A stretch of DNA of 47,901 nucleotides, from IMG/VR virus record IMGVR_UViG_3300023184_000203, positions 1 through 47,901 of that record; one strand, 5' to 3'. The notes beneath the pieces are model-generated. The model was not told where the DNA came from. It searched no databases and worked only from the letters and a program-made list of their open reading frames with translations. Both the position numbers and the translations under genes were made by a program. Shown here piece after piece: positions 1 through 47,901 of the stretch; position 1 is the first letter of the stretch; each line of letters opens with the position of its first letter. The DNA comes from a virus.

Positions 1-17
1 GTTTAGTAAGATAATGG

Positions 18-47
18 TTGACTAGAATTATACTAATATAGTATAAT
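18..47 (+). promoter_or_regulatory. Sigma-70-type promoter for the first small gene
   Basis: TTGACT at 18-23 and a perfect TATAAT at 42-47 with an 18-bp spacer. The next ATG begins only 6 nt after the -10, so the transcript probably starts at or next to the start codon (leaderless). The first part, TGGTTGACTA, is one mismatch from a 10-mer that recurs near other promoters (see findings). Confidence 0.7.
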
Positions 48-53
48 ATAGAT

Positions 54-218
54 ATGGCAAAAAAACGGAAGTTCAATTGGGATCAACAGCTTCAATATGC
101 CCAAGAAGCATTAGATAAGAATAAAGCCCTAATAGAGTCTACATCTAGAGGAACTACTGCACATAAAGCTCCAGATTGGTCTAGAAGACCATCTAAGAAT
201 AAGAGCAAATTGCAGTAA
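54..218 (+). CDS. Small basic hypothetical protein, 54 aa
   Basis: Not recognised. The product starts MAKKRKFNWDQQLQYAQ and ends with a very basic tail rich in Arg, Lys and Ser (SRRPSKNKSKLQ), so nucleic-acid contact is possible but unproven. There is no Shine-Dalgarno sequence; the ATG lies 6 nt after a perfect -10, which argues for a leaderless mRNA. It is followed 20 nt later by a second rightward gene. Real because of the strong promoter, clean reading frame and position; function unknown. Confidence 0.6.
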   Translation: MAKKRKFNWDQQLQYAQEALDKNKALIESTSRGTTAHKAPDWSRRPSKNKSKLQ

Positions 219-226
219 GATAATGG

Positions 227-232
227 TAGAAT
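227..232 (+). promoter_or_regulatory. -10 element of a leaderless gene
   Basis: TAGAAT lies 6 nt before the ATG at 239, again the spacing of a leaderless transcript. No good -35 is visible at 17 bp, so this may be weak or the gene may be read mainly from the upstream promoter. Confidence 0.4.
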
Positions 233-238
233 AGACTT

Positions 239-823
239 ATGAAGAAAATAATGTTAGCTGATGTGATCAAAGCCTCATATGATGAGTTTAAAGATCAACG
301 TGACCTTGACATAAAAGAAATAGCAGACAAATGGGATATTACCATTGATGAAGCTACATATTTATATGAAAATTATCCTAATGAAACTGATCAACGCCAA
401 GTGCTAGAAACTGCTGAAGCACTCGATATTCCAATAACTGATGTCGAAGACGATGACGTAGAGAATTTACAGGAATTATGGGATTTGGCGGGAAGTCAAG
501 GAAATCAGCCATACTCTACTATAGAGTCCAGCATAGGTAAGGTTCATCCATGGTATGACCATGTACTTAAATCACTAATGATTCTAATTATCTTCAGCGA
601 TGGACATCCATCTAATTACCCAATATCAAGATCTGATTTAGCAGAAGCAGTTCAATATGGTTCATTTGGTGAATGGTTTAATAAGAACATGAGAAATAAT
701 GATAGATACAGCGATCAACCTGGAGCATGGGGATGCATTGGCCCAAATCCAGATTCTCCTAAGAGACTTATGACTGCTGAAGATAAGGCCACATTGCCCA
801 AGAATCTCCAAGAATTAGTCTGA
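239..823 (+). CDS. Hypothetical protein, 194 aa
   Basis: Not recognised with confidence. Residues about 5-80 are acidic and predicted helical, with a segment (DLDIKEIADKWDITIDEATYLYENYP) that reads like a small helix-turn-helix or helical bundle. The C-terminal half is Trp/Gly/Pro-rich (GEWFNKNMRNNDRYSD, GAWGCIGPNPD) and probably a separate globular part. No signal peptide; one moderately hydrophobic stretch (SLMILIIF) looks like a buried strand. It is the last gene of the short rightward unit and is followed by a clear intrinsic terminator. Confidence 0.75.
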   Translation: MKKIMLADVIKASYDEFKDQRDLDIKEIADKWDITIDEATYLYENYPNETDQRQVLETAEALDIPITDVEDDDVENLQELWDLAGSQGNQPYSTIESSIGKVHPWYDHVLKSLMILIIFSDGHPSNYPISRSDLAEAVQYGSFGEWFNKNMRNNDRYSDQPGAWGCIGPNPDSPKRLMTAEDKATLPKNLQELV

Positions 824-861
824 TACTCCTACATCCCCCCACCCATTATCTCCTCTCTAAT

Positions 862-882
862 AGCCCTTCTAGGGCTTTTTTT
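862..882 (+). terminator. Intrinsic terminator
   Basis: Stem AGCCCT/AGGGCT with a TCT loop followed by six T residues. It ends the rightward unit that starts near position 48. Confidence 0.85.
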
Positions 883-1179
883 GTGGAGTAAAGTGGAGCA
901 TAGTGGAGAATAAATACTATCAATTAGATACCAATTACTATCATTATATCTATCTAAACATACCTATGATATGGAACATGGCATATCATAATCGTATCAT
1001 AATGTCAATAGGGGACATATAGCAGCATATAGGCCTATATTTGTCAATAGCTTTCATATAAAAGTTTCAGGGAATTTTATATATAGGTCGTAATAGAGAA
1101 TATTGGCCCATATGTGGCCAAAAATATGGATCTTATTCTGTCATATTTGTATAACATTTTGTTATATTCTATATACATA

Positions 1180-1208
1180 TTGACAGATTCTGATCGATAT
1201 GCTATACA
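1180..1208 (+). promoter_or_regulatory. Strong sigma-70-type promoter in the non-coding region
   Basis: TTGACA at 1180-1185, 17-bp spacer ending TGC, then TATACA at 1203-1208, so the -10 is also extended. No reading frame starts downstream before the hairpin at 1275-1302, so the product would be an RNA of about 90 nt or antisense to the end of the leftward gene at 1326. Confidence 0.55.
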
Positions 1209-1274
1209 TTTTCAGGGATTTTATATGAGCTTCATAAAGCAATATATTGGCCCTTAACTGGGGCAAAAGAAATA

Positions 1275-1302
1275 GGGCATATAGTCAATTAACTATATGC
1301 CC
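1275..1302 (-). terminator. Hairpin terminator after the leftward gene 1326-1652
   Basis: Perfect 11-bp stem (arms 1275-1285 and 1292-1302, loop of 6 nt). Read leftward, it is followed by a U-rich run (UAUUUCUUUU), fitting an intrinsic terminator. Confidence 0.7.
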
Positions 1303-1325
1303 CATGTAGGCCTAACCATATTATA

Positions 1326-1652
1326 TTAGAATGAATCTGGGTCCATATAATACTTAGGGTCTCTTTCTTTAGTATGTATTGTTATACTATCTTCCGCCCC
1401 ATATTTAGCATTTATCATTCCAACCAATGAATCGGCAAGCATTAATCCTTCGGATGTGTTTCCTGTTTCCCACTCCGTATAATATCTCAGTGCTTCATAT
1501 TTGATAATGTATCTAATTAGTTCCATTAGTCTATCTTGTGTATATAATGGAAAGGCTGATACTAAGTAATTAGCCATAACTGCTGTGCTTAGCGTGCCAT
1601 TATTCAGAGCCGTTACTAATTTGTCTGCTGCTTTTGTTTCATCTGATTTCAT
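1326..1652 (-). CDS. Hypothetical protein, 108 aa
   Basis: Not recognised. Predicted all-helical and soluble (MKSDETKAADKLVTALNNG...), with no Cys motif or membrane segment. The reading frame is open further upstream to 1745, but the start at 1652 is chosen because it has the Shine-Dalgarno-like AAGGCGGAG just before it and because the conserved early promoter lies at 1674-1697, downstream of the longer start. The upstream extension would also cross a strong terminator hairpin. Confidence 0.75.
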   Translation of the reverse strand: MKSDETKAADKLVTALNNGTLSTAVMANYLVSAFPLYTQDRLMELIRYIIKYEALRYYTEWETGNTSEGLMLADSLVGMINAKYGAEDSITIHTKERDPKYYMDPDSF

Positions 1653-1673
1653 TTGACTCCGCCTTTTCTTTTG

Positions 1674-1697
1674 ATTATACCATTGACCACTGACATT
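1674..1697 (-). promoter_or_regulatory. Early-type promoter P1 (TGTCAG-N10-TATAAT)
   Basis: On the minus strand: AATGTCAG, ten bases ending TGG, then TATAAT. Drives gene 1326-1652. First of 14 copies of this promoter. Confidence 0.75.
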
Positions 1698-1708
1698 TGT
1701 AAATGAAG

Positions 1709-1743
1709 GGGGGTCCGCTTTGCCTGCATGGCCACGGACCCCC
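1709..1743 (-). terminator. GC-rich terminator hairpin after the Lsr2-like gene
   Basis: 9-bp stem GGGGGTCCG/CGGACCCCC (1709-1717 with 1735-1743) just past the stop of the leftward Lsr2-like gene. Read leftward, it is followed by a short pyrimidine run (CTTCATTT). Confidence 0.7.
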
Positions 1744-1755
1744 ACACTTAATTAG

Positions 1756-1905
1756 TTACTTTACGTTCTTAGAATCTGTAAAAGTAACGCCCTTTGCTAC
1801 AGCTTCCTTAATAACGTTCTTTGCAGCTGCTGAAAATCGACCACGTTGGCCCACGGTAATTCCCTGGGTCTTGAGGTATTCACGAGTTGTTGTAGGTGTT
1901 GACAT
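1756..1905 (-). CDS. Mini Lsr2-type DNA-binding protein, 49 aa
   Basis: The product resembles the C-terminal DNA-binding domain of Lsr2, the actinobacterial H-NS-like silencer that binds AT-rich DNA. Visible features: a helix start REYLKTQGITV, then QRGRFSAAAKNVIKEA, where RGR matches the AT-hook-like minor-groove motif of Lsr2. The N-terminal oligomerisation domain of full Lsr2 (about 110 aa) is missing, so it could bind without bridging and act as an antagonist of host silencing or as a local regulator; that is inference. It has its own sigma-70-type promoter, unlike its neighbours, an AAAGGATC ribosome site, and a strong terminator. Confidence 0.75.
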   Translation of the reverse strand: MSTPTTTREYLKTQGITVGQRGRFSAAAKNVIKEAVAKGVTFTDSKNVK

Positions 1906-1937
1906 AATTTGATCCTTTCTAGATCGGTGTTATATTA

Positions 1938-1966
1938 ATTATATAGGAAATCCACGGATTTGTAAA
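1938..1966 (-). promoter_or_regulatory. Sigma-70-type promoter of the Lsr2-like gene
   Basis: On the minus strand TTTACA (1961-1966), 17-bp spacer, TATAAT (1938-1943). It lacks the TGTCAG box of the other leftward promoters, so this gene is probably controlled separately. Confidence 0.65.
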
Positions 1967-2008
1967 TACCCTACGTAAGACTATTTTCTGGCCCTTATCT
2001 TTATTTAG

Positions 2009-2179
2009 TTATACCTCTTCGACATTATACGGTTCAATTGGATCATCCGAAGGGACCTCTTGCCATACATTTGTCGACATTTCTTTTGCATACTCCCAAG
2101 CTATCTCGGGAGATTCTGCTTCAATGATTGCAGTGTACTTGTGTATCTTGTCTGCATGTACCTTGTAATCCTTTTTCAT
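2009..2179 (-). CDS. Hypothetical protein, 56 aa
   Basis: Not recognised. Starts MKKDYKVHADKIHKYTAIIEAESPEIAWEYAKEMS: a beta strand then helix, the pattern of small phage proteins of the type 'xYxVxxxxAxSxEEAxxxA'. Start overlaps the upstream stop (ATGA), implying translational coupling. Last gene of the nine-gene unit that begins at 4519. Confidence 0.65.
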   Translation of the reverse strand: MKKDYKVHADKIHKYTAIIEAESPEIAWEYAKEMSTNVWQEVPSDDPIEPYNVEEV

Positions 2180-2310
2180 TCAGTCTGCTCGATTCTATCG
2201 TATATTAGTTTAGATATAATATTATGTGCTTCGATGTTCTCAGTTTCAGATCCGCCCCACAAAAGCTTTTGGGCTGTATCCAACTGTGCATTTAAATATG
2301 CGTCACTCAT
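2176..2310 (-). CDS. Hypothetical protein, 44 aa
   Basis: Not recognised. Short, acidic and helical (MSDAYLNAQLDTAQKLLWGG...). Its start codon overlaps the stop region of the acidic-tailed gene upstream and its stop overlaps the next start as ATGA, so it is held in a tightly coupled chain. Confidence 0.6.
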   Translation of the reverse strand: MSDAYLNAQLDTAQKLLWGGSETENIEAHNIISKLIYDRIEQTE

Positions 2311-2623
2311 CTTCATCTTCGTCCTCCTCTTCTTCCTCTTCAAACATTGAGTCTACAATGTAGTCACGGCTGGTCATCCAGTCAATGACGTCTTCGTTGT
2401 GCTGTTCGGCACCGTACTCCAGGGAGAAGCCCTGGCCAGCCTCTACAGCCTCACAGAGGTGGTCCCACATCTGGTCTATGGTGCAGTTCTGCTTGTAGGT
2501 CTCATCCTCAAAGATGTTGTTGATTGTTGACCACGTCCATAGCCAAACCAAGGATAGTCCTAGGTCCGTCGTATCTAGAATAGCCAAACATTCGTTGAGT
2601 TTATCTTTATCTTCAGGCTTCAT
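2303..2623 (-). CDS. Hypothetical protein with very acidic C-terminal tail, 106 aa
   Basis: Function not recognised. The body (about residues 1-92) is mostly helical, with motifs WDHLCEAVEAGQGFSLEYG and DVIDWMTSRDYIVDSM. The last 13 residues are all Glu or Asp. Such tails are seen in DNA-mimic and nucleoid- or polymerase-binding phage proteins, but this is only suggestive. Higher GC (for example gtcatccagtcaatgacg) than flanking genes over the central part suggests a different origin or codon selection. Overlaps the upstream gene by 11 nt. Confidence 0.7.
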   Translation of the reverse strand: MKPEDKDKLNECLAILDTTDLGLSLVWLWTWSTINNIFEDETYKQNCTIDQMWDHLCEAVEAGQGFSLEYGAEQHNEDVIDWMTSRDYIVDSMFEEEEEEDEDEDE

Positions 2624-2840
2624 ATGCTAACTCCCTTTCATTCCATTCCGCTAATGTTTTGACAGTAAAGTCTTTTCCTAAATTGTAACAGTAGAGCACG
2701 GCATCCGTCAAAGATTCAGTCTCATATATTGGTACAGATAAAGGTATATCTGTTTTATCATAGACCTCAAATGTATCTACTCCTCCAGGTGAGCAAGAGT
2801 ATTCCATTTCCAGGATTTCTAGACTTGGCTCATATGTCAT
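2613..2840 (-). CDS. Hypothetical protein, 75 aa
   Basis: Not recognised. Alternating beta-like pattern (FEVYDKTDIPLSVPIYETESLTDAVLYCYNLG) followed by a helix; may be a small alpha/beta fold. Its ATG overlaps the stop of the preceding gene (ATGA), so it is translationally coupled. Confidence 0.65.
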   Translation of the reverse strand: MTYEPSLEILEMEYSCSPGGVDTFEVYDKTDIPLSVPIYETESLTDAVLYCYNLGKDFTVKTLAEWNERELAYEA

Positions 2841-3133
2841 ACTTTTTGCCCTCTTTTTATTTCTCGGTTATATGCTTCTGCAATTGCAAATGATAAATCA
2901 TATGTTAGTTGATATACTGCAGTTAAGGCGTCTAATCTTCCTTCCGCCTCTGTGCGAACCATAGAGTCCATTGCTTCTTCGGTCTCTTGTTCTCTTTCGC
3001 TAGCCTCTGTTAGTTCTTGTTCTGCCATTAGCATGAGGTTCTTTAGTTCCCCGTGCATAATGTCAAGGCCCGATACTCCAGCGTTGACCATACGTTGCAA
3101 ATGGGGCGGGAGCCCAATGTCTTCATTATTCAT
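2837..3133 (-). CDS. Hypothetical coiled-coil protein, 98 aa
   Basis: Not recognised. From about residue 15 the protein is one long helix rich in Glu and Ala (LKNLMLMAEQELTEASEREQETEEAMD), probably coiled coil. The frame is open to 3157, but the start at 3133 is preceded by ACGAAAGGT, the leader and ribosome site shared by many genes of this region, at 6-7 nt. An internal copy of that leader inside the operon suggests boosted translation from here. Confidence 0.7.
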   Translation of the reverse strand: MNNEDIGLPPHLQRMVNAGVSGLDIMHGELKNLMLMAEQELTEASEREQETEEAMDSMVRTEAEGRLDALTAVYQLTYDLSFAIAEAYNREIKRGQKV

Positions 3134-3368
3134 TGCTATACCTTTCGTTAGTTTCATTCATTATATCAGTAGCCACTGACAACAAATGCCTGGTTGCTAT
3201 AATCTGTCCATTTAAAGATATGTCTTCAATCTCTAATGACTGATAGTCCTTTGAATCCATGTTATATTCAAACTGAGACATTTCTTCTTGAACCCGTTCT
3301 GAATCTTGTTCTAAACTAATTAGATGTATCTTCATATATTCTATAAAGCTTGATGATTTAGTTAGCAT
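3126..3368 (-). CDS. Hypothetical protein, 80 aa
   Basis: Not recognised. Predicted helical (IEYMKIHLISLEQDSERVQEEMSQFEYNMDSKDYQ) and acidic. The frame is open to 3398, but the start at 3368 is preferred: it overlaps the end of the upstream 52-aa gene, matching the coupling used throughout this operon, and the longer form would overlap that gene extensively. The end overlaps the next gene's start by 8 nt. Confidence 0.65.
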   Translation of the reverse strand: MLTKSSSFIEYMKIHLISLEQDSERVQEEMSQFEYNMDSKDYQSLEIEDISLNGQIIATRHLLSVATDIMNETNERYSNE

Positions 3369-3516
3369 GATCGAAATACCCTTCTGCCCATAGTCCATTT
3401 AGAAACGCATAGGTTTTAGCCAAACCATCAGATACAACTTCATCAGTTGTATAATCATGGGCGGTACCAACAGTAGTAATCATTTCTTGTAAATCATCCA
3501 TTGTATAACCTAACAT
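3358..3516 (-). CDS. Hypothetical protein, 52 aa
   Basis: Not recognised; too short for simple ORF lists. Helical (MLGYTMDDLQEMITTVGTAHDY... AKTYAFLNGLWAEGYFDHAN). Start and upstream stop share bases (TAATG). Its presence shows that the neighbouring downstream gene begins at 3368 rather than 3398. Confidence 0.65.
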   Translation of the reverse strand: MLGYTMDDLQEMITTVGTAHDYTTDEVVSDGLAKTYAFLNGLWAEGYFDHAN

Positions 3517-3746
3517 TATGCTTCCTCATCCCATTCTATGTAGTATTGGTCTTCGGGTTTCAAATCATAAAATTGATTGAACCTGCCTTTTAAATAATTG
3601 CTTTCGCACATTTCAGCAAATCGATAGTCTGCAAATAGTTGGCCTTCATCTAAATTAGAATTAACCCAATCTTCTACTAGTTGCTCACCGATATAAGAAT
3701 ACTCTGCGTCTATTACCATTTGGTTTTCATTCTCTAAGAAACTCAT
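3516..3746 (-). CDS. Hypothetical protein, 76 aa
   Basis: Not recognised. Acidic, with aromatic residues at the end (RFNQFYDLKPEDQYYIEWDEEA). The frame continues upstream to 3794 inside the neighbour, but the ATG at 3746 overlaps the neighbour's stop (ATGA) and has AAAAGGTGGAAGC before it, so that start is chosen. Confidence 0.65.
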   Translation of the reverse strand: MSFLENENQMVIDAEYSYIGEQLVEDWVNSNLDEGQLFADYRFAEMCESNYLKGRFNQFYDLKPEDQYYIEWDEEA

Positions 3747-4519
3747 GCTTCCACCTTTTCTGTAGGGGTCAATAATACCATGTGGGTCTGACATTCTTTC
3801 ATAGCCTCTTCATCTTGCCAAGAACCATCATTACATTCAGAGCAGAATTCACCGCAATCATTCTCACAGTATTCAAGGCAATTAAAAGACTGACAAGCAA
3901 AGCAACGATTGTCATATTCTAGAATCTCTTTAACTTCACCACGGACAATCTCATATTCCCCACCCCAACCTGTTTCTTCCTCATACTCTAATGTAAGCAG
4001 GCAGTTAGGAACAAGATTACTTAGTTTAGTTAAGATAGTTACAGCAGGTGACCAAGCAGTCTCATACTTATAGACAAGCCAGTTGTCATCACCTTCTGAT
4101 TTGTATTCAAGCAATTCTGTATTTGGATATTCATCACCGTCACGGACGGCTACATCCCATTTAGTTCCCCAGTTGGTATTATTCCATGAATACCAATCTT
4201 TAGATACTTTAGCAATTTCAATAGATTTGCGGAACCAATCAGGGTCATTCTGAATATCTATGTCACCACGATTAGGTTGGCAGGCATATTCTTCATCAGT
4301 AATACCGTCATCCTTATATGAATGAATGTTGTTGAAAGAAAAAACGGGATTAGAATAAGTTACCTGTTCAATCTTAGTAGGAAACCCCATAGTAGAAATA
4401 TCACCCATACCAAATGTTTCTTGGGCTAATGTAAATTGAGCATTCAGTCTATCTTTAATCATATCTATTTCAGACTTAGGTCCTTGAATAGTTAATGTGT
4501 TGTAACACCAATTTGGCAT
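3743..4519 (-). CDS. Api92/YubB-like ferredoxin-fold protein with Cys-rich tail, 258 aa
   Basis: Resembles the Api92-like (YubB, DUF1281) family of phage and plasmid proteins with a ferredoxin-like fold; biochemical role unknown. Family hallmarks seen: the start MPNWCYNTLTIQG, a central NTNWGTKWDV, and AWSP...LTLEYEEETGWGGEY. The C-terminal part (about 205-240) has eight or more Cys (CFACQSFNCLEYCENDC, then CSEC), which looks like a zinc-binding module added to the family core. First gene of a nine-gene unit from promoter P2; leader CAACGAAAGGATATAAT precedes the ATG. Confidence 0.8.
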   Translation of the reverse strand: MPNWCYNTLTIQGPKSEIDMIKDRLNAQFTLAQETFGMGDISTMGFPTKIEQVTYSNPVFSFNNIHSYKDDGITDEEYACQPNRGDIDIQNDPDWFRKSIEIAKVSKDWYSWNNTNWGTKWDVAVRDGDEYPNTELLEYKSEGDDNWLVYKYETAWSPAVTILTKLSNLVPNCLLTLEYEEETGWGGEYEIVRGEVKEILEYDNRCFACQSFNCLEYCENDCGEFCSECNDGSWQDEEAMKECQTHMVLLTPTEKVEA

Positions 4520-4546
4520 ATTATATCCTTTCGTTGATATGTTCTA

Positions 4547-4570
4547 ATTATACAATGGACCACTGACATT
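4547..4570 (-). promoter_or_regulatory. Early-type promoter P2 (TGTCAG-N10-TATAAT)
   Basis: AATGTCAG then N10 then TATAAT on the minus strand. Drives the nine-gene unit 4519 to 2009. Two CRP-like dyads lie upstream of it. Confidence 0.75.
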
Positions 4571-4586
4571 TGTATAGGGAATATCG

Positions 4587-4629
4587 TGTGATACACACCA
4601 CATCCCCCAGCTTTGTGGTCAAGATCACA
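4587..4629 (-). promoter_or_regulatory. Two CRP/GlxR-type dyads upstream of P2
   Basis: TGTGA-TACACA-CCACA (4587-4602) and TGTGG-TCAAGA-TCACA (4614-4629), each 9 of 10 matches to TGTGA-N6-TCACA. The second is followed by TTCCAGGAGTTTTTATA, the CCAGGG-type motif of this region. Confidence 0.5.
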
Positions 4630-4695
4630 GAATTCCAGGAGTTTTTATATTGACGTCGTAACCAAATTATGCTACCCTCTGTCTTTGCGGGCAAC

Positions 4696-4719
4696 AAAAA
4701 ACCCCAGCTTGCGCTGAGG
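4696..4719 (-). terminator. Intrinsic terminator
   Basis: Read leftward: CCTCAGC-GCAA-GCTGGGG, a 7-bp stem with a GNRA-type tetraloop, followed by six U. Ends transcripts from the 4874-6445 genes and from the candidate small RNA upstream of it. Confidence 0.85.
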
Positions 4720-4866
4720 CTTTATGTTTAGGTGATCACCAAATTTAATTTTTAGTAAGGCTGCTAGGGTCCACCAACGAAAGTAAAAAGCCCTGCTTTA
4801 CTTAGCGACTTGACCGAGAGTCTTATCTAGCCGCACCATTACTTATATAAGAAGGCCCGATGGCCT
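4696..4866 (-). ncRNA. Candidate structured small RNA, about 170 nt
   Basis: No reading frame fits this 150-nt gap. On the minus strand an extended -10 (TGGTATAAT, 4873-4881) overlaps the stop of gene 4874-5239 and predicts a start near 4866; the strong terminator at 4696-4719 ends it. Possible stems inside: GGCC-AUCG-GGCC, AAGUAAAGC/GCUUUUUACUU, and the palindrome GGUGAUCACC. It also contains CCACCAACGAAAG written on the plus strand, a copy of the leader motif in antisense orientation. No known RNA family recognised; it could instead be a long 3' UTR. Confidence 0.45.
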
Positions 4867-4873
4867 ACTATAA

Positions 4874-5239
4874 TTATACCATAACTAGTTGACTATATTT
4901 TGTGCAAAAGTCATCTAATGATAAACTAAATACTTTTGTTTCCAGGTCCTCTTCATACAATGTAAACGTTTTAGCGGGCCAATTAATAACAGGTACCTTG
5001 TGCTCATTATCTGCTAATTGGTTAACGCTAATTCCCCACCCTGTTTCTTTATTCCAGTCTTCGCCAACTAAATGACTAATAGCAATGCGTGTAGCATATG
5101 CCTCGTCATCCCACCTACGGCGTGCAGCCTCGCACGCATTTGCCAAATTGGCTAGCATTTGATGTCCAGCCCAGTGGCCGTATAGAAATACTGTATCGCC
5201 CTTACGGTCCTTGAATCCAAAGTTTGCTCTGTCGCCCAT
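4874..5239 (-). CDS. Conserved phage protein of unknown function, 121 aa
   Basis: Looks like a small protein type common in actinophages, with the start MGDRANFGF, then LYGHWAGHQMLANLANA, ATRIAISHLVGEDWNKETGWGISV and an end ETKVFSLSLDDF. No function is known to me. His and Trp in the GHWAG motif and the GWG turn are the most conserved-looking elements. No signal or membrane segment. Sits in the unit read from P3/P4; 1 nt separates it from the upstream gene, suggesting coupling. Confidence 0.75.
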   Translation of the reverse strand: MGDRANFGFKDRKGDTVFLYGHWAGHQMLANLANACEAARRRWDDEAYATRIAISHLVGEDWNKETGWGISVNQLADNEHKVPVINWPAKTFTLYEEDLETKVFSLSLDDFCTKYSQLVMV

Positions 5240-5240
5240 T

Positions 5241-5432
5241 TTATTCCGCCTTTGTTAGTAGTTGATTCTGCTCGTAGTTGAGCAATTGTACCATTTCTTG
5301 GGCCCAGTCCACAAGTACTTCGCCCTGTTCATTTTTATGGTGCCCGCAGAAATAAAGAGAGAATGTATCTTTCTTTGCTTCCCACATAGCTTGTGCTGCA
5401 CATTGGTCACACTTAAGCCATTCGCTCATCAT
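5241..5432 (-). CDS. Small zinc-ribbon-like protein, 63 aa
   Basis: Likely a small zinc-binding protein of the DUF7455 type seen in actinophages: WLKCDQCAAQAMWEA ... SLYFCGHHKNEQ gives a C-x2-C and C-x-H-H set within residues 7-32. Role unknown; such ribbons often mediate protein or nucleic-acid contacts. Start ATG at 5432 overlaps the upstream stop (ATGATG); the second ATG at 5429 is equally possible. Confidence 0.7.
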   Translation of the reverse strand: MMSEWLKCDQCAAQAMWEAKKDTFSLYFCGHHKNEQGEVLVDWAQEMVQLLNYEQNQLLTKAE

Positions 5433-5575
5433 AGTACCCCACCTTCAATCATTTCAGAAAAACGGTCAAGGATCCAAGAATCGATATCGTTGATGTCAAT
5501 CTCTGAAAGTTTTTCCATAATTTCTTCACGGGCAAACTTATATCCATCTTGAAATCCATCCTTGTAATCTGACAT
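5429..5575 (-). CDS. Hypothetical protein, 48 aa
   Basis: Not recognised. Starts MSDYKDGFQDGYKFAREEIMEKL, the 'DGYxxGxxxA' pattern found in many very small phage proteins, then an acidic helix. GAGGATA lies before the ATG, and the stop overlaps the next start. Confidence 0.65.
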   Translation of the reverse strand: MSDYKDGFQDGYKFAREEIMEKLSEIDINDIDSWILDRFSEMIEGGVL

Positions 5576-5576
5576 A

Positions 5577-5786
5577 TTATCCTCTGTATCCTGTCGCTTC
5601 TCTATCTGACCAGTATGATTCTTTTAAATTATACTTATCACGAATGCGACTTACTTTCTCAATACTACCAGTTCCTATGTTGAATGTCAACGGTGGCATA
5701 AATTCGGGGTCAAGCCCAATAATTTGTGCATCCCAATAAGCCATCTCTAAAGATAGCCTATCGGGAGCAGTAAGTTCAAAGTACAT
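5577..5786 (-). CDS. Conserved small phage protein, 69 aa
   Basis: Function unknown. MYFELTAPDRLSLEMAYWDAQIIGLDPEFMPPLTFNIGTGSIEKV has the look of a conserved actinophage protein; the second half is charged and helical. Its ATG touches the stop of the upstream gene (position 5786), so translation is coupled. Confidence 0.7.
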   Translation of the reverse strand: MYFELTAPDRLSLEMAYWDAQIIGLDPEFMPPLTFNIGTGSIEKVSRIRDKYNLKESYWSDREATGYRG

Positions 5787-6445
5787 TAGTTCTCACGAAC
5801 ATTACATACTTCAGTGTCAACAATTTCAATGTTGCCATTTTGTGAATCAACATACAGGTTGTCGTAGATTTCTTGTTCTACATCTGTATCTGAATCAGCA
5901 AGTAAATCTAATTGCATTGTTCCGCTAACTTCAATTGTTGCAGACCACTCAATGTCTCGAGTTAATGCAATATCTAGCGCTTCAGCAATAGAGCGAAGTG
6001 TTTCTTGGTCATCTGAATCAGCATATGCTTCAGTAATAATATCCTTAACTACGTTAATCTTAGAGTTAAGAACTTGAACCATTTTAGAGTTAGTACGACC
6101 ATTATGTAGTTCCCATTCAATGTTTACTACTTTATCAGTTGCATATTCTGCATCTGAATAACCACGGATTACTTTGTAGGTAACCAATAAGTTAGAGTTA
6201 TATGTATCAGGGATTGGTGTTGTAGTTGTTGTTGATTCCATTTGTTCCTCTTTCGTTTGGGTTGTTGGTGCAATTGTAGCATGCTCCACTGACACTAATG
6301 TGGTCTTACGGCCACACGGGCATGTGAGTTGTGTCACACCTGAAGGAAATCCAAATCCATCAGATGATGTTAGTTCTATTAGGCAATCGCATTCATCTGG
6401 GTCACAGACAAATGTGTACTTACTTGATATTAATTCGTTGGTCAT
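5786..6445 (-). CDS. Two-part protein with internal promoter and start (219 aa; inner form 151 aa)
   Basis: Function unknown. The N-terminal part (residues 1-68) is a small zinc-ribbon-like unit: CDPDECDCLIELTSS ... QLTCPCGRKTT. The rest is acidic alpha/beta with a Thr-rich linker (MESTTTTTPIPD). The full form starts at 6445, only 7 nt after the -10 of promoter P4, so it would be leaderless. A second complete early promoter (P3, 6273-6296) lies inside the coding sequence, followed by AACGAAAGAGG and ATG at 6241 in the same frame, giving a 151-aa form (5786-6241). Either one fused gene makes two products, or two once-separate genes have lost the stop between them. The frame stays open to 6475, but that start lies in the TGTCAG box. 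Confidence 0.7.
   Translation of the reverse strand: MTNELISSKYTFVCDPDECDCLIELTSSDGFGFPSGVTQLTCPCGRKTTLVSVEHATIAPTTQTKEEQMESTTTTTPIPDTYNSNLLVTYKVIRGYSDAEYATDKVVNIEWELHNGRTNSKMVQVLNSKINVVKDIITEAYADSDDQETLRSIAEALDIALTRDIEWSATIEVSGTMQLDLLADSDTDVEQEIYDNLYVDSQNGNIEIVDTEVCNVREN
6273..6296 (-). promoter_or_regulatory. Early-type promoter P3, inside a coding sequence
   Basis: Minus strand TAGTGTCAG, N10 ending TGC, TACAAT. Lies within the 219-aa frame and precedes the inner start at 6241. Confidence 0.7.
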
Positions 6446-6452
6446 AAAGAGA

Positions 6453-6476
6453 ATTGTACCAGGTCCCACTGACATT
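6453..6476 (-). promoter_or_regulatory. Early-type promoter P4 (leaderless)
   Basis: AAATGTCAG, N10 ending TGG, TACAAT, then 7 nt to the ATG at 6445. The only copy of this promoter class that appears to make a leaderless mRNA. Confidence 0.7.
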
Positions 6477-6511
6477 TACCATAGATTCTAGGGCTTTTTT
6501 TATTATGAACG

Positions 6512-6543
6512 TATGATGTACATCACACCCTCAATCTTGCGGG
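6512..6543 (-). promoter_or_regulatory. CRP/GlxR-like dyad and hairpin remnant upstream of P4
   Basis: TATGA-TGTACA-TCACA (6512-6527, 9 of 10 matches to TGTGA-N6-TCACA) followed by CCCTCAATCTTGCGGG, which looks like a hybrid of the CCCTCAA/TTGAGGG and CCCGCAA/TTGCGGG hairpins found at the same place elsewhere. Confidence 0.4.
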
Positions 6544-6547
6544 CACC

Positions 6548-6624
6548 TGGCGATCCATAACGGACTTGAACCGTCGACCTCTACCGTGACAGGGTAGCGC
6601 TCTAACCAACTGAGCTAATGGACC
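6548..6624 (-). tRNA. tRNA-Asp (anticodon GTC) with encoded CCA
   Basis: Full cloverleaf on the minus strand: acceptor GGTCCAT pairs with ATGGATC (one G-U), D arm with AGCTCAGTTGGTTAGAGC, anticodon stem CTACC/GGTAG around loop CTGTCAC (anticodon GTC), T arm GACGG-TTCAAGT-CCGTT, discriminator G and CCA encoded at 6548-6550. G73 and GTC fit Asp. It sits 39 nt after gene 6664-7671 and is probably cut from that transcript. Confidence 0.95.
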
Positions 6625-6663
6625 AAGGTGAGCAGTTTTAAATCTTGCTCAGGATTTATTTAT

Positions 6664-7671
6664 TTAGAAAGCCGAAACCAATTTCTTGATTTTGTTTTTC
6701 TCAGCAGTTAGAATTGGGTCAAAGCCTGAAGCACCAGCCATTAGTGTTTCAGAATTGCCACGACCTGAACGATAATAATCTAGGCGCTCAGTTAGGGCAT
6801 TGAAAGCGCCCCACTTAGTTCCCTTTATGTTAGCGTTAGTTGGTGAGTTATGATAAAGTTCATCAAGTAGCACAACTTTGTTTTCCCACTTAGTTAGCGC
6901 AACCTTAGCAGCATCTTTATCTGGTTTAGGATAAATTGTCTGAATCAACTTAGAAAATTCAGCATCGGTAATTGCCTGAGAGTAGAGAGCCTTAGCCTCA
7001 ACTTCAAACTCATCAAAGTATCCAAGCGCCATACCAAGAGTTTCACGAGCAACTTGAATGCGACCTTCAACAGATTGCGTGTGACGAATCTTGAATGATT
7101 GCTTAGCATTACGCATCGCAAGATTCAAAGTGTTTTGGCATACAACACGAACAGGTGTAACGGCTGCTTGAACGGCAACAGAACCATCGTGTGATGTCCA
7201 TACGATTAGATAGAGTTTAGTTTGGTCATTAGCACCTTGTGGGTCTAATACCATTGTGCGGGGAATGTCTACAGTTCCGAAAACCACTTTACCCTTTTTT
7301 AGTGAGCCAGCAGATTCCCAACGGCAATCAGCATTAGCATCGTGAATAGCATCAGCAAACGCAAACAGTTCCTCATTTTGAACTGGCTTGTAACGCTTGC
7401 CAACAGTTGCGAGAACATCTACACCCTTATTGAATGGGTTATCACGAATGACAAGAGATGCTTGAGATACATCATTCCAAGATTCGTCAATATGATTTGT
7501 AATTGGAGATAGACGAACATTCCAATTTGCTAACTTTGCCTCTTCAAGCATTGTAGCGGTTGTAACTTCCTCATCTTGTGTAAAGATTCGGTTAGCGAGA
7601 TTGTGCCAAGCAGGAGCACCACGAAGAGCAAAAGCAACTTCGCCGTTTTCCATTTCTAGATTATGAGCCAT
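6664..7671 (-). CDS. DUF932 / TIGR03299 phage-plasmid protein, 335 aa
   Basis: Matches the DUF932 (TIGR03299) family of phage- and plasmid-borne proteins of unknown biochemical role, which are usually 300-400 aa. Hallmarks: the start MAHNLEMENGEVAFALRGAPAWHNLA, VGKRYKPVQNEELFAFADAI, the block IVWTSHDGSVAVQAAVTPVRVVCQNTLNLA, and a C-terminal helical half ending in GTKWGAFNALTERLDYYRSGR. Single-gene unit from P5 with the leader AACGAAAGGAAAT; tRNA-Asp follows. Highly expressed early proteins of this kind are common in actinophages, but function remains open. Confidence 0.85.
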   Translation of the reverse strand: MAHNLEMENGEVAFALRGAPAWHNLANRIFTQDEEVTTATMLEEAKLANWNVRLSPITNHIDESWNDVSQASLVIRDNPFNKGVDVLATVGKRYKPVQNEELFAFADAIHDANADCRWESAGSLKKGKVVFGTVDIPRTMVLDPQGANDQTKLYLIVWTSHDGSVAVQAAVTPVRVVCQNTLNLAMRNAKQSFKIRHTQSVEGRIQVARETLGMALGYFDEFEVEAKALYSQAITDAEFSKLIQTIYPKPDKDAAKVALTKWENKVVLLDELYHNSPTNANIKGTKWGAFNALTERLDYYRSGRGNSETLMAGASGFDPILTAEKNKIKKLVSAF

Positions 7672-7700
7672 TTTTATTTCCTTTCGTTTGATTAGTCATA

Positions 7701-7724
7701 AGTATAACATCTGCCACTGACATT
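7701..7724 (-). promoter_or_regulatory. Early-type promoter P5
   Basis: AATGTCAG, N10 ending TGT, TATACT on the minus strand. Drives gene 6664-7671 and probably the tRNA. Confidence 0.75.
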
Positions 7725-7760
7725 ATCAATAGATAGTTACAATATGTCCGAATTGGGCGG

Positions 7761-7776
7761 TGTGAGTAATCTCACA
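7761..7776 (-). promoter_or_regulatory. Perfect CRP/GlxR-type dyad
   Basis: TGTGA-GTAATC-TCACA, 38 bp upstream of the TGTCAG box of P5. Confidence 0.6.
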
Positions 7777-7789
7777 AAAATCCAGGGGT

Positions 7790-7819
7790 TGTGGATAAGT
7801 CACGTAAGCCTGTGGATAA
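7790..7819. promoter_or_regulatory. Two perfect DnaA boxes
   Basis: TGTGGATAA at 7790-7798 and 7811-7819 (both the complement of TTATCCACA), directly after a TCCAGGGG motif. Same orientation, 12 bp apart. Confidence 0.6.
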
Positions 7820-7820
7820 C

Positions 7821-7836
7821 CCCTCAAGATTGAGGG
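7821..7836 (-). terminator. Hairpin at the end of a leftward unit, no U-tract
   Basis: CCCTCAA/TTGAGGG inverted repeat 22 bp past the stop of gene 7859-7990. Possible terminator without a U-run. Confidence 0.4.
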
Positions 7837-7858
7837 CACCCAGCTCAAGCTGTGTGTA

Positions 7859-7990
7859 TTATTTTAAATATTCTTCAATTACGTCTAGCGCTATGTGGTA
7901 CCTACAGTCACAATCCATATCATTTTCAATATGATCAAGATTATTAACCCATATGTCGTGAGCCATTTCGGTAATGGTATACAGTTCCAT
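7859..7990 (-). CDS. Hypothetical protein, 43 aa
   Basis: Not recognised. MELYTITEMAHDIWVNNLDHIENDMDCDCRYHIALDVIEEYLK spelled in parts: an acidic helix, a C-D-C motif and a final helix. Start overlaps the GP88-like stop (TAATG), so it is coupled to it. Last gene of the unit from P6. Confidence 0.6.
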   Translation of the reverse strand: MELYTITEMAHDIWVNNLDHIENDMDCDCRYHIALDVIEEYLK

Positions 7991-8739
7991 TATTTTTTAC
8001 TCGCAGAAAATCTTATATCCGCTTTACCGTAGACACACAATCCACACGATACGCAGGCGGACCCTGCATTGCTAATCAGTGGAATGCTTTTCATATTCTC
8101 AGGACACTTAGCACCAGGCTTGCCAGTCAATTCTTTCATTGTGCTTTCAGTTACGGCGAATGTCTTACCTAGGTAGGCAAGTCGAATACCTTCATTTACT
8201 TTTAGTTCGTGGCCGATTTCTTTATTATCATCATCGGTAGAATAATACAGTGAGAGATTAGATACATCTTTCAAAATAAGCGCTGCAGCCTTCACACGTG
8301 TGTAAACCCAAAATTGAATGTTGGGATGATTTTCGATAACAGTCTTCCAGGCATACGTGTAAGTATCATTGAAGAAGTCGCCGTCCCAGTGGATACGGAA
8401 TAACTTAGGAGCGTCTTTCTTATTACAATCGGCAACGAATTCCATAATCATTTCATTTAGAAGAGAGACCATAGTATCGTTATCGGCGTCCTTTAGCAGG
8501 GCCCAATTGTGTAGCAGATTAGTTTTTACTCCTGGGAATAACTTTTCAAGTTTTCCTGCGTAGCATACGCTTTCACAAATACTAGTGGCACCAGGGCACG
8601 AGTAAGCCTTTCCAGCAGGTAGTCCGAAAGTGTTGGCAATTGCGGCTTGCTTTCCATTTTTAGTGACAAGGTTAGCGACCTTTCTATCGTTAGAGCGTTT
8701 CAGTTTCATAGGGGTAATTATAGCGGTTAGGTCTGACAT
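7990..8739 (-). CDS. Gene product 88 (GP88) family protein, 249 aa
   Basis: Resembles the GP88 family (PF17338) named after a mycobacteriophage gene; function unknown. Seen: LKRSNDRKVANLV near residue 13, the Cys set C48-C55-C59 (SCPGATSICESVCYAGK), FRIHWDGDFFN, FWVYTRV, and a C-terminal C229-x2-C232-x2-C235 (ACVSCGLC). The arrangement of Cys clusters at both ends suggests a bound metal or iron-sulfur cluster; a link to radical-SAM-like chemistry is speculative. Length fits the family. Coupled to the small Cys-containing gene upstream (8739) and the 43-aa gene downstream. Confidence 0.85.
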   Translation of the reverse strand: MSDLTAIITPMKLKRSNDRKVANLVTKNGKQAAIANTFGLPAGKAYSCPGATSICESVCYAGKLEKLFPGVKTNLLHNWALLKDADNDTMVSLLNEMIMEFVADCNKKDAPKLFRIHWDGDFFNDTYTYAWKTVIENHPNIQFWVYTRVKAAALILKDVSNLSLYYSTDDDNKEIGHELKVNEGIRLAYLGKTFAVTESTMKELTGKPGAKCPENMKSIPLISNAGSACVSCGLCVYGKADIRFSASKK

Positions 8740-8891
8740 TATAGGTCACCCATTTCTGCATCGGCCATACGTGTTTCCATATAGTCTGCGACGGGGTCAC
8801 GATAGAAGACGGCATCGGAAGAGGAGTAGCCTTTAGCGCATATTGTGCAGATAGAATAGTTAGTACAGTAGCAGGAGTTAATATCGTTCAT
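8739..8891 (-). CDS. Small Cys-rich protein, 50 aa
   Basis: Not recognised. CYCTNYSICTICAKGYSS near the N-terminus gives C-x-C and C-x2-C pairs, probably a zinc knuckle. The frame is open to 8942, but AACGAAAGGTCGTCTC just before the ATG at 8891 fixes the start, and P6 lies downstream of the longer start. Stop and next start overlap at 8739. Confidence 0.7.
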   Translation of the reverse strand: MNDINSCYCTNYSICTICAKGYSSSDAVFYRDPVADYMETRMADAEMGDL

Positions 8892-8919
8892 GAGACGACC
8901 TTTCGTTGGTTGAATGGCA

Positions 8920-8943
8920 AGTATAGCAGAATGGACTGACATA
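8920..8943 (-). promoter_or_regulatory. Early-type promoter P6
   Basis: ATATGTCAG, N10 ending TGC, TATACT. Drives the three-gene unit 8891 to 7859. Confidence 0.75.
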
Positions 8944-8968
8944 TTCCAATTCTAGCTCAGTTTTCCAG

Positions 8969-8984
8969 GGTGATTTTGATCACA
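8969..8984 (-). promoter_or_regulatory. CRP/GlxR-type dyad
   Basis: GGTGA-TTTTGA-TCACA, 9 of 10 matches, preceded by TTTTCCAGGG. Upstream of P6. Confidence 0.45.
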
Positions 8985-9004
8985 CCCTTAACGACACGCC
9001 CGAC

Positions 9005-9050
9005 CCCGCAACATTGCGGGCAGCTGTGGCGGGACCCAAAGATCCCGCCA
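9005..9050 (-). terminator. Tandem GC hairpins without U-tract
   Basis: CCCGCAA/TTGCGGG (9005-9020) and TGGCGGGA/TCCCGCCA (9027-9050, 8-bp stem, 8-nt loop), just past the stop of gene 9056-9283. They fit terminators lacking a U-run, as reported for some actinobacteria. CGACACGCCCGACCCC precedes the first hairpin. Confidence 0.5.
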
Positions 9051-9055
9051 ATAAC

Positions 9056-9283
9056 TTAGCGACTATTTACTTGTGTTACTATTTGTTCATCAAGAAACAT
9101 TGCGGTAATTTTTTTATTTTTTACGGTATCAAACACGTAAGCATTTACTTGACCATAAAATTTATTTAGATTACTAAATACTAATTCAGTTAAGTATTCT
9201 TTATCTACACCTTGTTCTGAATAAATAGTTACATCATTTAATTTGTTTGCGTCGTAGATTTCTACTCTGAAACGATTATTCAT
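9056..9283 (-). CDS. Hypothetical protein, 75 aa
   Basis: Not recognised. Alpha/beta pattern: MNNRFRVEIYDANKLNDVTIY strand, an acidic helix, then NAYVFDTVKNKKITAMFLDEQ strands. Leader ACAAAGGTAATACA gives a ribosome site. No early promoter between it and the gene upstream, so it is probably read through from P7; the 100-nt gap contains long inverted arms (AAGTTTCC / GGGAAACT on the minus strand) that may process or attenuate the transcript. Confidence 0.65.
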   Translation of the reverse strand: MNNRFRVEIYDANKLNDVTIYSEQGVDKEYLTELVFSNLNKFYGQVNAYVFDTVKNKKITAMFLDEQIVTQVNSR

Positions 9284-9383
9284 TGTATTACCTTTGTTAG
9301 TAGTTTCCCGAAGGAGAGCAGTTTGGCAACATACTCAGGTTGTTTATTCCTGTATGCCCCACCATTAGGGGCGTGTAGGAAAC

Positions 9384-9800
9384 TTAGAGATACTTAGCAA
9401 TCTGCTTCATTGTGGAAGCATTTACTGTTTCCTCATCTGTCATCTTGAGAATTGTGAGAGCATTTGTGATGTCCTCTTTCATCTCACGATAAGAGTGCTG
9501 ATGGATAACCTCAAAATCTTTTTCAGGTTCAGTAGGGAAAGTTCCCTCTTTTGTGATGATGTCAAAATCAACATTGAGAGTGTTGTTCCAAGAACGATAG
9601 TTTGTGCGTAGGTTTTCAGCCTTTGAGAAGTTAGCAATAGCCCACTTACCAATTTCCTTGCGCCACGCTTCTACTGCCTTTTGATACTTTGCTTCGTTAG
9701 CACCTGTTGATGCGTAGTCTTTTTCTAGTTTAGCAAGAGTGCCTTCTAGTGCCTTGATTACTTTGGCAGTTGCTACCTTTACTGTTATTGCTCTAGTCAT
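9384..9800 (-). CDS. Conserved phage protein of unknown function, 138 aa
   Basis: Largely helical, Lys-rich N-terminus (MTRAITVKVATAKVIKALEGTLAKLEKDYAS) followed by AVEAWRKEIGKWAIANF and a C-terminal HQHSYREMKEDITNALTILKMTDEETVNAS. Likely a small soluble actinophage protein; no catalytic motif visible. Strong ribosome site AACGAAAGGTAATAA and promoter P7 suggest high early expression. GC and codon use (AAG, CTC, GAG) are higher than in the structural genes. Confidence 0.7.
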   Translation of the reverse strand: MTRAITVKVATAKVIKALEGTLAKLEKDYASTGANEAKYQKAVEAWRKEIGKWAIANFSKAENLRTNYRSWNNTLNVDFDIITKEGTFPTEPEKDFEVIHQHSYREMKEDITNALTILKMTDEETVNASTMKQIAKYL

Positions 9801-9835
9801 TTATTACCTTTCGTTGGTTGGTTGTTGTTATGGAT

Positions 9836-9859
9836 AGTATAGCAGGGGGGTCTGACATT
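9836..9859 (-). promoter_or_regulatory. Early-type promoter P7
   Basis: AATGTCAG, N10 ending TGC, TATACT. Drives gene 9384-9800 and probably 9056-9283. Confidence 0.75.
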
Positions 9860-9936
9860 ATTAAGTTGTGTGAGCATTTTTAAGACATACTCAGGTCTTG
9901 GCTTAGCACTCAATTAGAGTGTGTGCCTCCGTCTTA

Positions 9937-10116
9937 TCAGCCAAGTAGCGCTTTAGCCGATACTGAAGTCCAACGAGTTTCTTTTGTTGGTAGTTCCAGT
10001 AACACACGCACCGAGCCAGATGCTTGTGGGTGTATCTCTTTGATAACACCTGTTCTCTTTGACTTTAGGGTGGTGAATAAATCGCCAACCTCATAGGTAT
10101 GATTATCTATTGTCAT
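9937..10116 (-). CDS. Small SH3/KOW-like protein, 59 aa
   Basis: Function unknown. The sequence YEVGDLFTTLKSKRTGVIKE then GSVRVLLELP and TRWTSVSAKALL reads as a small all-beta barrel of the SH3/KOW type that occurs in many short phage proteins. Leader AGAGGCAAAA before the ATG; promoter P8 30 nt upstream. A CACTC/GAGTG hairpin follows the stop. Confidence 0.65.
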   Translation of the reverse strand: MTIDNHTYEVGDLFTTLKSKRTGVIKEIHPQASGSVRVLLELPTKETRWTSVSAKALLG

Positions 10117-10144
10117 TTTTGCCTCTTTTCTTTGTTAGGTTGTA

Positions 10145-10168
10145 ATTATAGCATTGGGGTATGACATT
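10145..10168 (-). promoter_or_regulatory. Early-type promoter P8
   Basis: AATGTCAT (one change from the consensus box), N10 ending TGC, TATAAT. Drives gene 9937-10116. Confidence 0.7.
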
Positions 10169-10211
10169 AGTCTAGCCCTATCTCACTATCTGAGAAAGTT
10201 ATTGTGTGACC

Positions 10212-10478
10212 TTAGTCACTTTCAGGTAGCCAAGCGTCTAAGTGGTGCTGTTCGATAATAGCCCAAGCGGGTGCGTGGGTATTTCCCTTATAGGATACGC
10301 CTTCGGGCATTTCGATCAATTTATCATAGGATTCATCATAGTAAGCATCGATAGCATCGATACACGGCTTTACCATAGAAAGCGGAACGGGTGGATAGTG
10401 ATTACCTTGTAAGTGATAAGCAATACCTTGTTCTAAATCAAACTCAGTAGATAAATCAAGTGCTGTTGTGTATCCCAT
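10212..10478 (-). CDS. Hypothetical protein, 88 aa
   Basis: Not recognised. Acidic alpha/beta protein with LQGNHYPPVPLSMVKPCIDAIDAYYDESYDK and a C-terminal THAPAWAIIEQHHLDAW. Possible metal site from the His pair is speculative. Start overlaps the upstream stop at 10478. Confidence 0.7.
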   Translation of the reverse strand: MGYTTALDLSTEFDLEQGIAYHLQGNHYPPVPLSMVKPCIDAIDAYYDESYDKLIEMPEGVSYKGNTHAPAWAIIEQHHLDAWLPESD

Positions 10479-10684
10479 TAGTTAGCCACCTTTAGAATTG
10501 CGTAAGTGCCATTAGCATTTATGATGTCAATTACTGGTTGTATAGCAGATACCAATAAATTTTTTAGCATTGACTCTAGCATAGCAATTTGTGATTGTTC
10601 ATCTAATTCTAAGAATTGTTTTGCGATAGGGTGTGTTTCGTCAAACTCAGTTACGAATTTGAGTGAGTGTTCTACTGGTGTCAT
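10478..10684 (-). CDS. Hypothetical protein, 68 aa
   Basis: Not recognised. Helical, with VEHSLKFVTEFDETHPIAKQFLELDEQSQ and a hydrophobic C-terminal half (SAIQPVIDIINANGTYAILKVAN). First gene after P9, with the consensus leader AACGAAAGGTAACAA. Confidence 0.7.
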   Translation of the reverse strand: MTPVEHSLKFVTEFDETHPIAKQFLELDEQSQIAMLESMLKNLLVSAIQPVIDIINANGTYAILKVAN

Positions 10685-10712
10685 TTGTTACCTTTCGTTG
10701 TTGGATAGTAGT

Positions 10713-10736
10713 ATTATAGCCTATGGCACTGACATT
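10713..10736 (-). promoter_or_regulatory. Early-type promoter P9
   Basis: TAATGTCAG, N10 ending GGC, TATAAT. Drives genes 10684 and 10478. Confidence 0.75.
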
Positions 10737-10767
10737 ACCTAATTCATTGTCGGCGTGTCGCAGCTTT

Positions 10768-10783
10768 TGTGATATTTCTCACA
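10768..10783 (-). promoter_or_regulatory. Perfect CRP/GlxR-type dyad
   Basis: TGTGA-TATTTC-TCACA, followed by AAATCCAGGA. A GGCGTGTCG copy lies just before it. Confidence 0.6.
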
Positions 10784-10794
10784 AAATCCAGGAC

Positions 10795-10826
10795 TTATCC
10801 ACAAGTGGTCTTAAGCCTGTGGATAA
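10795..10826. promoter_or_regulatory. Two perfect DnaA boxes, inverted
   Basis: TTATCCACA (10795-10803) and TGTGGATAA (10818-10826) face each other across 14 bp; together they could also form a 9-bp stem. Confidence 0.6.
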
Positions 10827-10827
10827 C

Positions 10828-10843
10828 CCCGCAACATTGCGGG
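10828..10843 (-). terminator. CCCGCAA/TTGCGGG hairpin
   Basis: Same 7-bp hairpin as at 9005-9020, no U-run. It follows the DnaA boxes and lies at the 3' side of the leftward unit ending at 10977. Confidence 0.4.
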
Positions 10844-10933
10844 CATCCGCACGTAATTTTAGATCGCAAATTAATTTTCAGATTTATTTTTATGTTTTAT
10901 TTTGCGTGTATATTTTTTTTTATTGCGGACAGG

Positions 10934-10957
10934 TTGCGCCGCATTACTGCGACGCAA
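10934..10957 (-). terminator. Strong hairpin with GTAA tetraloop
   Basis: 10-bp stem (one G-U) read leftward as TTGCGTCGCA-GTAA-TGCGGCGCAA, 20 nt past the stop of gene 10977-11168. No U-run follows, but on the opposite strand it is preceded by a ten-T run. Confidence 0.5.
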
Positions 10958-10976
10958 TTCCTGAATTCGTTTTACT

Positions 10977-11168
10977 TTATCTTGAAGTGAAGTTAGGAAC
11001 ATTATACCCACTCGCTTCGTGAAATCGGTTTACATCAAATCGCTCATTATCTTTCGCAAACATTTCTGCGAAATCATTTACAATTTTAGAAAATAAAGCA
11101 GGGTGAGTTTTATCGCTGGCATACTTTAGAATTTCTGCCGTTGCGACATAATCTTTTCGTGTCATCAT
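10977..11168 (-). CDS. Hypothetical protein, 63 aa
   Basis: Not recognised. Helical: RKDYVATAEILKYASDKTHPALFSKIVNDFAEMFAKDNERFDVNRFHEA in overlapping segments, a pattern seen in small phage proteins where a helix pair precedes a DVNRF turn. Start overlaps the upstream stop (ATGATG/ATGA). Confidence 0.65.
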   Translation of the reverse strand: MMTRKDYVATAEILKYASDKTHPALFSKIVNDFAEMFAKDNERFDVNRFHEASGYNVPNFTSR

Positions 11169-11374
11169 TTTACTTCAACGACCTTTCTTTCCTCACGATA
11201 AAAAATTTTAGTAAAGCATTTCATTTCTGAATTGTAAAGATTTACAGTTGAGAATTTATCAGCAAATCCCCAATCAACGAACGCAAAGAAATCTTTCCAC
11301 GCTTCAAATTCGTTTTCGTAGTCTTTCTGCCAGTGTGGGGCATTTCCGTCATAGGCTAGAGTTATTTTATACAT
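11165..11374 (-). CDS. Hypothetical protein, 69 aa
   Basis: Not recognised. Aromatic-rich alpha/beta protein (MYKITLAYDGNAPHWQKDYE, FEAWKDFFAFVDWGF, STVNLYNSEMKCF). Preceded by GACGAAAGGGAAACTA, so this is the first gene translated from P10, whose promoter lies inside the upstream Cys-rich gene. Confidence 0.65.
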   Translation of the reverse strand: MYKITLAYDGNAPHWQKDYENEFEAWKDFFAFVDWGFADKFSTVNLYNSEMKCFTKIFYREERKVVEVK

Positions 11375-11495
11375 TAGTTTCCCTTTCGTCAGTTACACAT
11401 TTACATTGTTGAATTGCTATTGTATCAGTTAGCACTGACACAACGGCAAGAGTATCGCAATTAGAGCAAATCCACATTCCAGCAATTTCGCTCAT
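11367..11495 (-). CDS. Small zinc-ribbon-like protein, 42 aa
   Basis: MSEIAGMWICSNCDTLAVVSVL then QQCKCVTDE gives C-x2-C and C-x-C, a minimal zinc ribbon. Start overlaps the upstream stop (ATGA) and stop overlaps the next start. Promoter P10 lies within its coding sequence, so the TGTCAG box is at the same time codons of this gene. Confidence 0.6.
   Translation of the reverse strand: MSEIAGMWICSNCDTLAVVSVLTDTIAIQQCKCVTDERETNV
11419..11442 (-). promoter_or_regulatory. Early-type promoter P10, inside a coding sequence
   Basis: TTGTGTCAG, N10 ending TGA, TACAAT. Drives genes 11374 and 11168. Confidence 0.65.
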
Positions 11496-11617
11496 TCGAA
11501 CGCTCCTTCGTTTAGTAATCCAATTTCAATTTGAAATAATTCATCTGGCGTTGCTTCTGATAAATCAACCCAGCCAGCACCATTTTCATTTATTCTAAAA
11601 ATTTCTATGTATCCCAT
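11492..11617 (-). CDS. Hypothetical protein, 41 aa
   Basis: Not recognised. MGYIEIFRINENGAGWVDLS strand pair then an acidic helix EATPDELFQIEIGLLNEGAFE. Both ends overlap neighbours (TAATG, ATGA), so it belongs to the chain from P11. Confidence 0.6.
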   Translation of the reverse strand: MGYIEIFRINENGAGWVDLSEATPDELFQIEIGLLNEGAFE

Positions 11618-11784
11618 TAGTTTTCACACTCACATTCATTTGAGTAATCAAATTCGCAAAAGTAGCAACCTTGTTGCTCGCCGTGCGCCTTACAGACATA
11701 AATAAATTGTTGTTCATCACAACATATTTTTATTTCATCTTTGATAAAATAAAATTCGTTTTCGTCAATGTATGTATTTATCAT
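11617..11784 (-). CDS. Small Cys-rich protein, 55 aa
   Basis: Not recognised. Contains CC at about 21-22, C-x2-H near 31-34 (CKAH), C-x2-C (CYFC) and a terminal C-x-C (NECECEN), so zinc binding is likely. Starts right after the stop of the upstream gene and overlaps the next start as TAATG. Confidence 0.6.
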   Translation of the reverse strand: MINTYIDENEFYFIKDEIKICCDEQQFIYVCKAHGEQQGCYFCEFDYSNECECEN

Positions 11785-12021
11785 TTACTCACCAACCTTT
11801 ACTACAACAGTAGCGTAAAAATCATTTCCATAAGTGGAAGGCTTTCCCATTTCATATTGTGGTCGCACCAAAACGGTGTACGCTTCTGCGCCGTCATACC
11901 AAACATTTTCTCGTTTAGTTGCTCGTGAAATAATTCCTGCTTTGCCTTTGCGAGCAAAAGAGTGTGAGCGGTAGTAGGTTCCCTCTAAGAGGCTTTCGAT
12001 TGTATAAACAGTTGCTGACAT
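11785..12021 (-). CDS. Hypothetical protein, 78 aa
   Basis: Not recognised. All-beta pattern: MSATVYTIESLLEGTYYRSHSF, GKAGIISRATKRENVWYDGAEAY, TVLVRPQYEMG, NDFYATVVVKVGE. Leader AACGAAAGGCGGACACA precedes the ATG. First gene of the unit from P11. Confidence 0.7.
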   Translation of the reverse strand: MSATVYTIESLLEGTYYRSHSFARKGKAGIISRATKRENVWYDGAEAYTVLVRPQYEMGKPSTYGNDFYATVVVKVGE

Positions 12022-12053
12022 TGTGTCCGCCTTTCGTTGTTGTTATACCCGTA

Positions 12054-12077
12054 ATTATACACGAACCCACCGACATT
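12054..12077 (-). promoter_or_regulatory. Early-type promoter P11
   Basis: AAATGTCGG (one change), N10 ending GTG, TATAAT. Confidence 0.7.
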
Positions 12078-12122
12078 TTCCAATCCTAGGGGTAATCATC
12101 TCACTATGTGGAGCGTGGGCTA

Positions 12123-12161
12123 TGTGATAAACCTCACACGGGCTATGTGATAAACATCACA
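12123..12161 (-). promoter_or_regulatory. Two perfect tandem CRP/GlxR-type dyads
   Basis: TGTGA-TAAACC-TCACA (12123-12138) and TGTGA-TAAACA-TCACA (12146-12161), centres 23 bp apart, about two helical turns. The clearest example of this dyad in the window. Confidence 0.65.
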
Positions 12162-12244
12162 CGAATATGTCCGTTTTGTCTGTCAAATCGACACGCCGTA
12201 AAATTCCAGGGTTTTTATAACATTTACATAACGACACGCCCGAC

Positions 12245-12280
12245 CCCGCTTCTTTGCGGGCCAGCTTGACTTTGTCAAGC
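12245..12280 (-). terminator. Hairpin pair after the leftward unit
   Basis: CCCGC/GCGGG (12245-12260) and GCTTGAC-TTT-GTCAAGC (12264-12280), 15 bp past the stop at 12295. CGACACGCC copies flank the pair on both sides. Confidence 0.45.
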
Positions 12281-12294
12281 CGACACGCCGTTAT

Positions 12295-12393
12295 CTATTG
12301 ATAATCTTTTAGAATTTCTTCTAATTCGTTTATTTGTTTATCGGTAAGATGATCGAGCTGAATTGCTTTTTCAAATCCAAATAAATCTTTCAT
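12295..12393 (-). CDS. Hypothetical peptide, 32 aa
   Basis: MKDLFGFEKAIQLDHLTD then KQINELEEILKDYQ: a two-helix acidic peptide. Its ATG overlaps the stop of the 64-aa gene (ATGA), which supports translation despite the size. Function unknown. Confidence 0.5.
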   Translation of the reverse strand: MKDLFGFEKAIQLDHLTDKQINELEEILKDYQ

Positions 12394-12584
12394 TCGTTTT
12401 CCATTTCTGCTAAATAATCTTCGTGTTCAATTAGTCCGATAGAAAAAGCAACAGGGTCGCAACATTCTAAAATCTCGGCGGGAGTAAAAGTTGAATAACC
12501 AATTTTTACAGTAGGATAAACATCATTTAGTAAATCAATAAAACTTTCTTTGATTTCTAAATCTAATTCAAATTGTGATTTCAT
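12390..12584 (-). CDS. Hypothetical protein, 64 aa
   Basis: Not recognised. QFELDLEIKESFIDLLNDVYP, YSTFTPAEILECCDPVAF, SIGLIEHEDYLAEMENE: three acidic helices; the pattern TPAEILExxDPVAF occurs in small actinophage proteins. Overlaps neighbours at both ends, unit from P12. Confidence 0.65.
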   Translation of the reverse strand: MKSQFELDLEIKESFIDLLNDVYPTVKIGYSTFTPAEILECCDPVAFSIGLIEHEDYLAEMENE

Positions 12585-12760
12585 TATTTAGTAACCGCCC
12601 AATCTGACCACATATCTAAGCGGTCACCGTCAAATTCTAACCAAAAGCGGTCAATATTGTTTTCGCAATTTTCGCAAAATGTAAATTGAGAATCATTTAC
12701 ATTTGAAATCGCTAGAACATTTGGTGTGTGTTCTTTACACATTGTAATTGTTGTAGTCAT
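12584..12760 (-). CDS. Small zinc-ribbon-like protein, 58 aa
   Basis: C8-x2-H11 (MCKEH) and C29-x2-C32 (FCENC) form a likely zinc site; the rest is FWLEFDGDRLDMWSDW. Function unknown. Both ends are TAATG overlaps. Confidence 0.65.
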   Translation of the reverse strand: MTTTITMCKEHTPNVLAISNVNDSQFTFCENCENNIDRFWLEFDGDRLDMWSDWAVTK

Positions 12761-12888
12761 TATTCTGCCTCCTTAGTATTGAATAGCGAGGACATCTTAT
12801 CATTAGCCTCTGACATTGTTGCGATAGCCTTTAGCAGGCTAGCCTTGCGTTGCGCCTCTACGTGCGCCTTGTATTCTGCTAGGTTCAT
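12760..12888 (-). CDS. Small helical protein, 42 aa
   Basis: MNLAEYKAHVEAQRKASLL then KAIATMSEANDKMSSLFN: one amphipathic helix. The frame is open to 13065, but AACGAAAGAAGG before the ATG at 12888, and the position of P12, fix the start here. Function unknown. Confidence 0.65.
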   Translation of the reverse strand: MNLAEYKAHVEAQRKASLLKAIATMSEANDKMSSLFNTKEAE

Positions 12889-12920
12889 TTCTGACCTTCT
12901 TTCGTTGTTGTTATAGTAGT

Positions 12921-12944
12921 ATTGTAGCAGAGGGGTCTGACATT
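12921..12944 (-). promoter_or_regulatory. Early-type promoter P12
   Basis: AAATGTCAG, N10 ending TGC, TACAAT. Drives 12888 to 12295. Confidence 0.75.
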
Positions 12945-12980
12945 TAGACCCCTTTTCTCGGGCGTGTCGGAATTTATTTT

Positions 12981-12996
12981 TGTGATATACATCATG
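12981..12996 (-). promoter_or_regulatory. Degenerate CRP/GlxR-like dyad
   Basis: TGTGA-TATACA-TCATG, 8 of 10 matches. It overlaps the first DnaA box. Confidence 0.35.
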
Positions 12997-13056
12997 TGGA
13001 TAACTTACGCTTAAAATTCCAGGGTTATTCACAGCTGTGCATAAACCTGTGGATAA
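12995..13056. promoter_or_regulatory. Cluster of four DnaA boxes
   Basis: TGTGGATAA (12995-13003, perfect), TTATTCACA (13025-13033), TGTGCATAA (13036-13044) and TGTGGATAA (13048-13056, perfect). TTCCAGGG lies just before the second box. Densest box cluster in the window. Confidence 0.65.
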
Positions 13057-13059
13057 CTC

Positions 13060-13098
13060 CCGCAAGTACTTGCGGACGCAGCGCCTTTTGTCAAGGCG
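13060..13098 (-). terminator. Two hairpins after the leftward unit
   Basis: Palindrome CCGCAAGTACTTGCGG (13060-13075) and CGCCTT/AAGGCG (about 13083-13098), followed by GACACGCCG, 14 bp past the stop at 13112. No U-run. Confidence 0.4.
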
Positions 13099-13111
13099 AC
13101 ACGCCGTTATG

Positions 13112-13237
13112 CTAGTGTGATTTATCCCACTCTCTGAAATCGCTTACGATCTCACGCCACATAAGGCGAGCCATATATAGGGCGGGTACTAATAGGGCTA
13201 TCTGGACTAGTGTAGTTAGTATGCGATTAGTAGTCAT
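13112..13237 (-). CDS. Small membrane protein, 41 aa
   Basis: One predicted membrane helix (ILTTLVQIALLVPALYMARL) near the N-terminus and a charged tail REIVSDFREWDKSH. Function unknown. Start overlaps the stop of the other small membrane protein (TAATG), so the two are made together and may form a pair. Confidence 0.6.
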   Translation of the reverse strand: MTTNRILTTLVQIALLVPALYMARLMWREIVSDFREWDKSH

Positions 13238-13374
13238 TACTTATTCTTCTTTCTCTTATAGATAATAACACCTAACGCAATAGACCAACCTACAATTAGT
13301 ATCTGCCAAGATAGTGCTACATAGCACCAGTTAGTGTCTAGTTCTAATCCGTATCCATTTAGTTCTAATGTCAT
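13237..13374 (-). CDS. Small membrane protein, 45 aa
   Basis: Membrane helix CYVALSWQILIVGWSIALGV followed by a positive stop-transfer tail IIYKRKKNK, so N-out/C-in orientation is likely. Function unknown; early membrane proteins can be superinfection-exclusion factors, but nothing shows this here. Two nt separate it from the upstream stop. Confidence 0.6.
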   Translation of the reverse strand: MTLELNGYGLELDTNWCYVALSWQILIVGWSIALGVIIYKRKKNK

Positions 13375-13376
13375 TA

Positions 13377-13559
13377 TTAGTTATCCCAACTTAGTGCGAA
13401 TACTTTTGCTAGTTCTTCATCATCTACATCATCAAAGTCATCAACAGGCGGTTGCTCTGTTTCTTCTTCATCAAGGTATGCGTATGCGTCTGCTACATCT
13501 GATTGTATAGACTCGTATTTATCTATGCTGTTAGTAGCGTATGAGTATGCGTATGACAT
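13377..13559 (-). CDS. Acidic hypothetical protein, 60 aa
   Basis: Tyr-rich N-terminus (MSYAYSYATNSIDKYES) and very acidic centre (EEETEQPPVDDFDDVDDEE). Probably partly disordered. Function unknown. Start overlaps upstream stop (TAATG). Confidence 0.6.
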   Translation of the reverse strand: MSYAYSYATNSIDKYESIQSDVADAYAYLDEEETEQPPVDDFDDVDDEELAKVFALSWDN

Positions 13560-13714
13560 TAGTTCTTTACCTCTACTTTTCTTACATTGTAGGTAAAACC
13601 TTTACCTAGTTTTTCTAATTCTGACATTACGGCTAATAGTTCTGCGCTATTCTTAGCGGTGTTATCTACGCTTAGTAGATTAGAGCCTTGCCATAGTGAG
13701 TATGTGATAGTCAT
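13559..13714 (-). CDS. Hypothetical protein, 51 aa
   Basis: MTITYSLWQGSNLLSVDNT, AELLAVMSELEKLGKG, FTYNVRKVEVKN: a compact beta-alpha-beta plan. Leader TAACGAAAGAAGAACAGACA. First gene of the five-gene unit from P13. Function unknown. Confidence 0.65.
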   Translation of the reverse strand: MTITYSLWQGSNLLSVDNTAKNSAELLAVMSELEKLGKGFTYNVRKVEVKN

Positions 13715-13747
13715 TGTCTGTTCTTCTTTCGTTAGTTGGTATATTGG

Positions 13748-13771
13748 AATTGTAGCCTAGTGGGCTGACAT
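13748..13771 (-). promoter_or_regulatory. Early-type promoter P13
   Basis: TAATGTCAG, N10 ending GGC, TACAAT. Confidence 0.75.
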
Positions 13772-13808
13772 TATCAAGCCGACACGCCGTAGGGCGGGGC
13801 TAATAGAG

Positions 13809-13824
13809 TGTGAGTTACCTCACA
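13809..13824 (-). promoter_or_regulatory. Perfect CRP/GlxR-type dyad overlapping a stop codon
   Basis: TGTGA-GTTACC-TCACA; the central TTA is the stop codon (minus strand) of the gene ending at 13815. Conservation of the dyad at the end of a gene suggests selection on the site itself. Confidence 0.55.
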
Positions 13825-13934
13825 CCCTTATCTTTTGCTAATTGCTCAGCATAGACGGGGTCTGACACGCTATCAGCACCAAACTCTAGATAGATGTCTA
13901 GATAGATGTCATCATAGTAATCGTTATAGTCCAT
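13815..13934 (-). CDS. Acidic hypothetical peptide, 39 aa
   Basis: MDYNDYYDDIYLDIYLEFG then ADSVSDPVYAEQLAKDKGVR. Very acidic and Tyr-rich start. The frame closes inside the dyad at 13809-13824. No clear ribosome site, 5 nt after the upstream stop, so coupling is likely. Function unknown. Confidence 0.5.
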   Translation of the reverse strand: MDYNDYYDDIYLDIYLEFGADSVSDPVYAEQLAKDKGVR

Positions 13935-13939
13935 TAGTA

Positions 13940-14164
13940 TTACGCCCAACTTCTAGTAGTAGCATAAACCTTGCGAGTGCTAGGCTTGTAGTTAGGCAAC
14001 TCGGTTAGAGTAACCTCTAGGATAGTGCCACGCTTGGCAACTAACTCTAGGTAGTCATTAGCGTATTCCTCGCTAGGAACTGTTAGCGTAGTGTGGCTAC
14101 GCTCTGTTGATAATGGATAGAGAGGATTAGTATCCAACTCTACTGAGTAACTTAGTGAAAACAT
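13940..14164 (-). CDS. Hypothetical protein, 74 aa
   Basis: All-beta pattern (MFSLSYSVELDTNPLYP, SHTTLTVPSEEYANDYLELVAKRG, TILEVTLTELPNYKPSTRKVYATT). Leader AAAGAAAGGAAAACAAA. First gene after P14; between promoter and start the RNA can form TCAAGAAAGGTTCTTGA, a hairpin that would hide an extra AAAGG. Function unknown. Confidence 0.65.
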   Translation of the reverse strand: MFSLSYSVELDTNPLYPLSTERSHTTLTVPSEEYANDYLELVAKRGTILEVTLTELPNYKPSTRKVYATTRSWA

Positions 14165-14215
14165 TTTGTTTTCCTTTCTTTATCAAGAACCTTTCTTGAT
14201 TTTCTTTATACTATA

Positions 14216-14239
14216 ATCCTAGCAGGGGGGACTGACATT
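14216..14239 (-). promoter_or_regulatory. Early-type promoter P14
   Basis: AAATGTCAG, N10 ending TGC, then TAGGAT, the weakest -10 of the family. A TATAGT lies a few bases further. Confidence 0.55.
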
Positions 14240-14275
14240 TAGGGGTGTTTTTCGGGCGTGTCGCAAAACTATTTA

Positions 14276-14291
14276 TGTGAGTTACAACACA
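14276..14291 (-). promoter_or_regulatory. CRP/GlxR-like dyad between divergent units
   Basis: TGTGA-GTTACA-ACACA, 9 of 10 matches. It sits between leftward P14 and the rightward promoter at 14407. Confidence 0.45.
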
Positions 14292-14406
14292 CTTACGCTC
14301 AACAGTCCAAAGATAATGGGCGCACTATCCAAAATGTCCGTTTTTATACTACCCTGTATCATACATCATAAAAATATATTAACATTTTAAGAAACTTGAT
14401 TTATAG

Positions 14407-14432
14407 TTGACTAAATTGTTAAGTGGTATAAT
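14407..14432 (+). promoter_or_regulatory. Extended -10 promoter of the first oxygenase gene
   Basis: TGGTATAAT (extended -10, TATAAT 14427-14432) with TTGACT 14 bp upstream, inside TAGTTGACTA (14404-14413). ATG follows after 5 nt, so the mRNA is probably leaderless. Confidence 0.65.
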
Positions 14433-14437
14433 TAGCT

Positions 14438-15124
14438 ATGATTAATTTTAGCAAATTTGAAAAAATAAATGATGAGGCCTACATATGGCGGGGATTCCTG
14501 GATTCAGAAACTTGCGATATAGCTTTTCAAGAATCCTCAGAGCAAGATCCAAATACGGTAAATCTTAGGGATTCAGATAAAATAGAACTTCTTAGCGTAT
14601 TTGTAAATGAAAAAATTACAAATGCTGTAAATTTATTTTTTGAAAATACTGAGTATAAGCTTGATAATTTTTTGCATTGGTACACTGCCCCTGGGCTTTG
14701 GTTTAATATACATAGAGACGATGAAGCATATGACCCAAGCCCCAATAAAAAAGTTTGGGCTGGAATAATATATTTATCTAATATGGACGGTGGGCAACTA
14801 TTTTATCCAACAAATAATACTTTGGTTCAACCATTAAAAGGAGATATGGTTATACATACCTCTGCCATACCACATGGTGCAACTCCCGTAAAAGGAGAAA
14901 ATAAAAGAACAATAACCTATGTTGTTTATGATAAAAATAAATTGGCGGATCCAAATGATCCCGAACAAGATTTAAAATATCTTTCCGATTTAAGAGAATT
15001 CCAAGTATTAGAATCAAAAGAATGGCTTAAATCTGATATGGGTATATATTGGGAAAAAATGCAAAATGTAAATTGGGATACTTATATATCTCCCGATAAT
15101 CAATTTTTACCTAAAAGGGCTTGA
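14438..15124 (+). CDS. 2-oxoglutarate/Fe(II) oxygenase, prolyl-4-hydroxylase type, 228 aa
   Basis: Member of the 2OG-Fe(II) oxygenase superfamily, P4H-like group (PF13640): uses O2 and 2-oxoglutarate to hydroxylate a substrate, releasing succinate and CO2. The full metal and cosubstrate set is visible: H92-x-D94 (NIHRDD), distal H146 (PHGATPV) and R157 (KRTITYVV), with the typical core strand IIYLSNMDGGQLFYP and PLKGDMVIH between. Length fits a single-domain enzyme. No Shine-Dalgarno; leaderless from an extended -10. Substrate unknown. First of three such enzymes in the 14.4-18.2 kb module. Confidence 0.85.
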   Translation: MINFSKFEKINDEAYIWRGFLDSETCDIAFQESSEQDPNTVNLRDSDKIELLSVFVNEKITNAVNLFFENTEYKLDNFLHWYTAPGLWFNIHRDDEAYDPSPNKKVWAGIIYLSNMDGGQLFYPTNNTLVQPLKGDMVIHTSAIPHGATPVKGENKRTITYVVYDKNKLADPNDPEQDLKYLSDLREFQVLESKEWLKSDMGIYWEKMQNVNWDTYISPDNQFLPKRA

Positions 15125-15148
15125 CATCGAAAATAGAAATGTTATACT
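15121..15148 (+). promoter_or_regulatory. Strong sigma-70-type promoter of a candidate small RNA
   Basis: Perfect TTGACA (15121-15126, its last bases overlap the oxygenase stop), 16-bp spacer, TATACT (15143-15148). No start codon with ribosome site follows for 190 nt. Confidence 0.75.
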
Positions 15149-15154
15149 GGAAAC

Positions 15155-15320
15155 CTTGGACAGTTTTCGGAGATAATATCAAGGGGTTAAACTCCAAGTG
15201 CGATGATGACGGAAGTTGTAATTCTACAATTACTTTCAGATAATAGCTAGGCCTACTATAGGTTCAACCGATGAATGGCGGATTTATACTCCGATCATTT
15301 CGGGGTTCTCTTTTATTTTT
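15155..15320 (+). ncRNA. Candidate structured small RNA, about 165 nt
   Basis: Bounded by a consensus promoter and an intrinsic terminator, with no convincing frame inside. Possible pairings: CCUUG/CAAGG at the 5' end, a long hairpin GGAAGUUGUA-AUUC-UACAAUUACUUUC (split here as two arms), CCUA-CUA-UAGG, then the terminator stem. GC is higher than in the flanking genes, as expected for a structured RNA. Could be a trans-acting small RNA or a cis-acting leader for the following oxygenase gene. No known family recognised. Confidence 0.6.
15289..15320 (+). terminator. Intrinsic terminator of the small RNA
   Basis: CTCCGA/TCGGGG stem (one G-U, 5-nt loop) followed by TTCTCTTTTATTTTT. Confidence 0.75.
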
Positions 15321-15343
15321 CTTAAAAGGGGTATAGGGGTTGT

Positions 15344-15424
15344 ATGCTTAAATTCTGGAAGTTATTATTAAAATACAAAAGATTAAAAGCTATAAAAAAT
15401 TTTATTAACATTTTTAAATACTGA
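15344..15424 (+). CDS. Possible very short basic peptide, 26 aa
   Basis: MLKFWKLLLKYKRLK then AIKNFINIFKY. Strongly basic and amphipathic. AGGGGT lies 3-8 nt before the ATG and AAAGGGGT further upstream, but the frame is so short and AT-rich that chance is quite possible. Confidence 0.3.
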   Translation: MLKFWKLLLKYKRLKAIKNFINIFKY

Positions 15425-15500
15425 TATTCTAGTCAACTAAAATAATACACATACATAATACTAAATATAGTATAATTGATTTAAATAGAAAGCTGGAAAA

Positions 15501-16478
15501 ATGGAATTAAAAACTATAGACCTTGGTCAAGGAATTTACTTATTCAAAGATGTCTTTAAGGATAAAGTAAAGGCTTATAAATTTATACTTGATTCTAAAA
15601 AAGGAAATGATCCTTATTTCAATAAAGACACTTGGTACGACTGGTCTCCATGGGGCAACTACTCTAAAGCTTATCCAAATTCTACAGATTCAAGTTACCT
15701 AAACTCAACCTCAGAAGGCGCAGATTTATTGCGTGAGGGACTAGAAGTATTTGAATATGTACTCGACTATGTAAAAAATAATTTTACTGACACTACATTT
15801 TTTGAAAGACATAATTTTCCAACTGATTTTCCAACAAGTATAAAACAAATACAAGACAGAGGGCAAATTGGTGATCATAGATTCCAGATGGCTGACTTTG
15901 TAGTATTTGAGACAAATAAAAATGTCGACAAAAACTGGCAAATGTGGATTCATCAAGATACAGTCCCACATTTTGGCGTAACTCAAAACCACATGTTTAA
16001 TTTTAATATCTACGTAAACGATGATTACGAAGGTGGAGAAATTGTATTCTTTAAAGAAGAGGGTATTGAAAAATCTACTTACATAGATAAAGAAACGGGG
16101 AAAGAAAAGCCTGTCTGGTATATTGAAGATCACTTTATTTATAAGATGGAATCTGGAGACGGAATGATTTTCCCAGTAGACCTGTATCATGGCGTAATGC
16201 CAATTGCTGAAGGTGGAGAGAAGTATTACATTAGACAGTTTATTACTCATGTTTCAGATAAAGAATTTGAAGCGGAAAAAATAAAGTTTATTGAATCTGG
16301 ACAAACTGAAGAAGAGTTTGACGAGATGCTTGCCAATATAAGAAAAGAAAGACATGAGAAAAGACTGACTCCAGTTATTTATGACTCAATTGAAAGCATT
16401 CCTTCAAATGTACAAAATGGAGATGTTCAAGTTGCATGTATTATTAAATCTCGCAAAGATATTTCTTCATTAATATAA
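15501..16478 (+). CDS. 2-oxoglutarate/Fe(II) oxygenase, prolyl-4-hydroxylase type, 325 aa
   Basis: P4H-like 2OG-Fe(II) oxygenase with the facial triad H151-x-D153 (WIHQDT) and H230 (YHGVMPI), and K241/R245 (GEKYYIRQF) for 2-oxoglutarate. The core strand NIYVNDDYEGGEIVFF is typical. A 30-residue insertion (EGIEKSTYIDKETGKEKPVW) sits between the strands, and about 65 extra residues after the core form a charged helical tail. Ribosome site GAAAGCTGG; TATAAT at 15471-15476 upstream with TAGTCAACTA at 15430-15439. The next gene starts directly at its stop (TAATG), so it is cotranscribed with the sulfotransferase. Confidence 0.85.
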   Translation: MELKTIDLGQGIYLFKDVFKDKVKAYKFILDSKKGNDPYFNKDTWYDWSPWGNYSKAYPNSTDSSYLNSTSEGADLLREGLEVFEYVLDYVKNNFTDTTFFERHNFPTDFPTSIKQIQDRGQIGDHRFQMADFVVFETNKNVDKNWQMWIHQDTVPHFGVTQNHMFNFNIYVNDDYEGGEIVFFKEEGIEKSTYIDKETGKEKPVWYIEDHFIYKMESGDGMIFPVDLYHGVMPIAEGGEKYYIRQFITHVSDKEFEAEKIKFIESGQTEEEFDEMLANIRKERHEKRLTPVIYDSIESIPSNVQNGDVQVACIIKSRKDISSLI

Positions 16479-17302
16479 TGAACAGTTATAAGAATTTTTA
16501 TTTTTTACATATTCCTAAAACAGGTGGAAGATATGTAAAAGCATATATTCTTAGTCAACTAAAAGATACTTTAAACATACTTCCAATTACCGATAGGCAC
16601 GAAGGCTGGGTAGAAGTAAATGATGACACATATATTTTTTCAATATTAAGAGATCCAGTAGAATTTGCATGTAGCTTATACGCACATGAAGTAATGCAAA
16701 AAGCTAAATTAATGGAAAATGTTTTAATAAACAGTAAAGAGTATCTCAATAGAAATATTTCTAATGTATATCTTGATAAAAAGTATTTAATTGCATATTA
16801 CATGGCAAATCCATGGGCTAAAAACTTACAGAGTAAACATATTCTAAATAGTAGAACCGATAGCAAAAGAATTACAGATGTAATAATTCATAGATATACA
16901 TTTACTGATGAAATTGATAAAGATCTACTATATAAAAGACTAAATAGAATAAATTTGCTAGTTAGACAGTCTAGCCTGTATAAACCAGAATCTATTGCTA
17001 AAAAATTATGTAATGATCTAGATATTAAAATGGCGGGGGATATCGAAGAAGACAATCTAATATTCCACAATATAGCATCATCTAATCTATATAATAGTTT
17101 AACTCAAGAAGATAAAGACTGGCTAGAAGAATTCTTTTCATTAGACGTAGAGATATACAATAACCATAGTATTTTTAGTCAACTAGATAATGTATGCTCA
17201 TTCTGTGGAGACTATGCATATACTACTGAGTTTGATACAACTTGGAAAAAATACTCATTTTGCGTAGAATGCATAAAGTCTAAAGAAACTCTCCTTGGCT
17301 GA
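16478..17302 (+). CDS. Sulfotransferase-like protein with C-terminal zinc ribbon, 274 aa
   Basis: Looks like a PAPS-dependent sulfotransferase: HIPKTGGRYV (11-20) matches the 5'-phosphosulfate loop of the HIPKTGG type, and SILRDPVEFACSLY (55-68, with R58 and S66) matches the 3'-phosphate motif RDPxxxxxSxY. Such enzymes move a sulfuryl group from PAPS to a hydroxyl or amine of glycans, lipids or tyrosine. The C-terminus adds C240-x2-C243 ... C262-x2-C265, a zinc ribbon not usual for the family. No signal peptide, so action would be cytosolic. Starts on the stop of a hydroxylase gene, which suggests a linked job: a hydroxyl group made by one could be sulfated by the other (inference). Confidence 0.75.
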   Translation: MNSYKNFYFLHIPKTGGRYVKAYILSQLKDTLNILPITDRHEGWVEVNDDTYIFSILRDPVEFACSLYAHEVMQKAKLMENVLINSKEYLNRNISNVYLDKKYLIAYYMANPWAKNLQSKHILNSRTDSKRITDVIIHRYTFTDEIDKDLLYKRLNRINLLVRQSSLYKPESIAKKLCNDLDIKMAGDIEEDNLIFHNIASSNLYNSLTQEDKDWLEEFFSLDVEIYNNHSIFSQLDNVCSFCGDYAYTTEFDTTWKKYSFCVECIKSKETLLG

Positions 17303-17501
17303 TTTAAGACACGAACTTCATCTTCTTGGCCCAGATGCCCAGGATATACTTAAAAAGTATTTAGAGGGCAAGCTAGGCCTGTGTTTGAATGCTTCTGCAA
17401 ATGATGGCATATGCGATATAACATGGAAGCATGAGGACTGTAGTATAATTATGGATATGTTATATGACCTTACATCCAACGAGATGTATATAGGCAAATG
17501 A
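17295..17501 (+). CDS. Hypothetical protein, 68 aa, TTG start
   Basis: Not recognised. ADLRHELHLLGPDAQDILKKYL helix, then GLCLNASANDGICDITWKHEDCSIIMDMLY with three Cys. The TTG start overlaps the sulfotransferase stop by 8 nt; no better start is visible. Coupled translation would explain the weak start codon. Confidence 0.55.
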   Translation: MADLRHELHLLGPDAQDILKKYLEGKLGLCLNASANDGICDITWKHEDCSIIMDMLYDLTSNEMYIGK

Positions 17502-17552
17502 GGGTCTCTATTTTCCGCCGCACTTTTTTCGCACTTAAATTAGGAGTAAATT

Positions 17553-18152
17553 ATGTTCTATGATGATCCAGATATATCTAAACTAAGAGAAGAAGGAGTT
17601 TGGGTAGGAAAGGGTTTTGTTTCTCAAGAAGACTGTGATTCAATAGTCCGCCATGTTGAAAACTTTTCAGATGAGGATTGGCTAGACGGATGGGCTAGAC
17701 ATCAAGGTACATTATTTTATACAAATGAGCCTGAATCAGAAAAGCTTATTGCAGAATGGTGGAGCGATAAGGTTAGCCCTCCAGTTCTTCTTCCAGCAGT
17801 AAATAAAATTAACGCAAAACTAAAATATTTGTTTACCCCAGAGCTTATTTTCTTGCCAGAATATAAAATTGTAAGACTTAGGCCAGGACAAAATATGAAA
17901 TCCCACAGAGACAACAGAATGGAAGACAACAACCTTCAGCCAGACGTAAAACAAGAATTTACAATTAAATGTGCTTATACAGTTTATTTAAGTAACTTTA
18001 AGGGTGGAGAAATAAATTATCCAGAATTAGAATACACCCACGTGCCTGTGCCAGGAGATATTGTAATACATTCTGGCAGAGTCCTGCATGAAGTTTTTGA
18101 TGTAACCGAAAACAACAGGTATACAATAACTGGATGGCTATTAGGTAAATAG
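17553..18152 (+). CDS. 2-oxoglutarate/Fe(II) oxygenase, prolyl-4-hydroxylase type, 199 aa
   Basis: P4H-like oxygenase with H118-x-D120 (KSHRDN), distal H179 (RVLHEVFDV) and R189 (NRYTITGW). Core strands TVYLSNFKGGEINYP and PVPGDIVIHSG are clear. The N-terminus (LREEGVWVGKGFVSQEDCDSIVRHV) has the helix that starts many P4H domains. Good ribosome site AGGAG. Closest in plan to the first oxygenase of this module (HRD triad), different from the HSD/HAD types of the 33-38 kb cluster. Confidence 0.85.
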   Translation: MFYDDPDISKLREEGVWVGKGFVSQEDCDSIVRHVENFSDEDWLDGWARHQGTLFYTNEPESEKLIAEWWSDKVSPPVLLPAVNKINAKLKYLFTPELIFLPEYKIVRLRPGQNMKSHRDNRMEDNNLQPDVKQEFTIKCAYTVYLSNFKGGEINYPELEYTHVPVPGDIVIHSGRVLHEVFDVTENNRYTITGWLLGK

Positions 18153-18153
18153 A

Positions 18154-18188
18154 CCCCATACAAAGGCGGATTCGTATGAGGCCTATTT
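18154..18188 (+). terminator. Hairpin terminator after the third oxygenase
   Basis: CCCCATAC/GTATGAGG stem (one mismatch, 12-nt loop containing AAAGGCGG) followed by CCTATTTT. A second small stem GCAC-CTTA-GTGC follows. The rest of the gap to 18259 shows nothing else. Confidence 0.5.
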
Positions 18189-18259
18189 TGCACCTTAGTG
18201 CATACAAGGAGACATAATCTCAACTTGTAATATTATTATAAAGTAATTAAAATCTTAAG

Positions 18260-18421
18260 TCAATGGTTTCTAAAAAATAGTTTTTTCTTAATTCTATAAA
18301 TGGCATTACTAAATTTTTCTTCAATTTTGCGTTCAATTATTCCCTCTTTGCTTTCATATTTGTAGTGATCAGTATGAAAATAAGGGCTTTGCATCATTTT
18401 GGAAAAATGTCTTGGGCTCAT
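18260..18421 (-). CDS. Small basic hypothetical protein, 53 aa
   Basis: MSPRHFSKMMQSPYFHTDHYKY ... IIERKIEEKFSNAIYRIKKKLFFRNH in parts: a basic amphipathic C-terminal helix. The ATG lies 7 nt after TATAAT (18429-18434, overlapping the stop of the next gene upstream), so it may be a separate leaderless transcript. Function unknown. Confidence 0.55.
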   Translation of the reverse strand: MSPRHFSKMMQSPYFHTDHYKYESKEGIIERKIEEKFSNAIYRIKKKLFFRNH

Positions 18422-18429
18422 GTATATAA

Positions 18430-18624
18430 TTATACATCATTATCAGACCTAAAGGCTGGAGCTGGGCCAAGCAAAAATCCATCTTCATGATACTTAACCA
18501 TTTTTTCTACATCTTCTTTCCCCACGCTTCCTTTAGCTATAAGGGTAAGCATATCGTAGATTCTGTGAAGCATGATGTAGTTAACCATTTCTAGGTTATC
18601 TTCTAGATTATTACTTTCTGTCAC
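18430..18624 (-). CDS. Hypothetical protein, 64 aa
   Basis: Helical acidic protein (NNLEDNLEMVNYIMLHRIYDML, KGSVGKEDVEKMVKYHEDG). Similar in layout to small phage proteins encoded next to lysis genes, with nothing diagnostic. Overlaps the upstream gene by 14 nt. Confidence 0.65.
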   Translation of the reverse strand: MTESNNLEDNLEMVNYIMLHRIYDMLTLIAKGSVGKEDVEKMVKYHEDGFLLGPAPAFRSDNDV

Positions 18625-18799
18625 TTGTGTATTTTTCTAATTCTAATGATAAATCTTCAAGGCTTTTGCCTGTTTCAATTGCTCCATCTATATATAGCTT
18701 AAATTCTTTAAGCGCTTTAATTGCCATTGGCAAAACTTGCATGTGCATGCAAGGGATACCCATGCCAACAGCTCTAAGTAAATCTTTATCGTATGGCAT
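18611..18799 (-). CDS. Hypothetical protein, 62 aa
   Basis: LLRAVGMGIPCMHMQVLPMAIKALKEFKLYIDG then an acidic helix. A Met/Cys/His cluster (C-M-H-M) is unusual. Overlaps both neighbours by 14 nt. Function unknown. Confidence 0.6.
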   Translation of the reverse strand: MPYDKDLLRAVGMGIPCMHMQVLPMAIKALKEFKLYIDGAIETGKSLEDLSLELEKYTSDRK

Positions 18800-18998
18800 T
18801 ATCTACTTGCTCCTTTAGCTTATCGTAAAAATGTAATCCTATGTGTTTTTTGTATCCACAAGATAGGCAATATAAAAAAATTCCATCTTCTTCGTCAAGG
18901 TTAGACAAAAGAGAGCCTTGATCCATTGGACAGTATATCCGTGGAACAAGGCCCTCTTCTGACAAGGATATGTATTTAGATACGTATTGTATCTTCAT
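18786..18998 (-). CDS. Small zinc-ribbon-like protein, 70 aa
   Basis: RIYCPMDQGSLL ... FLYCLSCGYKKHIGLHFYD: one Cys, then C-x2-C about 20 residues later, with His residues near; plausible zinc ribbon. Lies 9 nt after the lysozyme-like gene. Function unknown. Confidence 0.65.
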   Translation of the reverse strand: MKIQYVSKYISLSEEGLVPRIYCPMDQGSLLSNLDEEDGIFLYCLSCGYKKHIGLHFYDKLKEQVDNAIR

Positions 18999-19007
18999 AC
19001 TTCCCCC

Positions 19008-19556
19008 TTAATTATTTGGAAATTTTAAATAAAATTCCTTGGCTCTTGGGGTCATTCCCTTCCAAGCCGACCAATCAATACCGCCATTGGTCATGTAGTA
19101 CGTTATCTCTGCGTTAGTTACTGGGTCGAATAACTCTTTGTTACTCTTTAGGTCAAATTTCTCTAGCCTTGTTGGGCCAAGATCTCCGATCATATTGATC
19201 TGGAAAATTCCGTAGGAACTATCTCCAGTTTTCTTATCCCCGTTATATGCAAGCGGTCTTCCATTAGATTCCCGCTTTGCTATTGACCAAGCTTTCTTAA
19301 GGCCTGCTCCTTCGAATCCTACAGTCTTGAGTAGTAAAACTAGATCTTCGTCTGTAAGCATTTCAGATGGTTTGTAAATTTCTTTACTAAAACTATCTAA
19401 AACTTCTTGCTTTAGTTGGGCTTCAGTTTTCACTAAAGGTTGTACATTTACAGTAAGTGCGTTAGCTGGGTTTCCAGAAAATAAAAACAATGTTACCATT
19501 GTAATTATTGTCCAGTCACGAATTAAATCGCTTAACTGTTGTTTTATATTCTCCAT
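19008..19556 (-). CDS. Membrane-anchored lysozyme/transglycosylase (lysis enzyme), 182 aa
   Basis: Peptidoglycan-degrading enzyme of the lysozyme-like superfamily. Residues about 16-34 (IITMVTLFLFSGNPANALT) form a signal peptide or membrane anchor, so it acts outside the membrane on the cell wall. The catalytic domain follows: AWSIAKRESNGRPLAYN with the likely catalytic Glu (E96), then GDSSYGIFQINMIGDLGPTR, the SYGIFQIN block typical of lytic transglycosylase and phage lysozyme folds, and GGIDWSAW near the end. AGGAGG lies only 2 nt before a first ATG (19562) but 8 nt before the second (19556), so the latter is chosen. Opens a leftward cassette with its own promoter. Could serve as endolysin with a SAR-like or Sec-type export. 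Confidence 0.8.
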   Translation of the reverse strand: MENIKQQLSDLIRDWTIITMVTLFLFSGNPANALTVNVQPLVKTEAQLKQEVLDSFSKEIYKPSEMLTDEDLVLLLKTVGFEGAGLKKAWSIAKRESNGRPLAYNGDKKTGDSSYGIFQINMIGDLGPTRLEKFDLKSNKELFDPVTNAEITYYMTNGGIDWSAWKGMTPRAKEFYLKFPNN

Positions 19557-19589
19557 TGGCATTTCCTCCTATAGAGATAACGAACTATA

Positions 19590-19619
19590 AGAATAGCATT
19601 ACTGTCTAATAGATGTCAA
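19590..19619 (-). promoter_or_regulatory. Sigma-70-type promoter of the lysis cassette
   Basis: Minus strand TTGACA (19614-19619), 18-bp spacer, TATTCT (19590-19595). CAGTCAACTA, close to the recurring 10-mer TAGTCAACTA, lies immediately upstream (19622-19631). Confidence 0.6.
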
Positions 19620-19677
19620 GTCAGTCAACTAAAACCTATCTCACATAATGATACGCTTAATAAATATTTTTTGCCAC

Positions 19678-19706
19678 TAGACCTATGATCGAAAGTTTGA
19701 TACACT
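19678..19706 (+). promoter_or_regulatory. Possible promoter of the ribonucleotide reductase gene
   Basis: TAGACC, 17-bp spacer, TACACT. Modest match. The leader after it can form CCGC-AAG-GCGG next to GGAGAAAAGG; no cobalamin riboswitch pattern is visible. Confidence 0.35.
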
Positions 19707-19757
19707 AGGACCTCATCTAAAAATTACACCGCAAGGCGGAGAAAAGGTTATATATAA

Positions 19758-21692
19758 ATGTCACAAACTATTGAAAACCCTTATGAAAACTTTATTGCTT
19801 TATCTAGATATGCAAAATGGGTGGAAGCAGAAGGACGCAGAGAAACTTGGGGAGAGACAGTAGATAGATATTTTAATTTTATGCTTAACCAATTAAGTGT
19901 AAATCATAATTATATTCCAAATGAAAAGCTTGTTGCGGAATTAAAAGAGTTTGTATTTGAAAGAAATGTAATGCCATCTATGAGATCTGTAATGACTTCA
20001 GGTCCCGCACTAGAAAGAGATAACGTTGCGGGATATAACTGTGCTTTTTTACCAGTTGATTCACCTCGCTCATTTGACGAAACTATGTATGTTTTAATGT
20101 GTGGTACAGGAGTAGGATTTTCTGTTGAGTATAAATACATTAACAAGCTGCCTGCTGTACCAGAATCTTTAGAAAAATCAACTACCGTGATTACGGTTGA
20201 AGATTCAAAGCAAGGGTGGGCAAAAGCATATCGAGAGTTACTTGCCCTTCTTTGGTCTGGACAGATTCCAGCAATTGATGTTTCTAAGGTAAGACCCGCA
20301 GGAGCAAGGCTTAAGACAATGGGAGGCAGATCATCAGGGCCGCAACCACTTGTTAATCTTTTTGACTTTACGATTGCAAAATTTAAAAACGCCACAGGAA
20401 GAAATTTAAAACCAATTGAATGTCACGATATTATGTGCAAGATTGGTGAAATTGTTGTTGTAGGAGGAGTTCGTAGATCAGCAATGATTTCGCTTTCTAA
20501 TATAAATGATATTGAAATGGCACAGGCTAAATCAGGCAATTGGTGGGAAGCAAGTCCACAACGTGCTTTGTCTAATAATTCAGTTGCGTATTCACGCAAA
20601 CCAGGAATGGAACAGTTTATTGCAGAATGGAAATCTTTATATGATTCAAAGTCAGGAGAACGAGGCATATACAATGTGGCCGCAGCTCAAGCCCAAGCAG
20701 CAAGATTTGGCAGAAGAGATCCAGATATACACTACGGAACTAACCCTTGTTCAGAAATTATTTTACGTCCTTATCAGTTTTGTAATCTTTCAGAAGTCGT
20801 ATTACGTGAAAACGATACAAAAAAAGATATTGAGCGTAAGGTAGAGCTTGCAACAATACTTGGAACATGGCAATCTACTCTTACTGAATTTAAATATCTT
20901 CGCAAAATCTGGAAAGACAATACAGAAGAAGAACGCCTACTAGGAGTTTCTTTAACTGGACAGTTTGGGCACAAATTTATGTCTGGCAAAGAAGATCTTG
21001 TTTCCTTAGAAGCATTTTTAATGACGCTTAGAGAATTAGCAAGAGCAAAAAATAAAGAGGAGTCTGGGAAAATTGGGATTCCCGAGTCAGCTGCTATTAC
21101 ATGCGTAAAGCCCTCTGGAACAGTGTCTCAATTGGTCGGGGTATCTTCAGGAATGCATCCATGGCATTCACCATATTATGTTCGTACGGTTCGTGGCTCA
21201 AAAGGTGATCCAATATCTACGTTTTTAAAAGAAGTTGGCATTCCAGTACAAGACGATGTAATGAAACCAAATGAAACTTATGTATTTTCTTTTCCAATAA
21301 AGGCACCCGAAGGCGCAATAGTTAGAAATGATTTGACAGCCATTGACCATTTAAATATTTGGTTGGTGTATCAACGTGCATGGTGTGAACATAAGCCCTC
21401 CATTACCGTATCTGTCAAAGAAGATGAATGGATGGACGTTGGTGCGTGGGTATATAAGAATTTTGATGAAGTCTCTGGAATTTCATTTTTACCACATTCA
21501 GAGCACACATACAAGCAGGCCCCCTATCAAGAAATTTCTAAAGAAGAATATGAAGACCTTCTTGCCAAAATGCCTAACGATATTCGCTGGGAAGATTTAT
21601 CGTTTTATGAAACAGAAGATGGAACTTCCCCCTCTTCTACGCTTGCATGCAGCTCCGATGGGAATTGTGAGCTTGTGGATATTTCTGCTTAG
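19758..21692 (+). CDS. nrdJ: Class II (adenosylcobalamin-dependent) ribonucleoside-triphosphate reductase, 644 aa
   Basis: Makes deoxynucleotides from ribonucleoside triphosphates with a B12-derived radical, needing no oxygen or second subunit. It fits the monomeric RTPR type of Lactobacillus leichmannii. Key Cys are all present and correctly spaced: C95 (AGYNCAFLP), thiyl-radical C331 with E333 in NPCSEI, and C342 (FCNLSE) 11 residues later, matching C119, C408, E410 and C419 of that enzyme. GGVRRSAMISL and the ESAAITCVKPSGTVSQL block also fit. The C-terminal C631 and C637 form the swinging redox pair. At 644 aa it is about 95 shorter than the Lactobacillus enzyme, as usual for phage forms. 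No thioredoxin gene is adjacent, so reduction depends on the host. Confidence 0.95.
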   Translation: MSQTIENPYENFIALSRYAKWVEAEGRRETWGETVDRYFNFMLNQLSVNHNYIPNEKLVAELKEFVFERNVMPSMRSVMTSGPALERDNVAGYNCAFLPVDSPRSFDETMYVLMCGTGVGFSVEYKYINKLPAVPESLEKSTTVITVEDSKQGWAKAYRELLALLWSGQIPAIDVSKVRPAGARLKTMGGRSSGPQPLVNLFDFTIAKFKNATGRNLKPIECHDIMCKIGEIVVVGGVRRSAMISLSNINDIEMAQAKSGNWWEASPQRALSNNSVAYSRKPGMEQFIAEWKSLYDSKSGERGIYNVAAAQAQAARFGRRDPDIHYGTNPCSEIILRPYQFCNLSEVVLRENDTKKDIERKVELATILGTWQSTLTEFKYLRKIWKDNTEEERLLGVSLTGQFGHKFMSGKEDLVSLEAFLMTLRELARAKNKEESGKIGIPESAAITCVKPSGTVSQLVGVSSGMHPWHSPYYVRTVRGSKGDPISTFLKEVGIPVQDDVMKPNETYVFSFPIKAPEGAIVRNDLTAIDHLNIWLVYQRAWCEHKPSITVSVKEDEWMDVGAWVYKNFDEVSGISFLPHSEHTYKQAPYQEISKEEYEDLLAKMPNDIRWEDLSFYETEDGTSPSSTLACSSDGNCELVDISA

Positions 21693-21760
21693 TGGTAGAA
21701 TAATACTATTGGGGTAAAACCCAAAATTCTGGGCACCCCGCCCAAAATGGAGATGATACT

Positions 21761-21994
21761 ATGGCTAAATCAGCCGATTTAAACAAAGATGGAAAGGTTA
21801 CAATGACAGAAGAAATTTTAGCAGCGCTAGGTACTTATGCGAGAGCATTTTTATCAGCAGCAATTGCCCTATATATGACAGGAAATACTAGTCCCAGAGA
21901 TCTTCTTATGGGTGGTTGTGCAGCAGTCGCACCAGTAATTCTTAAGGCGTTAAGCCCAACTAATAAAGAATTCGGATTTAAAGCAACAAAGTAA
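21761..21994 (+). CDS. Holin-like small membrane protein, 77 aa
   Basis: N-terminus carries an EF-hand-like loop DLNKDGKVT (6-14), then a membrane helix about residues 19-41 (ILAALGTYARAFLSAAIALYM) and a second hydrophobic stretch 48-65 (DLLMGGCAAVAPVILKAL), ending charged (NKEFGFKATK). Two membrane segments with a short turn and a charged tail fit actinophage holins, which time lysis by opening the membrane to the lysis enzyme. The muralytic gene is nearby at 19 kb on the other strand. Ribosome site GGAGATGATACT. Confidence 0.6.
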   Translation: MAKSADLNKDGKVTMTEEILAALGTYARAFLSAAIALYMTGNTSPRDLLMGGCAAVAPVILKALSPTNKEFGFKATK

Positions 21995-22009
21995 AATAGT
22001 CAATTAGAA

Positions 22010-22048
22010 ATACTCCTGTGCTAAAATTAGTACAGGAGTATTCCTATT
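22010..22048 (+). terminator. Hairpin between the holin-like and tail genes
   Basis: 10-bp stem ATACTCCTGT/ACAGGAGTAT with a 12-nt loop, followed by TCCTATTT. Likely terminator or boundary between the metabolic/lysis and tail modules. Confidence 0.6.
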
Positions 22049-22064
22049 TAGGAGACTATGGCAA

Positions 22065-22415
22065 ATGGCAATACAAAAAAATTGGGAAGTAGATCAAAAC
22101 ACTACTTTTAAGTTTGAGATTCAGTATACACAAGACGATGAAATAACACCCATCGATCTTTTTGGCGCATCCGCAAAAATGCAAGTCAGAGATATAAAAG
22201 GCGGAGCAGCAGTAGCATTTACTTTAACTTCTCCTTCGGGTGGAATTACAATCGATGGATTAACAGGAACATTGCGTATAACAATGACACCAACTCAAAC
22301 CAATAAGCTATTCTATCCAAAGTCTTCGTATGACATTATGATTATCGACTCTAATGGAAACAAAACAAAACTCCTTGAGGGCTTTATGACCCTTAAAAGA
22401 TCGGTTACTATATAA
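22065..22415 (+). CDS. Baseplate/tail beta-sandwich protein, 116 aa
   Basis: Resembles small phage tail-tip proteins with an LtfC/Gp6-like beta-sandwich: start NWEVDQNTTFKFEIQYTQDDEITPIDLFGASAKMQVR in parts, FTLTSPSGGITIDGLTGTLRITMTPTQT, then YDIMIIDSNGNKTKLLEGFMTLKRSVT. Such proteins sit at the base of tail fibres. Two ATGs are available; the one at 22065 is in the conserved frame. The next gene starts on its stop, opening the fibre operon. Confidence 0.7.
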   Translation: MAIQKNWEVDQNTTFKFEIQYTQDDEITPIDLFGASAKMQVRDIKGGAAVAFTLTSPSGGITIDGLTGTLRITMTPTQTNKLFYPKSSYDIMIIDSNGNKTKLLEGFMTLKRSVTI

Positions 22416-22867
22416 TGAATGAAAAAGTAATAGTAAGAGAAACATTAAATAAAGTAATTGTTCAAACCCCAGGCCCACAAGGCGCAAGAGGTCGTACAAT
22501 CCTAAATGGAAATGGCGTACCATCTGCAAACTTAGGATTAGTTGGGGATTTTTATTATGACGTTATTTCAACAAGATTTTACGGACCTAAACCAAATGAT
22601 TTAACTTGGGCTGGTGCACAAAATTACATCTTAAATAATCCTCCTACAGATTATTCATTTAGATACTCATGGGAGCTATCACAAGTTACTGGCCCCGTTG
22701 CAAATACCTACAGCGTTATAGTATTGCACAATTTGGGATTTTATCCCAACGTAACAGTCAAAACAAGCGCAGGAGATATACTAGAAACTGGTATAGATTA
22801 TAACAATATAAATCAAATTACACTGACAATGGCTCAACCATTTTCAGGGACAGCACATCTGTCTTAA
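22415..22867 (+). CDS. Short tail-fibre protein with collagen-like start, 150 aa
   Basis: Residues about 18-30 (TPGPQGARGRT) form a short collagen-like Gly-X-Y stretch, followed by NGNGVPSANLGLVGDFYYDVISTRFYGPK, which is common in phage fibre proteins. The C-terminal domain (VLHNLGFYPNVTVKTSAGDILETG ... QITLTMAQPFSGTAHLS) resembles the C-terminal domain of the next gene. The collagen-like P-G motif is also a possible hydroxylation site. Confidence 0.75.
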   Translation: MNEKVIVRETLNKVIVQTPGPQGARGRTILNGNGVPSANLGLVGDFYYDVISTRFYGPKPNDLTWAGAQNYILNNPPTDYSFRYSWELSQVTGPVANTYSVIVLHNLGFYPNVTVKTSAGDILETGIDYNNINQITLTMAQPFSGTAHLS

Positions 22868-22882
22868 AAGGGAGAAGAAGAA

Positions 22883-24166
22883 ATGGCAAGAAAATATGCG
22901 GTCAGCTTAGACCTTAATAAGAATGAGCTGCTAAATGCAAGAATTCAAAACTTAGGATCAGCACCATCAAGTCCAGTTACTGGTCAAATTTACTACAACA
23001 ATGTTTCAAATGTACTATATTTCTATAATGGAACAGAGTGGACACCAGCATCTGGTTCCACAGAAGTAATTCAAGATGTTATTGGTTCTACCGTATTAGC
23101 TGGAACAGCATTAACGGCAACATATAATGATACCGCTGGCACACATACAATAAGATTAAATGATACCGCTGTAACGGCTGGATCATATGGCTCAGCAACA
23201 CAAATTCCTACATTTACAGTAGATGCTCAAGGTCGATTGACTGCAGCATCAACAGCAAGCGTAGCAACAAATCTTTCAATAGCAGCAGACACTGGAACAG
23301 ACACAGTAGATTTGCTTACAGATACACTAACAGTATCTGGCGGAGAAGGAATTGATGTAGCCGTAACAAATAACACAATTACAGTATCTGCAGAAGATGC
23401 AACATATACAAATAAGGGTGTTGCTTCATTTAGCTCAACAGACTTTACAGTTGCAGCAGGCGCAGTATCTCTTAACAAAGATCCAGTAATTACACTTTCA
23501 GGAGATGTAACTGGTTCTGCAACAATGACCAATTTGGGCAGCGTAACAATATCAACTACTATTGAGCCAAACTCAGTAGCATTAGGAACTGATACAACTG
23601 GAGACTATGTAGCAACAATTGTTGGCACAGCCAATGAAGTTACTGTTTCTCCAAATAGCGGAGAATCAGCAGCCGTAACAATTGGATTGCCAGATGATGT
23701 ATCTATTACTGGTAATTTACAAGTTGGCGGAAACTTAAATGTAGTTGGAACCGTTAATGCTGTAAATACAACACAGATTAATATTCAAGACAATAAAGTA
23801 AAACTTAATAGCTCATTTACTGGAACTCCAACAACAGATGCAGGAATTGTTGTAGAGCGTGGAGATGAAGCAGATGCCGAGCTACTTTGGAACGAAACTA
23901 ATGACGTCTGGCAAATTGGTCAAGTTGGTGGTAATTATCATACTGTTGCAAGAAAATATGCGACAACAATTGGTGACGGAACAGCAACTTCATACACAGT
24001 AACTCATAATTTATCAACTAAGGATGTTACGGTTCAAATATTTGAAACAAATGCAGATTATAATCAAATAGAAGCAGACGTTCAACATACATCAATGTCA
24101 GCAGTTACTATTAAATTTGCATCAGCTCCAACAGCTGGCGAATATAGAGTTGTTATAGTAGGCTAA
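22883..24166 (+). CDS. Tail-fibre protein, 427 aa
   Basis: N-terminal ARKYAVSLDLNKNELLNARIQNL and GQIYYNNVSNVLYFYNGTEW are the attachment-type domain of many actinophage and cyanophage fibres. A long Thr/Ala/Gly-rich beta region follows, with VSITGNLQVGGNLNVVGTVNAVNTTQINIQDNKVKLN as a typical beta-helix repeat stated in parts. The end (TSYTVTHNLSTKDVTVQIFE ... AGEYRVVIVG) is a receptor-side or trimer-closing domain. Ribosome site AAGGGAGAAGAAG. Confidence 0.85.
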   Translation: MARKYAVSLDLNKNELLNARIQNLGSAPSSPVTGQIYYNNVSNVLYFYNGTEWTPASGSTEVIQDVIGSTVLAGTALTATYNDTAGTHTIRLNDTAVTAGSYGSATQIPTFTVDAQGRLTAASTASVATNLSIAADTGTDTVDLLTDTLTVSGGEGIDVAVTNNTITVSAEDATYTNKGVASFSSTDFTVAAGAVSLNKDPVITLSGDVTGSATMTNLGSVTISTTIEPNSVALGTDTTGDYVATIVGTANEVTVSPNSGESAAVTIGLPDDVSITGNLQVGGNLNVVGTVNAVNTTQINIQDNKVKLNSSFTGTPTTDAGIVVERGDEADAELLWNETNDVWQIGQVGGNYHTVARKYATTIGDGTATSYTVTHNLSTKDVTVQIFETNADYNQIEADVQHTSMSAVTIKFASAPTAGEYRVVIVG

Positions 24167-24167
24167 T

Positions 24168-24539
24168 GTGTCAAGAAAATTTAAGTCTTTACTTAATTTA
24201 ACTACACTTGCCGCCGACCCCGCTGGGTCCGCTGGCGATGTGTTTTTTAATACAACAGAAAAAGCCTTAAAGATTCATAATGGAATAGCGTGGGTTGATA
24301 TTGCAAGAAGCAGTGACCCTACTCCGTTTTACATGCACACACACGCATACAATGGAAGTGTTCATACAATTGACACACAAGAAACTATTACTTTTAACGA
24401 AATCAATAACGAAAATGCTTCACCAGTAGAAACAATACCTGTTATAATTGGTTTAGATGGTGGAAGCCCAGCAGCAACAAATAATAGCGCAGACTTCCAA
24501 AACTTAACGCTATTAGACGGAGGAACAATTGTCAACTAG
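24168..24539 (+). CDS. Tail-fibre-associated protein, 123 aa, GTG start
   Basis: FKSLLNLTTLAADPAGSAGDVFFNTTEKALKIHNGIAW repeats the N-terminal attachment-type motif (GDVFFNTTEKALKIHNGIAWV) of the neighbouring fibres, and the rest is a small beta domain with MHTHAYNGSVHTIDT. The GTG start follows the previous stop after 1 nt. Probably a fibre adaptor or short fibre. Confidence 0.7.
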   Translation: MSRKFKSLLNLTTLAADPAGSAGDVFFNTTEKALKIHNGIAWVDIARSSDPTPFYMHTHAYNGSVHTIDTQETITFNEINNENASPVETIPVIIGLDGGSPAATNNSADFQNLTLLDGGTIVN

Positions 24540-25080
24540 TTTCCCAACAAGTATAGATAATTTAACAAACCCAGGAAGCACGGACAGCCTAGAAGGACAT
24601 GCAACCCTGCATGGAAATGTTAACGATGCAATTGAAGCATTAGAAGCTAAAGTTGGTGTTAACGGATCAGCCAATGTAAACTCTTTAGATTATAAAGTAG
24701 ATCAACTAGAGTCTCAGATGTCTAATATTGGGGATACAACAGAATCAACCCTGATTCTCCTTGGATTAGAAGGAACCAATGATTTAACGGTAGCGGGAAT
24801 AGAAAATAAAACAGCGATTGACACATTTTCTGCAAACACTTATAGAACAGTAAAATATACATTACAAATCACTAGGGGTTCGTCTCATCATTCTTCGGAA
24901 TACATGGTTTTAAACGACGGCACAGACATCAACATATCAGAATCAAACATTATATCAAACACAAGTAGTAACTTAGCAAATGTTACTTTTGAATCAAATG
25001 CAGGTATAATTAGCTTATGCGTAACCCCTGTTACATCTTCCGTTACGGCAAGATATATCAGAACCGCAATAAAAGCTTAA
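24529..25080 (+). CDS. Short tail-fibre protein, 183 aa, TTG start
   Basis: Starts SFPTSIDNLTNPGSTDSLEGHATLHGNVNDAIEALEAKVG, a common phage fibre N-terminus with a coiled coil after it. The C-terminal about 100 residues (TYRTVKYTLQITRGSSHHSSEYMVLND ... GIISLCVTPV) align by eye with the end of the next fibre (DYRSAKLVVKAKNGVHTQVSDLVVTLD ... DVRIRVTPA), so the two share a paralogous beta-sandwich end domain. TTG start overlaps the upstream stop. Confidence 0.75.
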   Translation: MSTSFPTSIDNLTNPGSTDSLEGHATLHGNVNDAIEALEAKVGVNGSANVNSLDYKVDQLESQMSNIGDTTESTLILLGLEGTNDLTVAGIENKTAIDTFSANTYRTVKYTLQITRGSSHHSSEYMVLNDGTDINISESNIISNTSSNLANVTFESNAGIISLCVTPVTSSVTARYIRTAIKA

Positions 25081-25094
25081 CTAGGAGTCAATAA

Positions 25095-26990
25095 ATGGCA
25101 ACAGTAGTAAAAAACTTTAGAATTAAATCTGGTCTTATAGTTGAAGGAAGCTCAGCATCCGTTGGCGGATTTGACGTATTAACAAAAGCTCAAGCAGATC
25201 AAGACTATGTTGTTAGTCTTATTGGCGGAACAGCAACATCGGCAAACACAGCAAATACTGTTGTAAAGCGTGACGGCTCTGGCAACTTTGCCGCAGGCAC
25301 AATTACCGCAACATTTGTTGGTAATGTAACTGGTAACGTAACAGGTACTGTTTCAAGCCTTTCAAACCATACCACAGCAAATCTTGCAGAAGATTCAGCA
25401 AACAAATATTTTACAAACCAAAGAGCACTTGATGCAACATCTGCAGCATACGATGCATCAGGCGCAGCCGCAGCAGCACAATCAGCAGCAATCACTGCAG
25501 CAGGAACAGATGCAACTACTAAGGTAGCAGCAGAAGCAGCACTTAGAGTATCGGGCGACTCAGCCTCAGTATCAACTGCAGCATCAGATGCAACCACTAA
25601 GGTAGCAGCAGAAGCAGCACTCAGAGCATCTGGTGACTCAGCTTCGGTATCCACCGCAGCAGCAGACGCTACATCAAAAGTAGCAGCAGAAGCAGCACTT
25701 AGAGTATCAGGAGATTCAGCTTCAGTATCAACTGCAGCAGCAGATGCAACATCTAAGGCTAACGCAGCCCAGTCAGCAGCAGAAGCAACCGCAGCAACAG
25801 CACTTTCAAATCACGAATCAGACACAACAAATATTCATGGTATTGCAGATACTTCACTTCTAGCAACTACTGCAAACGTAGCAACTGCCAAGACAGAAGC
25901 TATTTCAGCAGCAGCAACAGCAGCTGGATCAGCAATTTCTGCAGCAATTTCAACAGAAGTTACAAACCGTAACGCAGCAATTACCTCTGCAGTAAATGGA
26001 GTTGTAGACGGTGCACCAGGACTTCTTGACACATTAAATGAATTAGCAGCAGCAATTAACGATGATTCTAATTACACAACAACTATTACAACAGCTCTTG
26101 CAACAAAGGCCCCACTGGCTTCAGCAGCATTAACTGGTACACCTACAGCACCTACTGCAGCAGCAAATACTGATACAACTCAGATTGCAACTACAGCATT
26201 TGCTAAGGCAGAAGCAGACGCAGCAGAAGCCGCAGCAGCCTCAGATGCAACCACTAAGGTAGCAGCAGAAGCAGCACTCAGAGCATCTGGTGACTCAGCT
26301 TCGGTATCCACCGCAGCAGCAGACGCTACATCAAAAGTAGCAGCAGAAGCAGCGCTCAGAGTATCAGGTGACTCAGCCTCAGTATCAACTGCAGCCTCAG
26401 ATGCGACCACAAAGGTAGCAGCAGAAGCAGCACTTAGAGTAGCAGCAGATACAGCAGCAATTGCAACTGCAGCAGCAGACGCAACCGCTAAGGTAGCAGC
26501 AGAAGCAGCACTCAGAGTAGCAGCAGATACAGCAGCAATTGCAACTGCAGCAGGAGATGCGACTACAAAGGCCAACGCAGCCCAGTCAGCAGCAGAAGCA
26601 ACAGCAGCAGCAGCCAACACAGCACAGCAAAATGGAACCACATCATTTACAGCAATTAATTACAACTCTGTTGCTAAGCAAGTTGCAGCAACAACTGGAA
26701 ATATTGTGACGGCAGCAGCAACAACAGCTATCTCATGGGTAGCAGCAGACTACAGAAGCGCTAAGCTTGTAGTAAAAGCAAAGAATGGTGTCCATACTCA
26801 GGTATCGGACCTAGTAGTTACGCTTGACACAGCAAACAACGTAGCAGTTTCTGAATATGGAATTACATATTCAAACGGAACAGAATTAGCAGCAGTAACT
26901 GCAGATTATTCTGGATCGGATGTAAGAATTAGAGTAACCCCAGCAAACAATAACACAGAAGTTATGGTTGTTGGAATACTAATTAAATAA
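25095..26990 (+). CDS. Long Ala-rich tail-fibre protein, 631 aa
   Basis: N-terminus VVKNFRIKSGLIVEGSSASVGGFDVLTKAQADQDYV is an attachment domain shared with 27061-27420. The middle (about 115-510) is a rod of repeats such as AAEAALRVSGDSASVSTAAADATSK, very rich in Ala and Ser, predicted as a trimeric coiled coil, interrupted by ITSAVNGVVDGAPGLLDTLNELAAAI and TGTPTAPTAAANTDTTQIATTAFAKAEA, which are standard fibre repeats. The C-terminal 100 residues are the paralogous end domain. A 113-bp stretch is repeated exactly inside (see repeat entry). Confidence 0.85.
   Translation: MATVVKNFRIKSGLIVEGSSASVGGFDVLTKAQADQDYVVSLIGGTATSANTANTVVKRDGSGNFAAGTITATFVGNVTGNVTGTVSSLSNHTTANLAEDSANKYFTNQRALDATSAAYDASGAAAAAQSAAITAAGTDATTKVAAEAALRVSGDSASVSTAASDATTKVAAEAALRASGDSASVSTAAADATSKVAAEAALRVSGDSASVSTAAADATSKANAAQSAAEATAATALSNHESDTTNIHGIADTSLLATTANVATAKTEAISAAATAAGSAISAAISTEVTNRNAAITSAVNGVVDGAPGLLDTLNELAAAINDDSNYTTTITTALATKAPLASAALTGTPTAPTAAANTDTTQIATTAFAKAEADAAEAAAASDATTKVAAEAALRASGDSASVSTAAADATSKVAAEAALRVSGDSASVSTAASDATTKVAAEAALRVAADTAAIATAAADATAKVAAEAALRVAADTAAIATAAGDATTKANAAQSAAEATAAAANTAQQNGTTSFTAINYNSVAKQVAATTGNIVTAAATTAISWVAADYRSAKLVVKAKNGVHTQVSDLVVTLDTANNVAVSEYGITYSNGTELAAVTADYSGSDVRIRVTPANNNTEVMVVGILIK
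25584..25696 (+). repeat. 113-bp exact direct repeat, copy 1
   Basis: Identical to 26241-26353, 657 bp (219 codons, in frame) apart within the long fibre gene. Encodes rod repeats. Recombination between copies would shorten or lengthen the fibre by 219 residues without frameshift. Confidence 0.85.
26241..26353 (+). repeat. 113-bp exact direct repeat, copy 2
   Basis: Second copy of the repeat at 25584-25696. Exact identity in a region where other repeats have drifted suggests recent duplication or gene conversion. Confidence 0.85.
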
Positions 26991-27007
26991 TTAAATAACA
27001 AGGTTAA

Positions 27008-27028
27008 GGGGTTCCTTTTAAAAACCCC
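27008..27028 (+). terminator. Hairpin between fibre genes, weak terminator
   Basis: GGGGTT/AACCCC with a 9-nt loop, no U-run after it. Could attenuate rather than end transcription. Confidence 0.35.
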
Positions 27029-27060
27029 ACCAAAAACAATTAGGGGATATGTGAACTTAA

Positions 27061-27420
27061 ATGGCAACAGTAAATAAAAATTTTAAAATAAAGAATGGAC
27101 TCAATGTCGCAGGAACTGCCACATTTGATTCCAGCGTTATATTAGGCGAGACACCCCTTAGATTTGATACAGTAACAAATAAGCTGCAGATCCAGTTAAA
27201 TGGAACCTGGCAGCCTATTGCTTTTACATCAGAAATACCAGATGCTACACAAGATATAAGTTTTATGGATATTGGGTTGTCAATTGACTATAACGGTCAA
27301 CCAACTTATATTGTCCAGGCAAATGGAGTCACACCATCAGGAACAAGTAAATTTGTAAATGGAGGATCTCCATCGGATACCTCATTTTCAATGGTATTTG
27401 ATTCTGGTGCTTTAGCTTAA
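27061..27420 (+). CDS. Short tail-fibre protein, 119 aa
   Basis: VNKNFKIKNGLNVAGTATFDSSVILGETPLRFDTVTNKLQIQLNGTW in parts: the same N-terminal attachment domain as the 631-aa fibre, with no rod. C-terminal YNGQPTYIVQANGVTPSG ... FSMVFDSGALA. Perhaps a fibre stub or adaptor derived by duplication. No good Shine-Dalgarno; GGGGATATG lies 11 nt away. Confidence 0.7.
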   Translation: MATVNKNFKIKNGLNVAGTATFDSSVILGETPLRFDTVTNKLQIQLNGTWQPIAFTSEIPDATQDISFMDIGLSIDYNGQPTYIVQANGVTPSGTSKFVNGGSPSDTSFSMVFDSGALA

Positions 27421-27430
27421 AGCAATAAAG

Positions 27431-27439
27431 TGGTATAAT
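27431..27439 (+). promoter_or_regulatory. Extended -10 before the 996-aa fibre gene
   Basis: TGGTATAAT, 24 nt before the ATG at 27463, with AAAGGGG as ribosome site. No clear -35. Confidence 0.45.
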
Positions 27440-27462
27440 AAAAAATATAAAGGGGTAATAAT

Positions 27463-30453
27463 ATGTCAACAGTAAGAATTCAGTTAAGAAGAGGCCTAGC
27501 CTCTGAATGGACAAGCGTCAATCCGACACTTGCAGCAGGCGAAGTTGGTGTCGAATCCGATACTAACACATTAAAATTTGGTGACGGAACCACAGCATGG
27601 AACAGCTTAAATTATGCTCTTTCCAATACAGTTGATGATTACCAGCCCATTAGCGAAAAAGGTAATGCTGGAGGATACGCTTCTTTAGATGGTAGCGGCT
27701 TTGTTCCAGTAGCACAACTCCCACCAACAGTAAAAATAACAGTTAATGCGGTTGCTAATCAAGCAGCCAGACTAGCTCTTTCTGTTCAAGCAGGAGATAT
27801 TGCAATTCAATCAGATAATGGCACTACTTATGTTTTGTCAGCAACACCAGCAACTACAGACGGTAACTGGAAAGAAATTTCAGCAACAGCTGCAATTTCT
27901 GCAGCAATTGCTACACACGAAGCAGACACAACCTCTGTACACGGTATTGCAAATACCGCCCTACTGGCAACTACTGCAAACGTAGCAACAGCTAAGGGTG
28001 AAGCAGAAGCAACCGCAGCATCAGCTCTTTCAGCACACGAAGCAGACACAACCTCTGTACACGGTATTGCAAATACCACTCTCCTAGCAACTACTGCAAA
28101 CGTAGCAACCGCTAAGTCAGAAGCAATTTCAGCAGCAGCAACAGCAGCAGCATCAGCTTTGACAGCACACGAAGCAGACACAACCTCTGTACACGGTATT
28201 GGAAATACCGCCCTACTGGCAACTACTGCAAACGTAGCAACAGCTAAGGGTGAAGCAGAAGCAACCGCAGCATCAGCTCTTTCAGCACACGAAGCAGACA
28301 CAACAAGCATTCACGGAATCACTGATACTTCAGTACTTGTTACTTTTAATGGAAGCCAAACATTAACAGCAAAAACATTAACTTCTCCAACAATGACTGG
28401 AACTCCAGTAGCACCAACAGCAGCCGCTGGCACAGACACAACTCAAATTGCAACAACAGCATTTGTTCAAGATGCAATTGAGATAGTAGTTGGAGCGGCC
28501 CCAGGTGCTCTAGACACACTTGCTGAAATTGCTACATCTTTAAACAATAATGCTGATTTATCAGGATCACTTACTACATCTATTTCAAATAAAGTAGCAA
28601 AAACAGGCGATACAATGTCGGGTGTTCTAAATATGGGAACAAACAAAATTACATCTCTTGCAAATCCAACAGTAGATCCAGATGCTGCAAATAAATATTA
28701 TGTAGACGCTAGAGTATTTGATGGAGTTTCGGTTCATCAAGGATACACAACAAATGTTCATGGAATTACAGATACTTCAGCACTTGCATACACAGCAGAT
28801 GTAAACACATCGCTTGCAGCAAAAGCACCACTTGCTTCACCAACCTTCACTGGAACAGTTTCTGGTATTACAAAAACAATGGTTGGACTAGGATCGGTTG
28901 ATAATACAGCAGATACAGCAAAGCCAGTGTCAACAGCTACTCAAACACAGCTTGATCTTAAGCTTACTTCAGAAACTGCAGCATCAACTTATGCTCCACT
29001 TGCCTCACCAGTACTTACTGGAAATCCAGTAGCACCAACAGCAGCAGCAAACACTAATTCAACTCAAATTGCAACCACAGCATTTGCTAAAGCAAAAGCT
29101 GACGCAGCTCAGGCAGCAGCCGAAAGCACAGCATCAGCAGATGCAACCGCTAAGGTAGCAACAGAAGCAGGACTTAGAGTATCAGGTGACTCAGCTTCCG
29201 TAGCAACCGCAGCAGCAGATGCAACCGCTAAGGTAGCCACCGCAGCAACTAACGCAGCAGCAATTTATGCACCACTTGCTTCACCAACCTTCACTGGAAC
29301 AGTAACTCTTCCAGCGGGAACAATTACAACAGGAATGATTCTTGATGGAACCGTATCATCTTCAGATATTGCAAGCGATGCAGTTACTACAGCAAAAATT
29401 CTAGATGCCAATGTTACTACAGCAAAAATTAATGATTCAGCAGTAACTTCAGGCAAAATTGCAGCAAGTGCAGTTACAGAAGGTAAATTAGCTGATGGAG
29501 CAGTAACTTCAGGCAAAATTGCAGATGGAACTATAGTAGATACTGATGTTTCTTCAATTGCAGCAATTGCTCAGTCTAAAATTTCAGGTCTTTCAGCAAG
29601 TTTTGGATTAAAGGCTGATCTTGCTTCCCCAACATTTACTGGAACAGTTTCTGGTATTACAAAAACAATGGTTGGACTAGGATCCGTTGATAATACAGCA
29701 GATACAGCAAAACCAGTTTCAACAGCTACTCAAACAGCTCTTGATCTTAAGCTTACTTCAGCAACTGCAGAATCAACTTATGCTCCACTTGCCTCACCAG
29801 CACTTACTGGTGTTCCAACTGCTCCAACAGCAGCAGTAGCAACTAATACAACACAGGTAGCAACAACTGCTTATGTTCGTGGAGAAGTTGCAGCACTTGT
29901 TAATAGTGCAGCAGGAACTCTTGATACCCTCGGTGAGATTGCAACAGCTCTTGGAAATGATGCAAATCTATCTACAACGCTCACAAGTGCAATTGCACTA
30001 AAGGCACCACTAGCCTCACCAACATTTACTGGAACAAATACTGTAGCAAATATCACAGTATCTGGAACATCAAATATGTCAGCAAATGGTGTGCAGTTCT
30101 CAGATGGAACACAAACAAAAATTGCGGTACCATCATTAACTACTACAACAACTACAGTTTCAGCAGCATATAACCTATCAACAGTTGGTTTAACTTTAAG
30201 AGATCAATTAATTAATATAGCTGGAGCATATGCAATAACAATTCCAACTAATGCTACAACAGCTTTCCCAATAGGAACTTCAATTTCCTTCTGGCAATCA
30301 TCAGGTGCTGGCGGAGCATCATTTGTAGCAGCAGATGGAACAGTATCCGTTTATGCAACACCAGGCGCAACATTAAGAGCGTTATACTCATCAGCAACTA
30401 TTACTAAAGTGGGCACAAATGCCTGGATAGTCGCTGGAGACTTGAAAGCATAA
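27463..30453 (+). CDS. Major long tail-fibre protein, 996 aa
   Basis: N-terminal VRIQLRRGLASEWTSVNPTLAAGEVGVE then TNTLKFGDGTTAWNSL is the tropism-determinant/fibre head domain seen in many phages. The rod has four HEADTTSVHGI..T.LLATTANVATAK repeats (about 150-290), several APLASPTFTGT phage-fibre repeats, two GAPGALDTLAEIATSLNN-type modules, and a ladder of VTSGKIA/VTEGKLADGA repeats near 625-700. The C-terminus (SLTTTTTTVSAAYNLSTVGLTLRDQLINIAGAYAITIP in parts) is a small globular tip. Repeated DNA makes it prone to length change. Confidence 0.85.
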   Translation: MSTVRIQLRRGLASEWTSVNPTLAAGEVGVESDTNTLKFGDGTTAWNSLNYALSNTVDDYQPISEKGNAGGYASLDGSGFVPVAQLPPTVKITVNAVANQAARLALSVQAGDIAIQSDNGTTYVLSATPATTDGNWKEISATAAISAAIATHEADTTSVHGIANTALLATTANVATAKGEAEATAASALSAHEADTTSVHGIANTTLLATTANVATAKSEAISAAATAAASALTAHEADTTSVHGIGNTALLATTANVATAKGEAEATAASALSAHEADTTSIHGITDTSVLVTFNGSQTLTAKTLTSPTMTGTPVAPTAAAGTDTTQIATTAFVQDAIEIVVGAAPGALDTLAEIATSLNNNADLSGSLTTSISNKVAKTGDTMSGVLNMGTNKITSLANPTVDPDAANKYYVDARVFDGVSVHQGYTTNVHGITDTSALAYTADVNTSLAAKAPLASPTFTGTVSGITKTMVGLGSVDNTADTAKPVSTATQTQLDLKLTSETAASTYAPLASPVLTGNPVAPTAAANTNSTQIATTAFAKAKADAAQAAAESTASADATAKVATEAGLRVSGDSASVATAAADATAKVATAATNAAAIYAPLASPTFTGTVTLPAGTITTGMILDGTVSSSDIASDAVTTAKILDANVTTAKINDSAVTSGKIAASAVTEGKLADGAVTSGKIADGTIVDTDVSSIAAIAQSKISGLSASFGLKADLASPTFTGTVSGITKTMVGLGSVDNTADTAKPVSTATQTALDLKLTSATAESTYAPLASPALTGVPTAPTAAVATNTTQVATTAYVRGEVAALVNSAAGTLDTLGEIATALGNDANLSTTLTSAIALKAPLASPTFTGTNTVANITVSGTSNMSANGVQFSDGTQTKIAVPSLTTTTTTVSAAYNLSTVGLTLRDQLINIAGAYAITIPTNATTAFPIGTSISFWQSSGAGGASFVAADGTVSVYATPGATLRALYSSATITKVGTNAWIVAGDLKA

Positions 30454-30465
30454 AGGAGAAATAAT

Positions 30466-31899
30466 ATGAAAAATATTGGAGTTAATTCATCCGCACAAGA
30501 TAACTTTACTGGCCCAAATGCGCCAGTCTCGTTAACTGCCACAAACACGCCCTCTGGTAGAAGTTACAACGATGGTCGCATAGACCTTAGTTGGTCGGCT
30601 TCAACAGGAGCTAATATCCCAACGGGTTACTATGTAATATATAACGGATCAACAATTGCAACGGTTGCTTATCCAACAACAAGCTATAGCGTAACTGGTT
30701 TGTCATCAAACACATCATACAGCTACACAGTAAAAGCTTACGATGCCTACAACACAAGCGTTGATTCCCCTTCAGCATCTGTAACTGCTACAACAGTACC
30801 AGCTACAATGTCGGCGCCAAGTGCAACAGCAGGTGTAGACTCGGATAGCGTATCGTTTACAGCGCCAGCCACGGGTGGATCTGCAATTACTACATATAGA
30901 TGGACATCTTCAGATGGTAAAACTGGAACAACTGCTTCATCACCATTTTCAGTTGTTCAAGAAGCAAATACCGCTCAAACTTATCAAATAAGAGCAGAAA
31001 ATGCTAATGGTTCTGGAGTTTATTCTGGTAACTCTAATTCAGTTACTACACTGCCACCAGGGTTCTTTGGCCCACCATCTTTCTTTTCCCCACCAGGGTT
31101 CTTTGCCCCACCAGGGTTCTTTTCCCCACCAGGGTTCTTTGCCCCACCATCGTTCTTTTCCCCACCAGGGTTCTTTTCCCCACCAGGGTTCTTTTCCCCA
31201 CCATCGTTCTTTTCCCCACCAGGGTTCTTTTCCCCACCAGGGTTCTTTTCCCCACCAGGGTTCTTTGCCCCACCAGGGTTCTTTTCCCCACCAGGGTTCT
31301 TTGCCCCACCAGGGTTCTTTTCCCCACCAGGGTTCTTCGGACCTCCTAGTTTTGCAAAATCAGTCGGAGTTAATACTTTAGTGAGAACACCATCAGGATT
31401 AGTTTCAGCTGGACAACTTGAAATTGGAGACGAAATAATTGGTTTAAATATACCAGGAATTCCAGACAATTACTGGCTGTTAGACGACGGTAGTATGGGA
31501 TCGTATTCAGATTATGTTATAACTCAAGAGCAGATTGATAATGCAACAGAAACAGTTACAACTGTAGTTGGTAAAAGACTACATGAAAATATTGGAGCAG
31601 TTGCTGTAAATGGAGACATTTACACATTAAATCACTTTATTCTTGCTAAAAGAGATAATGAAATTAAATCAATAAACGTAAGATTTTTATTAAATACTGA
31701 TTTCATTTATAATCATCAAACACAAGATTTTGTACCTGTTGAAGCATATGAAAAAAATGAAGAAATTACAATTCAATCTTATTCTATAAACACAGAACCA
31801 TTTGACTTTTACTTTACAGAAAATGGTTTAACATTTGATATGCAGGCATTGGCTGAAGACCTCTCTGGTCTAAGCAGCGATACACCAACCCAACCTTAA
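30466..31899 (+). CDS. Tail protein with FN3-like domains, PPG hexapeptide repeats and Hint-like C-terminus, 477 aa
   Basis: Three parts. Residues about 15-196: two FN3/Ig-like beta domains (VSLTATNTPSG ... LSWSASTGANIPTGYYVIYNG; SAPSATAGVDSDSVSFTAPATGG). Residues 199-294: sixteen tandem hexapeptides [GS]FF[SAG]PP, thirteen starting with Gly, giving repeated Pro-Pro-Gly. Residues about 297-477: a domain resembling Hint (hedgehog/intein) modules, with SVGVNTLVRTPSGLVSAGQL then EIGDEIIG as block A (Ser at the usual Cys position), YTLNHFILA as the His block, and IQSYSINTEPFDFYFTENGLTF near the end; no terminal Asn, so classic splicing is unlikely. It ends the fibre operon and directly precedes the oxygenase cluster. 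The PPG repeats are good candidate substrates of prolyl hydroxylases (inference). Confidence 0.75.
   Translation: MKNIGVNSSAQDNFTGPNAPVSLTATNTPSGRSYNDGRIDLSWSASTGANIPTGYYVIYNGSTIATVAYPTTSYSVTGLSSNTSYSYTVKAYDAYNTSVDSPSASVTATTVPATMSAPSATAGVDSDSVSFTAPATGGSAITTYRWTSSDGKTGTTASSPFSVVQEANTAQTYQIRAENANGSGVYSGNSNSVTTLPPGFFGPPSFFSPPGFFAPPGFFSPPGFFAPPSFFSPPGFFSPPGFFSPPSFFSPPGFFSPPGFFSPPGFFAPPGFFSPPGFFAPPGFFSPPGFFGPPSFAKSVGVNTLVRTPSGLVSAGQLEIGDEIIGLNIPGIPDNYWLLDDGSMGSYSDYVITQEQIDNATETVTTVVGKRLHENIGAVAVNGDIYTLNHFILAKRDNEIKSINVRFLLNTDFIYNHQTQDFVPVEAYEKNEEITIQSYSINTEPFDFYFTENGLTFDMQALAEDLSGLSSDTPTQP
31060..31347 (+). repeat. Sixteen 18-bp tandem repeats encoding [GS]FF[SAG]PP
   Basis: Unit close to GGGTTCTTTTCCCCACCA. 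Variants replace GGG by TCG or TCT (Ser) at repeats 2, 6 and 9, and change the fourth codon between TCC, GCC, GGC and GGA. Copy number could change by slippage in 6-residue steps without frameshift. Confidence 0.95.
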
Positions 31900-31905
31900 T
31901 ATCTA

Positions 31906-32454
31906 GTGAAGTTTAAAGTAGGAGATGACGGTACGGAGATAGAAAAATCTATCTCCTACCAGTCTTTTCCAGATGAATTGTATAAAGAAGGAATATGGGG
32001 ACATTTTGCTTTTGTTAATAATAGAGAGCACGGCGTAAGAGTAATTTGTTCTGCATACAATACTGATAGGTATTCTCCAGGCACAGTAGTTGTATCTAAT
32101 AAAGTTTTTAACGAATTTCCAATAGCACAAAGTGCCTGGAATATAAATAATCAAATAAGTAGAATGTATGTAGACCCATTTTATAGAAGCAAAAAAGTTG
32201 CAACATATAGTGTTATTACAAATGACATGCTGGCAAAAAAACTTGGATATGAAATATGGTCTTCTATTTATAGCGAAAAGGGTGGCACAGTAGCAGGAGA
32301 CCAGCTTTATAATAAAATATATAATTTGGGGTTTGAGGACAAAAAAATGGAAATAAACTTTAATGATATTTTTGAATTTAGAAATTTTTCATTTCCAGTA
32401 AACTACATAGATAAGAGGATAGTTTATGTTGAACCAGACATACAGCCAGACTAA
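31906..32454 (+). CDS. GNAT-like acyltransferase fold protein, 182 aa, GTG start
   Basis: The centre reads ISRMYVDPFYRSKKVATYSV then MLAKKLGYEIWSSIYSEKGG, which fits motif A of GNAT N-acetyltransferases (strand, V-x-P-x-x-R-x-x-x-x-A loop, helix), where acetyl-CoA would bind. The classic Gly of the loop (RGKGIG) is Ser-Lys-Lys-Val-Ala here, so activity is uncertain. N-terminal half is a beta-rich sheet. Overlaps the next gene by 29 nt. Substrate unknown; the context suggests protein or fibre modification. Confidence 0.5.
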   Translation: MKFKVGDDGTEIEKSISYQSFPDELYKEGIWGHFAFVNNREHGVRVICSAYNTDRYSPGTVVVSNKVFNEFPIAQSAWNINNQISRMYVDPFYRSKKVATYSVITNDMLAKKLGYEIWSSIYSEKGGTVAGDQLYNKIYNLGFEDKKMEINFNDIFEFRNFSFPVNYIDKRIVYVEPDIQPD

Positions 32455-33004
32455 GTTTTTTAAAAAAACAATAGATATAAATTTTGATATTAATAATTTA
32501 AAAGAAATGTCTTTTAAAAAAGATGATCTCTACTATACAAACAATGGAGACCTAGAGTTAAAAAATGAAATTATTATAAATAGCAAAAACATTTTTTCTG
32601 TTTATACAAATGGCTCATATGATTTATATACATCAATTTCAGAAGGATTAAAAGAAGCTTGTAATTTATATGATATAAATATAAATAAACAAAAATATAT
32701 GATTTATGGCAAAATTTCAAAATATGGGCCATCTACAAATAAATTATGGTATGATTTTCCAGGAATTAATATACCATACTTGCATGGAATATATTTTCCA
32801 GTTGAAGCGGAATATCAAGTATTCTTTATGAATAATAATAATAAAAAAGAAGAACTATTCCATAAAAATACATTATTTATTAATAAACCAACGGATATTA
32901 TAAATATTAAAACAGACAAGGATCAAGATGTTATTGAGTTTTATATCGTCCCTCTTGATGCTTTAAAGCATAATGAGCCAGGCGTGTGGGTTCCAATTAA
33001 TTAA
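32426..33004 (+). CDS. Hypothetical protein, possibly cupin-like, 192 aa
   Basis: Not recognised. Lys/Asn/Ile-rich, very AT-rich. The C-terminal part (GKISKYGPSTNKLWYDFPG, LHGIYFPVEAEYQVFFMNN, HKNTLFINKPTDIINIKTD, DVIEFYIVPLD) reads as a double-stranded beta helix, like the oxygenases next door, but no H-x-D motif is visible. It may be a structural relative of the oxygenases without iron. Upstream of the first complete oxygenase of this cluster. Confidence 0.55.
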   Translation: MLNQTYSQTKFFKKTIDINFDINNLKEMSFKKDDLYYTNNGDLELKNEIIINSKNIFSVYTNGSYDLYTSISEGLKEACNLYDININKQKYMIYGKISKYGPSTNKLWYDFPGINIPYLHGIYFPVEAEYQVFFMNNNNKKEELFHKNTLFINKPTDIINIKTDKDQDVIEFYIVPLDALKHNEPGVWVPIN

Positions 33005-33044
33005 AATAAATGATATACTACAATAGACAAAGAAAAGAGAAATT

Positions 33045-33743
33045 ATGTTAGAAAATGCAGAATACCTAGCAACTGGTATAGTTGTGTATAGAAATGTTTT
33101 CAATACAGATAAAGCCTATATTCAAAGACTAGAAGATACGTTAGGGTCTAAAGAAAATACAAAGTACAGCTGGAAGCCAGGATATACAGGGTATGGTTCA
33201 AAAAATCTAAATTACAGAGACTGTGTAGATTTTAAGATTAAGCATAATGCAGATGGATCCCTTTCGGCACACATGGACAATATTAGCAAAGAAGATCAAG
33301 ACGGTACGGATAAAGAATTGGTTAGAATTTGGGAAGACGCATATTATGCACAACTTCCAGCGGTAGATGATTATAGAGCAATGTTTAATCTTGCCCCACT
33401 TGAATATTGGGAATCTTTTAATTTTATTAAGTACGGGCCAGGCCAACATTTTCAAATTCATTCAGATCATGGATATTCCTATACATGTGTATTATCATTA
33501 GTGGGTTATTTAAATGATGACTACGAAGGCGGAGAACTTCATTTTGATAAGTTAGGCTTAACCATTAAACCAAAAGCAGGGGATCTTTATTTATTCCCAT
33601 CATCATATGTGTATTCACATGCAGCCATGCCAGTTACATCAGGAACAAAGTATTCAGTTGTAACAATGCTTGATTATTTAGAAACAGCGCATACCCCAGA
33701 TTATAGAAATCTAGAGGCAAAATATTCAAAGAGCTTGTTGTAA
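33045..33743 (+). CDS. 2-oxoglutarate/Fe(II) oxygenase, prolyl-4-hydroxylase type, 232 aa
   Basis: P4H-like enzyme: H139-S-D141 (FQIHSDHG), distal H192 (YSHAAMPV) and K202 (GTKYSVV) as the 2-oxoglutarate-binding base. Core strands LVGYLNDDYEGGELHF and IKPKAGDLYLFPS are very typical. Lys rather than Arg at the end fits several P4H-type enzymes. Preceded by a short gap with AAGAGA as ribosome site and TACAAT/TATACT -10-like sequences, so it may have its own promoter. First of five complete oxygenases in 33-38 kb. Confidence 0.9.
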   Translation: MLENAEYLATGIVVYRNVFNTDKAYIQRLEDTLGSKENTKYSWKPGYTGYGSKNLNYRDCVDFKIKHNADGSLSAHMDNISKEDQDGTDKELVRIWEDAYYAQLPAVDDYRAMFNLAPLEYWESFNFIKYGPGQHFQIHSDHGYSYTCVLSLVGYLNDDYEGGELHFDKLGLTIKPKAGDLYLFPSSYVYSHAAMPVTSGTKYSVVTMLDYLETAHTPDYRNLEAKYSKSLL

Positions 33744-34441
33744 TGTATTCAATAGATGCATTTAGAACTACAGGGCTATCAAATATTTCTCAATCTCCAG
33801 TAAAAAGAGATTGGATGGATGATACCTATGATAGACATGCATATAACTGCTTCCCAGTCACGATAACTAATTCATTAGGATGGAGTATATCTTTCCCAGA
33901 AGAAATTTCATTTGTTTGGGATGGAATTTCAGACTCATCTTCACACCATGTAAAGGTCTTGTCGGGAGAAAAGTATGTTTCTACTGGAAGAGCCAACGGA
34001 ACAATTAGTTTCAATACTGGGATAGGATTTAAAACAGACTCTAATTTAAGCCTATTATGTATGCCCACTCCAAATTTATTTATTAGGGGAGTGCAATCTT
34101 TTACCACATTAATTAGCACATCTTTTTTTCACGGAGATTTCCCAATAGCCTGGAAAATTACTGAGCCTATGGTAAAAATTACAATACCAGCAAACACACC
34201 AATTGCAAATATACTTCCTATATCATTGTCAGAATTACAGAATTCAGAAATAAAGTTTGCTCCGTTAAGCGAAAGGCCATCAACCGATTGCAGCGGGGAA
34301 GTCACAATGAAAAAAGTTAATGAAATAACAAAATCTGGAGGTTGGACAAATTTTTATAGAGATTCTATTGATGCATGCGGCAACTCTTTGGGTGATCACG
34401 AAGTTAAATCTATAAGGTTAAGCGTAGTAGAAAATGCCTAA
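33743..34441 (+). CDS. DUF6065-like protein, 232 aa
   Basis: Resembles the DUF6065 family, found in cyanophage-like genomes next to 2OG oxygenases; function unknown. Seen: DRHAYNCFPVTITNSLGWSI near the N-terminus, FVWDG, a central FKTDSNLSLLCMPTPN, and WKITEPMVKITIPANTPIANILPISL. Beta-rich, probably a jelly-roll. Start sits on the stop of the oxygenase (TAATG), so the pair is coupled. May share ancestry with the next gene. Confidence 0.6.
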   Translation: MYSIDAFRTTGLSNISQSPVKRDWMDDTYDRHAYNCFPVTITNSLGWSISFPEEISFVWDGISDSSSHHVKVLSGEKYVSTGRANGTISFNTGIGFKTDSNLSLLCMPTPNLFIRGVQSFTTLISTSFFHGDFPIAWKITEPMVKITIPANTPIANILPISLSELQNSEIKFAPLSERPSTDCSGEVTMKKVNEITKSGGWTNFYRDSIDACGNSLGDHEVKSIRLSVVENA

Positions 34442-35138
34442 AATAACTTTTCATTCTAATAGATTTTACAATAATAAAAATTCAGACTTAAACCCCGAGC
34501 CAGCTAAAAAAAGTATGCCGCAGTGGTTTGTAGATTCTAGTAGGTATTGGTTTCCAGAAGATTCTAGCTCGTTATCATTTAAAGCTTGTCCAGCTCTGAT
34601 AGATGCTTTTTTAACTGGATATGTGTTAAAAACACCATGTGACATATATATTGCTAAAGGAGTAGATGCAGAAGGAAAAGAGCAAGTAGCTGCAATGACT
34701 CAACACGGGTATGAAGATTTTTGTGGACATAGACCAGATATGGTTGGATTTCCAAAACCTATAGGAACAAATAAACATTTTCACTGGTACCCTAATTGGA
34801 TGCCTGGGCTAGAAGACGGGTATAGCGCTATTTATGTTCATCCGCTAAATAGATATGACCTTCCATTTGTTACGGTTTCTGGTATAATTGATAACGATAA
34901 GATGGACACTCCAGGGCTTATGCCATTTTTTTTAAAAGATGGTTTTGAAGGACTTATTCCTAAAGGTACTCCATACGCACAAGTGATTCCATTTAAAAGA
35001 GAAGACTGGACCTCAGAAGAAAAAATGTATACCCAAGAAGAAATTTTAGAAAGACACAACTTTCAAGCAAATAAATTTAGAGTGCCAGAGGGCGGGGCAT
35101 ACAAGAAAAAGGTATGGTCAAGAAAGAGGTATGATTAA
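34434..35138 (+). CDS. DUF6065-like protein, second copy type, 234 aa
   Basis: Same general plan as its neighbour: PQWFVDSSRYWFPEDSSS, FKACPALIDAFLTGYVLKTPCDIYI, YVHPLNRYDLPFVTVSGIIDND, and GFEGLIPKGTPYAQVIPFKREDW. The CPALIDAF...GYVLKTPCDI and IPKGTPYAQVIPF blocks are the counterparts of CFPVTI... and IPANTPIANILPI in the neighbour, so the two are likely distant paralogues. Function unknown. Overlaps both neighbours. Confidence 0.6.
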   Translation: MPKITFHSNRFYNNKNSDLNPEPAKKSMPQWFVDSSRYWFPEDSSSLSFKACPALIDAFLTGYVLKTPCDIYIAKGVDAEGKEQVAAMTQHGYEDFCGHRPDMVGFPKPIGTNKHFHWYPNWMPGLEDGYSAIYVHPLNRYDLPFVTVSGIIDNDKMDTPGLMPFFLKDGFEGLIPKGTPYAQVIPFKREDWTSEEKMYTQEEILERHNFQANKFRVPEGGAYKKKVWSRKRYD

Positions 35139-35851
35139 TGATTACTGATAAATGGGACACATCTAATAATGTTGCAAATTTTAATTCTCCCTCAATTACC
35201 CCTTCAGGATTTTTTGGAGATTCAGATAAAAATATAGTAGAAGTAGAAAATGCAATTACAGAAGAAGAACAGACTGTGTTGTTAGCATTCGCCAGAAATA
35301 ATAATTCATTTGACGATATCCCCACAGAGTTTAATGAAAATGGGACTCTTATCTATGACGAAAGGCCGTGGGCAAATAGAGTAATTACTGGAGAAGAATT
35401 AGTAAAAAATGGCCACAACGAAATTATTGAAATTGTGACTAATATTATAAATAGATTTAAACTTGTAATAGAAAGCTTTTTTGAAGTTAAGGCAACTCCA
35501 ACGGGGCCAGCAATTGTTAGGTGGCCAGTAGGGGCAAGGCAAGAGCCACACGCAGACAAAGAGCTCCACGAGGGCCCAGACTCAGGAACACCCAATTCCT
35601 TTCCCTGGTATGACCTAGGGACAGTTTTTTATCTTAATGATGACTACACTGGGGGAGAGTTATATTTTCCAAAACAGGGCGTAGAGTTTAAGCCAAAACC
35701 AAGAGCGGGTTATTTTTTCCCAGGTGATATGAATTATATTCATGGGGTTAGGCCTATATCAGAAGGCTGCCGATACACATTACCATATTTCTGGACTATA
35801 TATGAATTACCAGAAAAATTTAGCGGACCAAAGGATTTTAAAAATGACTAG
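35138..35851 (+). CDS. 2-oxoglutarate/Fe(II) oxygenase, prolyl-4-hydroxylase type, 237 aa
   Basis: Complete triad: H138-A-D140 (EPHADK), distal H202 (YIHGVRPI), R212 (CRYTLPYFW). Core FYLNDDYTGGELYFP and KPKPRAGYFFPGD. The N-terminal third is a helical cap with AITEEEQTVLLAFARN. Begins on the stop of the DUF6065-like gene and overlaps the next oxygenase by 8 nt. Insert GPDSGTPNSFPW before the core strand is a likely substrate-facing loop. Confidence 0.9.
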   Translation: MITDKWDTSNNVANFNSPSITPSGFFGDSDKNIVEVENAITEEEQTVLLAFARNNNSFDDIPTEFNENGTLIYDERPWANRVITGEELVKNGHNEIIEIVTNIINRFKLVIESFFEVKATPTGPAIVRWPVGARQEPHADKELHEGPDSGTPNSFPWYDLGTVFYLNDDYTGGELYFPKQGVEFKPKPRAGYFFPGDMNYIHGVRPISEGCRYTLPYFWTIYELPEKFSGPKDFKND

Positions 35852-36566
35852 CTATGTGACAATGCATAAAGATCAATGCTTTACAGTAGATAATTTTTTA
35901 TCTGAATTTGAATGTAAAGCAATAATTGCCTATTTAGATTTTTTGGTGGTCAATAAAATACTAGAGTGGAATCAGATATCATTCTATGACTCATTTGCAA
36001 TGGGATTTTGGCCCTACGATCCAAATCTAGAAATGTTTGGATTGCCCTCTAATTACTTTAACGATATTTTGAAAAAAAGAATACAGGATATATCAGAAAA
36101 TGTTTTATCAGTTAGTCTTGCGGAAGTAAGCTATCACGCACAAAAATGGGATGACGGAGCATATGCATCATTTCATTCTGATAATTCGGATGAACATGGT
36201 AACCCAACAGAATTTGTAAGAAGTAAATTTGCGGTATTTATATATTTAAACGATAATTTTGAAGGAGGGTATCTAAACTTTAAAAATCATGATGTAAATA
36301 TAAAACCAGCCGTAGGCAGAGCAGCTATATTTGCTGGGGGACACAACAATGAACACGAAGTAACAAAAGTTCATGGCGGAACAAGATACACTATAGGTTC
36401 GTTTTGGGATTTAGCAGATTGCGTATACTCTGAAGAAGAATTACAGGAAAGAGAAGAAAGACTTAAAAAGACCAGGGCGGACCAGGACATGACCTACAAG
36501 CAATGGGAAGATGAAAAAAAGCTTGGCATCACGCAAGACTATATTGGAAAGTACGGAGAAAAATGA
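35844..36566 (+). CDS. 2-oxoglutarate/Fe(II) oxygenase, prolyl-4-hydroxylase type, 240 aa
   Basis: H111-S-D113 (SFHSDNSDEHGN), distal H171 (NNEHEVTKV), R181 (TRYTIGSFWD). Core VFIYLNDNFEGGYLNF and IKPAVGRAAIFAGG. The open frame extends upstream inside the previous gene, but the ATG at 35844 (MTSYVTMHKDQCFTVDNFLSE) matches the usual start of the family and overlaps the previous stop by 8 nt. Ends with a charged helical tail of about 50 residues. Confidence 0.9.
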   Translation: MTSYVTMHKDQCFTVDNFLSEFECKAIIAYLDFLVVNKILEWNQISFYDSFAMGFWPYDPNLEMFGLPSNYFNDILKKRIQDISENVLSVSLAEVSYHAQKWDDGAYASFHSDNSDEHGNPTEFVRSKFAVFIYLNDNFEGGYLNFKNHDVNIKPAVGRAAIFAGGHNNEHEVTKVHGGTRYTIGSFWDLADCVYSEEELQEREERLKKTRADQDMTYKQWEDEKKLGITQDYIGKYGEK

Positions 36567-37417
36567 AAAAGATAGAAATTTATCCAAAAGTTATTGTTTA
36601 TAAAAATATGCTTCCAAGATGGAAGGAATATGTTGAGCTTTTAAAAGAATCTGAAAAAAGAAGCCCTGAACATTTATTTAAAGAGTGGCAGGATTGGTAT
36701 GGATTTGGCGGCATGATGAATCTTTCAATGAATAGACCAGAAACTGAATATGCCATAGATAGCAATGATAGATATGCTTTATTGCAAAAAGACTTTTTGA
36801 CAGATGTAACAAATGCATATTATCAATGCACAGAAGACTATGTTATGACAAATGAAATATCTTTACCAAATTGGGTAAATAACGGAATTTCAATTTGCAA
36901 GTATTGGGAAACTCAAAAAGACAATACAATGGCAATGCACTATCATACAGATTACAGAGGGTTTGACTATGAGTCACCAGGTAAAAAATATGCCATAACC
37001 TGTACAATTTACATTAATGACGATTATGATGGAGGCGGACTATCATTTTTAAGAGAAGACACTGGAGATGTTATTGATTATAAGCCAGAGGCTGGCGACA
37101 TTGTTGTATTCCCATCAGGAGATCCAGTAACTGGGGGCTCTCATTATTTTCATGGAGTTGATAGAGTTGATAATGGAGAAAAATATTTTATAAGATGCTT
37201 TTGGTCATATGATTTCCCAGGGACAGAAGAATGGCATGCCAATAAAGCAAAACACGGGGAAGACTGGGACAAGATTGATTCGGAAAGAATGAAAAAGGAG
37301 ATACATTCTGGCAAGTGGCACAAATACCTGGTTAAACCTGGACAAGAAGATCCAAAGCTAGAAAAATCAAGTCCATTTTTTATGAAAGATGAAGATGCAT
37401 ATAAAAAAATTAGATGA
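36563..37417 (+). CDS. 2-oxoglutarate/Fe(II) oxygenase, prolyl-4-hydroxylase type, 284 aa
   Basis: H128-T-D130 (MHYHTDYRG), distal H197 (YFHGVDRV), K207 and R211 (EKYFIRCFW). Core CTIYINDDYDGGGLSFL and KPEAGDIVVFPSGDP. Closest in layout to the 325-aa enzyme at 15.5 kb (long N-terminus, YHGV/FHGV, K-Y-F/Y-I-R), so those two may share a substrate type. ATGA overlap with the upstream gene. Confidence 0.9.
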   Translation: MKKIEIYPKVIVYKNMLPRWKEYVELLKESEKRSPEHLFKEWQDWYGFGGMMNLSMNRPETEYAIDSNDRYALLQKDFLTDVTNAYYQCTEDYVMTNEISLPNWVNNGISICKYWETQKDNTMAMHYHTDYRGFDYESPGKKYAITCTIYINDDYDGGGLSFLREDTGDVIDYKPEAGDIVVFPSGDPVTGGSHYFHGVDRVDNGEKYFIRCFWSYDFPGTEEWHANKAKHGEDWDKIDSERMKKEIHSGKWHKYLVKPGQEDPKLEKSSPFFMKDEDAYKKIR

Positions 37418-38009
37418 TAATATAATATATTACACGGGGGTAATCCCAGACCCAAATGGTTTTGTAAATCAAATTGAAAGCCTAGATCTGTCTAATGATA
37501 ATACTACACAAATTTCAAAATGGAAAACATGGACAGCCAGCGACCATGATGTAGAATATGGTTTATCAAAAGATGGAATGTTTTCTAATATGCAATACTA
37601 CACGGATGAAGATTTAGACACATCCATGATGGTGTATCAAATTAAATTAATATCTGATTTATGTTTTGCAAACTATTCACATATTACTGGTGCACCTCGT
37701 TTAAAGCTACCAGATTATTTTAGCATCAGGAAATATAACTCTCTTGCAGATATGGGACAGCATGTAGACGCAGAAGATCCAACCGACAAAGCCCACCCAG
37801 TTGTTTCAGGAGTTTTGTATTTAAATGATAATTACGAGGGTGGAGAAATATATTTTCCAGAACAAGATATTAAAATAAAACCAGAAGCTGGTAGCTTAGT
37901 TATGTTTCCTTCGTATAGGCCATACTTCCATCATCCATTGCCAGTAACTTCTGGCAGTAAGTACATGGTTCCATTTTTTTGGTTTGATATAGAAACTAAT
38001 TGGGGGTAA
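37389..38009 (+). CDS. 2-oxoglutarate/Fe(II) oxygenase, prolyl-4-hydroxylase type, 206 aa
   Basis: H125-V-D127 (MGQHVDAED), distal H181/H182 (YFHHPLPV), K191 (SKYMVPFFW). Core GVLYLNDNYEGGEIYFP and IKPEAGSLVMFPS. Two ATGs (37389 and 37395) are possible, both overlapping the upstream gene by more than 20 nt, so it is translationally coupled. A single-domain enzyme, the smallest complete one of the cluster. Confidence 0.9.
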   Translation: MKMHIKKLDDNIIYYTGVIPDPNGFVNQIESLDLSNDNTTQISKWKTWTASDHDVEYGLSKDGMFSNMQYYTDEDLDTSMMVYQIKLISDLCFANYSHITGAPRLKLPDYFSIRKYNSLADMGQHVDAEDPTDKAHPVVSGVLYLNDNYEGGEIYFPEQDIKIKPEAGSLVMFPSYRPYFHHPLPVTSGSKYMVPFFWFDIETNWG

Positions 38010-38014
38010 TTTAA

Positions 38015-38620
38015 ATGATGCATTTGCCATCAATTTTAGACAACGATTCAATATACTTTAGGAATAATATTTCTGAGGTTGATAATTTAATTAAATTTAT
38101 AGAAGAATGTGATCAAGACTCATCAACTTACGGGTACATAACTCAATGGCAAAAATTAAATGATTATACTATGTATAAAACATTTACTAGAAATACAGAA
38201 GCAATGTCTAACAGAATGCTTCAAAAATGCTTATACATATATAATAGCTTTAACTCGGGATTATCTTTTTGCAAAGAGCATTATTCAAACTACTCTATGA
38301 GAAATACAGGACCGCTTGAAGAATTAACAATTTTTAAATCTTTAACAAGAACACAGTATCCTAGAGAACAAGAATTTAATGTCTTGAATGACGAGGATAC
38401 CATTTCTGCTTATCTTGTACTTAATACCGAGATCTCCAGTAGCCCATTTTGCATAGACAGATCCAGAAATGTTTATATTAATCCAGAGCCATGCAGCGCA
38501 ATAATGATTAAAAATACAGTACAGCATGCAGAAGGAATGAATATAACGCAGCCACTTTACTATGTAAAGTGCAAATTCCCCCTTCTGGAAACAAAGACCA
38601 GCGTAACAGATCTGCTATAA
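38015..38620 (+). CDS. Degenerate oxygenase-like protein (probable pseudoenzyme), 201 aa
   Basis: Keeps the architecture of its neighbours: an N-terminal helical cap (EVDNLIKFIEECDQDS), a core strand SAYLVLNTEISSSPFCI, INPEPCSAIMIKNTVQHAEGMN (compare KPEAGSLVMFPS...H) and YYVKCKF at the end. But the H-x-D of the metal site is missing where QYPREQEFNV stands, and the 2-oxoglutarate base is not clear; only the distal His (H171) remains. Probably a non-catalytic paralogue, for example a partner or substrate adaptor. Confidence 0.65.
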   Translation: MMHLPSILDNDSIYFRNNISEVDNLIKFIEECDQDSSTYGYITQWQKLNDYTMYKTFTRNTEAMSNRMLQKCLYIYNSFNSGLSFCKEHYSNYSMRNTGPLEELTIFKSLTRTQYPREQEFNVLNDEDTISAYLVLNTEISSSPFCIDRSRNVYINPEPCSAIMIKNTVQHAEGMNITQPLYYVKCKFPLLETKTSVTDLL

Positions 38621-38621
38621 T
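38613..38621 (+). promoter_or_regulatory. Extended -10 of the LamG-type gene (leaderless)
   Basis: TGCTATAAT overlaps the stop of the degenerate oxygenase gene; the next ATG is 6 nt further, so the mRNA would be leaderless. Confidence 0.6.
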
Positions 38622-38627
38622 TAAATA

Positions 38628-40388
38628 ATGTCATACTATATATCAATATTAAAAGACTCGCCAATTGGTTTTTGGAAATTAGACGAGGCTTCAGGCACTT
38701 CCGCCAGTGACAGCTCTGGCTGTGGAAATAATGGTTCGTATGTAGGCGGAGTGCAGTCAATTAAAATACCACTTGTTCCAAATGGTATCTATTCAACCAA
38801 AATAACAAATACAAATACCCTGTCTTTTCCAATAACAAAAGATTTTTCTGGACAGACAGGAATTGGTGGTTTTGGTATATCTAAGACAGAAGATAATGAT
38901 TTTTCCTTAGAGCTTTGGTTTCACCCAAAAAATATAACTGCTCTTACCCCACTTTTTGCAGACCTGGACGGAATAGGTTTATATTGGGATAACGGTAATA
39001 TTGTTTTTAAATTGCAATCTGAAAGAATAGATTACGTAGTTCCATATTCAAATAAATCATTTTATGTAGTTGCAACCTATTCCCCAGGAATAATTAAACT
39101 TTATGTAGATGGAGAACTTGTAGGTTACAAAAAAATATCATCTTTTCTATTTACAAATCAAAGCATGGAATTAAAAATAGGTCCAGCAGCAAACACAAAA
39201 TACTTTTTAGCAGATGCTCCAGCAGTATACAGATATTGTCTTTCAGGAGCACAAATAAAATCTCATTACGAATCTACTATAATTAACAATAGTGTGCAGG
39301 TAGTGTCTGGAAGTTTTGGAGAGTTGTTTAAATCAACAATACAGCATCAGAATAGCCCAGACAAGTTTATGTATCCAGTTCAAAAAAATTGGGAATACTT
39401 CTTAAATGATAATTTACTATACAGAGAGTCTTCAAATAGTATATACTTAAACCCATCATCTTTATCTGCAGAATTTGTAGAAGAAGTATTCCTGATATCT
39501 TGGAAAGATTATGTATCTTCTAAGATTGAGTGGTTTGGTGGTAGTGGTATATCTGTTTACGTCTCAACAGTTTCAGAAACTGGTCCGTGGACACAGTGTG
39601 AAAACGGATCTGGAATACCAGGACTCACATTGGGACAAGTGTTTCCAGACACATCAATATTATTTTTTAAAGTAAGTTTTACTTCAAGCGATACAAGTTT
39701 ATATTTACCAGAGCTCTACTACCTAGGAATATTTTTATACGAAGATAAAAAATTATATTCTCATAATGGAGAATCGTTTATATCTGTTTTGGCACCAACG
39801 ACTGGAAGCTCTTGGGATGTAGACATTTCAAATAGAGAGCATTCTCTTCTTTCAAGAAATTATGATAACGGAATTAGATCAAAAGGAGCGGGATTCTATA
39901 TACAGACGGGTAATAGCATATATAGCCTTGAAATGATTATGACTCCAGTATCTTTAGGGTCGGGATATTTATTCTATAATAAAACTAATGGGGTGGAGTC
40001 ATCATTAAGCTGGAATTCTAGCGGGCTTATATCAAAAGCCAATGTATCTAGTGTTTATATAAATGGACAAGACATATCCTCGGCAACAAATATATCCTCA
40101 TACTTAAATATTGATGAGCCTAATTATTTGCTAATAAAAATGTCAACTTCAATTTCAGGACAAATTTGGGTAAATTCAAAATCAGACAATTCAGTCAGAT
40201 CGGGCATTTTGCCTAATAATATATATAATACCTTATCAATATATCAAAATTCTGACATTGACCATCAAGATCACTATTTAATGTACATAGGACAAAACAT
40301 AAATTATATATACGATTCGGGTTTCTCCGTGACACAAAGGTCAGCAGATGCGTACGGCGATGACTGGGTATCTATAAATAACGGATAA
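38628..40388 (+). CDS. LamG/concanavalin-like structural protein, 586 aa
   Basis: N-terminal LamG-like jelly-roll (residues about 5-220): SPIGFWKLDEASGTSASDSSG, DFSLELWFHPKN, VATYSPGIIKLYVDGELVGYKK and a C-terminal YRYCLSGAQIKSHYES, as in phage tail or capsid-decoration proteins that bind glycans. A second beta-rich region follows (NISSYLNIDEPNYLLIKMSTSISGQIWVNSKSDN), perhaps another jelly-roll. Likely virion-exposed and involved in host binding. Leaderless start; its promoter separates it from the oxygenase operon. Confidence 0.75.
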   Translation: MSYYISILKDSPIGFWKLDEASGTSASDSSGCGNNGSYVGGVQSIKIPLVPNGIYSTKITNTNTLSFPITKDFSGQTGIGGFGISKTEDNDFSLELWFHPKNITALTPLFADLDGIGLYWDNGNIVFKLQSERIDYVVPYSNKSFYVVATYSPGIIKLYVDGELVGYKKISSFLFTNQSMELKIGPAANTKYFLADAPAVYRYCLSGAQIKSHYESTIINNSVQVVSGSFGELFKSTIQHQNSPDKFMYPVQKNWEYFLNDNLLYRESSNSIYLNPSSLSAEFVEEVFLISWKDYVSSKIEWFGGSGISVYVSTVSETGPWTQCENGSGIPGLTLGQVFPDTSILFFKVSFTSSDTSLYLPELYYLGIFLYEDKKLYSHNGESFISVLAPTTGSSWDVDISNREHSLLSRNYDNGIRSKGAGFYIQTGNSIYSLEMIMTPVSLGSGYLFYNKTNGVESSLSWNSSGLISKANVSSVYINGQDISSATNISSYLNIDEPNYLLIKMSTSISGQIWVNSKSDNSVRSGILPNNIYNTLSIYQNSDIDHQDHYLMYIGQNINYIYDSGFSVTQRSADAYGDDWVSINNG

Positions 40389-40413
40389 AGTTGTCAATGG
40401 TTGTGACAAAAGC

Positions 40414-40442
40414 TGGACTTAGATATTAAAGAATGGTAAAAT
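40414..40442 (+). promoter_or_regulatory. Promoter of the portal unit
   Basis: TGGACT, 17-bp spacer ending TGG, TAAAAT (extended -10). The ATG follows after 8 nt, again close to leaderless. An inverted pair TTGTCA/TGACAA lies at about 40391-40409. Confidence 0.55.
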
Positions 40443-40450
40443 AAAGATAT

Positions 40451-40795
40451 ATGGATATAAATAATGCAAAGTACAGAGTACTTGAAGAAGAGAGCACGCT
40501 AGGCATATATGTCTGGGAAATGCCTGATGGCAGATGGATTGGAGATGACGATGGCAATTTTCTTTCAATCACGTCCAAAAAAGAAAATAAATCCAGAATC
40601 GATGCTTTGGCTAGAGAGGTTCGCTCATTTGGCATACACGAGGGCAGGCCTAAATTTCTTTCTGCAAGACGAAAAATTGATGACGAAGAATTTGAATACC
40701 AAAAACAAAGACTCAACTGGGGATTGATTCCAGATCCGATGGATATTGGAAACTATAAAGATGAAATGAAAAAATTAAAGAATGGTGGAATGTAA
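40451..40795 (+). CDS. Conserved small protein upstream of portal, 114 aa
   Basis: Function unknown. LGIYVWEMPDGRWIGDDDGNFLSI is a beta-turn-rich start, followed by charged helices (KENKSRIDALAREVRSFGIHEG) and GLIPDPMDIGNYKDEMKKLKNGGM. Proteins with VWxxPDGxWxxDDxGNFL motifs occur beside actinophage portals. TAATG overlap with the portal start shows coupling, so a head or packaging role is likely. Confidence 0.7.
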   Translation: MDINNAKYRVLEEESTLGIYVWEMPDGRWIGDDDGNFLSITSKKENKSRIDALAREVRSFGIHEGRPKFLSARRKIDDEEFEYQKQRLNWGLIPDPMDIGNYKDEMKKLKNGGM

Positions 40796-42375
40796 TGATA
40801 GAGTCTGAAGACGACACATCTGGGCAAGATATTGAAATTTCAAATACTACGGACTGGGTAAAATTTAATACCATTTCTGATCAAACATCAAATGACCCAT
40901 TTAAAATTGAAGGCGAAGATCTAGCAAAAGTGTCTGGGCTTTCTGCTACATTTAGAAGAAAAATGAATAGGGATATTCAGAAAAGTTTTACAGGTATTGA
41001 TGGATCAAAAACTCAACAAAACCTTTTAGCACAAGCAATTACTGGGTATGCATTATTTGATTTAATTGAGCCACCCTACAACCTGGAATACCTGTCTACC
41101 ATTTATGAAATATCTCCATATAACTTTGCAGCAATCAATGCAAAGGTTGCAAACATTGTAGGTCTGGGGTATGACTTTATTGAAACTAAAAAAACTAATG
41201 ATGCTCTTGACGGAATTGAAAATAAAGCTCAGCTAGAGCGAGCAAGAAAGAAATTAAATAGAGTTAGACAAGATTTGCACACATGGCTTGAAGACTGCAA
41301 CGATGAGGAAACCTTTAAAGAAACCCTAATGAAGTTCTACACGGACGTAGAAGCCACAGGAAACGGCTACCTAGAGATTGGTAGGACTGTGACTGGAAAG
41401 ATCGGCTACCTAGGCCACATACCCTCTAAGAGCATGCGTGTGAGAAGGCTAAGAGATGGATTTATTCAGCTTCTTTACGGCAAGGCTGTTTACTTTAGAA
41501 ACTTTGGAGACACAGAAACACCTAACCCATTAGCAGGTGGTCTAGATAGACCAAACGAAATTATTCAATTAAAAAAATATACTCCAAGAAATAATTATTA
41601 TGGAATTCCAGATATTATTGCTGCTCAAAACGCTATGGCTGGAAATGAATTTGCTGGTAAATACAATTTGGATTACTTTGAAAATAAAGCGGTTCCTAGA
41701 TATATTATTACAGTAAAGGGAGCAAAGCTCTCTACTGAATCTGAACGAAAATTGCTTGAATTTTTTCAAGTTGGGCTAAAGGGAAAGAATCATAGATCTT
41801 TATATATTCCGCTTCCTCCAGATTCCCCAGATTCAAAAACTGAATTTAAAATGGAACCTATTGAGGCGGGAACACAAGAATCATCATTTAATGTTTACAG
41901 GACATCAAATAGAGATGAAATTTTAATGGCCCATAGAACCCCAATTAATAAAATTGGCACCCCCGCTGGAATTAATTTAGCAGCTGCCAGAGATGCCGAT
42001 AAAACATTTAAAGAGCAGGTTTGCCGACCATCACAAGACATCCTTGAAAAAAGATTAAATAAAATTGTGGCTGAAATGACAGATGCCCTAGAAATTAAAT
42101 TTAATGAATTAAGCTTAACCGATGAAGATACTCAGTCTAAAATTGATGAAAGATATCTCAGATTACAAGTAATTACCCCTAATGAAATTAGAATTAGAAA
42201 GGGTATGATCCCAATTGACGGTGGGGATGAAGTTGTTGATTTGAACGCACAAGCAGCAGAAATTAAGGCTCAGGCAACTCAAGGAAGAGCAAGAGATAAA
42301 CAACGCTCTGCCACATCTCCAGATAAATCGGGAGAAGGAAGAAATGCCAAGGGCGATGGAAGACAGGTTGAGTAG
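40795..42375 (+). CDS. Portal protein, 526 aa
   Basis: Phage portal (PBSX/HK97-like family, PF04860 type): forms the dodecameric ring at the capsid vertex through which DNA is packaged and ejected. Seen: EPPYNLEYLSTIYEISPYNFAAINAKVANIVGLGYDF in parts, TDVEATGNGYLEIGR, KSMRVRRL, IIQLKKYTPRNNYYGIPDIIAAQNAM (the conserved 'YG.P....A' block), ENKAVPRYIITVKG and a C-terminal charged, disordered tail. Length fits the family. Confidence 0.9.
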   Translation: MIESEDDTSGQDIEISNTTDWVKFNTISDQTSNDPFKIEGEDLAKVSGLSATFRRKMNRDIQKSFTGIDGSKTQQNLLAQAITGYALFDLIEPPYNLEYLSTIYEISPYNFAAINAKVANIVGLGYDFIETKKTNDALDGIENKAQLERARKKLNRVRQDLHTWLEDCNDEETFKETLMKFYTDVEATGNGYLEIGRTVTGKIGYLGHIPSKSMRVRRLRDGFIQLLYGKAVYFRNFGDTETPNPLAGGLDRPNEIIQLKKYTPRNNYYGIPDIIAAQNAMAGNEFAGKYNLDYFENKAVPRYIITVKGAKLSTESERKLLEFFQVGLKGKNHRSLYIPLPPDSPDSKTEFKMEPIEAGTQESSFNVYRTSNRDEILMAHRTPINKIGTPAGINLAAARDADKTFKEQVCRPSQDILEKRLNKIVAEMTDALEIKFNELSLTDEDTQSKIDERYLRLQVITPNEIRIRKGMIPIDGGDEVVDLNAQAAEIKAQATQGRARDKQRSATSPDKSGEGRNAKGDGRQVE

Positions 42376-42393
42376 AACCAGTCAACCGATTAT

Positions 42394-42422
42394 TTGCCTT
42401 TTTATAGATAGAAACCTATAAT
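42394..42422 (+). promoter_or_regulatory. Sigma-70-type promoter of the protease-capsid genes (leaderless)
   Basis: TTGCCT, 17-bp spacer, perfect TATAAT, then 7 nt to the ATG at 42430. No Shine-Dalgarno, so leaderless translation is expected. Confidence 0.7.
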
Positions 42423-42429
42423 TAAGACT

Positions 42430-43755
42430 ATGACAATTGAGAAATCGCACTGGTCCTCGATTGGGAATGATATTACTTTATCTGTCCCATTTACGAAGGT
42501 CAATAGAGAAAAAAGAACAGTCTCTGGGTTTGCAACTTTAGACAACCTAGATCAGACTGGTGATGTCGTTACACAAGAGGCAAGCATAAAAGCTTTTGAA
42601 GGCTTCCGTGGAAACATCCGAGAAATGCACGGCTCAATTGCAGTTGGCAAAATGGTTTCTTTTAAGCCAGAAACATTTTATGACCCAGCTACAAAAGAAT
42701 TTTACAATGGAGTGTATGTTGATGCATACGTTTCAAAGGGCGCTCAGGACACCTGGGAAAAAGTTTTAGACGGAACCCTGACTGGATTTTCTATTGGCGG
42801 AAAAATAGTAGAGTCTGATAACGAAGTAAATAAGTCAACAGGTAAACAAGTTCGATTTATAAAAGATTATTCTTTAATAGAGTTATCTATTGTTGATTCA
42901 CCAGCAAATGAACTTTGCAACATTCTCTCCATTCAAAAAGTAAATGGAGAATTAATTTTTAAAGGAATCGCAGCGGAAGTAAAAATGGAAAATATTTTTT
43001 ATTGTGCAGAAAGCGATTCTATTTTTATGTCAACAGAACCAGAATTTGTTTCCCCAATCAACGGCAAGCAAGCAGAGCTAATCGGCTGGGTAGAATCAAA
43101 TGATACAAACAAAGCAAAAGAAATAGATAAAATTCTTGATTTATATAAGTCAAGATTTCAAACGTTGCCTGATATACAAAATGCAAAACAGGCAAACGCA
43201 GAAGGAGGTAAGAAAGTGACAAATGTAGAAAATACAGAATCTGTAGAGAAATTGCGTGCTGAAGCACCAGCAGAACCTCAAGCAGAAACACTGGTTGATC
43301 AGGTAGAGAATGTTGATAGCTCAACAGTAGAAACCGTATCACATGAAGACACTTCTGCCGAAACTGAAATAGCCGAGGTATCGCAAGCTGAGGTTTTAGA
43401 ACCTGATTTTGCAAAAATGCTAGGCGATCTCAAGGGTTTCTTTTCAGAAACTATTGAAAAAGCTACAGAGTCAAACACATTGGCTGTCTCATCAATTAAA
43501 GAGACAGTTGAAGTATTTAGCAAAAGCGTAGATGACAGAATTTCAGAATTAGCAGAAAAGCACACAGCACTCTCTACCGCAGTAGAGTCTATTCGGACTA
43601 CTATTAACGGTGTAGAAAAGAGAGTTGACGCAGTAGAATCAGATACTGCAATTAAGAAGTCCTCTGACCTTGGCGGGTCTCAGGAGATCAATACAATCAA
43701 AAAATCAAAATGGAACGGTTCTTTCCTCGGTTCCGTAAATGAAATCTTTAACTAA
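42430..43755 (+). CDS. Prohead protease fused to a scaffold-like coiled coil, 441 aa
   Basis: N-terminal domain (about 1-170) is a prohead serine protease of the HK97/XkdF type: VSGFATLDNLDQTGDVVTQEA, REMHGSIAVGKMV with likely catalytic H67, GVYVDAYVSKGAQDTWEKVLDGTLTGFSIGGK in parts, and LIELSIVDSPANE with likely catalytic S153. The C-terminal part (about 230-425) is Glu/Ala/Val-rich, disordered then coiled coil (ETVEVFSKSVDDRISELAEKHTALSTAVESI in parts), fitting an internal scaffold that the protease later removes. Adjacent to the major capsid gene, as expected. Confidence 0.85.
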   Translation: MTIEKSHWSSIGNDITLSVPFTKVNREKRTVSGFATLDNLDQTGDVVTQEASIKAFEGFRGNIREMHGSIAVGKMVSFKPETFYDPATKEFYNGVYVDAYVSKGAQDTWEKVLDGTLTGFSIGGKIVESDNEVNKSTGKQVRFIKDYSLIELSIVDSPANELCNILSIQKVNGELIFKGIAAEVKMENIFYCAESDSIFMSTEPEFVSPINGKQAELIGWVESNDTNKAKEIDKILDLYKSRFQTLPDIQNAKQANAEGGKKVTNVENTESVEKLRAEAPAEPQAETLVDQVENVDSSTVETVSHEDTSAETEIAEVSQAEVLEPDFAKMLGDLKGFFSETIEKATESNTLAVSSIKETVEVFSKSVDDRISELAEKHTALSTAVESIRTTINGVEKRVDAVESDTAIKKSSDLGGSQEINTIKKSKWNGSFLGSVNEIFN

Positions 43756-43776
43756 AATAAGGTAGGTGAAATAAAA

Positions 43777-44847
43777 ATGAGTAATGAATTATTAGAAAAA
43801 GCCGCAGCAGCTGGTGCAACAGTATCAACTGGATTCGGTTCTTCAACAGGTGGTTCAGGCGTTCATGTTGCTTCAGAAAATGGCAACGGTGGACTTCTAA
43901 ACCCAGAACAATCAGCACGATTCTTGGACTATATGTTCGATGCTACCGTAATTGGTAAGGTTGCACGTACAGTCCGAATGAAGTCTGACACAACAGAAAT
44001 TGATCGCATGTCAGTAGGAGAAAAGCTTGTAAAGCTTGCATCCGAAGGAGAAAACACAGCTGCTAACAGCGGTGTAACATTCTCAAAGATCTCTCTCACA
44101 ACAAAGAAGCTTCGCATGGATTGGGAACTTTCAACTGAGTCTCTAGAAGACAATATTGAAGGTGCCGATCTAGAAGATCACATTGCACGTTTGATGGCAA
44201 CACAAGCAGGAAATGACATCGAAGATGTTATTCTTAACGGTGATACATCACTTTCAGGCGATGCGCTATACAAGTCTTTTGACGGTGTAGTTAAGAAGGC
44301 TAAGGCTTCAGGCCACGTAGTCGACGCAGCACAAATTAAGGGAACAAATACTGCAACTGGTCTTGACCGTGCAGTATTCAATGCAGCCCTAAAGGCACTT
44401 CCACGTAAGTACAAGCAACGTCGTACAGACCTTCGCTTCCTTGCAGGATCAAACTTGATCCAGGATTACCTATACTCTAACTCACAGAACATTCAGAACG
44501 TCACCCCACAAGATATTGCTTCTGGCATTATCCGTGGCGATGTTCCAGTTGTTGGAGGTCCAGCAGGATATGTAGCTCCATACGCATTTGGTATTCCAAT
44601 CGTTGAGGTTCCATTGCTTCCTGAGACACAGACAGGTTCATACACAGGAACCGCAGGTTCACACGGAGATATTCACTTGACATTCCCAAATAACGTTGTT
44701 ATTGGTGTCAAGCGTGATGTTACCGTTTACCGCTTCTTCTGGCCACGCAAGGACTCAATCGAGTACACAATGTATACTCGTGTTGGCGTTCAAGTAGAGC
44801 AAGCAGACGCTTGGGTAGTTGTAAAGAACATCAAGGTTGCTTCTTAA
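43777..44847 (+). CDS. Major capsid protein (HK97 fold), 356 aa
   Basis: LLNPEQSARFLDYMFDATVIGKVARTVRMKSDTTEIDRM in parts, LSTESLEDNIEGADLEDHIARLMATQAGNDIEDVILNGDT (the long spine helix and following turn), LKALPRKYKQRRTDLRFLAGSNLIQDY, GDVPVVGGPAGYVAPYAFGIPIVEVPLLP and IGVKRDVTVYRFFWPRKDSIEY are the standard blocks of an HK97-fold coat protein. Codon use differs from the neighbours: CGT/CGC for Arg, AAG for Lys and CTT/CTC for Leu are favoured, where adjacent genes use AGA and AAA, suggesting selection for strong expression. Ribosome site AAGGTAGGTG; terminator follows. Confidence 0.92.
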   Translation: MSNELLEKAAAAGATVSTGFGSSTGGSGVHVASENGNGGLLNPEQSARFLDYMFDATVIGKVARTVRMKSDTTEIDRMSVGEKLVKLASEGENTAANSGVTFSKISLTTKKLRMDWELSTESLEDNIEGADLEDHIARLMATQAGNDIEDVILNGDTSLSGDALYKSFDGVVKKAKASGHVVDAAQIKGTNTATGLDRAVFNAALKALPRKYKQRRTDLRFLAGSNLIQDYLYSNSQNIQNVTPQDIASGIIRGDVPVVGGPAGYVAPYAFGIPIVEVPLLPETQTGSYTGTAGSHGDIHLTFPNNVVIGVKRDVTVYRFFWPRKDSIEYTMYTRVGVQVEQADAWVVVKNIKVAS

Positions 44848-44873
44848 TTAATTAAGAATTAGACCACCGAAAG

Positions 44874-44900
44874 GCCCCCAATTAGTTTTGGGGGCTTTTC
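44874..44900 (+). terminator. Intrinsic terminator after the capsid gene
   Basis: GCCCCCAA/TTGGGGGC, 8-bp stem with a 6-nt loop, then TTTTC. Limits capsid-level transcription from running into connector genes. Confidence 0.85.
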
Positions 44901-44924
44901 ATTTAAATTTAACAATGCTATAAT
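44896..44924 (+). promoter_or_regulatory. Promoter of the connector genes
   Basis: TTTTCA (overlapping the terminator T-run), 17-bp spacer ending TGC, TATAAT. The -10 is perfect and extended; the -35 is weak. Confidence 0.55.
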
Positions 44925-44954
44925 TAAAGCACCTAGAAAAAGGAGAAATAAAAT

Positions 44955-45347
44955 ATGTCGTTTGACACATTAAAGGTGGCCGAATTAAAAGTAATTGCAA
45001 CAGATTTTGCAGTTGATACTGAAGGTTTAAAAAATAAAAAAGACATTATTGCAGCTTTATCAGAAGAAGGCGTTAGCTGGAATGTATATCAAAGTACAGT
45101 ACAGGCAATCGAAAAAGATACAGAGGAAATTGAAATTCTTCCAAAGTTTGATTCGAAAGCTCAGCCAGAAAATACAGTCCTTGTTAGAATGACAAGAGAC
45201 AACGCCAGATACGACATCAATAGAAGTACATTTACAAAACAACATCCTTTTGTGGCAATGCCAGAAGAGGACGCTCAAAAAATCTTTGACTCAGAGGAGG
45301 GTTTTCGTTTAGCAACACCCAAGGAAGTTCAGGACTTCTACAGCTAA
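44955..45347 (+). CDS. HeH/SAP-like head protein, 130 aa
   Basis: N-terminus FDTLKVAELKVIATDFAVDTEG then KKDIIAALSEEGVSW is a HeH/Rho-N/SAP-like helix-extended-loop-helix, often found in small head-completion or capsid-associated proteins of actinophages and possibly nucleic-acid binding. The rest (VLVRMTRDNARYDINRSTFTKQHPFVAMPEEDAQKIFD) is a small beta-alpha domain. Ribosome site AAGGAG 12 nt before ATG. Confidence 0.75.
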   Translation: MSFDTLKVAELKVIATDFAVDTEGLKNKKDIIAALSEEGVSWNVYQSTVQAIEKDTEEIEILPKFDSKAQPENTVLVRMTRDNARYDINRSTFTKQHPFVAMPEEDAQKIFDSEEGFRLATPKEVQDFYS

Positions 45348-45363
45348 ACGTTAACATAAGTTA

Positions 45364-46332
45364 ATGCCAGAAATATACATTCGTCAAACTTCACCAATAA
45401 AGTTTAAGCTGTACTGGGGCGGAGAAATAAGAGATGCAGATGGAAGTGTTACTGCAACCGTAAGACAGATAAATTCAAATGGGACAACTGGTTCTACTAT
45501 TGCAACGTATACTGCCACTAAACTAGAAACGGATAGTGGGACATATCAAATTACCATTCCGTATATTCTTACTGATACCAATAAAAATCTAGTAGTTACT
45601 TGGTCTTATTTAGTAGATACCGTGGCGGGGTTTGAAAATCAATTTGTTAACGTTATAACCCCTTATGTAAACATATCTGATGTCATGGAAGATTTAAATA
45701 TAGGTACAGATCAATCTGACCCAAATTATAAATCCTACCATGAGCTTCAGCTTGCAGAAAAATATTCAAGAAAAGTAATTGAGGCGTATACAAATCAAGT
45801 TTTTTATAATTATACAGGAACGCAAATAGTTTACGGTCACGGATCAGATATCCTACCACTTCCTACTAGAATTGAATCTGTTTCAGATTTACAAGAAGAA
45901 GATATTTCTTTATACAGCAATGGACAAACTACAGATAATTGGATATATTCTCCAGTAGTATCTGAATCAAATTACTCAATTAGAGTTAAAAGAACAGATC
46001 TTCAGGACAACACAATTTATACTGCAAATGGATTAATACCACCAACAATTAATGATAGAGGATACGCTGGCGTATTTAAAAAAGATTTTAGATATACAGT
46101 AAAGGGTACACTAGGCTGGAAATATGTGCCAGACAACGTTCAAGAGGCATGTAAGATTTTAATGAAACAATATTTTGAACAAGACCGTGCGTGGAAAGAT
46201 AAATACGTAAAAAATATAAGCACATTTGACTGGAAGTTTGAATTTTCAGATCGTTCAGTAAACGGCACTGGAAGTATGTATGCAGACCAACTTCTTGCTC
46301 CGTATGTAACAAATGGCATGGTTATATTTTAA
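45364..46332 (+). CDS. Head-tail adaptor with N-terminal Ig-like domain, 322 aa
   Basis: Residues 1-100 are a beta-sandwich (IKFKLYWGGEIRDADGSVTATVRQINSNG ... NKNLVVTWSYLVDT). From about 103 the helical adaptor starts: NISDVMEDLNIG, YHELQLAEKYSRKVIEAYTNQVFY, a pattern of Gp6-like connector proteins that bind under the portal, with VPDNVQEACKILMKQYFEQDRAWKDKY near the end. The Ig-like addition is unusual for a bare adaptor and resembles the small tail gene at 22065. Confidence 0.75.
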   Translation: MPEIYIRQTSPIKFKLYWGGEIRDADGSVTATVRQINSNGTTGSTIATYTATKLETDSGTYQITIPYILTDTNKNLVVTWSYLVDTVAGFENQFVNVITPYVNISDVMEDLNIGTDQSDPNYKSYHELQLAEKYSRKVIEAYTNQVFYNYTGTQIVYGHGSDILPLPTRIESVSDLQEEDISLYSNGQTTDNWIYSPVVSESNYSIRVKRTDLQDNTIYTANGLIPPTINDRGYAGVFKKDFRYTVKGTLGWKYVPDNVQEACKILMKQYFEQDRAWKDKYVKNISTFDWKFEFSDRSVNGTGSMYADQLLAPYVTNGMVIF

Positions 46333-46758
46333 ATGGGACTTATAGCATCTATTCTGCCAATGCAGCTAGATTTGTATATTCAAACCAACTCACAAGACCC
46401 CAACACAGGCGCAATGAGTAAAGAATGGAACTACAGTCAAACATTGAGCTGTTCTGCAAAAGGAAATATTACCAGCAGTGGAGTATCTCAAGGAAGCGAT
46501 AGGCAGATTATTGATAATAAATATACGAATCATCAAATGATACAAATTAGAACAATTGAAAAAATAAACATTAGACATAAAATTACAAACATTAAAAATA
46601 AAAATGGAGGGTACCCGTGGACAGAATTAGACTACCCATCGGAAACTCCCACAGTATTTGAAGTTGTAGGAACGACTCCAATATCAGACCCATTTGGGAC
46701 TATAATCGGATACAGCACAACTGCAAAGAGATCGGAGAGTCAGAAAATTGGCATCTGA
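46333..46758 (+). CDS. Head-closure (stopper)-like protein, 141 aa
   Basis: Placed between adaptor and the next neck gene. LDLYIQTNSQDPNTGAMSKEWNYSQTLSCSAKG is a beta-hairpin-rich start as in stopper proteins, and the rest (TNHQMIQIRTIEKINIRHKITNIKNKNGG ... TVFEVVGTTPISDPFGTIIGYS) is all-beta, fitting the SPP1 gp16/HK97 gp7-type barrel. Assignment rests on gene order and fold pattern, not on a signature. Confidence 0.6.
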   Translation: MGLIASILPMQLDLYIQTNSQDPNTGAMSKEWNYSQTLSCSAKGNITSSGVSQGSDRQIIDNKYTNHQMIQIRTIEKINIRHKITNIKNKNGGYPWTELDYPSETPTVFEVVGTTPISDPFGTIIGYSTTAKRSESQKIGI

Positions 46759-47530
46759 GCAAGCACTAATACAAGCTGCAAGTGGACTATCTAAAATGAT
46801 GTTGGGCCAGCCAGTAACTGGAGCAATAAAGGATAGCACCGTAGCGCAAATATCGGCTGCAATTTTTTTCCAATCAATGGTAATGGCAAAAATAATTGAA
46901 AGTCCAGCGTTTAAAATTATGTTTAATAGAACTATTTTTAATCAAATAGAAAAAGATTTTGGAGATTACGTTGACGCAAAAGCTAGGCTTTCTCCAAGAT
47001 CATTACACCATGTTTATGAATGGGGTCAATCTGGCAATAGAGAATCCAGGCTATTTAAGCTGGGACAAACCCCAAGCAATCAGATTGGGTTTTTATTAAA
47101 CTACGACCTCCTTGACTCTAAAAGTTTTGTAAGATCATCTAACTCGAAAAATCGTCATGTGTTTATTAAAAAAGCCGAAGTAATGGAGTTAGGGAAAACC
47201 GTAGTAATTAGACCTAGAAATTCAGAAAGATTAGTTTTTGAAATTGATGGCGAAACTATTTTTATGCCAAAGGGTGCTTCTGTAACAGTTGTAAAACCTG
47301 GGGGCAATGCCGTAAAGGGTTCATTTCTTGCACTATACAAACATTTCTTTACTAGCCAACTTGTAAGCGCTTCAATTAAAAAATCTGGATTTCAAAATCT
47401 ATTTAGATCTTCTTTATCAAAATCCATCAAATTACCATCAGATATTAAAACAGTAAAATATAAATTTTCACCAAATACAGTTGCTAGCCAGGCAGATGCT
47501 GCCGTAATTTCTGGATTTGTGGCGGTATGA
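46748..47530 (+). CDS. Neck/head-tail joining protein, 260 aa, TTG start
   Basis: No direct signature. Helical N-terminus (ALIQAASGLSKMMLGQPVTGAIK, ISAAIFFQSMVMAKIIESPAFKIMF), then LSPRSLHHVYEWGQSGNRESRLFKLGQ and a beta-rich end. Order after portal, protease, coat and adaptor suggests a neck or HK97 gp10-like joining protein. The TTG start overlaps the upstream stop by 11 nt; a downstream ATG (MMLGQP) is possible but lacks overlap. Confidence 0.6.
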   Translation: MASEQALIQAASGLSKMMLGQPVTGAIKDSTVAQISAAIFFQSMVMAKIIESPAFKIMFNRTIFNQIEKDFGDYVDAKARLSPRSLHHVYEWGQSGNRESRLFKLGQTPSNQIGFLLNYDLLDSKSFVRSSNSKNRHVFIKKAEVMELGKTVVIRPRNSERLVFEIDGETIFMPKGASVTVVKPGGNAVKGSFLALYKHFFTSQLVSASIKKSGFQNLFRSSLSKSIKLPSDIKTVKYKFSPNTVASQADAAVISGFVAV

Positions 47531-47531
47531 T

Positions 47532-47901
47532 ATGGTAAACTATAAACTAGATGCAATGTTTGAAATAAGAAAATTTTTATGGAACAAGATCCAGGCGGCT
47601 GGAATTTTTGACACAGAAGACTATTATAGTGATAGTTTAAATGAGGTTGTAGTTCCAATATTGCCAGTCCAACAAGTCCCAGAGATGAATCAATTTTTGA
47701 GCGGCAAGAAGCATATGATTTATGACAAGATAGGAATTTCCTATGAAAACAATTGGATGATATGTTGCGAACAGATATTATTTACAATATATTCAACAGA
47801 CTTGATAGATATAGTTGAAATAAGAAACTTTATGACTGATGAATTTAGAAGGATGGACGACTCAGCTAGGGATATAAACGATTGGGCGGGCCTCTCAGAC
47901 A
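47532..47901 (+). CDS. Neck or tail-completion protein, 3' end outside the window
   Basis: The frame starts 1 nt after the previous stop (MVNYKLDAMFEIRKFLWNKIQ...) and stays open to the window end, at least 123 codons. QAAGIFDTEDYYSDSLNEVVVPILPVQQVPE, then NNWMICCEQILFTIYSTDLIDIVEIRNFMTDEFRRMDDS: the layout of tail terminator/completion proteins with a helix, central sheet and final helix. Assignment by position and pattern. Confidence 0.6.
   Translation, partial: MVNYKLDAMFEIRKFLWNKIQAAGIFDTEDYYSDSLNEVVVPILPVQQVPEMNQFLSGKKHMIYDKIGISYENNWMICCEQILFTIYSTDLIDIVEIRNFMTDEFRRMDDSARDINDWAGLSD

Follow-up and report, generated by a model that had tools for sequence, protein, structure and literature searches.

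The question raised by this locus is why a phage should carry a sulfotransferase at all. Phage sulfotransferases are known but unexplained: aquatic phage genomes (OM43 phages and cyanophages) carry them together with 2OG-Fe(II) oxygenases, and the authors leave their function open (PMC10580990). The DNA analysed here (the window) makes up an entire virus record of 47,901 bases, probably a fragment, in which a gene belonging to a large conserved family found in tail-gene cassettes lies among oxygenase genes. The portal, protease, and capsid genes of the window match those of Streptomyces and Rhodococcus phages at ~65% nucleotide identity, which makes an actinobacterial host likely. The features of the locus are these:

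14438-15124, plus strand: further upstream 2OG-Fe(II) oxygenase, a looser member of the neighbourhood, 228 aa (PF13640 32.4 bits, cut-off 27)
15501-16478, plus strand: ox15501, upstream 2OG-Fe(II) oxygenase, 325 aa (PF13640 32.9 bits, cut-off 27)
16478-17302, plus strand: sulfotransferase gene, 274 aa (core residues 1-237 plus a C-terminal extension)
16508-16528, plus strand: 5'-phosphosulfate-binding motif HIPKTGG, residues 11-17, invariant in a 25-member alignment
16598-16609, plus strand: HEGW, residues 41-44, with H41 the candidate catalytic base; H41 and W44 invariant; aligns with HADW of HS6ST3 (5t03)
16649-16681, plus strand: 3'-phosphate-binding motif RDPVEFACSLY, residues 58-68; R58, P60, and S66 invariant
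17183-17299, plus strand: four-Cys C-terminal module, residues 236-274, predicted to be treble-clef-like; in the window and L126-L130 only
17295-17501, plus strand: small ORF with a TTG start, 68 aa, overlapping the sulfotransferase stop in the +1 frame; homologue in L126-L130
17553-18152, plus strand: ox17553, downstream 2OG-Fe(II) oxygenase, 199 aa (PF13640 36.8 bits, cut-off 27)

An earlier reading, made from the letters alone, had called this gene a PAPS-dependent sulfotransferase, and that identity is now backed by its motifs and family, by the predicted fold, and by a histidine of catalytic type in the alignment. The open reading frame is exact and its motifs lie where they were claimed, with HIPKTGG at residues 11-17 and R58-D-P-VEFAC-S66-L-Y68 present. 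Across the 25-member alignment H11-I-P-K-T-G-G17, H41, W44, R58, P60, S66, and Q118 are invariant, including the lysine of the 5'-phosphosulfate-binding loop (K14, 25/25 members) and the arginine and serine of the 3'-phosphate-binding motif; HIRKTGG stands in place of HIPKTGG in L127-L130 and L218. A profile alignment sets H41-E-G-W44 opposite HADW, and the C-terminal DxEIY block opposite LDMQLY, of HS 6-O-sulfotransferase (5t03). The HADW histidine is presumably the catalytic base of HS6ST.

The sequence-only reading had named a predicted fold of another type as one thing that would refute it, and the fold predicted for the protein (AlphaFold2, pLDDT 79.6) is of the sulfotransferase type: the best solved match found by Foldseek is HS 6-O-sulfotransferase with PAP (5t03, E=5.4e-4, prob 1.00), the best solved matches after it are all sulfotransferases, SULT-type small-molecule ones among them, and viral matches, down to E=1.8e-7, are mostly named sulfotransferases. 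The order of elements (5'-PSB, HxxW histidine, 3'-PB, C-terminal LDxxxY helix) is that of HS6ST3 (5t03), but identity between the two is ~15%, the TM-score is 0.48 by query length, and the eukaryotic disulfide-rich insertions of HS6ST3 are absent from the window's enzyme. A search of sulfotransferase profiles, proposed as a check of the same reading, gave a divided answer. PHROG_3347, labelled 'Galactose-3-O-sulfotransferase', was matched at 1e-6 over residues 2-91, and by 18 of 25 family members, but that match is partial and covers the PAPS-binding half only, and the galactose label is an annotation and not a test. No Pfam model was reached at its cut-off, and there was no meaningful Pfam or NCBIfam family match; Sulfotransfer_2 (PF03567) was not matched by the window's protein and only weakly by 2 of 25 relatives (best E 0.0018). 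The window's enzyme would work like a Sulfotransfer_2 (PF03567) enzyme yet is not filed as a member. The sulfotransferases of the OM43 phages and cyanophages were typed as Sulfotransfer_3 (PF13469), and the available part of their report describes neither a zinc-finger tail nor a PAPS-supply gene (PMC10580990).

Sulfotransferases had also been held to be uncommon in phages, a view that the counts overturn. At least 119 IMG/VR viral contigs match a single 26-base motif, of which 58 encode a detectable relative, and a profile scan found the family encoded in at least 107 IMG/VR contigs (80 kept), with homology across these spanning the core, about residues 1-235. In viral_contigs and genome_contigs, scans with a single sequence had given no relative because their seed peptides lay outside the conserved motifs; the family emerged once a motif pattern and an alignment were used. 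No relative of the window's sulfotransferase was found by tblastn in 50,697 named phage records, and a cellular source was not visible in genome_contigs, which gave five partial matches only. The core is under purifying selection (dN/dS 0.22-0.27), and the gene diverges faster than the genes that flank it, as expected if the acceptor changes quickly; recombinational replacement would look alike. A chance motif in a junk ORF is ruled out by family, selection, and fold, and on sequence and model together assignment to the PAPS-type sulfotransferase class is well supported.

The C-terminal extension is, by sequence comparison, a clade-specific addition. Homology with most family members ends at residue 233-237, and only in L126-L130 (59-63% identical) does the match run through residue 274; the next relatives, L218 and L131, lack the tail, so that a four-Cys tail as a general feature of the family is ruled out in favour of one confined to the window's own clade. 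Its cysteines (C240-x2-C243-x18-C262-x2-C265) are all invariant in three diverged lineages, and dN/dS of 0.34-0.62 over this short stretch indicates moderate constraint. Modelled alone (pLDDT 74, best of five models), the tail forms a hairpin and then a helix, and the placing of the two CxxC pairs around the hairpin, with the second at the helix start, is the treble-clef order in sequence and model. Foldseek gave ribosomal L24e/Rlp24-type proteins as best matches for the tail, none significant (best E 0.2), and the best Pfam match (0.023) was below cut-off. What had been read as an added zinc ribbon is thus an added four-Cys module, but its predicted shape is that of a treble-clef-like zinc finger. 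We know of no zinc-finger tail in PHROG_3347.

The tail and the small ORF that overlaps the sulfotransferase stop are more likely of separate origins than one split or +1-frameshifted gene, because in L218 the small ORF stands alone with its own ATG (87 aa) and there is no four-Cys tail. The small ORF at 17295-17501 is a probable gene. In L218 the sulfotransferase and the small ORF are separated by a tRNA-Ile (anticodon TAT, L218:4517-4592), possibly an insertion hot spot. The DNA at 17295-17550, which comprises the small ORF and the leader of ox17553, differs at silent sites by ~0.09-0.13, set against a sulfotransferase dS of about 1 or more, and relatives also have TTCCGCCGCAC ahead of ox17553; such conservation could reflect an RNA element, a regulatory site, or recombination in the recent past. 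An Rfam scan of 14200-20000 gave one sub-threshold match only.

Where PAPS might come from is suggested by a second gene. Among 30 records searched, at least 28 of which bear a sulfotransferase, 12 encode a fusion of ~252 aa, labelled simply kinase in PHROG_10255. Its N-terminal half is APS-kinase-like (PF01583, 61.5 bits, cut-off 21.1, at positions 3-91 of 152 only) and its C-terminal half, an HxGH nucleotidyltransferase, is closest to NMNAT. The APS-kinase half and the HxGH nucleotidyltransferase half are points of likeness to PAPS synthetase and CysC, but only 91 of 152 model positions are matched, and the domain order and second domain differ from those of CysN/CysC and ATP sulfurylase. 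None of the controls has the fusion; these are 24 contigs, fragments of one lineage, that carry a close portal gene but gave no sulfotransferase match. Conversely, when 26 contigs were selected by the fusion alone, 8 proved to encode a sulfotransferase of the window's or a related family, several within a few kb. Three carriers, G003 (L218), G005 (L163), and G007 (L185), belong to the window's lineage and approach complete genomes in size; the fusion and the sulfotransferase are widely separated in G003 and G005. Viruses commonly encode the fusion, including some named phages in which no relative of the window's sulfotransferase was found. In the window, itself a fragment, no APS-kinase-like gene was seen and no glycosyltransferase lies beside the enzyme. 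By its sequence, the fusion is a possible PAPS supply in relatives.

Gene order gives the family its company. L185, of the window's lineage, has in succession a Sulfotransfer_2 gene, a Gly_transf_sug glycosyltransferase, the family sulfotransferase, the fusion, and tail-type genes, with 3 bases between sulfotransferase and fusion and with several genes overlapping. In L187 and L189-L192 the sulfotransferase gene lies among fibre-like, DUF6065-type, and oxygenase genes. Three observations on the gene content of such contigs may be recorded here. A tryptophan-halogenase (PF04820, 1.6e-108) lies at L391:2404-3927, on a viral contig, near sulfotransferase and APS-kinase-like genes. Judged by their N-termini, the proteins at L393:535-2079, L389:5411-6958, and L392:2625-4163 are similar tryptophan-halogenases, in the same kind of neighbourhood on viral contigs. 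At L389:9530-10768, on a 123-kb viral contig, a 412-aa protein matches the RuBisCO large chain (PF00016, 3.4e-42) and adjoins the fusion region.

Considering the observed family, motifs, predicted fold, selection, and cassette company, the gene product is probably a PAPS-dependent O-sulfotransferase of the HS-sulfotransferase-like kind, with a carbohydrate as the most likely acceptor, acting in a tail-gene tailoring cassette. Polysaccharide sulfotransferases work with a PSB lysine, a PB serine, and a histidine or glutamate base (PMC11625862). By homology, Lys14 of HIPKTGG and the Arg58/Ser66 pair would hold PAPS while His41 would deprotonate the acceptor hydroxyl, and the sulfuryl group would be moved in line. 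As acceptor, a carbohydrate on virion fibres would be likelier than a small metabolite, given that the family recurs in tail-gene cassettes and lies once beside a DXD glycosyltransferase. The host would provide PAPS, with the APS-kinase-like fusion adding to the supply in some relatives; neighbouring 2OG oxygenases may be optional partners that create or modify attachment sites; and the four-Cys tail, the weakest step, may be a small zinc finger that anchors the enzyme or sets its position. The question of why phages carry sulfotransferases thereby becomes a concrete test of virion sulfate and of phage-made PAPS. If this reading is true, sulfate would join the tags on phage surfaces as a new kind, bearing on host recognition, and phages would be a source of glycan sulfotransferases. 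What is new is how widely the family occurs, a tail confined to one clade, and the repeated co-occurrence with a fusion that may make PAPS; no description of this combination was found in the open-licence literature. A fuller version, in which oxygenases with or without a glycosyltransferase prepare sites on the fibre proteins or glycans of the phage itself, the sulfotransferase sulfates them, the fusion raises PAPS while the host is infected, and the zinc finger of the window's clade docks the enzyme on its substrate, we advance tentatively and with more doubt than confidence.

The neighbouring oxygenases invite another account, already proposed from the sequence, in which the adjacent 2OG oxygenase hydroxylates a Pro, Lys, or Asp side chain and the sulfotransferase sulfates the new hydroxyl. 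The physical link is close: as had been claimed, the gene starts on the stop of the upstream oxygenase, its ATG sharing an A with the TAA (TAATG, 16476-16480, a 1-base overlap). Both flanking genes exceed the PF13640 (2OG-FeII_Oxy_3) cut-off and carry an HxD...H facial triad. Wherever a related contig has enough sequence upstream, ox17553 is next to the sulfotransferase; that the gene is followed by another oxygenase is correct in so far as ox17553 is one, but a 68-codon ORF lies between. An ox15501-seeded scan returned seven close relatives, of which six (L183, L184, and L200-L203, but not L199) adjoin sulfotransferases; in these six the ox15501-type gene lies behind tandem sulfotransferases of the window's family, in the same genome slot before lysozyme-like and nrdJ genes, with gene order reversed relative to the window. 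Some of these contigs are near-identical, so independent cases number about three or four. Elsewhere, L392 has an oxygenase that shares a 4-base overlap with a different sulfotransferase, and another phage group has operons of Sulfotransfer_2, Asp/Asn beta-hydroxylase (PF05118), and the fusion, mostly with 4-base overlaps.

Against this, no ox15501 lies upstream of the sulfotransferase in the close relatives L126, L128, L130, L131, and L163; in L128 and L130 a JmjC/cupin-like protein, just under the Pfam cut-off, lies ~0.3 kb upstream instead. Nor is there family-wide enrichment: of 36 family clusters, 21 offered 3 kb or more of context, and a 2OG gene was detected within 3 kb at 10 of these 21 loci, compared with 8.2 +/- 1.9 for random ORFs from the same loci, by a model that misses PF05118 and JmjC types. 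Likewise, in a set of 42 contigs with diverse FLHIPKTGG sulfotransferases, 29 lack a PF13640 gene and only 3 have PF05118. Adjacency is also less striking because the window has eight 2OG oxygenases (one, at 35138, just under cut-off), and G005 has nine PF13640 places; moreover, the structural neighbours of the sulfotransferase act on sugars. The hydroxylase coupling stands as a linkage within the window's lineage (an oxygenase of some kind beside the gene in much of it, ox17553 conserved, ox15501-type genes recurring) and not as a general law, and direct sulfation of a newly made hydroxyl is an unlikely reading of it. In L200 (6958-7453) a sulfotransferase beside an intact ox15501-type oxygenase appears to be split into two overlapping frames, by decay or assembly error.

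A third account places the acceptor on the host, where a cell-surface glycan or lipid would be sulfated during infection, for example to mask receptors from superinfecting phages. Carbohydrate-type structural neighbours are consistent with it, as are the glycosyltransferase and a capsule-synthesis-like match beside the gene in L185, and divergence faster than the flanks is that of host-facing functions. However, the gene's neighbours in the lineage are tail and lysis genes, which would be late functions and not early takeover, and we consider a host-surface target doubtful. A small-molecule or nucleotide acceptor, or a role in host sulfur (auxiliary) metabolism, is suggested by the SULT-type enzymes among the structural matches and by the partly NMNAT-like fusion but is very improbable, since polysaccharide is the substrate of the top structural matches, no PAPS reductase was seen in 30 related records, and the cassette lies among tail genes.

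Further along the window, two features touch on oxygenases and fibres. A fn3-containing tail-type protein (30466-31899) carries 13 PPGFF (16 PP[G/S]FF) repeats and a C-terminal segment that by eye resembles a Hint/intein domain, and its relatives have PPGFF or FFPPFFPP repeats. PPG is a classic prolyl-hydroxylase site, and because the gene lies just upstream of a block of five oxygenases, the protein is a candidate oxygenase substrate. In that block (33045-38009), five 2OG-Fe(II) oxygenase genes are interleaved with genes for a DUF6065 protein and a phrog_7084 protein, and the cassette is conserved beside fibre genes in many related contigs.
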